From Pleurotus ostreatus/Saccharomyces cerevisiae fusant (lineage: Eukaryota > Opisthokonta), in assembly GCA_024196135.1 (NCBI GenBank), contig JAMQCK010000080.1:1-64000 (forward strand): 64,000 nt of DNA, in the 5' to 3' direction. This document shows, piece after piece, positions 1-64,000 of this stretch (positions are counted from its first letter, which is position 1; every line of letters begins with the position of its first letter). A model generated the notes under the pieces. That model had not been told where the DNA came from. It made no database searches and worked only from the letters and a program-made list of their open reading frames with translations. The translations under genes were made by a program, and so were the position numbers.

Positions 1-203
1 GCGAGATGTGGGACCGCGCAGACAGCTTACTGCACCAACGCGACTGCCCGGTATGTCCCTCCCTCGCTTGTCAAGCCTTGGTCGAGTGGCAGAGTGGTCT
101 ATGAATAGCAATAGACAGTGTACATCTACTATACGATCCTTAATCTTTCCCTCCGCCAGTGCTATGTCCATGAAGCGCTAGATGAGTGTTCGTCAACACC
201 CTA

Positions 204-1142
204 TCACACGAATATCACCAATTCACGCACATCTAGAGCTTTGACGCACGATCGCTGCGTCTTGACCCCGCCCGCACGCCGATAGCCTTCCGCACGTTGT
301 GCTGCATCTACACGAACCTTCGACTGAAAGCGAAGGAACTCCTCTGTATACAGATCAGCGTCAGTGATGTTACGGCCCACGAAGACACAGCACGTACCTT
401 CCTCATCCTTCTCGACACTGCCGAGCGCATCCCGCTCATCCTCGTCCTCGTCCTCATCTTCGTCTTCCTCGCCACCATCACCCGCATACCCCAACAGCTC
501 TTCGGCACCGTCGTGCCCTTCTCCGAAGTCGTGCAGGAGGTGAACTTCGTCCTCGAGGGTTGCCGCGATGGTCTCATCTGAGAGCTGATTGTTTAAAGAG
601 CTTTGATGGTACGTGCCGTGCGACGCAGATGCGGGGTTGATAGCGGGGAGTGCGGGGCCAATCGCGAGGAGAGCGGGGTCGATTGGGATATTTGGAAGGT
701 CGCGGGGACTGGTCGGGTGCCTAGCGGCATGCGTGCTTGTTGTATTCGGGGTGTTTGGCGCGTTCGAGGCGACCCGATGTGCAAGACCATTGTTGTTAGA
801 ATACCTGACAAAGAACGTGAGGAGCAGTACATCGATCTGGGGTGGGGCACGCACCAGTGCTTCAATAGCTTATCCTGCAGTTTCTGCAGTGTATCCTTCT
901 TCGCATACTTGATGTCCAGTCGCGCGCACGCGCCCTGCAGCGGCGCCTTCGTCCGAAAGGAGTCCCTGCAATCGGCATGAATACTCGTCGTGATCACAGC
1001 CTACTTGCACTCACAGAGCTGATTTATACTCTTCTTTTGACACCAGAGTACCATCTTGATGCCTAGCAGGTACGAGGGAGGGAGTGGGCGAAGCGGAGGA
1101 GGCGATAGTTGTTGGAGTCGAAATATTGACAAATGTAGCCAT
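204..1142 (-). CDS. hypothetical protein with SAP-like N-terminal segment
   Basis: Three exons (1015-1142, 855-965, 204-804) joined by 49 and 50 nt GT-AG introns give 279 residues in a single frame, which is the main evidence for a real gene. Residues about 45-80 form a short basic helical segment (KDTLQKLQDKLLKHW) spaced like a SAP-type DNA-binding motif. A Ser/Thr/Pro-rich linker follows, then a long Asp/Glu run near residue 185, then a basic C-terminus. No signal peptide or membrane segment is seen. The start is the first ATG of the open frame before intron 1. Function is unknown; a nuclear or DNA-associated role is only inferred from the SAP-like part and acidic tract. Confidence 0.6.
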
Positions 1143-2034
1143 TTATGCGGATTATACAGGTGATAGCGTAATTTGGCGGTTTAAAGCGAGTGTACAGACT
1201 ATAAACAGAGCTTAAGATAGTGGATAGAATGTGGAAGGAGCAGACAGCGCGCCGCGAGCGCGCTGGCGATGGATGGGAAAGGAAAAGGACGCCCCTGCCT
1301 TATTGGGACGGAGGCCGCCCGGACGCGGTCACCGGCGCCGGTGACCCACCGGCCAGCCCAAAGCGGCAGGTCACCGGCCGCGGTGACCCAGGGGCCAGGG
1401 AATCCTGCTGGGGTCTCCACGTTCCCTTGACTAAATCCTGCAGGTGTAGTTACTCCTCTGTGTAGTCCTGTCGAAAGGCTGAGACATCACCGAATATATT
1501 TGTGAATCGCTTAGTGTCCGCCATGTATCGTAGGGTTGCGATGAGTCCCTTCCTCGTTCCTAGCAGGATCCGCCTATTCCGTGCGTCGCGCCCGAGGGCG
1601 GCGTGGAACGCGTAGACCGTAGTGCAAAAGTTCGAGGCAGAATCAACGCGAAGCGACTGAAGGACCACTGGTCACCTCGCGATCCATCGGTCATGCCTAT
1701 GAAGACTACAGGCAGCCGCCCACAGACAGGGACCGAAAGCGAATAATGATATGCTGGGTGTTATGGTATCCACGCACGTACACTATACTATGTCTAGACA
1801 ACGTCAACCCCTCTCTCGTGCCCATGCTCGTCTAGAGGACGCTCTTTCCTGCGCCGCCTATATATCTAGCCACCTACTGTGTGTATCCAGCCACCTACTG
1901 TGTATATCCAGCCCGCTGTAGGACCGTGCGCATACTGTAACGGCGACTGCGCGCCTGGGTATAGATGCACGAGCGTGCGGCAAGCCCTTCGCATCCTGTC
2001 GGGCCGTCCGAGGACCTCTCAGATGCTACTGGGG
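1143..2034. other. intergenic region with no convincing gene
   Basis: This lies between the 5' end of the SAP-like gene and the 3' end of the DnaJ gene. It holds two palindromes (listed separately) and a 72-codon minus-strand open frame at 1450-1668 with no recognisable features or splice partners. I see no other gene. Confidence 0.5.
1327..1388. repeat. pair of 20-bp GC-rich palindromes
   Basis: Positions 1327-1346 (GGTCACCGGCGCCGGTGACC) equal their own reverse complement. Positions 1369-1388 repeat the motif with the centre changed to GGCCGC. The two copies are 42 bp apart, about four helical turns. Each contains GGTCACC/GGTGACC half-sites, so they could be dimer binding sites or cruciform-forming sequence. 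Confidence 0.6.
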
Positions 2035-4534
2035 TCATAACTCGTCGTGCGCCGCCTCGCCCATCTCGAACGCCTCCTCGAGTTCTAGAGCAATATAGTC
2101 AGCATCCTATCCTCTTCTTCTTCCTCTCGCCCAAGGAGTAAACCCAAAAACAAACACTCCACTCACTCCCCCTCAGCCGCCCATCCACCTCCTGCGGCAG
2201 CACGACCGCGTACTCGACGTACAAGTCTCCATGCGAGTGCGTGTCCCCTGGCGGGCCTTCTTTCCCGAATATGGGCATGCCCTCGCCGGGGATGGTTTGG
2301 ATGTGGCCTGGGGAGTGGGTTAGTACGCGCGTCGTCGCCGGTCATAGTCAGGAGACGGGGTGCAAGAGTCGCAATGGAAGAGTCGCAGTTCGACCGTCGC
2401 AGGGCAAGAGCCGCAGAGCAAGAGTCGCAGTTCAATCGTCGCAGTCCAAGAGCCGCAGTCCAAGAGCATGAGACAGAGTTCTTGATAGGACGAAGCAAAG
2501 AAAGGAAGAGATATAGAGGAGCACTTACCCGGCTGCGTCACCCCCTCTCTCCTCAGCGTCACCACATGCCCGTCCAGATGCGTCAGGTTGCGCTCAAATC
2601 CAAGCAGAGCCTTGACGGATTTAAATCAACGCACATATACAAGAAAACAACAAAGACTCACCTCCCCCACCCCGACCACCTCCCGCCAGTACAGACTGCT
2701 TTCTTTTCGCCGCCAGCCGCCGGCCTCCTTCCGTGAGCGCACGCGCAGCACGACGTCGCCGGGCTCGTAGTCGGGGCTGGAGGGGGAGTGGGTGTCAGTA
2801 GGGCGTTCTCGTTGTAACATTTGGTGACATTGTCTAAAGGGGAAGAAGGCGTGATGGGGGTGGAAAGAGGCGCAGGTGTTCACGACGAAGAGGGCGAGAG
2901 CAGGAACGAGGAAGGCGAGTGCAGCAACGAGGAAGGCGAGGGCAGGAACGAAGATGGAGTGAGAAGCAACGAAGAGGGCGAGAGCAGGAGCAAAGAACGT
3001 TTTACTGTGCAAACGAGCGTACACTCACCTCTCATCCGCCTCGCCCTCGAACACGACCTCGTGTCCCTCTGGCGTGCCCGGCTCGATATCGAGTGTCAAG
3101 TGCGCGGTGTGGTCGAGGATCTGGGGGTGGCGAGTCAGCGCAATCCATTCCGCTTTCAACACGGCGACGCTGCCGTATCGAGCGCCTTCGAAGCAGCGCC
3201 CCGCGCCTGAGAGTACTCGATCGGGCGGATGACAGCGTCACCGTATTCGCGAGCGCAAGCGCGCCACCGTATTCGCGAGCGCAAGCGCGTCACCGTATTC
3301 GCGAGCGCGACGCGTCACCGCATTGGCGGGTCCACCCTGCTCACTCGAATGAGAAACGGATTCAAGAACTCACCTTCTTCCCCCCACACGCGCCGCACAC
3401 CTTCTTCACGACCGTCCCCCGCCCGCCGCATGCGTCGCACGTCATTTGCTGCTGCGCGAACATGCCGGGGAAGATCTAGGGAGTTGATATTAGATGAGTT
3501 GTTGCAGGAATGAGGAGAGGGATAGAGGTGGATGTGAAGGGAAGACATGAGGAAGGCTACAGAGAGGATTGCAGGGGAAGAGGGAGGGTGCAGGGGAAGA
3601 GGGAGGGTGCAGGGGAAGAGGGAGGGTACAAGGAATTTATGCATGTCGATACGTATAACATTCACGCACCTGCTGCTTCACCACCCGCACCCCACTCCCC
3701 CCACATTGACCGCAAGTATGTATATCGGAGTCGGACGCAGCGCCTGTGCCACGGCAGTGGTCGCACAGGACCTTCTTCTTGACGCGGAACTGAGGAAAGT
3801 ATGGGTTAGTTTATGGAGATAGAGGAAAGGATATTCGAGGGTGTAAGATTCAGTCCCCTGCAACCAAAGAGGGGAAGTCAACGGGAGAGATAGGGAAGGT
3901 GGTAATGGTGTGGGGAGGGACGTGGAGGCGCTAGATGCCTTGACGGCGGATATTGATACGCGCCGCTGCGCATGGGGGGAGGGGGGGCTGCCGGGCAGGG
4001 GAGGAAAGAAGAGCACCAACAGAGACTGATGATCGAAGAGGGAACAATTACGCACGTCTATACTGTTCCCCTTATACATGTCCTCCAGCGTAACCTCAAA
4101 TTCAGTGACAGACGACGGACCGCGGCGCTGCTGTTGGTGTTGGTGCCCGCCACCGCCGAAGAAGTTGGAGAACATGTCGAAGGGATTTGGTTGATGCTGG
4201 CCAGACTCGTGAGCGCGCAGGCCGTCCTCGCCGTGGCGATCGTAGATGGCGCGTTTCTGGAGCAGTGTGAGTTAGGTCGTGTGCACGTAGCGAAGTCGTG
4301 TCGCCGCACCTCCTTGTCGCTCAGCACCTCGTACGCGTGCGCAATCTCGATGAAGCGCGCCTCCGCGCCTTCCTGCTTGTTCTTGTCCGGGTGCCATTTC
4401 TTGCTGAGCTTCTTGTACGCGTATCGTATGTCGCGCTCGGAGGCGGAGCGGTCAACGTCGAGGACTTTGTACAGGTCCGCTGCAAGCGCGAGGCCCAGAG
4501 CCGAGGCGAGCAGAGCCCACCAGAGGAGGATCAT
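2035..4534 (-). CDS. ER-lumenal DnaJ chaperone (Scj1/ERdj3 type) with HDEL
   Basis: Type I J-protein co-chaperone that would stimulate the Hsp70 Kar2/BiP in the ER lumen. Nine exons: 4310-4534, 4056-4256, 3670-3789, 3374-3475, 3029-3120, 2662-2776, 2529-2610, 2167-2307, 2035-2084; 375 residues. Residues 1-19 are a hydrophobic signal peptide. The J domain follows with HPD at about 48-50, then a short Gly/Gln-rich linker. The zinc-finger region has four CxxCxG-type repeats (CDHCRGTG, CGQCGGSG, CDACGGRG, CGACGGKK). The C-terminal substrate-binding half ends AAHDEL, the ER-retrieval signal. The short last exon is supported because it alone supplies HDEL. Four of its introns (194-253 nt) carry tandem repeats. 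Confidence 0.93.
3239..3315. repeat. 26-bp tandem repeat inside a DnaJ intron
   Basis: Three head-to-tail copies, 26 bp in the first two and 25 bp in the last, share the core ACCGTATTCGCGAGCGC. They lie within the intron 3121-3373 and are not part of the spliced coding sequence. Confidence 0.75.
3571..3627. repeat. 19-bp tandem repeat inside another DnaJ intron
   Basis: Three exact copies of GCAGGGGAAGAGGGAGGGT lie end to end in the intron 3476-3669. On the transcribed strand this is a pyrimidine-rich run. Its unit is unrelated to the repeat in the neighbouring intron. Confidence 0.8.
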
Positions 4535-6091
4535 AAGTCCGGAAGTGTATAGACGAGTGAATGAGTGTTGGTGCGCGAGGGACTGGTGCGTATATGCACA
4601 GGACTGTATGCGAGGGCGAGATGGGGGAGGGAGCGGGGCGGGTCCGCGGGGAAGGAAGTCGGAGTGGGGGAAGCGCAGCGAGGGAACCGATGGACACGTA
4701 GAGATGCGGTCACGTGCGGGCGCTTATTTCCAGTGATCGGGCTGGCGAACGTTGCCGTCGTCGCTGTTCTCCTCCGCGCCCATCTCTTCCAGCACGCGAG
4801 CCGTTCAAGGGGGAGGCGCCAGTGGCTCGGCAACGGCTCTCAACGCCACCTTAGATGCTTAGAGAAATGTGGCAGAAAAGGCTACGCAACCAAGCTCTAC
4901 AGCTTTCCCCTCGACCGTCGCCTCAGACACGACTCAGATTCCCCTAGACAGTAGGTGAGACTCTACGGCTTGCCTCGATCGCGACTGAGACTGAGACTCT
5001 ACAGCCTGTCTCTCTCCAGCACAGCCACGCTCTGCAGTATATATACGCGGGCCCCATAGCCAGATCTTTCCCCCGCCCCCTCCCCTCCTCTCGCGCTCCC
5101 CATCTATCTTGCCTCAAATACAAACACACTCTTTTCTCTCTTACCCGCTATCCCCTGCCTTCTCCACACTCCTCTGTCTCCCCATTCACCTATGTCTCCC
5201 AACCCTCTTCACTCAATGACCCCATCATCTGCAATCCTTTCTCTGCCCGCACTCCCTCCTTCACTGTCTCGCACACTTCTTTCCCCTCCTTCTACCTCAC
5301 TTTCATCTTCAAAACATTATCGCCTTTCCTCCTTCCATACCCTTACTCCCTCCCTCCCTCCCCAATATTCCCGTCCCCACTACTGCCCCCCTCCAATCTA
5401 GCACTCCCTCCCGAAAATCGGCCTCTCAAGTGCGCACAAGGTCCAGCTGTCGCACTTTATTTCTGGCGCCGGTGCTAGTGCTGACGACGATGAACGCCGT
5501 TATATCCCAGCCCTTGGCAATGCGACTTCCAAGTCCTCGCCTCTAGCGATCCGAAGCTGGCGCCTCCCCAACGACTAGTCCCTCTTTATTCCGCACTCGA
5601 CTCGCGCGATTTCGCCTTCAACGCTCATCGACCTCATCGCCGATGTACCCCGAGCTCGTCTTTACCTTTCCTCGACCTCGTCTTAACCTTTCCTCGACCT
5701 CGTCTCCGCCGTTCTCCACCGAGTCGAAGTCGGCATCTGGCGACGACATGGACATCGCTTCTTGACGACATGGACATCACCTCGGCAAGTTGATTCTCAA
5801 CGGCATGGCCGCTGTTTGTTGCCAACTTGATGTTGTCACCACTTCCCGCCAGCAGCAACCTCGGCACACCGACCTTGCGATTGAACTGACACGATCCTAC
5901 CGAGAGATGCAGGACAATGTCGCAGATAGCGCTGGCCAACTCTCGGCGGACGATTCATAAATTCGGGATGTCGACGCAACGGGCGTGCCATCTTGTGTCT
6001 GCAACCCTCGGAATACACCAAGCCTTCACAGTCTGCGGCCGTATCGCCTCTCGATGGTTGACGCCGTGGCCTACGTATTGCAATACGCTCG
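4535..6091. other. intergenic region, partly pyrimidine-rich
   Basis: The first part is the promoter side of the DnaJ gene. Positions 5050-5400 are strongly C/T-rich on the plus strand, and 5650-5710 repeats a TTTCCTCGACCTCGTCT-like unit. The 69-codon plus-strand open frame at 5192-5401 is low-complexity Ser/Pro/Leu produced by this composition. I see no supportable gene. Confidence 0.5.
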
Positions 6092-6163
6092 GCCACCTCC
6101 ACACTCTACTCTTCTGCCACCTCCACGCTCTACTCTTCTGCCACCTCCACGCTCTACTCCTCC
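6092..6163. repeat. 24-bp tandem repeat, three copies, at an F-box gene 3' end
   Basis: Units 6092-6115, 6116-6139 and 6140-6163 (consensus GCCACCTCCACGCTCTACTC plus four bases) follow each other directly. The stop codon of the minus-strand F-box gene lies in the third unit, so the other two copies repeat its final Glu-Glu-stop in the 3' flank. Confidence 0.85.
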
Positions 6164-7736
6164 TCCAGCGCCTTGCGCACATCTAGCCAGGTCATGCTCC
6201 ACTCGCTCTCGTCGAAGTCGATTTGGGCTAGACTTGGGAAGAGCTGGCGCAGGAACGCCGTAGTCTGCTTCACGCAGTCCTCGTCGAGCGGGGAGTCGCC
6301 GATGTAGAGTCGGGACAGTGGGTGGGAGGATGGGCGATACCTCAGGTCGGCGGGGACTTCGGGGAGGCCACCGTTGTTCAAACTCGGTATACGGTGCACG
6401 GTGACAGGGAGAGACAGATCGCGAAGCTTGGGGCACGCCCGCGCGTAGTGCACGAGCGCTTCCGGCGTCGCGGGCGTGTCCTCCTGGTACAACGACAGAT
6501 CGTAGACCGTCGCCGTGTTGAATTCGAGGAACTGTAGATCAGGCCACCAGCGCGCGACCTGCGCGTGCTCGTCGTCCGTAAGCAGCACGCCGAGGGTGGC
6601 GTTGAGCGTGACGTGCGTGAGGTGGCGGAAGGCGGCGAGGATCTCGATGTGGTGCATTTGCAGAGGGCTGTAGCGCCCGATGAGCGGGCGTATGAGGAGC
6701 TGGCGGAGCGTGTCGTGGGATGCGTGGTCGTGCAGGGCGAGGAGGATACCATGCAGCTGGTCGGCATCGGCGCGGAACAGAGGGAGGATGGAGAAGCTCT
6801 GCAAATTTGGGAAGTGCCACGAACGGAGGGCGCCCGCAGCGGAGGGCGCGCACAGACCGTGCAAACCGAGCGTCGTGAGGGACGCGAATCCTCCCGGAAC
6901 GCTGGTCGACGTGACAAGACTAAGGTCGCATTCGCGTACCTTCTGGCCGAAGTGCAACTCGAGCGTCCGCAGGGTGTGTATCCGCGCGAACATCGCCAGC
7001 AAGTCGTCGAGCGGTGATTCGTGGATGCACAGATCCACCTTCTCGATCTGCGCGTACCGCTTCTGAATGGCGGTGAGGATCCTGGGCGTGTATGTGTGGA
7101 CGTCCTGGAGGAAGGCGAGGGTGGACTCGGTCATGGTTATTTCTCCCAGCGTCTCGCTGGTCATGCGAGGGGACAGCAGCAAGGTGAAGAGTACATTAAA
7201 GATCAATCTCAAGCGTGGCAGGGGAGCATGGCGGCAGAGATCGAAGCGCAGCGAGTGGAGGTTCGGGAACAGGCAGCAAGGAGGGAGACGTCGCGCCAGT
7301 GTAACCGCGATGGCTGCATAGCAGTCGGATTTCGCATCCGCATAATCCATATCGACGATGAGGACCTTGACGAAGCGCATCTTTTGGTAGATGCGGTTGA
7401 AGACTTCTTCAGGTAGTTTCAAGGGGATGATCTACAGAGATCGTCGTTCAGTCCCTCTTCTCATTGCAGGCGAAATCCACTGACCTCCTCTTCCACGACT
7501 GGAGCAAAGTCCTGTATCTCGCGCCACTCAAGCCATACAGATTCCAGGATCAGTTTCACGAAGCAGTCAAGGCCGTGGATCGTATGCCAAAGCAGCGGAG
7601 TAGCCGCATCATGCCACTCGTGCGATACTCGTGCTAGGCGAGTGAGGTCGCCTTGCGTAAGGTTTTCATCTGAAAAGATAATATCCAGGATCTCGCTGGG
7701 TAAATGAGACATAGGCTCTTCCAACACAATGGACAT
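6154..7736 (-). CDS. F-box protein with leucine-rich C-terminal region
   Basis: Two exons (7485-7736, 6154-7431) with a 53 nt GT-AG intron encode 509 residues. The N-terminus has an F-box pattern at about residues 9-50 (HLPSEILDIIF, then LARVSHEWHDAATPLLWHTI). The remainder has irregular leucine-rich segments, as in the large F-box families of agaricomycetes that supply substrate receptors for SCF ubiquitin ligases. The target cannot be told from sequence. The start ATG precedes the F-box by eight residues. The C-terminus ends LEEE inside a 24-bp tandem repeat, so length variation between strains is possible. Confidence 0.85.
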
Positions 7737-7933
7737 GAGGATGTAGCCGAGGCCAAGGCTGGTGGATCAGGTTGAACGTGGCGGCGTGCCCGTAGACTAT
7801 GCTTCGGCCGCTGCCGATCTCACAGGTCAACTGTGACTGTCACGTTTCGAGAACAGTGTGTGCCTTGTGTCATTGGGAAGTTGAAGGTCATGCGTACTTA
7901 CATACGCTAGTCATTGTACGCATCTGTCGTGTA

Positions 7934-10900
7934 TCATACCCCCGCCACTCCTAGATCCTCTGCGATTATCATAGCGGCTTTCTCCCCGACTACGAGCGCG
8001 GTGCTACACGTATTGGCGCCAACGTTGAAGGGTATGATGGAGAGCTGGAGCAGCGTAAGTTCAGGATGAGGTAGTAAAAAGGTAGGTAGATACTGGCTCG
8101 GCGATAATATGTGGTGGAGTAGGATCAAGCAGAGAGCGAGAGAATCGCAGGGAAACTATAAAGCACTCACATCGACTATCTTGAGGCCCTGTACGCCGTG
8201 CACGTTGAGCCGGGCGTCGACCACGCCGCTTTCCGCGCGAGGTTTCATGGGGCAGGTGCCAATCTAACGGAAGTTCATGAGCGCTCAGACGGATGTATAT
8301 GTGATCACAAGGATAAGATCAACGCACCGAGTGCCACGTCGTTTGCACTATGGGACAATAGTTCAGCTCAGGCCCTCGCCGCATTAAGAGTCCAGCGGTA
8401 TACGTACCATATCCCCTCGCCCATTCTTCAATCGCCTTATCATCTTCCGCGTTGTAAACGATGTTCGGCGCGTCGATGGGGACGGGCCCCGGGGCGGAGC
8501 CTGCTCGAGGACTTGTGAAATCTTTCTTCGTTTCCGTATGCTTCTCCTGCTGGATGTCGCGGCTTTCTTGCTGGGAGCTATCGACGGCTGGCTCTTTCGC
8601 CTCGCTTTCGTATGCCAGCTTGACGAGGGGCACGCCGCTGGTACCGACCGTCGGGCCCTCAGTGGCGGCGGTCGCGCCGTTGTAACCATCATCTGGTCTT
8701 GAAGATACGGTAGCCTCGCGACCCCGGAAGACCGGATGAGCCATCGCGAGCTCGCCTCTGTAGACCGGCATCCGCCGCGCGAGCTCCCGGGAATGCTTGT
8801 AACCCCAGACGAGGGCGGCAATGTCGGCGCCGGAGCTGAGAGCGACGATGAGTATGGTCGCTTAATCGAAGACGAAACAGAAAATACTCCTCCAAAAACC
8901 CCGACTCGAAGGCTGGCGGCGCGAACGCGTTTGTCGCGCTGGTGATATGGGTGCGCCCACGCGATTGGGGGTAAAGCTGGAGTGGGTGTCACTCAAAGGT
9001 CGCCCGGATCAAGACTGCAGAGTTCACAAGCACCGTGTAGTACGAGATAGCCAGGAATTTGCTCTTGCGATCAAGGGAGGGGTTGACGCCAATTCTATAT
9101 GTGCGGAAGTCAAGGAAAATTAACGTTTTTGAGTGGTTATGGCAATGAAAAAGTGAGGTTTTCGTGAGCTATGAAGGACATTCGGCCAAGGCAAGTAGCC
9201 ACTCACGAAACTGCAGAACATGAGATAGCCAGGAGCGGCTTATCCGGCGCGCGCTCGAATGTCTCGTCCCAGTAGGCTGCGAAAGCAGGGCCCATGGAGG
9301 GGCGCTGAGCCGCGGTAGGGCGAATCTTAATGCCGGCGTCGATACCGCTGAATGTGAGTATAGATCAGATGAGAGCGATGACCAAGACGACGAGCAGAAA
9401 ATGCGATGGAAAAGTAGTCAGGGTTAAGAACGTGTGAGGAGAGGTCTGAAAAATTAAGTAGAGACTTACTTTGTTGCCTTCAACCCCTTGCCTTCCTCTG
9501 CGTATATCTTCTGCCAGTGGGCGATTTCCTCCGGCTCTCCGTTGAGAAGATCATCCAGCGTCTCCTTATTGTCGTCCGCATGGTACCTGACGTGCATGAG
9601 ATGGTGATCTGCGGGATGAGGAGTCAATAATCAAGTGATTCAGATCCACGGCGTGTATGAACAGGAGACAGCGAGCGTGCCCACCCAGATAACACTCCCC
9701 CACCCCGGGAAGATCCACTACGACCGGGATAGCGAGCTTCTCCAGTAGCTTTGCACTTCCTATCCCAGACCGCTCGAGGATCGCCGGCGTACCGAATGCA
9801 CCTGAAGATAAGACGACCAGTCGGCATGCGTATACGGTGCTGATCTTCGTGTCGGATTGATTCTCGTTGACGTACTCAACGCCGCAAGCTTTGTTTTCTC
9901 TGCAGGAAGATGGCGGGTCAGTCAAGGCTTGTACCTCAGCAGAATAGACACCATACATACTTGAAGAGCACGCGGACCACGCGGGCGCCAGAAATGAGCT
10001 GCAGATTCGTGTTCGCGGCCTGATTGTAGATGTAGTGGTGCGCGGGGTCCGAGCGCCTCCCGCTCTCCTTGTCAATCCACTTTGGCCAGCGCTGCGAATC
10101 CAACCAATTGGACGTCAGCAGGGATAGTGGTCCCTCATATGGGACAGCAGTCGTCAAGTGGATTAACGTACCGCGTACGCATCGCACTCATATAACGTGT
10201 TCATATCCGCGGTGATTTCGCGCTCCTTGTCGTACGCCGCCGCCACGTCCAGAAACTCGCGCGCGAAGCTCAGGAAATGACCGCCGTACGACACCTTGAG
10301 CGGCCCGTCGTACCCGTGTGTATCTGGGCGGGGCGAGTCCTCTTGATAGGTCTCTGACTGGAGGTTGGGATGGTTCAGCGTACTGACTTCGGAACAAGAA
10401 GTCAATTGCTTCAGTCGTCATACCTTCTTCAGCAACGGCAGTAGCTCTTTAGTAGTCCACCCAGGAGCGCCCCAGTCGTCGTAGTCGGACGCCGCGGCGC
10501 GAGTATACATCATGACTGTCAAGACTTGTTCATGCCGCCATCGCGTAAGACACCAAGGAGCAGGCTACGCACAGTTGACCGAACTGCCTCCGCCGACGCA
10601 ATGCCCGACAGGTACGACGATAGATCGATTGGCTACGGCGGGGGCTGGAGAAGAGACATAGGGAGTGACGGTCGCGCTCCCCGGTGCGAGATGGGTGACG
10701 AAGCGGTATGGCTCGACGTGCGCTTCGAGACCGAGGGTATGGGGACCGGCTTCAAGGAGCTGAAGGTGAGATTAGCTTGACTTGATTGGGAAGGGTACAT
10801 AGATGTACCAGGATCTTGAGAGAGGGATCAGCAGCGGCGAGGCGACCGGCTGCGACACAGGCGGCAGTCCCAGCTGTGGGTGATCATTGTAAGCTCAGTG

Positions 10901-10974
10901 GAGGACAAAGCTCAAGAAAGAGGTGTATACGGACCCCCGGAAAAGATGATATCGTAGTCCTTGCGCGCAGACAT
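7934..10974 (-). CDS. alcohol oxidase, GMC family (AA3_3-like), with extra insertion
   Basis: FAD-dependent oxidase that would convert a short-chain alcohol to aldehyde and H2O2. Fifteen exons: 10935-10974, 10809-10873, 10573-10759, 10424-10515, 10172-10357, 9961-10091, 9685-9899, 9470-9608, 9207-9347, 9034-9094, 8888-8976, 8408-8835, 8328-8347, 8171-8263, 7934-8044; 665 residues. The FAD-binding fold (YDIIFSGAGTAACV) opens the protein, GGGSSVN is the GMC signature and ERSGIG begins the second signature. The active-site region has His about 597 in WHSIGTC and Asn about 636 in PFNVGANT. It is closely related to the second alcohol oxidase here but carries about 68 extra low-complexity residues at about 489-560. 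No clear peroxisomal signal is seen; it ends AGV. Confidence 0.9.
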
Positions 10975-11029
10975 TATTGGGAATGCGAGTGCGGAAGAAG
11001 AGTGCCGTAGAGATTCCCTCAAGGACAGC

Positions 11030-11036
11030 TATATAA
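11030..11036 (-). promoter_or_regulatory. TATA box of the first alcohol oxidase
   Basis: TTATATA on the minus strand lies about 56 bp upstream of the start ATG at 10974, in the position expected for a TATA-driven inducible gene. Confidence 0.5.
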
Positions 11037-11727
11037 CCCCCCTTCGCGGCCATAGATCGCTGCATTAGGTTATAGAGGACGTTGGTCCATATGTGTCAGT
11101 GGTCAGGCAGGCATTATGTCGGCTATGCGTAGTACATGCCATCATCCACTCAACCAGACTGCGGCTAGTCGAGGAGGTCCGGGCTGAGACCGAGCGACAT
11201 GGCACATCATTTGAAAACAGCTCGGCGAAGGACTTCTGTCGTGCACAGTGTCGAGCGCCAGGTATACTCGCCCTCTTCATCGCCGGGAAGAAGTTGGTTC
11301 TGCATAGGCTTGATATGCATCGCGTTTGGCCTGGCATATTACGGTCAGCGCCGGAATATGTATCCCAGTCACACGTTGGGCTCGGAGGGATGACGCTTAC
11401 TGTATAGACTGCAATTCTCTGTACGAATGAGCGCGCAGGGGAGCCTGAGCATGCGGGGTGTTTGACCCTCGAACAGACATAGGTAGAACCGTCCAAGATG
11501 CAGTCTTCGACGACACGCGACAGTTTTCGGTAAACGCTGGGGTTCAATATTCGCCTCTCTCATTGCTAATCATGCCCCTCAAGCCAGAAGTGGATATCAT
11601 TACCATGCATATCATTCCCCATCTCCCACTGCCTTTCCATAGGGAAAAGGCGTGGAAATTCCATCTCAGCGCGATAGGCACCCGTCGCATACCAGGCGAC
11701 TACCTGCCAATGGTCGGGCAGTTGGCC
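11037..11727. other. intergenic region between two GMC oxidase genes
   Basis: Overlapping open frames of up to 160 codons occur on both strands (for example 11065-11547 minus), but none shows a domain, membrane pattern or consistent splicing. I see no supportable gene. Confidence 0.4.
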
Positions 11728-14430
11728 TCATGCCCGCGAAACCGCGTACTCCGCCTTGAGGTCGTCTGCGAGCTTCTCCGCAATCGCGAAGCATGCACCG
11801 GCCTGGTCATCGTCAGTACTTCATGTCGGCGGATGCCAAACAAGAAGCGCGAGAGATCCACGACTCACCGTATGCCCGGAGGCGATGGTGGGGAATGCAC
11901 TCGCATCGCACACGCGCAGCCCGCGCACTCCATGCACGCGCAAGTTGTTGTCTAGTGCTCCGTCGGGGGCCATCCGGCAAGTGCATGCAGGGTGGTACAC
12001 GGTCTCGCAGCGCTGACGGATGACCTCGTCCAGCTCCTCGTCCGATAGCTCGTGCAGGCGATGGTCCAGGTCGGCGCGAGCGCATTCACCGTCGAGGGCA
12101 TCGGAGATTGGTGGTGTTTGGGCGACGCGTAGCAGAAGGCGCACGCCGCGACGGAGGGTGTGGACGTCTCGGGGGTATTTGAGATAGCTTGCCGCAGATG
12201 AATATCGTTAACCTATGCGATAGATACGTCGACCGACTGCCGCTCACTTGGGATTGACAACCGGGTAAGCCCACGGATCAGCAGACTGAAGGCGAATAGA
12301 GCCCGTACTACGCGGTCTGAGGTTAGATGTACGCGGGTCAGCCAATTCGTAGAGCGAATGCGAGAGTACAGCACATACCTCAATAGATAGCAGTGCACGC
12401 CATATGTATGCACATCGAACATCTCCTTGGCGTGCTGCTTGTACGCCAATGGCGTTGCAAAGTACTCGACGTCCGGTGCCCCCTTCTCCGAAAGCGCGTC
12501 ACCCAGCTTCTCCTTTGCATCCACAAATAGCTTCGGGTCATCCACACGAATAAAAGCGGCGCACTCGCCCATCTTTCAGGGATACGTCGTTCAGCATGTT
12601 GTTCTTTGCCGTGATTTACAGCAAGAGAAGACTCACGTTCGTCGCCATCGGCCCATCGCCGAACAAGGCGTACCTCACAGCGACAGGCAGCAGCTGGAAG
12701 ACCTCACCAACACTTGAAGGGAGGAAGTACTTGAGCGAGTCGTTCTTCTTTAGCTTGAAGTGCAGATCTAAGATGGGGTGGTCGACGAGACGGTCGCCGA
12801 TGGCAGGGAGATCGCGAACGACGGAGATGCCGTGTTCTGAGAGGTGTTCGGCAGGGCCGACACCGGACAGGAGGAGGATCTAGAAACCGTTGTCAGAAAT
12901 GATGATCATTGAGCGAAGGGGACACTCCTCGCGTACCTGCGGAGTCTGAACCGCGCCAGCGCTGGTGGGTGGAATTGAGATCTATTTCGTCGCAGGCAGA
13001 CAGCGTCACTTACGATAGGATAACTTCCCTCTTCGCGTGCGTACGGAATCGCGGTCCCTCCTTCGAGTATGCGAACTCAACCCCAGTCGCACGGGGCACG
13101 TCGGAGGTCTGGTCAAATAGGACCCTCGTCACCTGCGCATGAGTGACGACCTTCAGGTTCGGTCGAGCGAGCACTTCTGGCGTCAAGTATGCCGTTTCTG
13201 ACGAGACACGCTGCCGATTGTCGTCCACATAGGTCACTGATCCCGCCGACTCGTCAGATTCGCACAATCAGTTAGGATTTCGATAAACGCACTAAGCTGT
13301 GGTAGACATAACATACGTCAGTGAGCCGGGATCTCTTGTATGGGTACTTGCATGGACTCACCCTATTCACCCCTTCTGTGCCATTCGGTCCGTTGAAGTC
13401 AGGTGTGCGTGGGATGCCCGCGTTCACGCAAGACTCGACAAAGGCACCTGCCACCTCCGTGAAGGTGGTGAGATAGCCAACCCTGAGTGGTCCCGTCGCC
13501 CCACGGTACGAAAGATCGTGCGTCTTAAGGTACTGAGCGTCGGGCAGGCACTTCTCGAACTTGGCGAAGTATCTGAACAAAAGAATGGGTCGGTCAGAGG
13601 TCTCAATGAGAAGAGATAGAGAGCAGATGCAGTACCCACTTCCTGAAATTGCCCCAGGCCCAGGAATCGTCGCCAGTGATTCGCGCCCACTCGTCGAAGT
13701 CCTGCGGCGCGCCGTATTGGGCCATCATCGCATTGATAGCAGAGCCTACACCCATTTGCGCTCAGTGCTGGCACAACTCCTATACAGGACACTCACATCC
13801 CCCCAACAGTTTCGCTTGAATGAGGTGTCAGCCTCGTCAAAGCCGCTCATCATGTGAGTCAAGTACCTCTCGGCCAAAACTTGCTCACACCGCCTGCATA
13901 CGGTTGAGGAACGGTGTAGATCTGGTGGACGTGCTTTGGGTTCCGCCAAAGAAGCGAGTACGTTGACGGCCACCGAGAAAAAAGCAAAGCCTTCCCGCTA
14001 TCATCGCTCTTAGTGAGGCCTTGTCACACCAAGTCAGAAAGACGGCCTACCTCCCACCTGCCTCCAATACCAGTACGCGTACAGTGGGATCCTCACTCAA
14101 TCGTGAAGCTAGCACGCATCCAGACGTTCCTATCGTCACGTCAGTCACTTTGTGTCAGCTTCGGAATGGGAAAGGAATTCAAGTCTCACCTCCGCCCACG
14201 ATGATGAAGTCGTACTCGCCGAAGTCGATGGTTTCCTGGGTCTTGCGCGCCTTCCTCGCAGCAGAAGCAAGGTCCTCGACTCCCCTTTGGCGAGGTCGAC
14301 GCGCATAGTAGCCCAGTACGATGGAAAGCGCAGCCAAGGTCGCCGACGCCCACACCACGCGACCCCGCGACCGGCGCGCGAAGATGTCCAAAAGCGGACG
14401 AAGGCTCTCATGCAACCGACCCATCTCCAT
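11728..14430 (-). CDS. membrane-anchored GMC oxidoreductase (aryl-alcohol / choline dehydrogenase-like)
   Basis: AA3_2-type FAD oxidoreductase, probably acting on an alcohol and passing electrons to O2 or a quinone. Thirteen exons: 14190-14430, 14051-14129, 13867-13997, 13797-13814, 13640-13745, 13362-13572, 13014-13249, 12937-12961, 12637-12879, 12379-12572, 12248-12316, 11869-12187, 11728-11802; 648 residues. Residues about 25-45 form one transmembrane helix before the dinucleotide fold (YDFIIVGGGTSGCVLA). The GMC signature is KLLGGCSAINAM. Catalytic His about 583 lies in YHPACTC and His about 623 in SGHT. Exons of 18 and 25 nt are required to hold the frame. The intron before 13249 ends in GAG rather than CAG, so that junction is less sure. 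A truncated relative lies at 40.5-41.6 kb. Confidence 0.88.
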
Positions 14431-14507
14431 GATGTTTGTACTTAGAAGATGGCTGGGATGATGGACGGTGTGCAGGGGAACAAGAGGGCTGTCGTACGTC
14501 GACCTCA

Positions 14508-14517
14508 CATATATATG
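14508..14517 (-). promoter_or_regulatory. TATA-like element of the membrane-anchored GMC gene
   Basis: CATATATATG lies about 80 bp upstream of the chosen ATG (14430). It overlaps an in-frame upstream Met codon at 14508, which argues that the upstream codon is not the start. Confidence 0.4.
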
Positions 14518-14776
14518 TCGCGCGGGCCCCGCACCCTTCGGATCGTCGTGATTGGCCTATGTCACTTGACCACTTCAGACGGCAAGCCGGGCATCAGCCT
14601 TGCCGAGCACTGAACATCACACTTGGCGAAGTGCGAAGCCTTCGTGGGACCATCAGCTGGTTAGCAGCTGTCGAAGTTGGCCACAGGAGTCAATAGAAGG
14701 GGCGACGTCGCCGATAGTCATATCCCTTTCGTTGCGCGTATATTGACCTTGTCAAGACCTCTATTGTACAAAATAC

Positions 14777-16890
<2,114 letters not shown>

Positions 16891-16978
16891 GCCCACCGCG
16901 AGGGTCGAACTCGCAGCCTTCAGATTCCCGCCTGTGCAGATAAGAGTCTGACGCTCTATCCGATTGAGCTAGGCGGGC
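16891..16978 (-). tRNA. tRNA-Lys (anticodon CUU) with a 15-nt intron
   Basis: The minus strand reads GCCCGCC...GGTGGGC as a seven-pair acceptor stem with one G-T pair. The D arm (TAGCTCAATCGGATAGAGCG), anticodon stem CAGA/TCTG and T arm GCGAG-TTCGACC-CTCGC are standard. The loop is CTCTTAA once an intron at 16926-16940 is removed after position 37, leaving 73 nt and anticodon CTT. The intron position is the canonical one for nuclear tRNA introns. Confidence 0.92.
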
Positions 16979-17319
16979 TTGACATGACATGCGTCGCTTG
17001 GTGTGTGGATCCGCTGCCTCGGGAGTACGAGTCCGCTGGCTGCGAAAGTATCGTCCAGAAGCAAAGCTTGCAGTGTGCACGCCTAGGAAGGAGAGGGTAT
17101 GGAAGGCTTTGTCGTCAATCTTGGGACTTGCTTCAGGCGAGGAACAGATGGCATGGGTCCGGCTGGGCAAGGTCATTAAATACTGGTGATAAGAGTACAG
17201 CTGGACAGCAGGGTCAGCGCGTATTCGGAGGTTCACAGATCCATTACGCACCTGGTATAGTCCGAATGCAGTCCCCGTCCACGCTGTCCCTCTCACTCAA
17301 GCCTCCTGCGACGCAGACC
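16979..17319. other. intergenic region between tRNA-Lys and V-ATPase subunit e
   Basis: Only overlapping non-specific open frames are present. I see no gene or clear repeat. Confidence 0.4.
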
Positions 17320-17612
17320 TTATTGGTGCTGTACTGAAGTCAGCACCGCGCTTCTAAGCAGGACATGCCACGCACAAATCAAAGGGTGTAGCTGCGCCAT
17401 GTATGTGATCATCCACATGAGGTAGCAAGAAGCGAGCGCGAGCATGATGCTGGTGCGTACAACACTGGGCGGATCGTCAGCACTCGCGCAACGCTAGGGA
17501 AGGTCAGAAACACGGACACTTGTTGCGGGCCCTTTGGCGTAAAGAGCGCGGCGCATGCCATGAGCACCACGACGATAACGAGCCAGAATACGACGGGGAA
17601 GATGGAGGCCAT
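17320..17612 (-). CDS. VMA9: V-type H+-ATPase subunit e
   Basis: Small membrane subunit of the V0 sector of the vacuolar proton pump. Exons 17518-17612 and 17320-17464 give 79 residues. The protein starts MASIFPVVFWLVIVVVLMA, the first transmembrane helix typical of subunit e, and after the intron has a second helix (SIMLALASCYLMWMITY). Two hydrophobic helices and a size of 65-80 residues match the family. A further 45-nt GT-AG intron (17337-17381) may or may not be removed near the end; both readings use the same stop, giving 79 or 64 residues. The start was chosen because the family begins here; an in-frame Met 29 codons upstream would add a proline-rich extension. Confidence 0.88.
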
Positions 17613-17961
17613 GGTGGTCGGTGGAGAGCGCGGGGCGTGCGAACTCGTTGCCGGTGTGGATGTTCGGGCCGGATGCCCTCGCTGGACCCACAAGTTCAAC
17701 TTTGGCGCCAGTTGCGATACGTTCCGGTCGTTATGCTCTACGCATAGACCGACAATGATCCTGCAGGCGAAGACAGATGTTCTTAGGCATCACGAGAAGA
17801 ATGGACCCAAGGTCTCCTTCCAGGCAGTCCTCATTGACAAGCCTCAGCTTGCTTCAGCCCTCCGAGTTGCCCATCCATCGCAAGTAATGTCATGACGATA
17901 CCACTGTTTCTATGTTTTACCCATGTCTATGCAGTCAGTGTTACAATTTCTATGTTCCTTT

Positions 17962-20618
17962 TCAGAGCTTGATACCCAGCTCCTCCGCGATGATCAACGC
18001 CGACTTCTCCCCAATCGTCAACGCCGTGCTGTACGTGTTCGCGCCCACATTCGCCGGTGCGATGGAAAGCTGGAAGTGTCATTGGTATCGTGTCCCCTTC
18101 TTTGAGCGATGAGGGCACTCACATCGCAGACCTTCAGGTTCTTCGTTCCGTACACGTTCAACTTTGAGTCGACCACACCCCGCTTCTCCCGCGGCATCAT
18201 CGCGCACGTCCCGAGCTGTAGCTCCCAGTGAGCACCCCGAATCCCGTCTCTCGCACAGCCAAGCCACTCACCGAATGCCACGCCGTCTGCACAAAGTTGC
18301 GCACATAGCGCTCCACCTCCTTCTCGTCCTCGGCCGTGTACTCAATGTCCTTCGTATCAAGGGCAGCAGGACCCGAAGTCTCGCCCTTGCACTCCGCGGC
18401 GCTGCCCGCCTTGAACTGCGGGTTCGCCGGGAGGTACTCGCCGCGGAAGACGGGCATGCGGCGCGCGAGCTCGCGCGACTTTTTGTAGCCCCAGACGAGG
18501 GTGGCGACGTCGGCCTCACGCGCGTCGGTCAAGAACCCGGCGTCGAAGTCGTGGACGGCGTTCGCGTCGTCCTTGTCCGTGATGTGCACGCTGCCGCGCG
18601 AGACGGGGTATTGCTGTCAGACGTCCTTGTCAGCCACCTTTCTCCTCTTCAGCTTGACAGAGATACCCACAGTGTAGAAACCAACACTGTAGTACTTGCG
18701 CGCCGGCGCGACGGTGATGTCGCCGAGGAAACTGTGAAGTTATCAGTAAAGCATTTTCTTCGCAACGTCCAGAGTGATACTCACGCCGCGACCGCGCCGA
18801 TCCAGATGACCGGCTTATCCGGCGCGTTCTCGAAGTACGTCTTCCAACGCTCCTCGAAGGGCTTGCCCATCGCCTTGAGCTCGGCGGGCGTGGGGCGCAT
18901 CTTGATGCCGGCATCGATACCGCTAGAGGTACGAAGTCAGCTTCCTTCCGCGAGGTAAAAGAGGATACTCGATGAACATAGAAACTCACTTATGCGCTAT
19001 CAAGCCCTTGCCCTCCTCCGTCCAGACCTTGGCCCACTCTGCGCGTCGACGTCAGAGTATTTCCCGAGGGTTGGCAGCGGAAAGCACTCACTGTCGACCT
19101 CCTCCTTCTCCGCGCGGAAGAGCGCGTCCATCGTGTCCGCATCGTCCGCAGCATAGTAGGGGACGAAGACGACGTTGTGGTCTGCATTGCACGTGTGTTA
19201 GCCAGCGATTGAAAATTATGGAAACGTATTCTACTCACCCTGGTAGTTCTCCCCAACACCCGGAAGATCCACCTTCACATCGATGCCCAACGGCTTGAGG
19301 ATCGCCGGGTTGCCAACACCAGACCGCTCGAGGATAGTCGGCGAGCCAAAGGCACCGGCAGCGACGATCACAAGACGCTTGGCGTGCGCGGACTTGACCG
19401 TCTGGTCAGCGTTGGGACGCAGAACCGTGTCGTTGACGTATTCGACGCCGGTGGCCTTGTTGTCGCCACTGAGCAGGAGGTCAGTAAAGGTGTGGTGGGA
19501 GAAGAGGGAAGAGGAGGAAATAAAACGCACTCGAGGATGACCTTCTTCACGCGTTGACCGGTGATGATGACCAGGTTCTTGTTGTGCTCCTGGTTGTAGA
19601 TGTAGTGATGCGGCACGTCCGAGCGCTTGCCGGTCTTTTGGTCGATGAACTTGGCCCAGCGCTGTGAAGAAGCTCGTCAGCATCGAGTTCACAATGCACG
19701 CGATCAGGGTGCAATGTGACGACTCACCCCATAGCCATCGCACTTGTACAACCCGTTCACGTCGTCGATGGGCCCACGCTCCTTGTCGTAGGCGAGCGCC
19801 GTGTCCAAGAATTGCTTCCCGACATTCGTGTACATGCCGCCGTAGGAGACCTTGAGCGGGCCGTCGTAACCGTGCGTGGGCTGGTTTGGCTCTTCTTGGT
19901 AGGTTTCCATCTGAAAAGGGTTGGTGAGCACGCGGATTCCAAGAAAGCCGACACCGAATGTCGAACGCGCGTGGTTTACTCACCTTCTTGAGAAGAGGAA
20001 CCAAGTCCTTCGAGTGCCAACCCTTGTTACCGTACACCGTCTCCCAGTCGTCGAAGTCGGACGCGGCGGCGCGGTTGTACATGGTGACTGCAGAAGAAAT
20101 TCGTCAGCATGCCGTCTGCACCGCCAATGTCGAGGACGCTTGATAACGACCGGGAGGGGCGATGAGAAGGAGAAGTACAGACAGTTCACGGAACTCCCAC
20201 CGCCCAGGCAGCGACCCGAGGGCGTGATGATCGACCTGCCGCCGATGGTGGGCGAGGGCTTGCCGATGTTGAACGTCACGGTCTTGCTCGTCGGCGCGAG
20301 GTGGCTGAAGTAGCGGAAGGGCTGAATGTGCGCATCGAGGTCCTTGGTGTGCTCGCCAGCTTCCAAGATCTGGGTAGGTTGAGATCGTGAGCAGATTTTG
20401 TCGGGACGACGGGCAGAGCGGGGAGGTAGGTGGATGGGTAGGAGGGAAGGGGTTGCTCACGAGGATCTTCAGCGATGGGTCCGCAGCGGCGAGGCGGCCA
20501 GCCGCAACGCATGCCGCGCATCCTCCTGCGCAAGGTGGGTCAGCGATCAGGGTAGGTGGACGATGGTAAGATAGATCGACGCACCTCCAGCGAAGATGAT
20601 GTCAAACTGGTCAGCCAT
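17962..20618 (-). CDS. alcohol oxidase, GMC family (AA3_3-like)
   Basis: FAD-dependent oxidase of short-chain alcohols producing aldehyde and H2O2. Fourteen exons: 20585-20618, 20461-20525, 20183-20369, 19984-20087, 19728-19910, 19531-19661, 19239-19468, 19092-19181, 18990-19038, 18785-18922, 18671-18731, 18272-18613, 18123-18215, 17962-18069; 604 residues. The FAD fold starts [20 protein letters not shown], the signature is GGGSSVN, and the active-site His is about 537 in WHSLGTC with Asn about 576 in PANVGANT. Intron positions largely match the alcohol oxidase at 7.9-11 kb, showing common descent, but this copy lacks its insertion. It ends GIKL, which is not a convincing PTS1 signal. Confidence 0.93.
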
Positions 20619-20705
20619 TGGTCGGGTCGTAAAGCGCTATCAAAGGGCGGATGGAGGGACGAAAGGGGGTCGTGAATCAGGCGGACAAGCGAGTGAATAG
20701 GCTCC

Positions 20706-20713
20706 TTATATAA
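20706..20713 (-). promoter_or_regulatory. TATA box of the second alcohol oxidase
   Basis: TTATATAA, a self-complementary TATA element, lies about 90 bp upstream of the start ATG at 20618. Confidence 0.55.
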
Positions 20714-20876
20714 GTTCGAGCAGCCGACCAGGACGCGCGATTCGGAGGCTGGGAGATCGGTGATGGGGGGAGGACACGGGGTGACGACGAGGCACTAGCC
20801 ATAGCGGTGGTGATGTTCTGAATGAATACAAGACGCCCGGATGTGTGGGAAGGCCGAGGGTGTGGGTGCGCTATTC

Positions 20877-21428
20877 TCAGGAGGTCGCTGGGCCAGCGGG
20901 CGAGTCAGGGTGTGCCACGTCTTCTTGCTGCCTTGTTAGCCTGCGCACAATTACATTCATAGCGATTTTTAGGGTATTTTGCGCGAGCGACTGAGCCGCA
21001 GAGGACACGAAGATCAGCGTGAGGTTGGAGTTCTTGGCGAAGAAGATGAGGGTCCTTCACGATGAGATCGTTAGAACGCTTCGCGTTGTTCTGTTGCAGA
21101 TAGAGTAGACTTACTCCATATGCAGGAACCACGGCCAATTTGCGGCGTAGTGCATCCGCTGGTCAAGTGAGTGGCACAAATTCGAAGGGTGTCGACCACC
21201 CTCGGCTTTCCCCGATTGTGGGCGCTCCGCACCCTCGCCAGGAAGCCCAAGCCGGGAATTAGGGGTATTGTATAGGAAGGTACTCACCAGAGGACTGTAT
21301 TCGACCAGGCGCCTATGACCCTCGCGATCTTCGAAGCCCTGGCGCCACCCAGGGCTAACACATGATGAGGGAGCAGAATGCCGGCATCCACTGCTCCCAT
21401 TATGCTTCCACGTCAGTAGTATACACAC
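20877..21428 (-). CDS. tentative small gene, possible membrane protein
   Basis: Two downstream exons (21115-21158 and 20877-21054) join cleanly over a 60-nt intron containing a CTAAC branch-like site and read into a hydrophobic segment (TLIFFAKNSNLTLIFVSS) and a basic end. A third segment up to 21428 is open in the matching phase before GT at about 21287. I do not recognise the product. The 5' end is uncertain and the second acceptor is AAG, not CAG. It could be a short lineage-specific gene or the remains of a larger one. Confidence 0.3.
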
Positions 21429-21482
21429 GCTCAGGACCTACGAAGACCCGCCGCTGGTCCCGTCAATCCCTCCACCCGCGAA

Positions 21483-24057
21483 TCAGTCCTCCCAGCCCGC
21501 CATCTCCCGCTCGCGCTTGATCCTGCGGGCCTCCTTGCGCTCCATATCCGACATGCACGCCCACTCCGTAACCCCGCCATGCTCCTCGATCAGCTCCTCC
21601 TCCCACTTCTCCTCCCGCTCGAGCTCTTTCTTGGTCTTCTTCCTGGGTGGTGGCGGCGGGAGCGGTGGCGGCGGCGTGCGCCGATTGGGATGCAACGGGG
21701 CGATCTTGGACAGCGTGCGCTTCGACGCCTTGAGATAGGGCGAGTACGCGGTGCCCCCGAATGATGAGCGCGAAGGGAAGGGTGATCCCGACTGGGAGTT
21801 CACACGCTTGATGAGCTCGGACATGGGCGTCGACTTCGTGCGGGGCGCAATTGAGTACCGCGCGGTCAGGGTTGTGGGCTGCGCCTTCGCCTTGGGCGTC
21901 TCCATTGGCTTCTGAGGGGAGGCGGACGGAGACACTAATATGGGTGGCGGCTCAGGCGTGGTCTCGCGCGTCTTCGGCAATCCTTCCTGCTCTTCGCCAT
22001 CGAAGACGGGCCCCACATTCTCCTGTTACGGGCGTCAGTGGACGTCAGGAAACAGCATCAGCGAGGTGCATGCCTTGGGCAAATTCTCTTCTTGACCAGG
22101 TGGCTCTTCGCCGCCAACTTCAGGGTCTGGCGCATCTTCAGGGGGTGGCGAAGCGGCCTTCTTTCGACCCTTCTTGTTGCCCGTCGCCTTTGCCTTGCCC
22201 TTCCTGCCCTTTGCCGGAGGCGCGGCTTCCTCCTGAGGTGGGTCGACTGGCGCTGGCATGGGGACAGCGTCAGTTGGGCCTTCGTCATCGTCAGAGTCAA
22301 TCCTCGGTTTCTTCCGCTGACGAGGCGCGCGCTTAATGACCACGACGGGACCTTCGTCGTCCGTCAGGTCAGATAATTCCTTCTCGTCGATATGCGCCGC
22401 CTCCGCATCCCGTTTCTTCGAGTCGCGCCCTGCTATATGCGCTATCAGACTTGCAAAATAGAATAAAAATAAAAATATATGCGTACCACCGGGTTTCGGT
22501 ACCGCTGGTTCGTCAACAGACTTCGACGAAGAAGCAGAAGGCGTCGACCGACCGGGCTCATGCTGTGGTTGCGGCGCATCGCCAAGCTGCATACCCGCCC
22601 CAAGCTCATCGCCGGAGTCCTCTATCATCTCAGCGCTGATATGCTGCTCGACCGCCTTCGCCTTCCCTTTGCCCTTCCCCTTGGCCGGCGCCTTCTTCAG
22701 GGCCTTCTCCTTGTCGGCCGCCTTCGTGGGCTTCTCCTTGTCGCCTGCCTTCCCCTTCTCACCCGCCTTCCCCTTTTCGCCGGCCTTACTCTTCCGCGCC
22801 CTTGGCTTCTTCTTCTTCGCCTCCGACGCCTCGAAGTCGTCATCATCGCTATCCTGCGCTTTCTTCCTCGACTTCTTCGGCGGCTCCTCGATGAAGATCT
22901 CGAAGTCGTCGTCATCATCATCATCATCGGCATGAGCCGTCTTGCGCGATTTCTTCTTCGGCGGAAGGCCGTCCTCAGGAGCGGGCGGTGGACCATCCTC
23001 GATAGCATTCGCAGCGCCGTCCTCGATGGCAGGCGGCGTCGCTACCTTGCCCTTGGACGACAACGGCGTGGCGACCTTTCCAGCGCTAGCCCCCTCGGCG
23101 TCTGGCGGAGTAGGCGCCGCGAAGAACGTTGGCGGGGGCGGACCCACATCCGAAGGCGTACCAGCCAGCTCGTCCACCTCGGCGCGCCGTCGCTTCCCGA
23201 TAGACGACGCAGACGCCTGCGAGCCGGACGTCGCTGTCGCTGGCGGCGGGGGAAGAGTCTCTATGGGCGGCGGTTGCGATGTCAAGGGCTCCGTCGACAC
23301 CCAGGATGGCGAGGAGCGTGCAGCAAAGGTGGGATTCAAGTCAAGATGTGAAGAGGTCGGCTGTGGTATTTGAGGCTGCGGGGCAGTGCGGTGCTTGGTC
23401 GAGGTGGTCGACTTATTCGAAGCCATTGACTTATTCGAGGCCGACGACTTGTTGGAGGGAGTTGACTTATTGGAGCTGGACTTCGCCGGCTTCTTCGGTG
23501 GTAGGGTATCCAGCTCGTCCACCGAGTCGTCCGACAGATCGATGATCTCCCCAGCAAAGAGGGTATTCTGCGTGCGTGCAGCGTTTCGAGCGCGTGTTTT
23601 CGCGCGGTCTGCGATCGTCGTGGGGGTGCCAGAGAGGGAATCCATCGAAGTGCTGGCATTGAGACCAGTAATTGAGGTGTTATGTGAGATGGTGCTCGCG
23701 CTCGTGCTGGGAACTTGTTGTATGCTAGATGCCGCGGACGCGAGGGGCTTCTTGATCGGCTTTGGCTTGGGACGAGGGCGTGCAGCGGGAGGGGCTGTCG
23801 TAGTAGTGCTGATCGTAGATGTGTTCGTTGATGGTTTGGGCTTGTCCCCCGTTGGTTTAGAGAGTTCGATCACTGACTTGGGCGCGTGCCCCGCGGGGTT
23901 CGCCCCCGACACAGGAGGAGCGGCAAGAGGCTTGAGTTGTAAGGGATGGCCTACATCAGAGAGTACGTCAGCGAGGAGTGAGGTTATAGCACGAGCCAGA
24001 CGCACCATATTCCTGCTCATCCTCACTGTCAAGGACGACCTCATCGTTGTCTGACAT
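21483..24057 (-). CDS. large disordered nuclear protein, unknown function
   Basis: Four exons (24006-24057, 22487-23950, 22074-22432, 21483-22022) encode 804 residues. The protein is mostly Ser/Thr/Pro/Lys-rich and predicted disordered by composition. It has an acidic N-terminus, repeated SNKS units near residues 190-215, an eight-residue Asp run preceded by basic KKKSRK, repeated KAGEKG units, further SDDDD stretches, and a C-terminal segment with a poly-Pro run and a charged Lys/Glu-rich helix. Alternating acidic blocks and clustered basic signals suggest chromatin or nucleolar association, but no named domain is visible. The intron at 22023-22073 begins GC, not GT, and must be removed because it contains an in-frame stop. 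The 54-nt intron at 22433-22486 has no stop. Confidence 0.8.
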
Positions 24058-24943
24058 CTCGTTCAGTGTAAGGTATCGTTGAGGTGTGTTTGAATTCCGT
24101 TGAAGATGGGGGACCGGCAAAAGGTACTGCTCGAGGGGCGACAAACAGCAGGGTATGTTCAGCGATGATGATGGTTCAGGACAAGGCACACGAGACGCGT
24201 CCTTTGTTCGCGCACACGAGGCGACGCGTCAACGTGACTTGCATGTGATGTGACGTCACTGTGACACGAATTGACCAGGCAGCCGCTGCCAACGCTGACC
24301 AGGATATGGGCAATTCCGTTTGCCCATCCGAGATGGCCCGAAGACCCTTTGCCCTTCGCAATCTGATGTCTACAAACGTGGCACAGTCGACTGCGGACCT
24401 GAACGTGAACATCGAACATATGAAGAGGGATATGATGCTTGCAGCAGCAAGCTATGCAAGACTTGGGCTTGATTATTCATACATCTAGGATATGTGTAAC
24501 ATATGCGAGGATAGAAGGCGGGTTGTTAAATTTATGGCGGGACACATCGATAGCAGCATTGTAGAATAGCGAGACAATAAAATATACCAATCTGCGGGAT
24601 TGGAGGTGAACGACGGCGCGGCGTTTAGGAAGTCAAGCCCACGTACCAGATCAGACCAGGACGAACGACCGTCGCGAGGAACAGACGCGTGTCCAGGTCA
24701 GCAACGAAAGGAAGGTGAAGTACAGAATTGTTGAGTAAGAGGGATGCAAGTAGAGTACGTAGATGTGATGTTCTGCATGCGAGGGGGGATGGTCTATGAC
24801 AACGGCGAACAAAAAGAGGCATGGGCGGAGTCGGGGTATGCGGTGTGGGGAGCGCGCCGGGAACGTTCACGACGCGAGTCTGCGAGCTGGCAGTCAGCCG
24901 GAGCGCCGTCAAGCCCGGCCGAGCGACCGCCTCCGCACCTGGG
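24058..24943. other. intergenic region, no supportable gene
   Basis: This separates the nuclear-protein gene from the 3' end of the Nudix gene. A 75-codon plus-strand open frame (24261-24488) has no recognisable features. I see no repeat or RNA gene. Confidence 0.4.
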
Positions 24944-25477
24944 TCACCGCCTGGGCGGCGCGAGCGAGGAGAGCTGCAGGCCTTGGCTCAACTCCTTTTT
25001 CCATTCGAGCCGCCGGACCGCCTCGGCGTAGTCGACCCACTCGCGCTTGCGCTCCTTGCACTCGAGCCAGTCGGAGTCGAGCGTCGTGACGTCCAGCTCG
25101 TAGAAGTGGTACGTCGTGCTCTCGGTGGGGATTGTGATGACGAAGCGCGTGATCGTGCCGCGGACGCCAGCTGTTCGACCACAACAGAATGTTGCGTCAG
25201 GTGATGCGCGTACGGAGAGGATAAAGGGTAGGACCTTCTTCGAGGGCTTCCCGACTCGCTGCGTCCTCCAGCTTGAGATCCGACTGCTCCCATCCGCCCT
25301 TGGGTACTGGAGACGGAGAAGTCAGCGAGAGGGCGACTGTGCCAGCGCAAGCGAGTACTCACAAACCCAGTGATGTGGTCGCTTTCTGCTCGTGATAACC
25401 AGGACCTTCCCGGCTGCACGCGCAATGGGTATGGCGCAGCACACGACGCGGGGTGTCGTCCGCCCTTTCGATCCCAT
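24944..25477 (-). CDS. Nudix hydrolase, diphosphoinositol polyphosphate phosphohydrolase type
   Basis: Small Nudix enzyme expected to cleave diphosphoinositol polyphosphates and/or diadenosine polyphosphates (Aps1/DIPP family). Exons 25363-25477, 25235-25306 and 24944-25170 encode 137 residues. The Nudix box runs from KGGWE through REALEEAGV (about residues 42-65), with the catalytic Glu pair in REALEE. WVLPKGG before the box and FYELDV after it are typical of this subfamily. The start is the nearest ATG before the first conserved strand (RVVCCAIPI). An extra upstream coding exon cannot be excluded. The segment 25500-26100 has open frames on both strands but none I can support. Confidence 0.85.
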
Positions 25478-26413
25478 GACAAACTTCGGGTTTCCTACGT
25501 GTGCGAGCGATGTGCAGGGCTGGATTAGAGACTTGGGGAAGCCTTCATCAGCCGGCTGAGACGGAGAGGAAAGCCGCGCGTGACGCCCGGCGGACGACCA
25601 ACAAAGATCTGTTGTGGACGCCGTTTTGCAAGCCGAGAGGGACTACAGGTGCTGAGGGAGGGTTGCAGGGGTGTTCCTGTGGGTCGCGGATCTGCAAGGC
25701 CGCGGGGGAGACGTGTCAGACGACGAGCACACGGGCGGGCGCGTGCGGCGGACCTGGAGGGGCGACGGGAACGAGGACTGCCTTGCGGGGGCTGCCTGTC
25801 GTGCGTTTGGGACGGGGACGACGTGAGCGACGATGAGGGGGGAGAACAAGATGTGCTGTTCGTCGTGATGGACGGTGACGAGATGGTTTCGATGTTGACT
25901 GACTGCACGGCGGTCGAAATTTACATTGCGTACGCACGTTCGTCGCGTTCTCGGCATTGCAGCCGACGGGCCGCGCCCGGCCGCGTTCCTCCTCGCGTGC
26001 TTCCCATCCGGACTCGCCAGCCCGAACAGTCGCAACCGCGCGTCCACAGCAGCTCAAAGCCAGCCTCCAGCCATGTTTCTTACGCGCGCTCTGCTTCTGC
26101 AGATGTAAAATGAACGGTCATTGCGCGAAGCCCGCCTTACGTCTTCTTATTACCCCCATCACTCGTCACAGGCCGAGATGCAATGTGATTAGAAGAGGTG
26201 TATGGACCAGTAGAAGGTCGCCAAAAACAAAGCAAGCAACCTCTATAGCATTTGGCTAAGAAGGTCTACATGACTCCGGGGCAGCGGGGAGTGGACCGCT
26301 ATGCTATCGCTTGTGCAAGGGGCAATAAAAGGCACAAAAATGCAGCCATAAATTACTCGTTCCATCTTCGGGAAAGTCAGCGACATCCTTTGACCTGAAC
26401 ACCACAAAGCTAC
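25478..26413. other. intergenic region between Nudix and zinc transporter genes
   Basis: GC-rich sequence with competing open frames on both strands (for example 25580-26113 plus, Arg-rich; 25643-26047 minus). Their amino-acid make-up is that of out-of-frame GC-rich DNA. I see no gene. Confidence 0.4.
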
Positions 26414-29400
26414 TCACGCAACAAGGAACATGCAAATCACCCCGAGCGCCATAGCGAGGAACTTCAGCCCAGAGTGAGTATGCACCCCTCCCATTCACAT
26501 CAGAGACGCTCACCTCCCGCACCGCCTGCGCGGCGCTCTTGCTCTCCGCGAGGAGCGTTGGCAACACGGCAACCGCACCAATGTACAGGAAACCCCCAGC
26601 GACGAATGGTATAACCTGGGAAACAGGTCAGCAATTGTCACATCAAGTCCTGGGCGACGCGCAAAGACGGGAATTGGGATGGGCTCGCGGGGTCAGACGC
26701 TCTCGCAACTGAATGTGAGGTCCACTGGAGGAGGGAGGATCTCCGAGGACGAGGCCCTCGCCGCAGTTGCGAATCAGGGCTTAAAGATGGGGAGGGTGCG
26801 GAGATGAAGGTAATGTGCTCGACTCGTGAGCGGAAATGCCGCAGCGTAGGGTGCGAGATCGATACGATGAGCGTCGAGCGCTGACAATGTCCTCAGGACA
26901 TCTTGACGGGTGTATCCGAACTCAGGATGAGCGCAACCGCGATGCAGTGAACGCGACCACGACAAGGTGAAGCCGCGAAAGTATAGTGGGAGAAAACACA
27001 CGAAATAAGAACTCACCATATCACCCGGCGTCACCGTTGTCCCTAATAGGCCAGGAGCGTCTTGCCTGCGATGAAGGCGCACGTCAATTAACATTCCAAC
27101 CGGAGGTTCAAGCGCCGGAGGGGGAGGATATCTTGTGGCGAGCAGAGGCGCCGAGGTGGCGGATGACCCTTGCGCTCATCGGGGCAGGGTACCATCAGTC
27201 CCTTCGCCTCTTCGGAGGTGCTGACTTCCGAGGGCGTCAACCGCTTAGCAGGCTATCCATTTGCTGCGGTCGGCGTCCTGAAAGGGCGCCTCCTCTGCTC
27301 GCTCGCGTAGCTGCCAGCGCTCGCCCGTCCGCTGCCACGGCGCCCGCCGATCCTCTCGAGCAGCTCGCCAACGCCCGCCCGTCCTCTAAATCTCCGGCAA
27401 GACAAGCCATCGCGAATACCACGCACCTGATAGCAGCTGCCAAATCAACAAGCCCACTGCCCGTCTCGCCTGTCGCGGTCGCGCGGTGGATGCCGATGCC
27501 CATGAAGGTTCTGGGAGGGGGGGATCAGCAAGGATGGACGGTTGAGAGCTCATGGATACGTTGGAGAATAGAGGGTACGATAGAGAAGATAGGGTACGAT
27601 GGAGAAGAGAGGGCGCGCAGGGAGAAAAAGCCAGGAGACGAAAGTAAAGATGTCGTAACTCGAAATGGCCGACCAGGGAATCATCAGATAGATGAAGAAG
27701 GAACCCATGCACCCCGACGGGGCGTAGGTCGTAGGTACACGTCAGCCGCAGACGTTCATCTACAGGCGCATACATCCATCGGCTGGCGCATACGTCCATC
27801 TCCTGCGCATAGATGTCCATCTACTCGCGCACAGGGGCCCTCGTCTCCGAAAGACCAGGATCACTGGTGTCAGGAATCGTGTGGGGTTCCGTCCAGATGA
27901 CGATCCTGGTTTGTAGAAGAAGTGGTCGAGACCCAGCCGTGACACGGAGCAGTAGAGCGACAACAGGGGACGCAAAAGTGTGCGAGACAGGCTCTCCAAG
28001 ATCGGAGACCGATGTGGGGAGAGGTGTCGTTCGAGAAGGGATTTGAGCAGGAACTTGATACAAATTGGTGGGCGAGATGGGGAGATGGCCGATGCGATGC
28101 GAGTGGGACGGGATGAGCTGGCTGATACGAGAGGGTTGGCCGAAGCGAGAAGATGAAGCGAAGGTAGTAAAGACACTGCCAAAAGCAGAAAATACATACC
28201 CGACCTAAACGGATCGCGTCAGCACTGCAAATCGCCATACAGTACCCAGTTCGACACTTACGAAGGCGCCCACGGCGGTCAGGAACTGACTCTGCATGGC
28301 CTGACGTTTGGTGAAGCCGCTGCGTACCTGGATGAGAGGAGGGTGTCAGTGGGTGGGTCTTCGTAGTGAGGTCGAGTAGTAGTGAGGTGGAACGGTGAAA
28401 GACAACCAAAACTGTGCGAAACGACATAGGACTGCACCCGAAGGACACAACAGCGGTGGAAGCGAGGAGAAAGAAACGGCGTAACGAAAGTCAGAGTGGG
28501 GTCAGCCAAAAGATAGATCCCCCGCGAAATACAAACGCCCCGTTGCCACTTGTCCAACACACGCCCGGTTTCGTCAGCGATGTTCTTCTGCCACTGCCCA
28601 CTCCCTCCGCGCGGCATCCACCAACTCCGCCCATCGACTTCCCTCGCCGTCCGGCATCCAACCACCCCACCCACGACTGCCCTTCTCTACCCACCCAAAC
28701 GCCTCCCGGCTCCGTCACAAGAAGGTCGCTGCTTGACAGCGCCTTGTGCCGTATGCACTGCTCCCTTGTGGGTGGTTACACGGTCTTGAAGGCCGTGAAG
28801 CCAAGGTGGGACCCGGTCTCGGAGGCCGCGATGACAGGCTCGTGAAGAAGGTAGCGCCATGACGGACTTGTGGGCAAGTAAAAGTATACACTAGTTGGCC
28901 GCGAAGGCGGCTTCGAATCCGCCAAGTCACCGAGAACAATGACTTTCGAATAGCACGAACCCCTCTGCCGGATCTCGAATGCCCCCATGTCACGATGCAA
29001 ACAAACAACTTGATCAAAGCACAAAACGCGACGCCGACACGAAATACAATGCCCCGAGGGAAAAGACCCGGTAGAACGAGGAAAAAATCGAGAAAAGATT
29101 GCAGACGACAGAGAAGCGAAGAAACCCCACTCACCAAAATCGAATAATCCGCAATCTCATGCGGGATCTCGTGCGCGAAGCACGCGAGGGTCGTCGTCGC
29201 GCCGATAAGTGGCGACGCGTAGAAGGAGGCAGCCATGGCGAGGCCGTCGGTGCTGGAGGGAGGGAGGTGTTAGTTGGCCATCTATATGAATGTCAAAGAT
29301 TCACGGAGAACGAAGGTCGGACGAAAGAAGGTAGGAAGGAAAGAGGAGAAAAGATATACAAGAAAGGCCACACACGCACATATTATGCACAAAGTCGCCA

Positions 29401-30977
29401 AACAAGTTCAGGTAGGCGGACAGCTTGGAGGGGCCGGCGGGCTGGGAGTGTTCGTGTGCGTGTTGGTGGGATTCGTCCTTGCTATCGTCGAGCTCGCCCA
29501 TGAGTTGGCCGTTCACGTCCTTGTCCCCGGTCTTCCCCCGCGCGCGAAGCTCCCCCGAAGACGGGCTAGCAACACCCGACGCGGCTGCAGCTGGTTGCGC
29601 ATCCTTCGCAGGAGAGTGTGAGTGTAAGGTCGTACAAGGGTGTGAGTATGAGGTCGCACAGGGGTGCGAGTAGACGGTCGCAGAAGGGTGTGAGCAAAAA
29701 GTCGTATATGGGTAGATGAAAGGACGTGTACGGAAGGGAGAAAGACCCAGTATGGCGGGGCGAAAGACCCAGTATGGTGGGGGGAGAAGCCGGATGCAGA
29801 TGGGGGGAGAGATAGGGGAACAGGCATGCAGGAGACCAAGTGCAGACAAGCAGGAGACCGAGGGCAGAGGTACTGACTCACCGAGTGCGTATGCGCATGC
29901 CCATGCGAGTGACCGTGCGCGTCCCCTTCCTCGCCACTCAGGACCCTCAGTGTCTTCTCCATGAAGAAGAACGACGCGAAGCCGATGAAGATGGCCAGAC
30001 TAGGTGAGTGGGATTTCGAGCAAGGCGGAGTAGAGGATTAAGCAGGTCGGAGTGCAGAGCATAGGTCATGCACGATTAATAGGGCGGTGTGATTGATTCA
30101 AGGAGGTCAGAAGGTCGTGAAGAAGATGGACGGTCAGTGTATGGTCCCCCAAATTCACAGCAAGTTGCACACACCCGACGAGAATGTTGCGCTTCGGCTC
30201 AACCATGACCAGGTGCACGTCGTCGTCCTGGTGCTCTCCCATGAAGGAGCTGTGTCCTGTCAGTGATACGGCGTGGGATGGTAAAAAATGTGGCACGGAT
30301 GGTAGAAAGATGTGGCACGGATGGCAAGGGATGCACATTCGAATGGTAGGAGGGATGCAAGGATGTGGCGCGCATGGTAAGAGATGCATGCTCGAATACT
30401 CACTGCGGCACGAGATGCAGAAACACGTCGGAGAGGAGGCCTCCCGTCTGCACAGGAAGTAGCATGAATGATTGAGCGTTGTGACGGACGAAGCGCGTAC
30501 CGCGAACGCAGTCATGGTGTTCAACGTGTCGCCGTGGATCTCGGCGGGGATGAAGGCGAGGATGAAGTTTGGGACGCTGAGGGGGGGAGGAAGGGGTCAG
30601 TCCAATCACCATTAGGAATATTTGCAAGCACGCACGAGCTGATGTAGAATGTGCCCAGGATCGAGTTAAGCGCCGGTCCGAAGGGGAACAACACCGAGAA
30701 GACCTGGCGCATGATGGGCGACTCCTCTGCGTTCAGCGCCGCCTGCAGCTGCGATAGTTTCTGCACGGGCGCAGTCTGCATGATCTCGGATTCCTATCGT
30801 ACAATCACGCATAGTCAGCCTTCGTGCACTCATATGCGACGCGCCACGACTCACCAGAACGCGCACATCCTCCAGCGTTTCTATTTTGTCTATGTACGCG
30901 ATCGTGCTGTTGGCCGCCGCCGCTGCAACGAGGGCTGCGATTATCAAACAAAGCAAGGAGAGTCGTCGAAGAGCCAT
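26414..30977 (-). CDS. ZIP zinc transporter of the Yke4/ZIP7 (KE4) group
   Basis: Probably moves zinc from ER/Golgi lumen to cytosol. Fourteen exons: 30855-30977, 30636-30793, 30501-30576, 30404-30447, 30175-30249, 29882-29999, 29380-29603, 29135-29252, 28262-28327, 28200-28204, 27427-27510, 27017-27065, 26514-26615, 26414-26461; 429 residues. A signal peptide (about 1-22) is followed by ZIP membrane helices. Diagnostic sequences are HLVPHSFMGEH in helix 2, a His-rich loop (HGHSHGHAHTH), HNITDGLAMA in helix 4 and HEIPHEIADYSIL in helix 5, the LIV-1 subfamily metal site. A 5-nt exon (28200-28204) gives Val plus part of Gly. Introns of 401, 361, 689, 807 and 278 nt are far longer than others here. 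Confidence 0.9.
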
Positions 30978-32020
30978 GACGGGGGAGGAAGAGCTGGAAC
31001 GCCAGCTCAAACGAGCAGACCGTCGACGACCGCGGCAGTTCTAACTCGGCGGTCGATGCCGAAGTGCTAATCTTATCTTATCGGCCGAGGGGACCGGCAG
31101 GGTGCTCTGGGAGCGCGCTTGACGCCAAAAAGACCGAGAAAATGCGCAGGAAATGGCAGGAATTTCTCTTTCATTGCTAGAAGGGCATCGGAAGATGAGG
31201 TGTGGGTCCAACCTGCAGATGCGAGGCGTCGGACTGGCGAAGCGTGCTTCGCGCGGCCGGCAGCAACGGGCCGAACGGCACCCATAAGCGCCCACCGCAA
31301 CGTCCCTCCTACTTTATGGCCTCTTTTCATTCAACTCTAGCCTTATTTGCCCAAAGACTCTTGTAACGAGCTAGTGACAGGAACTACTACCCATTCTTTC
31401 TGTCCATAGTCATGGTCTTCTCGTGCAGGCCTTGGCCCATTGTCGGGCTGGCTTCGGGCAGACGGGGACGAACTAGCGGACACTGTATCACCCGCGAGCT
31501 CATTTCGCCGACATAGCGATCTCAGATAGACGGTGCCTCCTCATTAACCTTCCAAATGGATACTCGGCGCAACGAAACCACAGATTGCCTTCGTGCCACG
31601 ACCACGATCGTCCCCAACGCCGGGGTTGATCATCGGCTGCGTATGTCGACTTGGCGCCATATAGCGACCTACACGACAGCCGCCGTAAGTGAGGTCAGGA
31701 GCTTGCTCAACACCAGCGATGTCTACCACTGTATTCTCTGTATGCCTCTCATTAAACCGGTGTTTACGCGTTTACGAGTTCCCCCTGGAGTCCTGGGGAG
31801 CGGGGTATGCATGCGCCTCGTTTACCACGCATGCCGCGGAGCGTCGCGCAACGTTAGCTGTGGCGTTCAGTGCAGAGGCCTGACGACGACATGAGGCTGG
31901 CGCCCGACGGGGACTTGGACGGAACGAAGTCGAACACCCGGCCCGCGGAGGCCGCCCGATCTGGACGCACGTGGCCTTTCCCGCGTCATCGCCCGCTTGT
32001 TCTCGACGATCACGCACACA
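30978..32020. other. divergent promoter region between zinc transporter and PAM17
   Basis: The two flanking genes point away from each other, so this 1-kb stretch holds both promoters. Open frames inside (such as 31556-31894) have no recognisable features. Confidence 0.45.
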
Positions 32021-33250
32021 ATGCATGCGTGCCGGCTTCGCCCCCAGCTCGGGCTCCTCGCCCACCAACGCGCTTTCGCAGCGTCTACCTCCTCTTCTGC
32101 ACCCCGCGCACTCATATGGATAGCCCAGCGCGCCAAGTCGACGAAGGCGGCGCCGACACCGGGCGCGCAAGCACAGACACCTCACGCGCATATACCGAAG
32201 AACTCACATGTTCTGAGGGACAGCGAGGTTCTGGGCTGGGCGGAGTACTTCAAGATACGGAGGAGTAGGCGGTTATGGCAGAATGTGAGTGGGAGGGAAT
32301 GACGATGGAACGCGTTCAGTTGATAGCACGCGTCTGACCGATTCCTACATCCTTGAAGTGAAGTTTGGATGCTGATACCTCTACATAGATCATGACAGTA
32401 CCGACAAGCATCGCCGGTCTCGTGGGAGGGGCCTTGTACTTTGGCTCACTGGACACTGACCCACTGAAGCCGATCATGGTGCGCTCGACGTCCTTCGATC
32501 TCCTCCGCCTCTACTCTTCGTGAATGACTTTGGCTGGGAAACCTTCAATCAGTCCTCTATTTTCTATCCTCCTTCAAAGCATCCATGCCCCCTCTGTCTG
32601 CGATGGAATATCTTCCGTTCAACATCCCCGCCCCCACACCTTGCCCCACATGTCATACTGATTGTTCTCGCCAGGGCCTCGACCCCTTCATGTTCTATGG
32701 CATCTGTACCGCGGGCTGCATGGGTATCGGTTTCCTCTTCGGACCGACCGTAGGCACCGCGCTCTGGCGTTTGACGCACAAGTCGAAGGTGCGTAGGCCC
32801 ACTTTCAACATACTCCCTTGCACTGTCGATCTTCTACGTCTCACTGCTGGAGACATGCCTTGCCTCTCTTTCCTCGCTTCAGAGACGCGGAGCAGATACG
32901 ACCTAACCTCACCCGCAGCTCCCCCTCATCGACGCCCGCGACCGCGAGTTCTTCGAGCACATCGCGCGCAACCGTGTCCCCGCAGAGCTGCAGAGCCCGA
33001 CGAAGCCGGTCCCGGACTACTATGGTGTGTTCGCGTATTCTTGCGCTCACAGCATGCTGCCGCCGCTTGCGGTGCGTTATCATCTGGACTGACCACGAAT
33101 CATTGCAGGCGAGAAGATTGGTTCCGTGCACCAGTACCGGCAGGTGAGTGACCATCTTCTTAGCGGCGCTCTACTGAGAGCTGATGCCCTCCCTAGTGGC
33201 TGAAAGACCAGGCGAAGTACAAGAAGCGGGCGCTTCTGCCCGAGAATTAG
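32021..33250 (+). CDS. PAM17: mitochondrial import motor subunit Pam17
   Basis: Inner-membrane component of the presequence translocase-associated motor, assisting Hsp70-driven import into the matrix. Six exons (32021-32284, 32389-32478, 32675-32788, 32919-33024, 33110-33144, 33197-33250) encode 220 residues. The N-terminus is Arg/Ser/Ala-rich without acidic residues, as in a matrix-targeting presequence. The conserved body begins LGWAEYFKIRRSRR. Two transmembrane segments follow, one at IAGLVGGALYFG and one at YGICTAGCMGIGFLFGPTVG. The C-terminal part has PVPDYYGEKIGSVHQYRQWL. The ATG at 32021 is the first in the frame and gives a plausible presequence. Confidence 0.93.
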
Positions 33251-35498
33251 TTTACTTCGCTGCGAAGGGGTACGAGCTACTACCAGTGCTGAACGTCGTG
33301 CTTCGATCGCGAGCTGTGTTGTGACTAAAAGACTGCCACATTGAAAGACAATCACTGCTCCATCGCGGCTACTTATTGCGTCAATGGCATTCGAAGGAAT
33401 AATCGAAATCATCGAAGGTCTGCTCGCTTTTGAGGCGCTGAATCGCGTGGAGCGCTGAATTGGCCATCAAATGGGGTGTTACATTCAACCGTGACGTAGC
33501 GCCGTCACGTAACGACCCTCAACGTCACAGGAATATCCCTTGGAGACATTCTCTATGTGGCAGGCTGGGACCGAGGTCTCGCGGTGCTTGCATCAAGCTA
33601 TCAGCGAGCGATGAGTACAGAAGAGTCACCGCGCTCGCAATGACAGGTGAGGGCACCAAACAACGTGTTTCCAGCGTGCGCTGGAGCAATATCACCACCG
33701 TCTGGAGCCTCGAGTCAAGTCCCGCAGTGCGCCGTCGACGATTGTACTGCTCGTCCACCTGTCAAGGGTACTCTGTTTCTGAGTGCTTCTGCCGGAGCCC
33801 GGTAGTAGCTCGCCTACAGCCTTCACATACAGACATCAACGAAGTCCTTCCCGGCAACGCAAACAGTGTCTGTCCCCCTTAGCTGCGAAGGCTGCTACTG
33901 GATATTCTTCTCTGTACAGGCCGCACAGGGAACGTTGGAATACAAGTGCCCCCTACGTCACTGAATCACTCGCCAGGCGCCGTCACTGAGTCACCCGCCG
34001 TCACCACCCTCGCCCACCAGGCCCTCTGTCGGGGTCGTGCTACGCGGACGCGACCGGGCATGTGGCTGCAATATCTGGAGCGCGCTTGCGCAGATGGCGC
34101 TGAATCTCTCGCATCTCCCTCTCCACGCCGCGTGTTTCTCGGCCTCACGAGCGACGCTCTTTGGCCGTACATCGCATTTCGGGCTCGGTGCAGGCGGTCT
34201 GGACCTTCAAGAGCCCCTTCTCCCGATGGTCAAAGGACCGCGCTCCTCTCGGGAACCTAATCGCCTACTGTGGCTAGCGGCAGTCTCGGCCACAGATCCA
34301 CCATGCCGAACAGGTATAGATACGACCGTGGGGACGGCTTTGTGTACCACCCCACAACGATCTGGGATCTAATGATCCACTCGAATCATCCGACAACTTG
34401 GCAGCAATGAGGCGTTGTCCCCTCCCTTTCATTTCCGAGAGCGCACCAATCGCATGCAGAGCTGATCCTTCCGAGTTCTCCACGCTGCCTGAATAGGACA
34501 CGCGTTTGTTGGTGAGTCCTCTACATCTCTGGACCGCGCTCAAGGTTCCCACTACTGACAACTGCAGCCGACCTCAGGTCGTAGCCATAGAATGCGCCTC
34601 TCCGTCCTCTGCGGGCAGGGACGATTCGCCGGCGCCCACATAGACTCTGGCCGGGGTAAAGTTTGCCTTCGGGCACGTCCAAGGCCAACAAGCTCTCCCA
34701 AAATTAATTCATTATGCGAGTTGCCCTTCTCTTCGTATGCCATACTGAGCGTCAAGGACATCGACTACAAATGAGAACGCAAGTCGGTGGCCATCGCAAC
34801 TTCGGTCGCTACCGTGGTACGCCTTCGCCTTGGACGAGCTACCTTACATTCCAGATCAATCCCGCCACAGCAGACAGCCTCCAAACTCCGCTTTTGGCTT
34901 CATTATCGTCGGCATCCACTGAGAGGCCGTTCGACGAGGGCTCTTCGCGTGATCGGCACCCTACTCCGTCCGGCAAGCACCCCCTCCGCGCTGACTCTCC
35001 TCCTGCCCAATACTCACGACATACCCAGCCGACGTCAGACGCCGCACCTCGCCTTGCACTGTGCTCGTATGTCAAAACGCGGACCATACCCCCTGCTGGG
35101 CCCTCAATTGATCTGGCTGCGCACACCCAGATCTAGCAAGTAACCACCTTTCCGTCTTGGAATGAATAGAGCGATCGATGCGCAATACACCAATACAAGA
35201 ATGCGGTGCGAGTGCGGCGTGCGCGACGGTGACGCTCTCACGGCTTGTCAGACAGGCGAAGGCAGGACCGCTCCGTGAGGTTTCCGTAATGGCGGCGCGC
35301 AGAGGTAAACGGGGTATAGTATCCAGCTGGATCTTCGGTCGTTGGCGATTTGATGCCGTGTGGCTCATGACGGGTGGGCGGGCGAGCTATTCTGTATCAA
35401 AGGACCCCGACGGCGTTCATTTAAAAGCAGCACTGCTGAGGGCGTTCCACCCTGTTTCCCCTGTCCTCTTTGCGTCGCTCTCCCTTCCATTATACTCG
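33251..35498. other. 2.2-kb intergenic stretch, no gene seen
   Basis: Open frames of 60-140 codons occur on all frames but none shows domain features, membrane pattern or consistent introns. The part before 35499 is the promoter region of the TEA-domain gene; long upstream regions are common for fungal developmental regulators. Confidence 0.4.
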
Positions 35499-37034
35499 AT
35501 GCAGCAAGACGATAGCACGCAGGCGCGAGGTGCCTCCAACTTCGACATCACCAAGCTCAGCGTCACTGGCCGGAAGGCCTGGAAGACGATGAAGGGCAAG
35601 GGCGAAGCGGTATGGCCTCCACACCTGTAAGTATCAGCCCCTGACTTGCCGCATCTGTACTCACTCTCCGTCAGTGAGGAGGCTCTGCTCATGGGTAAGT
35701 TCATCTTCTTTTCACCTCGCGCGGTCATTGATAATAACCGCCCAGGTCTTGCTGCATACGAGCCAGACACTAAGTCCACCAAGGCATTGAACCGTTTTCC
35801 GCGACGCAATCGGTTTATTTCCGAGTACATCAACCAACGAACCGGCGAATGGCGAACGGCGAAGCAGGTCAGCAGTCGCCTCCAGCAGCTGAAGGAAAGC
35901 TGCAAGGATGATAAGAGTACGTTCGTCGCTCCTGGGACGCGTCCCTTCTGACCGTCGTGAATCTAGTACTGGAGAAGCTTAAGCTTGACGCGTATAATCA
36001 GAGCCACTCCGCCCATGGTTCCGAACGGTCGTCTCCTCTCGCGAGAACTCCCCCGCCCCCTTGTATATCCATATCGGATAGCCAACGCATCCACCGCGCA
36101 GCCTCGGCGATGCAAGACGTTGTATTTCCCCACACATTCTGTCTTGACCCCCTGGCGAGCGACACCGAGATGCACATCGATCTCAACAACAGGGCCATGT
36201 ACGACGCGCCCACTTTCCTTTCGCCAAACATGTGCGAGCCGCCGCTCCTCTGCTTTTCATCCAGCGGCGCCCTGTTCTCGGAGACGATATGCACCATCTT
36301 CGAGGGCAACGCGATCGTCCCGCTCCTCAGCGCCGCCTGCCCGCTTTCCTTTTACGGGTTCTCGCAGAAGCGCGATCAGCTCCTTTGGCACTACACTGCG
36401 GCCTTTCCCTCTTCGATATGGCATGTTCTTTGCGAGCGTCGTCGTGAGTATTTCCTCTTCCTAGTCGCGACAGATTACTGACGGCCTGACAGATCCCAGC
36501 CACTTCCGCGTGCTGCAGAACGTCATCATGGACCGTGGGCAGACACACGACGGCGCGACGTCGCGTGAACATCCCGCGGCCGCGCATGGAAGTCCCATGG
36601 TGTCGGTCCTTCATCGTTTCTACTACTCGCCGCCGCCTGCGCCCACGGGGCCCATGGCGATGTTGCCGCCTCATTGTGAGCAGCGCCTGGCGCCCATCGA
36701 TTGGGAGGTATGTATTCTCTGTTAAACTCCACATCGTAACCTTACCTCTTCGTAGTGCGTCCTCCCATCGCCTCCACCGACTCAAGCGCCGCCGTTCGAA
36801 TCGATGCAGGGGACGTGTTTCTATCCTCCGCAAGCAGGCGGATCCCAGTACAACTGCTCATCCTTTGAGGGGCCCTCGGCCTATACGCGGTACGGGTCGT
36901 CGATGCACGCGCCCTCGCCAGCGTCGACATACGCCTCCTCATCCCATTCCACATATGCGCCGGCCCCTTCCTACACGACGTACACTGCTAGCCAGTACGA
37001 CGCAGGATGTTATGGTGACGCTTTCGTGATTTAA
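35499..37034 (+). CDS. TEA/ATTS-domain transcription factor (Tec1/AbaA family)
   Basis: Sequence-specific regulator of the family controlling filamentation (Tec1) or conidiation (AbaA) in ascomycetes; its role here is unknown. Six exons (35499-35626, 35675-35694, 35746-35916, 35967-36443, 36493-36707, 36756-37034) encode 429 residues. The TEA domain covers about residues 27-105: GRKAWKTMKGKGEAVWPPHL, then YEPDTKSTKALNRFPRRNRF, then the recognition helix TAKQVSSRLQQLKESC. After a Ser/Pro linker, a middle region with many aromatic and hydrophobic residues may bind partners. The C-terminus is rich in Ser, Tyr, Pro and Ala, as in activation regions. A 20-nt exon lies inside the TEA domain and is required for its continuity. 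Confidence 0.93.
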
Positions 37035-38414
37035 AATCTTTTCTTTACTTTCCCCAAGCTTGTTTCTTTGCACGTCGGTGTTCTTGGATACTGCACTGGC
37101 TGTTTTATATACTGAACTCGCACGAACAACAGACTCGCCTATCATATATATCTCGGGACTCGCGCTGAACTTATCGTATCGTGTATTACTGACTATTTCA
37201 CCTAATGGGATTTACGCTTGCCGCTCCGCCGTCCAGCCCCCTACTCGCCAAAGGATAAAAGGATAGTCGCAAGAGGCTAAATAGAAACATGTCATTCAAA
37301 GCCCCGAGAAGCCCGAGCCCCTCGATGGGCTAATTGGCGGGGACGCTCACGCTGAATGGCGCAGAGACCCACGGGCCTGGAAACAGGCGCTTATTCTCGC
37401 GCCCAGGGCGGACGCCCGACATCTAACTTGCGCCCTGACATCTGTAACTGGCAGTCCGCGCGTAATAGCGCAGCCCGAGGTATGCCGCATGTCCTGAGGG
37501 ATGCCGTGTATGTTTTGAGGATCGCCCGGCGCGAGGTCCGCTGGCGCAGGCTATCGCGGTCGTGTGCTGGACATCGCGTTGCGGTTTATGGAAAGGTCAG
37601 TGCCCACGCGTAGCCTTGAGGCCCTAATTAGCTAGCCTCGTGGCCTCCAGTGCTTCTCCCGCGAACGTTTACTGAATGGCCGCATCAGTAGACCATACCT
37701 TTTCGAGTTAGAAAGGCCGTGAGCGGCGCTGAGGGATTGAGCAGCGCGAAGAAATTGTCCGGCCCTTCATAATATAACAAGCGACCTCCGTGAGTAATAT
37801 ACATGTCAGAGCTGTCGCCGGTTAGACTACGAACCTTCCTCCGAAATTACAGGGAGTGTGCTGCCATTCGCCGTTGGCAGAAATTCCCACATCTCCGTGA
37901 TGTTGCTGCGTCTCCACCCCAGTCCTCTCTTCTAGCTGGCGGGCATATCCGACGATAACTTTCATAGGCTGTACCCTCCGTCGATCGCAAGGCTATCGCG
38001 GGTGATCAGTGGACGATGTCGCTCGCCTCGGTAATTAACGCGCGCTCACACGGACGTTGGCGACGAGCGGCGGGGTGCCCTATTATGGTTCGGCTAGTAG
38101 ACAAAGTTCGCGCTAGAAAGCAGTCTGCATCGACCGACACGTCGAGCGCCGCAACACACGGAGTCCGAGTCCATAAAACGGAAGCATCAGAGCAAATGCT
38201 CCCGCCCGGCAACAGCCATATCCGCATCAGGAAGTTCTGGTACGCCGGCAATCTGCAGGCGACAGGAGGCAACAAGTCGAAGATTTTCTGTGACAGCCGC
38301 GCTGCTGTACAGACTTGAATGGGACCGACCCTACGGTCAACACTTTCGTCTCGGGATAGCTGGCCAGATCGTCGACGCTCCTAGCCATATATGTACAGTG
38401 ATACAAACAAATCC
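37035..38414. other. convergent intergenic region, no gene seen
   Basis: This lies between the 3' ends of the TEA-factor and RFC genes. Short open frames (up to 100 codons, for example 38016-38318) have no recognisable content. Confidence 0.4.
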
Positions 38415-40175
38415 CTAGTCGAACTCCGATAGATCCATGCCGTAGTAAAAGTGCTGGAAGCGCATGCGTTAGCGCAAGAAAAGAACTTCAAGCGTCGAGC
38501 TAGAGAGCTACTCACCTTCTGCAAGCTCATAACCTTAACTACCCATGCTTCCAAGTGGAAGATCTTTTTGCTGCCTATTCGCATGCGGTTCTCCTGTAGG
38601 GGAAAGGCAGACGAGGTCAGAGATAAAAGGAACAGAAAGGGGAGTATAACTCACGAAGATCGCCGCCCAGTGCATGACATCGGCTTTCAGCGACTCATCC
38701 ACGCGCTCGACGACACGCTCGGCGACTGTCTGTTGGGTGGGGTCAGTCCCGTTATGATCATTAACACGAGCGAGGAACGACGGGGACGTGAGCAAGAGTG
38801 GAGTTGTAGCTTGCGCTGGAAGGGGTGACACGAGCGGTGATATGATATGACGACAAGCATGAGTGACAGAGGCATGGACACGAGCAGCACCGAAAGCACC
38901 ACGAGCAACTCGAAACGCACCTTCAAGATGACTGTCGGCGGTATACAATGGCTCAGCAACTCGTAGAACTTCGCGCGGACCTCCATGACGCGCGCGGGCG
39001 ATTGCTCAGCGACGATCAGGTCTGCGACTTTGTGGCAGTATGTCTCCCAGTCTGGCTTCGCGATCGCGAGGGGGCCGGTCAGGTCTGGTCTGCGAGGAGG
39101 GGGTGAGTATCGTCTCCGCGCACTCGGACTCTACCGCCACGCCTACTCTAGAGCCCCCAACCCCCGAAAGATAGGAAGACACCACTCACGACTGCATCTT
39201 CAACGCCTCCAGCACCAAAATCGCCTTCCTCAGATTCCCACCCGAGTCCGCGACAATCTGCTCCCCCGCCTCCGGCGGCAAATCGAAGCCCACCCTGCGC
39301 GCCACATGATCGAGCACACTCATCATCTCCTCCGCATTCGGCGCCGCGACGCGCATGAGGAGGCAGCGGCTCTTGATGGGGGCGATGAGGCGGCTGGTGC
39401 TGTTCGCGCAGAGGATGATGCGCAGGTTAGACATGTATTTCTCCATGGTGCGGCGGAGGGCGGCTTGCGCGTCGCGCGAGAGGCCATCCGCTTCGTTGAT
39501 GACGACGACTGGGGTGGGCGGTTTAGTTGGATGAGTTAGGTGAGAGAGGGGGAGGTTGAAGGGGGGAGGTGAGCACGCACCCTTGAAGCGCTGCTTGGCA
39601 TTGAGATCGACTTGCTGCGTCTGCGCAATCTCCTTCAGCAGTTCTTGTATGACCACTCGGTCATAATTCCCTGCTTCGCTGGCCTGGCGTAAGCAACATA
39701 CACGGCAGCATATTCGCATAAGCGCACCTTGGCGTGATCTCTATGTGGAAGTTGCTCTGAACAAGGTTGATTTCCAATTTGCGCTTAGAAGGAGACAGGA
39801 AGATTCGTTGGTCTATTTTCAGCTGTGGACCTATGATGAGATAGTGCGCCTGTGTGCGATGATCGGCACGACGCACCTTCTCCGCCCCCGGTCCAAAAAG
39901 CTCCTTCAAAACGCAGCTTATGCGGGTCTTCTTCCCTGCTCCTGACGGACCATAGAAGAGTATGTGGGGAAAGTCGCCTGAAGATGCCTGTTGTATATGA
40001 GCTTCAAGGAAATGGTGTAGGTTTCGCGTAGCGAACCAGTGATTGTAGGCGCTTCGAGAGTCCTTGGTGGTAATGGAGCTCGCTGAGGGAGCGTGGGCGG
40101 TACTGAGAGCACAGTTCAGCCTAAGAGAAACGATCTGGATTCGCAGAGACGCACTTGGTCTACCCAGAGAGACAT
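38415..40175 (-). CDS. RFC5: replication factor C small subunit (yeast Rfc5 / human RFC3 type)
   Basis: AAA+ subunit of the clamp loader that places PCNA on DNA in replication and repair. Ten exons: 40155-40175, 40037-40102, 39877-39987, 39728-39822, 39581-39678, 39190-39508, 38921-39089, 38655-38729, 38516-38593, 38415-38453; 356 residues, normal for the family. It starts MSLWVDQ followed by YRPRSL. The P-loop is GPSGAGKKT (about 42-50). The Walker B position reads VINEADGL, not DEAD, which is typical of Rfc5. ALRRTMEKYM, ILCANSTS and the SRC motif (KSRCLLMRV) follow. The first coding exon has only seven codons. It would work with Rfc1-4 and in the alternative Rad24 and Ctf18 loaders. Confidence 0.94.
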
Positions 40176-40233
40176 GGTATGGGAGGTCGCGTCGCGGGAG
40201 GAGACAAGAGAGATGTCACGATCGCGTGACGCG

Positions 40234-40239
40234 ACGCGT
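40234..40239 (-). promoter_or_regulatory. possible MluI cell-cycle box upstream of RFC5
   Basis: ACGCGT lies 60 bp upstream of the RFC5 start, within a run of related ACGCG/CGCGT sequences at about 40223-40255. This element binds MBF in yeasts and drives G1/S transcription of replication genes. No TATA box is seen. Use by this fungus is inferred. Confidence 0.4.
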
Positions 40240-40511
40240 TCCGTCGCGTCGCGCGCTTTCCTCATAATCGCCACGTGCATGTATCGGCATTATCCGCTCT
40301 GTTGTACCTGCTCTCAACCATCACCGCTGTACCGCGGGCGGTGTTCACCGACGCCCCAGACTAGCACGGCCATCGACAGGCAACGTCGACTCTCCCGCGA
40401 CGAAATGAGCCTCAGCCACACCTACTCCCTAGCGCTGGTGCCGTTCAGACTCCGCAGGAACGCGAAGGGTGTCAACTTCGCTGAATAATCTTCATTTATG
40501 ACAGCGAGTCC

Positions 40512-41631
40512 CAGATTCTTCTCCTGTCTGGTGATGGCCCCGCCGAACACCCCTCGGAACATGGCATCCTCATCCTGCCTTCGGCAACCGTCTCGTCGAC
40601 CACCCTACTGTGCGCCTGCACTTCAAGCGGAAGAAGGACGAGTCGCTGAAGTACTTCCTTCCCTCGAGCGCTAGCGAGGTCTTCCAGCTGTTTTCTATAG
40701 CTGTGAGGTACGCCTTGTCTGGTGATGGGCCAATGGCGACGAATGTAAGGTTCCTCGCTATCATCGTGACGAAAGGGAACGATTTGCTGAGCAACGTATC
40801 TTTGAGTGCGCCGCCTTCACTCGCATGAATGACCCGAAGCTACTCCCGGATGCAAAGGAGAAGCTAGGCGACGCGCTCTCGGCGAAGGGGGCACCGGACA
40901 TCGAGTACTTTTCGCAACACCGTTGGCGTACGAGCAGCACGCCAATGAGATGTTTGATGTACATACCTATGGTGTGCACTGTTATTTGGAGTGATTTACT
41001 CTCGTACTTCCTTCTCGAATAGGTTGGCTGACCCATGTACTCTTCACCTCAGGCCGCGTAGCAAGGGCTCTATTCGCCTTCAGTCCGCTGACCATGGGCT
41101 CACCCAGTTGTCAATCCCAAGTAAGCGGCATCAGCTCAATGTATGCATCACATGGGCCAACGATATTCATTCACGGCAAGCTACCTTAAAGACCCCCGAG
41201 ACGTCCACACCCTCCGTCGCGGTATCCGCCTTCTGCTGCGCGTCGCCCAGACACCGCCAGTCTCCGATGCCCTTGATCGTGACTGCTCTCGCGCCGACCT
41301 GGATCATCGTCTGCATGAGCTATCGGACGAGGAGCTAGACGAGGTCATCCGCCAGCGCTGCGAGACCGTGTATCACCCTGCATGCACTTGCCGGATGGCG
41401 CCCGATGGGGCACTGGACAACAGAATGCGCGTGCATGGAGTGCGCGGGCTAGTGTGCGATGCGAGTGCATTCCCCACCATTGCCTCAGGGCATACAGTGA
41501 GTCGCGCGTTACTATTGCTTTACCGGCCGTACGCAAAGACAAAGGGCCGATGACGACTTAGGCCGGTGCATGCTTTGCAATTGCGGAGAAGCTCGCGGAC
41601 GACCTCAAGGCGGAGTATGCGGTTTCGCGCG
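40512..41631 (+). pseudogene. 5'-truncated GMC oxidoreductase copy
   Basis: This corresponds to the last five exons (9-13) of the membrane-anchored GMC gene at 11.7-14.4 kb. Recognisable parts are LLLSGDGPAEH, DPKLLPDAKEKLGDAL, LLLRVAQTPPVSDAL, the active-site segment HPACTCRMAPDGALDN and CFAIAEKLADDLKAEYAV. Introns survive at the same places, so it arose by DNA duplication rather than from mRNA. It lacks the FAD-binding half, has frame-changing differences near 40560 and 40915, lacks one codon in VHGVRGL-VCDAS, and has lost the original stop. It cannot make a working enzyme. Confidence 0.85.
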
Positions 41632-42064
41632 GTGCATCACTGGTCTCGGGACTTTAGGGCTCACTACGAACAGGCCATGCATGTCCACTATCTGTATGAA
41701 GCTCAAGAGAATCGAATGCATACTCCATGATGTTGCATATCCGATCACGGTTGGTTCATTGCTACAAGATACTCGATTGGTGCTGTCACTTATTGTGACA
41801 GTTGAAGTTGACGCAAGTCACATCACGTGCGATATCGGTCCCGAGAATTAATCTCGTGACAAATTCGGACTTATCGGCACACCGGGCGGCATTTCCCGTT
41901 GTCGAACTTGCTCTGAACCATCATCACTGTCCCGGGCAGGGCCTCGACCTACCTTGCCCCGATACCTGTCTACTGTATCGCAGACCAGTCGAAGACTCAG
42001 CTGCGAGCGCAATCAAGGACCTGCGGCACAATCCTCTTTCTTCGACTTTCCTTTCCTGAGCAAT
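41632..42064. other. upstream region of the first FunK1 gene
   Basis: The frame of the FunK1 first exon is open upstream to 41954, but no feature supports translation there. I see no other gene or repeat. Confidence 0.4.
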
Positions 42065-44526
42065 ATGAGCTCGAAAGTGTATGAGCATTGCCTCGTCGGC
42101 ATGCCCTACAAAGACTTCTTGGCCGAATTTATATGCATCGATTTTTCGCTCAAGACCGATCACGATGAAGCGTATGACACGATTGTAAGCACTGCAACGA
42201 TTCTTCACCGCGTCGCATATAGTGACTTCGATGCTTCGCAGGTCGCAGGACTCAAGGAAAATTTAGCGTCCGGTACACCAGCCAAGACCGGTCTTGGGCT
42301 ATACGTAATGCTGGGTAATGACCTCGCGCAGTTGCTCGAGGCACCGGTCCTTCGTTCCTTGGGCCCTCTTCCGGATGTCTTCGACGCCGGTGCATTTACG
42401 AAGCCCAAGGGAAACAAGACGCTCGACAAGGTCCTGAGCTTCATTGAAGACGAACACTCCCGACAGTTTAGCGTCTTCTCCTTCTTTCTTTTCTACAACG
42501 CCGACTACTTTCGTGTCATCCGCGTCGACCAGGACGGCCTGATCGTGACCGAGCGGGTCGCTTGTAAGCGCCTAAGCAATTTTTTTCAACACTTTGACGG
42601 GCTTTCTCCGGCGCAACGAGGCTATGACGCGACTGTGCGCGATGTATCGCAGGACTCGGACGAGGTGGGGCAAGCAAGGGAGGCGCTGAAACCATTTACC
42701 TCTGCAAGCCAGCAAAATGAACCTATACGAGAGATGGGCGTACCCACCGCTCACGAGGGCGGTGACGGGATGCGCTGGTATCACATCTGGGCGCCGACTA
42801 CCCAGCAGACGCACCTCCTCTCGCGCGCTACCCGCGGATACCCAGCCTGGGACCCGGCCGACAAGAAGGTCGTCTGGATCAAGGACTCGTGGCGCGCTCT
42901 CGATGACGACCTCTTCCCAGAGTCGGAGACCCTCCGACAGCTGAACGCGCAAGGCGTACAGTTTTCTCCCACCCTTTTCTGCGGCGGCGATCTGCCGGGG
43001 CAGAGAACACGGACGCACGAGTTCGTCGACGCGCTGTGGGCGCGAGAGTTCATTGAAAGGTCCTGCAACAACGGTCTGCATAGGATGCACCATCCACGCA
43101 TTCACCACCGCCTCGCGGAGACGTACGGCCGACCGCTGTGGGAGTTCGAGTCGTCGAAGCATCTGCTGCAAATTCTGCATGATGCCTTCACGTGTGAGTT
43201 ACCGTATTTGTCTCCTTTGCTACCCGTCTTCCCTGCTTATCATCTCTTTGCTCTTCGTCTTCTTGCCTACCCTTCACATTTTCTATTCGTCGCCTCCATT
43301 CTTGCTCTCTGCCTTTCGTCTCCATCTCCATTGATCCTCTGTCCATCCTGCCTTCTTCTCTGCTTCTCATCATTCCTTTTCCCTGTTGATATCCTCTCCT
43401 GTTCCTCGCGCTCTGAACTGACTGACTGACTTCCCTCAGGCCACCGCATGGCCGTTTCCAAGTGCCGAAAGCTCCATCGAGACTTCAGCGCGTGGAACAT
43501 CCTTTACGATCCCAAATCGGGGAGGGGTATCTTGACGGACTGGGATCTGTGCGCACCAATGCCCAGTGCAGAGGCATGCGAGGAGGATCCGACCATCAAT
43601 CCTCTGGCGCAGGTACCGAACAGCTCTGGCCGACCCGACCGCACGGTAAGTAGTTCCTGGTGACGGCGTCTGCAGTGTCGCTGAGCCACATGCAGGGAAC
43701 GTGGATGTTCATGTCCGTCAAAGTCCAGGACGCGGACCCTCACCTACATACCGTCCAGGACGACCTGGAGGCGCTGTTCTGGGTGGGCCTATACATGATC
43801 GCACTGTATATGCCCATACCGGAAGCCACCGCAATCGCGATCGTGGACGAGCTCTTCCAGTCATACACTTTCCGAGGCGGTGTCCCAGTCGGCGGGGATA
43901 CCAAACGCTCGTTCCTATCGGGCAGCAGAAACTTCGAGCTCGAGCCCTCCCTCGAGTCCGCCTGCCCAGCGCTGACAACTTGGCTCAGATACTACAAGAA
44001 GCTGACTGGCGACTGGCTCCGGTATCTGACCGCGCGCGAGACTTACACCCCGGCCCCGCTCCTTGATGACGCCCCACCTGCTCCGACGGATCTGCACGAC
44101 TACGACAAACTCGATCAGATTTGGAGGCGGATACTTGACCATGGCGTCTTCATGGACAACGATCGCCTCAACGACCCGGACCACAAGCGAGACCCCTTCC
44201 ACGTCACTGCGGTGTACAGGAAGTCTTTGGCAAAGGAGGCGGACAGGCAGGTGGAACTCCAGGCATCGGCCCGGTTCACTTTGGCCGAATCGCAACGGGC
44301 GGAGGCGGAGGCGCGACGGGCGGAGATGCAGCGGGGTAACCCCAAGGCGTCTATCGAGTTGGGCCTCAGCCAAAACTCCGGTGCGGATGCCTCGCGTGGC
44401 GACATCCTCCTCAAGCGCTCGGCGGTTATGAAGGCAGACAAGGAAGACAATGGAGGGAAGGAAGGAGCTCACAATGATTCCAGAAATGAGCAAGTTGACG
44501 AGGAGAACGAGGTGTTCGGCTTCTAG
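42065..44526 (+). CDS. FunK1-type fungal protein kinase, copy 1 (short C-terminus)
   Basis: Fungal-specific kinase-like protein of the FunK1 family, expanded in mushrooms; substrates are unknown. Four exons (42065-42184, 42242-43193, 43440-43645, 43696-44526) encode 702 residues. The kinase core keeps the catalytic loop LHRDFSAWNIL (Asp about 372, Asn about 377) and TDWDL in place of DFG (Asp about 391). VWIKDSWR is a likely Lys-containing strand. The C-terminal half ends in an Ala/Glu/Arg-rich helix. The stop TAG at 44524-44526 is followed in the same frame by about 74 readable codons matching the tail of copy 2, including AKRQRT, so this copy looks prematurely ended. It starts at a Met preceding sequence aligned to copy 2; an upstream part may be missing. 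Confidence 0.82.
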
Positions 44527-47500
44527 GCCCGAATAGCATCGTTATCTGCGGCTAAAGACGCAGGAATGGGGGAGATTAGCGAGGAGGAGACGGATGCGGC
44601 CGACGAAACCTTCGAGGAGGCGGGGCGAGAGGCAAAGCGGCAGAGGACATCCGCGAACTTGGAGACCCTCACATGCACTTCCTCGACCACCTCTAATTCA
44701 TCCGACACAGCGTCATTGCGCACGCTCAGGGAGCCGGGGCCACAGTAGATGAATGGCGCACAGTGGACTGGATGGGGACTTCTTTCTGCGTACCTCTTAC
44801 AAAGGCTTCGGAAGCCTTAATGTTGAGCACGCTCTACGTATTGACTGCTTTCGACTGCATCCTGTGATGATCTCTCGTTGTGCGCATTCGCCCGGTACCT
44901 AGGGTGCGCGTCGAATAGTGTGTCATTGCGCGCAGAGGCTCAACGCGCAAGGAACGTCCGTGTACAAGTCGCCCCCGCTTCCTCCCGGCTGCACACGAAG
45001 TTCGACGTCCTATTCTCCGACTCGGTCCCTCTGTGCTGCTCGTGTACGCCTCGCTCTCGCCCGTCTCTCAGTCCGGATGGATCAGATCTACACTCTTGTC
45101 TTGGTCCTCCCCCTCCCCGCGCTCCCCGCCGAACGCGCCATCCCACACCGGCGTCGGCAGCTCTGAGGACAGGCCGGTAAACTCGATGTGCCAGCACGAG
45201 CGGCTGGCCTCGTCCGCGTCTCGCGCCGACGCAGCTCGAGGTTGAATGAGTGTCCAGACGAGCATCGAATTTCTCGAACCAGCCGCCGCGGATTTGGCTG
45301 ATCGCGCAGTTGAAGCAGAGCTCCTCAAGGCTCACATATCATAGTAACGTTTGCCCAGGTCTGGCGTCGCGGCCGTCACTGCGTGCGCGACGGCGTCAAG
45401 CTGGGCTGCCTCATCGGCCTAGTAGACGACAGCTCGTGCTGCTTGCCAGTGCTGATGGAGACTTTACATCAGTGAGGCGAGTGCGTCGACTATTCGGCCC
45501 GCCTTGTCTGCGAGCACCTGGAGCACATTTCCTGGCAAGTCTCGCCTGCGGCTTGCCTTCTCCCATACTTCTTCTCCCCTGGAATCTGCACCTCTCAAGG
45601 ATCAGCCCAGCGTTGGTATAGTATAGCACTGCCTTACTGTACTATACTTTGCAATGCAGTTCGTCGCAGGTACAAGCCGCGGTGTGTCTCTATTGCACGT
45701 GATCATCGCCCAATTTCGGTGATCGCCGACTGCCGACATTCTGACAGTTTGGTTCCCACGCAGGGCAAGTAGGCTCTTCCCAGATCAGTGCGTACCTCCT
45801 CCTCTTCTCCCGCTGTCTGCTCTCTCGCTGACCTGCGACGTCCATGGATACAGATTCCTTTCACAAGGGCAGCCAAAAGCGCCGAATTTCTGAGCTCCAA
45901 GTCTCTGAACCCTCTACTGCAACCACCACCGCTGCCCCTGACAGCACCATCGTTGACCCTACTGCTGCCACCGCTACCGCCACAAAGGCCCTTCGCCCTT
46001 TCCCGCCCAACTCGACTGGCCGGCCCTTGACCGCCGGCAGCACTCAACTATCGCTGAATACCTGGTGGGTTGAGCATCAGAAAGCCGCCTATCCTGCTGC
46101 TCCCCAGGCAAAGAACGACATGGCTGCGGATCTATATGGCTACTGTGAAGGTCCTATGCCCATTGAAGACTTCCTTCACGAATTCGTACCACAGAACTCC
46201 ACCCCAGAGACCCCCGAATACACCTACATTGTCAAGGAGGACAGCAAAGAAGCGGATCTGTATCCCATCTTGGTAAGTCCACTCAGCGCATGGCTCACTG
46301 AATAGCTAACCGCCACTGCAGCTCGGCGGCGCGAAGGCCATGATGCACAAGCACCGCTTCCTGGACACCAGCAACAACCCCGACCAACTCGCGAAACCTG
46401 GCGAAAAGCTGAAGCCTGACGCGATGGCCTATGACGTAGACGAGGGTACATATATGGGGGTTACCTTGGAGGATGTCCAGGACGGCAAAGTCACTCAGTT
46501 CCGCAAAAACGTCTTCGGCGCAGAGGGGAAGCGCGAGAAGGACATCTTCAACGACATGGCGAAACCCGGTCGCTTCGAGCCTCGCGTCAGGACGAGGAAC
46601 AGCGAGTCGGAGGGCCAGGTCCTGCGTTACATCGAGGAGATCCATACACACCAACCTCGCTGCTTCTCGTTCTTCCTCTTCTTCACAAAGCATTATTTTC
46701 GCCTCATTCGAACCGATCGCGACGGTCTCATCGTGACAGAGCGCACAGCATGGACCGGGCAGCGGTTCCCGAATCGCCTGAACGACTTCTTCTATCGCTT
46801 CGACCACCTCAGCCGCGAGGAGCAGGGCTTTGACACCTCTGTCCGCGAGTCGAACAATGCGGAAGAGGAGGATGCCGCCAGAAAGGCCCTCATGCCCTAT
46901 ATTCCCGAGGAGACCCAGATCACCGAGCCCATTCGCCAGATTGGCGTACCCGTCCAACATGGCGCGCCGGCGAAGGGTATGCGCTATTACTACATCTGGG
47001 CGCCACTGTCCAACAGCGCGGGCTACGCGCGCGCGCGACTCGTGGCTACCCAGCCTGGGATTCTGAGGAGAAGAAAATCGTTTGGATCAAGGACTCGTGG
47101 CGATCTGCCAACGACATGGTCACTCCAGAGTCGGTGGTCATTAAAGAGCTCAACGATGCGAATGTGGAGTTCGCGCCCACGCTCTTCTGCGGCGGCGATC
47201 TCCCTGGGCCGACCCAGAAGACTCGGACGCACGAGTTCGTCAATGCGTTTTGGAACAGGGGGCAGCGTAAGCCTCACCATCCGCGCATACACCACCGTCT
47301 GGCGGAAACGTTTGGGCGCCCTTTATGGGAGTTTGAGTCGTCGCAGCATCTACTTGAGATAATGCACGATGCGTTCACATGTAAGCTACTCCTATCGTCC
47401 TGCTGTCACTCATCTGATCACTTGCTAGGCCATCGCATGGCTGTTTCCAAGTGCCGGAAGCTCCATCGAGACTTCAGCGCGTGGAACATCCTTTACGACC

Positions 47501-48386
47501 CCAAATCGAAGAGGGGTATCTTGACGGACTGGGATCTGTGCGCACCGATGCCCAGTGCAGAGGCATGCGAGGAGGATCCGACCATCAATCCTCTGGCGCA
47601 GGTACCGAACAGCTCTGGCCGACCCGACCGCACGGTAAGTAGTTCCTGGTGACGGCGTCTGCAGTGTCGCTGAGCCACATGCAGGGAACGTGGATGTTCA
47701 TGTCCATCAAAGCCCAGGACGCGGACCCTCACCTACATACCGTCCAGGACGACCTGGAGGCGCTGTTCTGGGTGGGTGTATACATGATCATATTGTATAT
47801 GCCTATCCCGAGAGCAAACGCTATTGCCATCGTGGACGACGTGTTTCTGTCTTACAGTTTCGTAGACGGCATTCCCACGGGCGGCAATGGTAAAGCAGCA
47901 TTTCTCTTGGGATCAGCCAAATATTCCCTCAGGCTTCCCGATACCGTCTCCCCGGCGTTGGTTTCTTGGGTCAAGTCCTACAATCAGCTGATCTTCGACT
48001 GGGTTTCTTATCTGAACAAGCTGGAGCGCCACAGCCTGGACCCGCTCCTTGATGACGCCCCGCCTGCTCCGACGGATCTGGTCGACTACGACAAGCTCGA
48101 TCAGATTTGGAGGCGGATACTTGACCAGGGTGTCTTCGAGCCCCATGATCGCCTCAACGACAGGGACCACAAGCGAGACCCCTTCCACGTCACTGCGGTG
48201 TACAGGAAGTCTGTGGCAAAGGAGGCGGACAGGCAGGTGGAACTCCAGGCATCGGCCCGGTTCACTTTGGCCGAATCGCAACGGGCGGAGGCGGAGGCGC
48301 GACGGGCGGAGATGCAGCGGGGCAACCCCAAGGCGTCTATCGAGTTGGGCCTCAGCCAAAACTCCGGTGCGGATGCCTCGCATAGC
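43440..48386 (+). repeat. near-identical blocks shared by the two FunK1 genes
   Basis: Positions 43440-43785 match 47429-47774 almost base for base, including the intron between them. Positions 44055-44397 match 48041-48383 in the same way. Between the blocks (43786-44054 versus 47775-48040), and upstream of 43440, the genes differ strongly at DNA and protein level. The feature spans the outer limits of both copies. Confidence 0.8.
44990..45545 (-). pseudogene. HEN1 fragment between the two FunK1 genes
   Basis: On the minus strand, pieces match the middle-to-C-terminal part of the HEN1 gene at 49-51 kb: EELCFNCAISQIRGGWFEKF (compare EELWFNRAISRICGGWLEML), SCWHIEFTGLSSELPTPVWD and DKSVDLIHPD. 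They lie in different frames with deletions and are not joinable into a product. The order (FunK1 then HEN1 in opposite orientation) repeats that of the second FunK1/HEN1 pair, so this is the leftover of a duplicated unit. Confidence 0.8.
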
Positions 48387-48725
48387 AACACCCTCCTTGA
48401 GCGCTCGGCGGCTATGGACGAGGGCGGGGAAGGTGTCGAGGGGGGAGAGGGGGCTAGAGAGGACAAGGAGGAGAACAAGGAGGCGTCTCGCTTACGGTCT
48501 CCCTCCCGGTCGGCATCGCTCCCTGCGGGAGAAGACGCGGGCATTGGATGGAACCGCTGGGAGGAGACAGATGTGGCAGACGAAACGCGTGAGCAGGAAG
48601 GGGGGCGCGCGGCGAAGCGACAGAGGACTACGTCGGCGGGAGGGCTCAGACGCACTTCTCCGCCCAGTCCAGATCGGCCTGGGACGACGTCGCCGCGTAG
48701 CCGCAAGAACTCGAAGCTGGAGTAG
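45844..48725 (+). CDS. FunK1-type fungal protein kinase, copy 2 (frameshifted)
   Basis: Exons 45844-46272, 46322-47380, 47429-47634 and 47685-48725 would encode about 910 residues. The catalytic loop LHRDFSAWNIL and TDWDL are intact. Exon 2 is 1059 nt, two more than phase allows. At 47026-47037 the protein changes frame in a run of GC dinucleotides, just before the block that reads RATRGYPAWD in copy 1. One extra CG unit explains it, so this is a young pseudogene, a sequencing error or a slippage site. Copy 2 has a longer N-terminus and a C-terminal tail with AAKRQRT, a likely nuclear localisation signal. Confidence 0.75.
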
Positions 48726-49075
48726 GTGAATGGGGCGTGCTGGATTGGAAGGGTGGGCATGTGGGGACATTCACATAGTATTTGTTGTACACGCTGTGGG
48801 CTTTAGTACGCGCATGTATCTCGATGGGCAGGTCTTCAAAGATATCACAGTGATTGCACACAGCGACAGAGCTATGCGATATCACAATGTATACACAATG
48901 ATGGCGCGCGTCGGGGTCAGTTGGCAAGTCGCTTTCCATACACTGCTCGCCACCGAGCCTTCACCCTCAGAGAGAGATATGGGCAGTAAAATTGCAAGAC
49001 AGCCAAACAGCAACAGCGAGGTAAGTACATACAAACAAAATATCAAGATAGGGGGATCCTAGAAACACAGAACGC

Positions 49076-51194
49076 TCAACTCGTATCCGACCCATCGCTC
49101 TGATCCCCATCCCACCCCGCGGCCGAGCTTGCGCTGCTGTCCAGCGGGAGATGTCCCACAGGATACGCCCGCGCCTTCCCCTTCCCCTCCGGCTCCTCAT
49201 CCCAACCCCAGCCCCCGCCCCATCCGCTGTTGTCCTCCGAGTCGCCCCACCCCTCACCCTCGTCCTCCCTATCCGCATCGCCGTGTCTTCCATGACCATC
49301 TCCATGCACGTCCCATCCACCGTGCTCTCCCCAGGCTTTCGTCGGGCTACGCTCCACGTCCTCGCTGCTCCAACCACTCCCGCTGTGTTCGGACCCAACG
49401 ATGAAGCCCCGCTTCCTCGTCCCCGGCCCGCGCACGAAGTTCGACGGCCCCGCCTCCGAGACGTCTCCCTCCACCCCCTCCGTGCTGCTCGACCACGCCT
49501 CGCTCTCGCTCGGCTCCCAGTCCGGAGGGATCAGGTCCACGCTCCTGTCCTCGTCCTCGTCGTCCCCCTCCTCCCCCTCCCCACCGAACGCGCCATCCCA
49601 CGCCGGCGTCGGCGGCTCCGAGAAGAGGCCGGTGAACTCGATGTGCCAGTACGACCGGCCGACCTCGTCCGCGTCGTGCGTGTTGATCTCGCGCCGGCGC
49701 AGCTCGAGGTCGGGCGAGCGCTCGACGGCCCAGACGAGCATCTCGAGCCAGCCGCCGCAGATGCGGCTGATCGCGCGGTTGAACCAGAGCTCCTCGAGCC
49801 GCACGTAGCGCGTGCCCATGTCGCGCATCGCGGTCGTTACCCTGTCCGCGATGGCATCGAGCGAAGCTGGGTGCCGGGCTGCGTCATCTGCCTGGTGGGT
49901 TACTCCGTCCAGGAGCTCGTGCTTGGTGCCGATCGAGACTTGCTTGGAGGCGAGTTCGTCGACCATCCGACGCGCCTTGTCCGCGAGCTCCTGGCGCTCT
50001 GCTTCCGGCAGGTCTTTCCGGCGGAAGCAGCAGACGAAGCTCGCAGAGCCCAATTCGTCTTCCCGGCCCCATGGGTCCTCTTCCATCGCACGGCCGACCG
50101 CGCTCATCTCTGCGACTTCGTAGCCCCAGTCCTGTGCGACCCCAGTGCAGTATGCCTCAAACTCTGGCGTCGTCCACTCGAATTTGTGATCCGCATGTCG
50201 GAAGACGCGATCTGTGCGCCCTGTGGGATCGGAGTAGCCGCCAGGGCGCACTTCAGGCCGAGTCGGGTCGAGGGGAGGCGAGAAGCGTGCGTTGTAGGCG
50301 TAGTTGGGTGTGGTGATGAGGAAGAGGCGCGGGTGGTAGACGCCCATCAAGACTGGGGCGAAGAAGGGGAGGATGGAGACGTCGAGGTGCTCGATGCTGC
50401 AAAGGATGTTAGCTATGAAAGCAAAACACACCTGCAATGCTCACGTACACTTCCGTCGCCACAATACACTCCGCGTTCACAAACTCATCGTTCACCACCT
50501 CCAGTCCCCCTCGATACAGCCGCGCCTCCATACTCTCGTAGCGGGCGCACGTATTGTACCCATACGGGTCTTCTTCCTGGCGCGGCGGCGCGATGCTCAG
50601 CTTTGCGAAGTCGAGATCTTGCGTAGAAGTGAAAAGATCGAGGCCGGTGACCTTGCGGATGTGCAGATTGGAGATCTCGTCGCAGCCGACGTCAATCGCC
50701 TCGAGTGCGGGGTCAATGTTGAGCTGTGCGCGTGTCTGCGCATCGGGGGGATCGAGCCAGGGGGCAGGCTGGCAGAGGGTGGAGAGGAGGGAGCCTTCGC
50801 CGCAGCCGACGTCGAGGACCTATGAGGGAAGCGAGATGAGATTAGATGGGTGTACGATATATCGTATACGCAGACGCACCTCGGTAACCTTCTCATTTCT
50901 AAGGATGTCCAGGATCCAGACGCGCCGCTGGAGGAACAATGGGGGGATGAAGGTAACACGCATGTCCTCGGGCTTAACCGATGTCGGCCATTCTGCGTCG
51001 CGAAGTATGTGCTGCCCAGCGCTCGGCTCGACCGTAAGCGTCTTCGGTGGCTCTGCCGTCACCGTGTTGGATCGCTCGGCCCGTGTCCTCGTCTGCTCTT
51101 CCTCACCGGCCCTGCATGGCTCGACGACCAGCGTCTGATATGGCTCGACACCCCGTGCAGTCTCCGTGGCTGTAATCGTAGCGGTCGCGGACAT
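49076..51194 (-). CDS. HEN1: HEN1 small-RNA 2'-O-methyltransferase with Gly-Trp-rich tail
   Basis: SAM-dependent enzyme that methylates the 3'-terminal ribose of small RNAs, protecting them from decay. Exons 50880-51194, 50449-50819 and 49076-50396 encode 668 residues. The SAM site is VLDVGCGEGSLL (from residue 106). The HEN1 metal site begins ATEVIEH (about 226-232), and RLFLITTPNYAYN is a characteristic strand. Later come KFEWTTPEFEAYC and EELWFNRAISRICGGW. The last about 109 residues (560-668) are disordered and acidic with eight Trp, each next to Gly. The gene is convergent with FunK1 copy 2. No other RNAi gene is in the window. An acidic stretch with Glu/Asp runs precedes the tail. Confidence 0.9.
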
Positions 51195-51647
51195 TCAGCA
51201 GATAGAGGGGAAGGTGGCAACGGATATAGAAGAGGTCAAGGTGCGTGTCGACCCCGGTACCGGTTTTGGCGAGCCTCAAGGCGCCCATGTGTTCGTAAAC
51301 GTCTTGTTTAGGTTCATTCTCGGCGTGCTGCACACCCTGGAATGCAGGAGCGCGGCCAGATGTCTAGCGGCATGGGGGCGGGCAAAAGTATTCCGATCGT
51401 CAGGGATCTGCTCAGAAATGTTGAGATCGCGGGGTACGATGGTGAGGAGACGGATGCAAATGTTTTGTGGCGTTAGCTGCGCCGCTCATGGCTGAGAGCA
51501 CTGAGCAGTCTGCTGCATCCCTCAAAGTTTAAAAATGGTCCGAATGCTGAACAGGAGCTATTGCGCCAGTTCAAGGAACAAGAAAGAAGCACTCAATAAT
51601 TTACGGTATGAACGAGTGTAGATCAGTACAGGCAAAACCACAAAACA
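51195..51647. other. HEN1 promoter and 3' flank of the PEX11-type gene
   Basis: Both neighbours are on the minus strand, so the stretch holds the HEN1 upstream region. I see no gene or clear core-promoter element. Confidence 0.4.
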
Positions 51648-52904
51648 TCACGCCTTCTCCGCGGGTGCATCTGCTGTAGCCAGAGGCTCAGGATCCATCG
51701 GTGCTTCCTCAGGAAGGGACGCATCCTTGGCAGATGGAAGCGCGGTGGCTTTCCAGGCTGAGTAGAATTGGGCCACGGCAGCTACCCAGCCGAAGAAAGT
51801 AACCCAAGTCTGCGAAACCAAGCGTCAGTCCGACCCCTCGCATACTTCGCCCGACGACACTCACATCGTTCTTGAACAGGCCCTTCTCCAGCGAGCTCAG
51901 ATACACCCAGTCAGCATCCTCCGCATCCACGAGCCACACGAAATCACTCACTAATGGATCGTCATCGGCAAGTACCCAAGGTTCGCCACGAACTGATTAA
52001 ACAGCGCGTCCCAGCTCGCCCGCAGCTCCCGCTTCTGCGCCGCCGACATCCCCGCGCGCTTGTACGCTCTGTGCTTCATGACCAGTAACTTCCTATCCTC
52101 CTCCATGTGCGCAAATTGCAGCAGGACGTACGCAGCCCAAAAGCGGCAAGAGAGCATGCCCAGGCGGTTCACGTCAACCTCGATGGGCTTTGTGAGGTTG
52201 GAGTTGGCGAGCTTGGGGGAGGTGGAGGCGAAGGGGATGAGCGACGCGGGCGCGGGCAGGGTGGCGGGCACGACGTCCTTGGAGATGAGATACGAGAGCT
52301 GCTCGAGGGGGAAGAAGCCGAGCATGGACCAGCCCTGCAGGCGCTCGATGTTGTGGAGGCGCTTGGTAGGCTGGGGCGTGCGCTCGAGGGATATGAGCCA
52401 TTGGAAGATGGGAAGGATACCTGTATTGAGGTAGGTTAGTGAGTTGGATTGGGGGGGGGGGGGGGGAGGGAAGGGGAGGGAACGGACTACGCACCCCAGA
52501 AGGACCACAGTCGGCGCGCGTCGCCGATCGTGCTGGCGAGCTTTCCCGCGCGCACTGCAACGCCGCTCGTGTCCGTCTTGCTCATACCAGCGCGGTGCTG
52601 CAGCCGGGCGCGCAAGTGGAGGAGGGGGACGAGGAGCTTGAGGGTGTATTGGACGAGCTGCCGTACGTGCGTGGTTCGTCAGCTTTCAGGCACCCTTCTG
52701 TGAAGGCTTCGGATACTGACTGCGAAGAACTTGCTATTCGGCGCGTCAGTGAATCAACATCGCGGACCACATTCCAATCACTCACTCGCTACCGCCCCAG
52801 GTGCTCAGCAGTCTAACCAGATGATCGACGGTCGGAGAGGGGGGCACATGCGCGAAAGCACCGAGCACGGCGTCACTGACGCGGACCGCTGAGGACTTGG
52901 ACAT
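51648..52904 (-). CDS. PEX11-type peroxisomal membrane protein
   Basis: Membrane-shaping protein for peroxisome elongation and division. Six exons: 52786-52904, 52721-52733, 52495-52657, 51952-52420, 51865-51895, 51648-51809; 318 residues. The N-terminal half follows the PEX11 pattern: DHLVRLLSTWGGSDKFF, then QYTLKLLVPLLHLRARL, then RLWSFWGILP. A hydrophobic helix lies near QLSYLISKDVV, and a central WAAYVLLQF segment and a late GWVAAVAQFYSAW helix follow. A 13-nt exon is required to keep the frame. The third intron contains a run of 16 C on the coding strand (52451-52466). Peroxisomes matter here because of the alcohol oxidases, but no linkage is implied. Confidence 0.85.
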
Positions 52905-53483
52905 TTTGGCAGGAGGACGTGAAGAGAATGACAGGAGTGTTGTGTTGTGGCTGAAGGGAGATGAAGCAAAGAAGAGATGGAAACAGTAAGATTAGGAAGA
53001 AATAGAGAGTCAAGTGCTGCTCGTCGTGGTCTGTGAAGAGGTTGGATCGCTAGCAGACTCCACTAGCAATGACGGGCGGGGGAAGGAGGTGCGGGGATCG
53101 GTCCGGGCCGGTTATGAGCGGTGATTGTAGCCGGCTGGTTCTTCGCAGGTTCTGCAGCAAAGTGCGCATCGAGATGGCACTGGAAGAGGGCGCCAACGCT
53201 AGGAGAGGAGGCCTGGTGGTGGTAGAGAGCAGGACACGATCGCACGTGAGTCTACCGGTAATGGACGCGCCGGCAACATTGGGGCATTGGCGGTAGTCCC
53301 GGGCCGGCTCAGTCCAGCACACGTTCACGTTCATCAATCGCCAGAGAGGGGAACTCAAGCTCTCAAGGACAGAGTATGCAACTTGGGAGTATGCTATGTG
53401 CATTCCCCAACTGTACATCATTATCTAGTATTACATTAGGCCTGTATGACCTCTGCGTCCTTCTACTCACACTCATCGACCAT
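52905..53483. other. intergenic region between PEX11-type and reductase genes
   Basis: Small overlapping open frames only. I see no gene, RNA or repeat. Confidence 0.4.
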
Positions 53484-54858
53484 CTACTCCTCCGCCACCA
53501 ACACAATCTTCTTCCCCTTGTTCACCCCCTTCTGCACATCCAGGATCGCCTGCCCGGAGTGCTCCAGGCCGTGCGAGACATCCTCCTTGTACTTGAAGGT
53601 GCCGTCCGCAAGGCGCGGGATCACCGTCTTCTCGAAGTCCTCCTTCCACGGCGCCTCGATCTCCCACTGGATGAAGCCGTTGAGGGAGAGGCGCTTGGCG
53701 ACGATGTTGACCATGTTCTGGGTAGGGGATGAGTACAAGGATAAACGAGTGTCTGGCGGCAGAAATGAAGAAAAACACACCTTAAACACCACCCCCTCCT
53801 TCGAGTTGTACCCCGAAATCATCCCGCACTCAATGAAGCGCGCAAAGTTCGCCGCCGCGCCGAGCGCCAGGTCGAGCGTCTCGCCGCCGACGTTGTCCCA
53901 GTACACGTTGATCGGGCCCTCCTTGTCGAGCACCTCCTTCGTCGACGTCGTCTTGTAGTTGAAGGCCACGTCCGCGCCGCACTCCTTCATGAAGGCCACC
54001 TTCTCGTCGCTGCCCGCAGACGCGATGACCTTCAGGCCGTCCTGCTTCGCGAGCTGGATGACCATGGAGCCGACGGGGCCGCCGCCGGCGGTGACGAAGG
54101 CGGTCTCGCCCTGGAGCAGGAGTTAGCGTTCGAGTAGAAGTTGGAGTGTTTGTGCGAGATACAACTCCTTTGGAGTCAAATCTCCACAACAGGACGGCGT
54201 ACCTTCTTCGCCTTCGCAAACGTGCGCCACGCGTTGTGCGCGGTCTTGCCCGGCATGCCCGCGACGCCGACGTAAAGCGAGAGCGGCACCTTGGGGTGCG
54301 GCTTGATGACCTCGACGCCCGCGAACGGGTTCGCGAGCTCCTCGGCGGTCTTGATGGTGTACTCTTCGTGCTCTGGGAAGGGTCGTCAGAAAAGGCGTCT
54401 TGGGAGTGAAAGAGGGGGCGTGAGAAAGCGAGGGCGACGAGATGAATCGGGGCGCAGGGAGATGTGGATGAGAAAGGAGTACGCACTCAGCTGCGACCGC
54501 ACAATATCACCCGGCTTAAGGTCAGGGTGCGTCGACTTGACGATCTTGCCAATCCCGTCCGTGTTAATGGGCTCGTTCAGCGGGTACGCGGGCTGGTATA
54601 TGCGTTGAGTATACATCAACAGTCGCCATGACGCTTCAGACGCACCGCATAACTCGGAATCTTCGGGTCCCTCATCCGGCCACGAATATAGGGATCGATA
54701 GACAGCACGAGCACCTTGATGAGCACCGAGTTGGCGGGCAACTGCACGGTGTCGAGGTCGATGGTGCCCGAACTATCATAGACAGTGGTCTTCCCGGGCT
54801 CGGGGTAGCCCTGCGGGATCTCCTTGTAGATGACCTTGGCGTTGCGGATGGGGGCCAT
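53484..54858 (-). CDS. zinc-independent MDR reductase (alkenal/prostaglandin reductase type)
   Basis: NADPH-dependent reductase of the medium-chain dehydrogenase superfamily, expected to reduce alpha,beta-unsaturated aldehydes or ketones. Exons 54646-54858, 54487-54592, 54203-54372, 53781-54110 and 53484-53717 encode 350 residues, usual for the family. The N-terminal part has SIDPYIRGRM, and the middle has GVAGMPGKTAHNAW. The nucleotide-binding motif is TAGGGPVGS, followed by VIASAGSDEKVAF and YWDNVGG. No Cys/His zinc ligands of classical alcohol dehydrogenases are seen. The C-terminus reads QAILDVQKGVNKGKKIVLV. It could detoxify lipid-peroxidation products, but the real substrate is unknown. 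Confidence 0.92.
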
Positions 54859-56282
54859 TGCGGATGTTGGGTGGTAGGTGGTAGGTGGTTGGGGGTAAGG
54901 AGATGGAAGATATGGAAAGTCGTTCTTCGACCTTCACTGCACACCTATTATATGCGTTGCCCTGACGTCGCCCCGCGGGACTTTATAAGCATGATCGACA
55001 TGGCGGGGGCGCGCTTGAAGGCGTAGCCGGAAGGCATAACCGGAGGCCGGATGATTAGAGAAGGTGGCCGGGTGATTAGAGAGGAGTCCCGGAGGGTTGG
55101 GGAAAAGGGCTGGAAGATTGGAGAGGATTGCAGGCGGATGACGAAGGGCTGGGCGGGTTCTCCCACATGGCTTGCTCAGCGTGAGCGCGATCGAGATGGG
55201 GGGCGATCGCGGGAGGATAAACGATCACGGGAGGCCCGGGGAGGGGGTGAATATTCGTGCGCGACGACGAGTTGGCGGCTGCTGACGGCGGGATGGCGGC
55301 TGCTGACGGCGGCTACCATGGTAGGCCCGCTGCTGAGTGAAGCGATTCTGCATGCGATAGTCAGCTACATTGGTGTCTGTCAGACTCTTGGCTTTGCTTA
55401 CAAGTGGGGCGTAAAGGTCTTATTGAAAGATCAGCGTTTACTGATCTTTCGCACCAACGAGTTCTATGGCCTCATCTACTGGATGGAAGGCGCTACGGCG
55501 AAAGTAAGGAAGTAAGACGCGCCGGCAAGTGTACAAAAGGTCTGACTGTGAAGAGAGGGTGCGCGAAGTGAAGGAAGGGGAAGTGATCAAGAGTTACGCG
55601 TCGACCTTCTCCGCGGGCCCAGCCTCCCGCCTTCGACGACAGCACAGCGAGAAGGCAAAGTAAGGAGGAAGTCAAGTGCAATAGTTCTATTGATCTACGT
55701 AGGGCATTGGCAGTACCAGTCTAAACAAGTACACAACGGCCACGACACCTCGTATAGGAGGGCATGTAGGTCCCACGAAGCCGAAGCCCTCTCCTCATGC
55801 CCGATCCCATCCTTCGTGGGCGCCAGCGCGAAGCGGCACCTCCAGACGAAACCAAGCACTCGGGCGAAGAGAGCTCGCGACTCCGACGAGACCCAGCACC
55901 GCCCAGCCTTTCGACGGGGCAGCACCTCCCAAAGGACCGCTCTCAAGCGACCCCCGGGCGTCTTTCTTGAGGACGGGAACGCGGACAAGGAGGCGGAAGA
56001 GCTGAACCGAGTCCGAACTTTTGTGTCCTCGAAGGTTTGTTCGAAGGGACGAAAATGCGCCGATCGCGCTTTTGACGCGCGGGGATTTCCCACGGGTCGC
56101 GATCAGGCACGTGGTTCGAGCGAGACGGTCACGGTTTAGTCACGGTTGCATTTTACGAGACTCGCGATGCGTGTCTGATTGTATTTGCTTTGTACACTGG
56201 GCAAAATACTAGTCGTACACTCCATAGAATCAAGTTCTCAGTTATATTGCGCTACTGGTCCCAGCATCCTCGGTTGGCTTCT
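54859..56282. other. intergenic region left of the foldback element
   Basis: Near 55270-55310 a GGCGGCTGCTGACGGCG-type unit occurs twice in tandem. A 149-codon plus-strand open frame (55690-56139) overlaps a 132-codon minus-strand one (55695-56093); neither has recognisable content. I see no supportable gene. Confidence 0.4.
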
Positions 56283-57021
56283 CACGGGTGGCGGACCGGA
56301 ATTTTGACCGGTAAAAAGGCGCGGGAAAAGGCGCGGAAAAACGGGCGTGAAAGGGAGCAGTTTTAGCGTGTCAATAAAGCACTGTTTGACTGGCGAAAAG
56401 GGTCGTGAAAACGGCTGTTAAACTGAGTGTGAAATCGAGTGCTTTTGGCAGGTCAAAAGGTGCGTGAAATAGGCGCCTATTTGCGCGCGTTTTTCCGTGT
56501 AAAAAGACGGCCAAAAAGGCGCCTTCTTCACGTGGCTTTTCACGTGCAAAGAGGCCACTTTTTTACAAGGAAAGATGGGCCCTTTTTCCAAGCCTTTTGA
56601 CGAATCTTTTCACTCGAGTTTTGACATGCCAAAACCGAGCCTTTGTTCCACATTTGTCAAAGAGGGACCTTTTGACGCGCCAAAATGTGAGTGAAGAGAT
56701 CCGTCAAAAGGCTTGGAAAAAGGGCCCATCTTTCCTTGTAAAAAAGTGGCCTCTTTGCACGTGAAAAGCCACGTGAAGAAGGCGCCTTTTTGGCCGTCTT
56801 TTTACACGGAAAAACGCGCGCAAATAGGCGCCTATTTCACGCACCTTTTGACCTGCCAAAAGCACTCGATTTCACACTCAGTTTAACAGCCGTTTTCACG
56901 ACCCTTTTCGCCAGTCAAACAGTGCTTTATTGACACGCTAAAACTGCTCCCTTTCACGCCCGTTTTTCCGCGCCTTTTCCCGCGCCTTTTTACCGGTCAA
57001 AATTCCGGTCCGCCACCCGTG
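56283..57021. mobile_element. 739-bp foldback (inverted-repeat) element with perfect 320-bp arms
   Basis: Positions 56283-56602 are the exact reverse complement of 56702-57021, read base by base. The 99-bp centre (56603-56701) continues the symmetry imperfectly around 56652. The ends are CACGGGTGGCGG...CCGCCACCCGTG. A possible 3-bp duplication TCT flanks it (56280-56282 and 57022-57024). There is no open frame for a transposase, so it would be a non-autonomous foldback/MITE-like element. CAC termini with a 3-bp duplication resemble the CACTA superfamily, but that is only a suggestion. Arm identity means recent origin or active homogenisation. The right arm overlaps the end of the TAN1 coding region. 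Confidence 0.92.
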
Positions 57022-59125
57022 TCTCCCCTTGCGTCTCAGCAGCCTCCACCGTAGGTGCATCAGCGACCTTCTCCTCGTGCACCCCGAGAGCCTTCTCCTC
57101 CGGTGCTCTAGCCTCAGCAAAATCATCCGCCGATGACCCAATAGCCTTCCCCACCGAGACCTCCGAACCCCCCGCCTCCCCCAACCGCGTCATACTCTCT
57201 TGCCCCTCACCCCTCGCATTGCACATCTTCGCTACCTCGCCGACGTTGAACTTGTGCAAACGGTAGTAGTCCTCGACAACGCCGATGCCGCATGTGCTCT
57301 GGAGGGGATATTGCCGGCATTAGCTCAAGTATCAACATACGAGAGATATCGGGTTATTGCCCTCGTTCTCGCCCCAACCCACAGAATTTCGCAAGGAAGC
57401 AATCACATCCCCGTAAATCAAATCGAGCTCACCTTAAACACCTCCACCAGCACAAACACCTCCGGGTCGTTCAAGTCCACGCTGAACCCCTCGGGCACGC
57501 ACTCCGCTACGGCCTGGATAATCGCCATACGCGTGAGGGTGCTGTGGTTGCGGATGCGGAGCTCGATTTTGTACTGAGCAGAGAATGAGTCACGCGAGGT
57601 CGGGCAGGAGGACGAGGGAGAAGGGAAGGGGTCAGTAAAGAGCAATGGGTCAGTAAAAAAACAATGGGGAAGGAGAAGATGAATGAAAGTTAGAATGCAA
57701 GGGGGTGAAGAGGTATAAAAGATAAGGGAAGGAACAATGTAAGGAATCAGTAGAGCAGATGATACACACCTTCGACGTCGCATTCACCCGCCCAGTCATA
57801 TACTTCAACCACGCATCGCGACAGAGCGCCTGGATCTCTGGGATGTTGGCGGTGCAAGAGCCAGAGACGGGGAGGAGGCGGTGCGTTTGTCTGGGAGGAG
57901 GAGGTTAGACGATGCATGGGGAGACTCAGACAATGGGAAATGGAGGATTGATCGTCACGAGAGAAAGTCAAACAAAGCGGGCATGAGGGATGCGAGCAGC
58001 ACGACCTTACCTCGTCCTCGTAATTCCCGTCATCTCCACGTTCTTCAGGTGCCGCATGACCAACACGACGGGGTCCACGGGCGGTCTGCACGCCATGAAG
58101 ACGACTGCGAGGGCAGGGTCTGGTAAGTAAGGTTCAAAAGGGCGTGTATAGGGTCTGCGTACCGCACTGCGTATCCGTGTGGCAGTTTTCTGTAACGGCG
58201 CATCAATATAGGTTCATGTCGCAGCAGTAACCGTTCGGGAGAAGCGCATCGAATGACAAAGTATGGGCTTAGGTTCCACGCAAGGGTGCATTGGGGAAAC
58301 AAGGGCTCATACGCACGTATTCTTTTCTCAGCTGCAGGTTTCTTGATACCGGCCACCTCCTTCGCGATCTGCGCTTCGATGCTGAGGTCTTCATCGTCGT
58401 CGGAATCATCTGCATTCGCGGGCTTCATAGAGGATCCCTCAGTCTCCCCTACTTCACCCTCCGTTGGAGGCCATATTTCTGCCGATAACTGTCATAAGGG
58501 TGGTCAATTGAGAGAATCATCATCAAACGGAGAGACCGACCTACAGACTCGAACAGATCGTAGAGCTCCCCAACAGTCTGGCGCTCCTTCCCTCGCGGAC
58601 CTGCGCGAGGTATACATGTAAGTTGACCGTCGACGACATGACAGGAATATGACAGCGCGCGTGATGGGGACGGGGGAGAGATTGCACGAGGGGGACGAGG
58701 GATGTACTTCGACGCGGACATAGTGCCGCAAACAATAGTGGGCACGGCTGGGGAATCAACATGCATGCCTACACGCGACCGGGGGATGTACCTGCAAGAG
58801 GAGATGGATCAACATGAGGGAATGAACTTACAAGTCGCCCAGATCCCCGGACCCTCGATCGTGGGCTTCGTCCAGATGGGTGTGCCGTCCTGTGAGAGGT
58901 TGCGGTCAGCGACGATGTGGGATGACGTTGGGATGGGCAGAAAGGGGGTCCTAGGATGGACCGTAGAGAGAGGGGAGCGGGAAGGAGGAAGGGGGGAGGA
59001 CAGGGACGATGTTCAGCTATACTCACGCTCCGATATTTCTTCTTCTTCTGCCCCATCTCCCGATTCCTGTCGTTCTTTCCGCCTCTTGCTCCCTTCATCG
59101 CGCCCTTCGTCGTATCCTTGGGCAT
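56990..59125 (-). CDS. TAN1: tRNA acetyltransferase cofactor TAN1 (THUMP domain)
   Basis: Adaptor that with Kre33/NAT10 makes N4-acetylcytidine at position 12 of tRNA-Ser and tRNA-Leu. Nine exons: 59027-59125, 58832-58889, 58545-58600, 58317-58488, 58163-58189, 58011-58119, 57770-57890, 57433-57573, 56990-57298; 363 residues. The N-terminus is Lys-rich (GQKKKKY). SIEAQIAKEVAGIKKP begins the conserved part, then VVFMACRPPVDP, and the THUMP end is YKIELRIRNHSTLTR with FVLVEVFK. After YYRLHKFNV comes an acidic tail. Its last ten residues (TRVADRNFDR, the first codon shared with flank) and TAA lie in the foldback right arm. A natural stop has probably been replaced by the insertion. Confidence 0.9.
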
Positions 59126-59412
59126 CGTCGGCCGATCTTTCTGTGTGTGGGCACAAGGCACGGCGGGACGGGACAAAGTCCGTGTGCATTGATCGGAGCC
59201 CGGGAATGCGCACGCCGCCACGTGTGGTGATGTTCTCCCCGCGCGAGGCCGCCTGCCTCAATTCGCCCTCTGATGGCAGCCGGGGTCCGGGGAGCGCCCG
59301 CGCCCCGTTATAAACACCGCGCTACGCCCCCAGACACGCCCCTTGTCGCTCGCGCCCTGGACTTCTACTTCATCGACCACCACGACCACGAATTACACTC
59401 TGAATCACCAGG
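59126..59412. promoter_or_regulatory. short bidirectional promoter between TAN1 and F-box gene
   Basis: The two start codons are only 287 bp apart on opposite strands. A TTATAAA box at 59308-59314 lies about 100 bp before the F-box ATG. No TATA box is evident on the TAN1 side. Confidence 0.5.
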
Positions 59413-60954
59413 ATGACACACGCTGCGCTCCCCCCGGAGATCTGGCTGCACATCGCGCAGTGCCTGGATGACCAGTATATCCAGCGGCGGGAGCACCGCT
59501 TGCACGAGGTGTCGAGCGTGTTTCTGCAGGTCGCGCTCGACCGGCGGTACCGCGCGCTCAAGGTGACGGATATCACGCAGCAGTCGATACATAGGATCGA
59601 GCGGCTGGCGTAGGTCTTTCCCTCGACATGCGTAGTGCCGATCAAGCTGACAGGGCAGTTTAGGGATCCAGCTATCGCCTGTCGCGTCCGATCGCTGACG
59701 CTGGCGCCGCATCTGAATACGAACCGCGCGCGGGGCGGCGTCGCGGGGCATGGCGCGGCCATGACGATCTTTGGCGGGCTCGTTGGCGCGCTGCTGCGCC
59801 CTTCGGGCCCGACGACGCAGCAGTCTGCGTGCGTCTTCGAGGACTGGCTGAGGGTCATCATTCGCGTGCTGCCTTTGCTCTCTAGTTTGGATACCTTCGG
59901 CCTACACACGGACACCCTCGACCCCGCGAAGCTCGATATCCAGCCCCTGGTCACCTGTGCATGGCAATCGTCCTGCGCTCACGTCACCGACCTTCGCTTG
60001 CAAGCCTCCCTCCCTGGTTTCGCCACACTTCTCCACCCCAAACCGCACCTCCCCCATCTTGAGCGCCTCAAGCTCACATTCATCCACGCAAACCAACCTG
60101 CACCCGACGCGGAGGACGCACTCCTCGCCTGTGTTGCCCCCTTCGTGAACCGACATGCTGGCCGCCTGTGCGCGCTTCGCGTTCACTTCTGGACCTACCT
60201 TCTCCACCTGGACTTGGCGCCGCTGTTCAACGCACTACGTCCCCTCCCTGCGCTGCATACCTTCGCCCTGCATGCGCCCTACACAGAAGTCGTACGCTCC
60301 GACCCTACCGGACTAGTGCGCCTTCTCTGTACGCCCTCATTACGCACCGTCTACCTCTGCGGAAATGCGCGTTCCACTGCCCCCGTCGCCGTCGAGCCCG
60401 ACCCGCTCCTCGTTGACTTCGTGTGCCGACTGGCGGAGGAGGAGGCGGCGCTGAGGTCGGTGAGCACCCTCGACATCTGCGCTGCCACGTCACCAGGAGG
60501 CCTACCGGCGTTCCGAAAGCTCCTCGCCTGCCTGGCGCCCACACTCGGGACACTGCGCGTGCGCGAGTACGACCTGGCCCCGGAAGAGTTGCAGGAGCTC
60601 GTCGGCGCTCTTGCGGGGTCGAGCAGCATCACATCGCTGGCGCTCAATATCCGAGCCCTTTGCCCGATTCTGTTCGACGTGCTGTATACGGCCTTGCCGG
60701 GGCTGAGGAGATTGACTCTGAACATCAAGGATGCGATGTTCGACCCTGTGTCTCGAGTGAGGCGGCTTGCCCTCTTCTGTACCTTCGTGCTGACGCGCTC
60801 CCAGGCAGCATTTCGCGATGCTATGGACGAGCGCAGGTACGAGGAATGGAAGTTGGAGGAGCTGGAGATACGGAATAGGATCGATGCTGTGACGATGGGT
60901 AGTCTGAAGAAAGCTATGCCTCGCGCTGTTGTGACCTCGCTTGGTACGCTCTGA
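59413..60954 (+). CDS. F-box protein with leucine-rich repeats
   Basis: Probable substrate receptor for an SCF ubiquitin ligase. Exons 59413-59609 and 59664-60954 encode 495 residues. The F-box region opens the protein (LPPEIWLHIAQCL, then EVSSVFLQVALDRRYRALKV). The remainder has irregular Leu-rich segments such as HLPHLERLKLTF and LRSVSTLDIC. The 54-nt intron (GTAGGT to TTTAG, with CTGAC before it) is multiple-of-three in length and removes a TAG that would otherwise stop translation at residue 67. Its splicing gives ERLADPAIACRVRSL, the usual transition in this family. Confidence 0.82.
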
Positions 60955-61508
60955 GATGGGTATAGTCCGTTTGCGGGCATGGTAGATTCCTCGGTACTGT
61001 ATTGGACGGTCTTACTACATACATATCACTGTTGTACTGCACTATATACAATTTCCACGTCATCCAACGCACCCCGCGCCTAATAACCGCCCGCCGCTGA
61101 CGCGTCGACGACGAACGACTAATTCCAAGTTGAAGTTCGACCGGGGACCACCGAGGGCATGATCCGGCCGGGCCCGTCGCCGGCGGCAATTTTCCCGCGG
61201 ACATATAAAGGCGCGGTGTGTGCTGCTGATTCAGTCACTTGCCGTCGACGCACTCGCCGCCTGCCTCGCGAACTCAGAGCCTGCAGCCCGCCTTCACGAT
61301 TTCGTCCCACTACTTATCCCACCCCCCTCACAGTTTTCTCTGTTCAGGCAGAGGATTCATGCTTCGTCCGCCAACGGCTACCGTCAGACAGAAGAGATTC
61401 TTGCATCCCGAGCCCGCTTTTAGTCTTGTAAGTGGCAGGCCTCGTGTGGTAGGCCAGGATGGTGGCTGACGAGGTTTGCAGCGCTAAACATCCTTCAAAT
61501 CTTCCAAC
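60955..61508 (+). promoter_or_regulatory. eIF5 promoter with TATA box and 5'-UTR intron
   Basis: TATAAA at 61204-61209 lies about 300 bp before the eIF5 ATG. A 54-nt GTAAGT...TTTGCAG intron at 61428-61481, with CTGAC before its end, fits a spliced 5' leader. Positions 60955-61150 hold the F-box gene 3' flank and no other gene. Confidence 0.45.
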
Positions 61509-62893
61509 ATGGCTTCCGGAGTTGTTAACATTCGCCGCGATGTGGACGACAAGTTCTACCGCTACCGGTGCGTCACACGTTCCACTACCCAAGGCACATA
61601 CTGACCCGCCCCCAGCATGCCCGTTCTGACCACCAAGATCGAGGGCAAGGGCAACGGCATCAAGACCGTACTCCCCAACATGTCCGACGTGGCGCGCGCG
61701 CTCTCACGCCCGCCCACCTACCCCACCAAGTTCTTCGGCTGCGAGCTCGGCGCGCAGACCTCCTTCGACGAAAAGAACGACCGCTACATCGTGAACGGCG
61801 CGCACGACGCGACCCGCCTCCGCGAGCTCCTCGACGGCTTCATCGACAAGTTCGTCCTCTGCAAGGCGTGCAAGAACCCGGAGACGGACCTCGTGATCCT
61901 CAAGCAGGGCCGCTCCGAGGACATCATCCGCGACTGCAAGGCGTGCGGCGAGCGCACCGGCGTGGACATGCGCCACAAGCTCACGACGTTCATCATCAAG
62001 AACCCGCCCGTGAAGGTGAAGAAGGGCAAGAAGCGCACCGGGGCGGGCGATGCGGCCGCGGGCGTCGGGGGCGGCGGCGCGGACACGCCCGGGAACGGCG
62101 AGGCTGGCGATGGTGGTGCTGAGTCCGACGACGAGCTGACGAAGAAGATCAAGGCGGAGGCCGCCGAGCTCAATCAGGAGACGCAGATCGGGAAGGAGGA
62201 CTGGTCCGCGGACACGTCGCCCGAGGCCGTCAAGCAGCGCATCAAGGCGCTCGAGGGCGCCATGGGCAACGTCGCGCTCAACGGAGACGATGAGGGCAGC
62301 GACGACGACGCGAACAGCCCGTACGGCCAGCTCGGCCGCTGGATCGAGGAGAACCGTGATGAGGAAGAGCCGAAGGCGTTCGCGATCGCGATCTTCAAGA
62401 AGGCGCAGGACCTTGGCATCGACAAGAAGCACAAGACGGTGCTCGTGCTCGTGCAGGCGCTCTTCACCGAGGATGTGCTCAAGGAGGTCCGCGCGTATGC
62501 GCCGCTGCTTGTTAAGGTGTGTTTCGTATGCCCCGCTCGTCGATCTCTACTGACATCGCTTTAGCTCGTCACCTCCGAGAAGCACCAGAAGGCTCTTCTG
62601 GGCGGTATCGAGCGCCTCGTCGGCATCACCCACCCCGACCTCATCCCCGCCGTCCCCAAGATCCTCATGGAGCTCTACCAGGCCGACATCCTCGAGGAGG
62701 AGGTCGTCAAGAACTGGGGCACGCACGTCAGTAAGAAGTACACCGACAAGGATACTAGCAAGCGGGTCAGGAAGGCGAGCGAGCCGTTCCTCAAGGTATG
62801 TTGCGAGTGATTGTGAACGAGGTGGATGGTCGCTGATCGTATCTGCAGTGGCTCGACGAGGCGGACGACGATGATGACGATGACGATGAGTAG
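61509..62893 (+). CDS. TIF5: translation initiation factor eIF5
   Basis: GTPase-activating protein for eIF2 and scaffold of the 43S pre-initiation complex. Exons 61509-61567, 61616-62516, 62565-62795 and 62849-62893 encode 411 residues. The N-terminal domain has FYRYRMP, where Arg18 matches the catalytic finger Arg15 of human eIF5, and EGKGNGIKT. The C4 zinc finger uses CKAC and CKAC (about 103-137). An acidic linker follows, then the C-terminal HEAT/W2 domain with [12 protein letters not shown] and LVKNWG-like motifs ([10 protein letters not shown]). The end is [14 protein letters not shown], the acidic-aromatic box that binds eIF2beta and eIF3. Codon use is strongly GC-biased, as for highly expressed genes. 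Confidence 0.96.
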
Positions 62894-63063
62894 ATCGCCG
62901 CGCATGACTGGTTATATCGTACAGGGTCCTATGCTATAGGAATACATCGTTTGTCTGTTGTTTGGAACATATGCATCTTTCTCTACGTCTACCTTCTGCG
63001 TGTCCGTGTCTGAGCCTGTGGATATGGGCATGCCTGCGTAGGTTCTTCTCAGAGCACACACGC

Positions 63064-63876
63064 TCATGCGAAGTGCGTCGCTGGCCGCGCCTGCTTCTCC
63101 CCATCTACCCACATGTCGACCTTCTCGTCGTAAAAGCAGACGTAGCCGCGGATGCTGCTGCTTTCGAGCGTCGGGTATCGGTATGACCAGGCGATGTCTT
63201 TGATAATCTCGCCGTTTAGGAGTTGGACGTGCCAGTAGCGGGCTTCGCCCTAGGCCGAGTGTCAGTGGCTGGCTTCCAGACCCGAATGCGGGCCCTTGTG
63301 TGCCTCGCAAGGCCTGTAGCCAAGAATGCAACACTGAGCATGAACGCAGCCTGTACGCACCTTGTATGGACACCGCGAAGTCGTATCCGAAGGGACGAGC
63401 AGCTCGACCTGGCAGTCCGTCTGCGGGATATAGGTCCGTGGCGTGAGTGTTGTCTCGTAGAGCATACGAGGCGCGCGGGTCTCAGCGACCATCAAGCCAT
63501 TGATCTCGATGCGAACATGTCGGGAGGACTGGAGGATGTCGACGCGCTGCGTTCTCAGTCGTAAGCATCTGTCCCTACCGTCCGCAAGTCATGAGCGCGA
63601 CGAGAGCAGTAGCATACCTTATACGGATCCTTCGGATGCACAAAAATCTCCTCATCCTCCTCAAACCACGCGTCCATCGCGTTAAAGTCCAGCTTGAAAA
63701 ACCCCTCGAGCGGCGATATCGGGTTGCTGTACTTCGTCAGGCCGTTCGGCGCGCGCTTGTGACCCGCGGCGATGTCGTAGAGCGCGCCGTCGGGGATGAG
63801 GCGCATGTTGTGCAGGTACCAGGCCGGGAGCTCGTTGTTGGGGAAAAAGTAGGTCGGGTATTGGGGTCTTTCCCAT
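63064..63876 (-). CDS. DUF427-domain protein, 5' end beyond the window
   Basis: Three exons are visible (63618-63876, 63361-63546, 63064-63249), in phase with each other. The first begins after an acceptor CTCCAG with one base of a split codon, and no start or donor is identifiable up to 64000, so the gene runs off the right edge. The visible 210 residues have FFPNNELPAWYL, HPKDPYKRVDIL, VAETRAPRMLYETTL, and the DUF427 core EARYWHVQLLNGEIIKDIAW with YRYP and GYVCFYDEKVDMWVDG. DUF427 proteins are small beta-rich proteins of unknown biochemical function. The stop follows ATHFA. Confidence 0.85.
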
Positions 63877-64000
63877 CTGGAGAGGGATCATGTGAATGAA
63901 GCTCGCGTAGAGCGCAGTGGACGGCAAACGTGGGGGGATAAGGAAAATATGACGTAGCTATGATTGAGTAGTATGCTAAAAGCAAGAGTATAGTAGATAA

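What the first reader, a model, noticed from the sequence alone, without database searches (positions are those of the whole stretch)
56283..57021. Foldback element with 320-bp arms identical to the base
Reading both strands shows 56283-56602 and 56702-57021 as exact reverse complements, with the 99-bp centre also partly symmetric. It encodes no transposase. Perfect long palindromes are unstable and drift quickly, so this one is either very young or kept identical by some process. The sequence is A/T-run-rich and has its own character (runs such as TTTTTCC and GGCGCCTATT) unlike the flanking GC-rich DNA.
Basis: seen in the sequence. Interest (0 to 1): 0.9.

Follow-up and report, generated by a model that had tools for sequence, protein, structure and literature searches.

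The report
Foldback transposon with strand-coded A/T ladder
A 739-base palindromic insertion, most likely a jumping gene, sits in the last codons of a TAN1-like gene of a mushroom that is likely a Schizophyllum; it is built from short A or T runs spaced about every 11.7 bases, whose strand order near the end is shared with otherwise different elements of the same genome, likely because the proteins that would move it dock on that ladder.

Summary
The palindrome is real: 320-bp arms, 320/320 complementary, at 56283-57021. It is a clean insertion with a 3-bp target duplication (TCT): removing it and one TCT restores the C-terminal tail that four Schizophyllum commune TAN1-like proteins carry uninterrupted. 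This argues strongly against a false join and points to a Schizophyllum-like host, not a polypore. The same genome holds at least two more families with CACGRGTGGC termini and the same phasing. Counted from the terminus, the strand (A-run or T-run) of successive runs is identical over 17 of 17 slots between families 2 and 3, and over the first 10 in the window element, while linkers between runs are at or near chance identity. Best reading: a non-autonomous foldback transposon made of two inverted copies of one transposon end, whose ladder is likely an oriented array of docking sites for a transposase or TNPA-like partner. Termini and duplication fit fungal EnSpm/CACTA, but no matching transposase was found, so membership is unproven.

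The parts
56283..57021 (.). Foldback element, 739 bp, A/T runs phased at about 11.7 bp throughout
56283..56602 (+). left arm, 320 bp, begins CACGGGTGGCGGACCGG
   Evidence: 320/320 complementary to right arm
56603..56701 (.). centre, 99 bp, diverged; would be the hairpin loop region
   Evidence: 43 of 99 columns mismatched, counted on both sides
56702..57021 (-). right arm, 320 bp, ends ...CCGGTCCGCCACCCGTG
56280..56282 (.). target duplication TCT, left copy
   Evidence: sequence; empty-site reconstruction
57022..57024 (.). target duplication TCT, right copy
56990..57298 (-). last exon of a TAN1-like gene; 57021-56990 (10 codons and stop) now come from the element. Exon start placed by eye
57433..57573 (-). 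THUMP-domain exon of the same gene (ends placed by eye)
   Evidence: PF02926, E 1.1e-10 in ORF 57418-57783
56244..56279 (-). former last codons of the gene, now cut off by the element (read KPTEDAGTSSAI* when flanks are joined)
   Evidence: coordinates approximate

Best explanation
This is a 739-bp insertion with CAC...GTG termini and a 3-bp target duplication, most likely a non-autonomous cut-and-paste DNA transposon made of two inverted copies of one transposon end, whose A/T runs, phased about every 11.7 bp, would serve as an oriented ladder of docking sites for a transposase or TNPA-like partner supplied from elsewhere. Shown: boundaries, target duplication, insertion into the end of a TAN1-like gene, phasing, and related families with similar termini and the same strand order near the terminus but different linkers. 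Inferred: mobilisation by an EnSpm/CACTA-like (CMCT clade) DDE transposase; the ladder as a protein-binding array; origin of the foldback by inverted duplication of an end like that of family 3; exact arm identity through recent formation or arm-to-arm correction, the diverged centre being what such correction would not reach.
For: Empty site: joined flanks minus one TCT read ETQGEKPTEDAGTSSAI*, as in S. commune P0001-P0004. Phasing: half-element power 99.2, maximum 30.7 in 1000 shuffles, maximum 19.1 elsewhere in the window; 29 of 31 slots, rms 0.70 bp. Related elements: C785, C550, C647, C1 and C1256, C365; each of six tested end stretches beats all of 500 shuffles, the family-3 interior does not. 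Strand order: C785 both arms and C1256 identical 17/17; C785 right arm against C1256 23/27, reached by 3 of 20000 permutations, linkers 0.431 against 0.428 off-slot; window element shares the first 10 slots. CAC..GTG with 3-bp duplications in fungal EnSpm (PMC12730594, passages); subterminal arrays of short direct and inverted repeats bound by TNPA, 12-bp motif in En-1 (PMC2613891, passages).
Against: No transposase with these ends was found: of 7 Transposase_21 matches, 3 were read over 9 kb and show no CACGRGTGG and no ladder. Target duplications of the other copies are not exact: C785 TCG/TCA, C550 TCA/TAT, C647 TGG/TGA. The pentamer is CACGG/CACGA, not CACTA. Window element against C1256 over 28 slots: 19/28, 1286 of 20000 permutations reach it; against C785 right 18/27, 1269 of 20000. 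Some linker excess exists between the window element and family 2 and between C550 and C1256. No inverted second end is known for family 3.
Confidence: 0.57

Rival explanations
1. The ladder is shared ancestry plus mutation bias: GC-rich, CpG-containing linkers mutate fast and A/T runs slowly, so runs and strand order persist without selection.
For: Linkers hold 16-29 CpG per arm; unit-shuffle alignment gives some residual similarity, e.g. window against C785 right 0 of 300, C785 right against C1256 1 of 300, though that score includes strand order; among family-2 copies runs and linkers differ only weakly in change rate, 11/214 against 12/142, 17/209 and 8/70.
Against: Linkers stay 61-70% GC, not what C-to-T decay leaves; run positions stay within a few bases over 28 slots; linkers of C1256 against both C785 arms are at chance.
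Confidence: 0.27
2. The phased A/T runs act by DNA shape (bending, superhelix or nucleosome exclusion) and not as individual protein sites.
For: Runs of either strand fill slots of constant spacing; 11.65 bp exceeds a 10.5-bp helix by 39 degrees per step, one superturn per 9.1 units (arithmetic).
Against: Shape alone would hardly need the same strand order in different families; the spacing is not the helical repeat.
Confidence: 0.22
3. The element matters as an RNA hairpin: read-through from the TAN1-like gene makes double-stranded RNA.
For: Hairpin of -699 kcal/mol; the gene now ends inside the element.
Against: Family 3 has the ladder on one side without a nearby inverted copy; AATAAA at base 91 from either end may end transcripts early.
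Confidence: 0.08
4. False inverted join in the assembly.
For: 1277 contigs; no reads can be inspected here.
Against: Flanks are contiguous in relatives and a target duplication is present; a second foldback with diverged arms exists at C785.
Confidence: 0.03

Closest known systems
Fungal EnSpm/CACTA (CMCT clade; PMC12730594, passages read)
   Same: CAC...GTG termini and 3-bp target duplication
   Different: no transposase linked to it here; element is only two ends; CACGG/CACGA instead of CACTA
Plant En/Spm and Tgmt subterminal arrays (PMC2613891, passages read)
   Same: several hundred bases of short direct and inverted units with GC-rich and AT-rich parts next to the terminus; 12-bp unit in En-1
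   Different: there a sequence motif is repeated; here run spacing and strand order are kept and linkers are not
Foldback-like Galileo (PMC3573991, passages read)
   Same: copies made only of long inverted arms with internal repetition
   Different: P superfamily; the internal repeats described there are longer tandem repeats (about 210 bp), no 11.7-bp ladder
Scooter of Schizophyllum commune (recalled, no call)
   Same: non-autonomous DNA element of the same genus
   Different: 8-bp target duplication and hAT-like, as recalled
Periodic An/Tn clusters of C. elegans (recalled, no call)
   Same: phased A/T runs
   Different: about 10-bp period, not transposon ends, as recalled

Membership tests
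EnSpm/CACTA (CMCT) | CAC...GTG termini | tested here: met
   sequence; criterion from PMC12730594
EnSpm/CACTA (CMCT) | 3-bp target duplication | tested here: met
   window element TCT/TCT with empty site; other copies 0 of 3 exact
EnSpm/CACTA (CMCT) | subterminal array of short direct and inverted units | tested here: met
   ladder in both strands; unit is not a fixed motif
EnSpm/CACTA (CMCT) | DDE transposase of this clade encoded by an element with these ends | tested here: inconclusive
   7 Transposase_21 matches; 3 read over 9 kb, the other 4 over their short search loci, none with the ladder
EnSpm/CACTA (CMCT) | CACTA core pentamer (plant elements) | tested here: not met
   CACGG / CACGA
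PlavakaB / PlavakaA | CATCA..TGATG / TGT..ACA termini | tested here: not met
   criterion from PMC12730594; ends are CACGGGTGG
hAT (incl. Scooter) | 8-bp target duplication | tested here: not met
   3 bp; 8 bp for hAT in PMC4763223, for Scooter recalled
Foldback / Galileo (P superfamily) | long inverted arms with internal repetition | tested here: met
Foldback / Galileo (P superfamily) | P-type transposase | not tested
   no search for it was made

The most novel reading that the evidence does not exclude
Transposon ends recognised by a spaced strand code: a lineage of mushroom DNA transposons whose ends are defined by which strand carries the A-run at each 11.65-bp step over hundreds of bases, with the sequence between runs free to change, read by a protein filament or oligomer wound along the end. 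The foldback elements are two such codes joined back to back.
Probability: 0.33. Interest if true: 0.88.

Novelty: new variant of a known kind. Interest (0 to 1): 0.72.

Why it matters
Subterminal repeats of CACTA-type elements are known to diverge together with their binding proteins. Here what is kept looks like a geometry, run spacing and strand order, not a motif. That would be an unusual way for a transposase complex to know its ends, and it is directly testable by moving or flipping runs. It also gives a search key (CACGRGTGGC plus an 11.65-bp ladder) for the autonomous partner and for elements that similarity searches miss because their linkers are unrelated. Locally it is a young, apparently polymorphic insertion that changes the C-terminus and 3' end of a TAN1-like gene.

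Tried and rejected
Plavaka as parent: termini do not fit. The second element was met in the flank of a Plavaka fragment on C550 (L045), but it is a 188-bp element complete in itself and the nearness looks accidental. Copies of the window element by terminus: 15 sites within 3 mismatches against 14 for the reversed pattern, so only its own two ends stand out. L008 and L011, which resemble the terminus by 3 mismatches, are 85% alike over 3 kb and show no ladder. Family-3 interior and beyond: 9 of the 18 ORFs listed were scanned, none above a Pfam cut-off; the DNA beyond its shared part is single copy. Rfam: no match in 55000-58500. Paper searches (listings seen) showed no description of such a ladder; one search returned mostly papers on animal mites and none, so these searches are weak evidence of absence. 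Passages were read of PMC12730594, PMC1636069, PMC2613891, PMC8978399, PMC4763223 and PMC3573991; no paper was read whole.

Full report
The palindrome. 56283-57021 is 739 bp; its outer 320 bp on each side are exact reverse complements (320/320). The centre is partly symmetric (43 of 99 columns mismatched, counted on both sides). Folded as RNA it is one hairpin, -699 kcal/mol against a mean of -230 for 20 shuffles. DNA search of the 40.05-Mb assembly finds no second copy; by terminus pattern, 15 sites within 3 mismatches against 14 for the reversed control, so only its own two ends stand out.

Clean insertion. On the minus strand the right flank is the end of a gene with a THUMP domain (PF02926). 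Its relatives include proteins named tRNA acetyltransferase TAN1, and the four best are Schizophyllum commune at 79-84% (the query was spliced by eye and held a guessed stretch). In the window the frame runs ten codons into the element and stops there. With the flanks joined, without the element and one TCT, it reads ...ETQGEKPTEDAGTSSAI*. S. commune P0001, P0002, P0003 and P0004 end in ETQGKKPAEDFGTGSAVL, ETQGEKPAEEAETSSAVL, ETQGEDEEASSAVL and TQEEKPAEEAETSSVVL. So the flanks belong together, the target duplication is 3 bp, and four alleles lack the insertion. The fungus is Schizophyllum-like (Agaricales). The insertion replaces the last 12 residues by 10 from the element and moves the stop and 3' UTR into the hairpin; the effect is untested.

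The ladder. Runs of three or more A or T recur about every 11.7 bp. In one half, 29 of 31 slots are filled, rms deviation 0.70 bp. Spectral power is 99.2; 1000 dinucleotide shuffles reach at most 30.7, and among 2500 windows of 350 bp elsewhere in the 64 kb the maximum is 19.1. One half was used because the other repeats it.

Relatives. Scanning the first 55 loci for the ladder showed a second element on contig C550. DNA and terminus searches then gave family 2: C785:7748-8312 (565 bp; arms 143 of 161 aligned bases alike beyond the terminus), C550:6036-6223 (188 bp), C647:140648-140767 (a short derivative) and a fragment on C1. They also gave family 3: C1256 from 68200 and C365 from 1481, 97% alike over 680 bp, with the ladder in the first ~375 bp and unphased DNA after it. 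Termini are CACGGGTGGCGGACCGG, CACGAGTGGCAAGGCG and CACGAGTGGCAAGGTG. A 23-base degenerate terminus pattern gave 16 sites against 2 for the reversed control: 7 are ends of these elements, 2 are the L008/L011 pair, 1 (C835, L015) was held and shows no ladder, 6 were not read. Six end stretches tested each exceed all of 500 shuffles; the family-3 interior does not. All 18 of 1600 non-redundant 150-bp windows above power 20 in the fetched loci lie in these elements.

Strand order. On a fixed grid (first slot 21.5, step 11.65, chosen after inspection) each slot is called A-run or T-run. Both C785 arms and C1256 read TAAAATATAATTAATAT for the first 17 slots (coin-toss chance 7.6e-6). C785 right arm against C1256 is 23/27 (3 of 20000 permutations reach it; slot-shifted controls average 0.51, maximum 0.73); left arm 21/27 (60 of 20000). 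The 6-bp linkers agree no more than linkers of different slots (0.431 against 0.428; 0.422 against 0.405). The window element shares the first ten calls (TAAAATATAA), a cut made after seeing them, and departs at slots 11-12; over all slots its agreement is not significant (19/28 with C1256, 1286 of 20000; 18/27 with C785 right, 1269 of 20000; 17/27 with C785 left, 2674 of 20000). Its linkers are at chance against C1256 and C785 left and slightly above for C785 right (0.49 against 0.458). All.

Results that soften this. A run-centred linker count shows some excess between the window element and family 2 (0.40-0.45 against 0.29-0.31 in the first ten slots) and between C550 and C1256 (0.40 against 0.32), none between the window element and C1256 (0.24 against 0.30). 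A unit-shuffle alignment test gives residual similarity for some pairs (window against C785 right 0 of 300 shuffles reach it, left 7; C785 right against C1256 1, left 14; window against C1256 44) but its score includes strand order. So distant common descent is likely; what stands out is that runs and strand outlast the linkers. Among family-2 copies, runs changed in 11 of 214 cells and linkers in 12/142, 17/209 and 8/70, a weak difference.

Mechanism. CAC..GTG termini with 3-bp duplications are reported for fungal EnSpm families (PMC12730594, passages). [quoted passage not shown] repeats and binding proteins diverge between families (PMC2613891, passages; PMC8978399, passage). The ladder is most simply such an array, with the unusual property that spacing and strand are kept better than sequence. 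The window element is then two such ends joined back to back with nothing between. Formation from a family-3-like end and arm correction are inference. No transposase with these ends was found, so EnSpm membership is not claimed.

Limits. No reads, no expression data, no other strain's DNA. The far end of family 3 is not established: the shared sequence stops at CCCTCAC without an inverted terminus. DNA shape and neutral mutation bias are live rivals; linkers of 61-70% GC speak against simple decay.

Noticed in passing
L084 (C1256 from 68200) and L080 (C365, 1481 downward): Family 3: one end with CACGAGTGGCAAGGTG and ~375 bp of ladder, then ~470 bp of shared unphased DNA that stops at CCCTCAC without an inverted end; may be part of a larger element.
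   Followed up: partly
L058 (C550:6036-6223): 188-bp copy whose right end (CACGGGTGCACC) differs from its left (CACGAGTGGTAGGG) and resembles the terminus of the window element.
   Followed up: partly
window 56373-56378 (+) and 56926-56931 (-): AATAAA 91 bases in from each end, readable from both sides; could end transcripts of the TAN1-like gene.
   Followed up: no
window 55351-55750: Weak 11.0-bp periodicity of A/T runs (power 19.1), the highest outside the element; may be chance.
   Followed up: no
own genome: 44 Plavaka (PF18759) and 7 Transposase_21 (PF02992) matches, many with open frames: CMC-type transposases are present in this genome.
   Followed up: partly
window 53484-54122 (-) and 61605-62564 (+): Zinc-type dehydrogenase (PF00107) and IF2B/IF5-domain (PF01873) genes near the element.
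   Followed up: no
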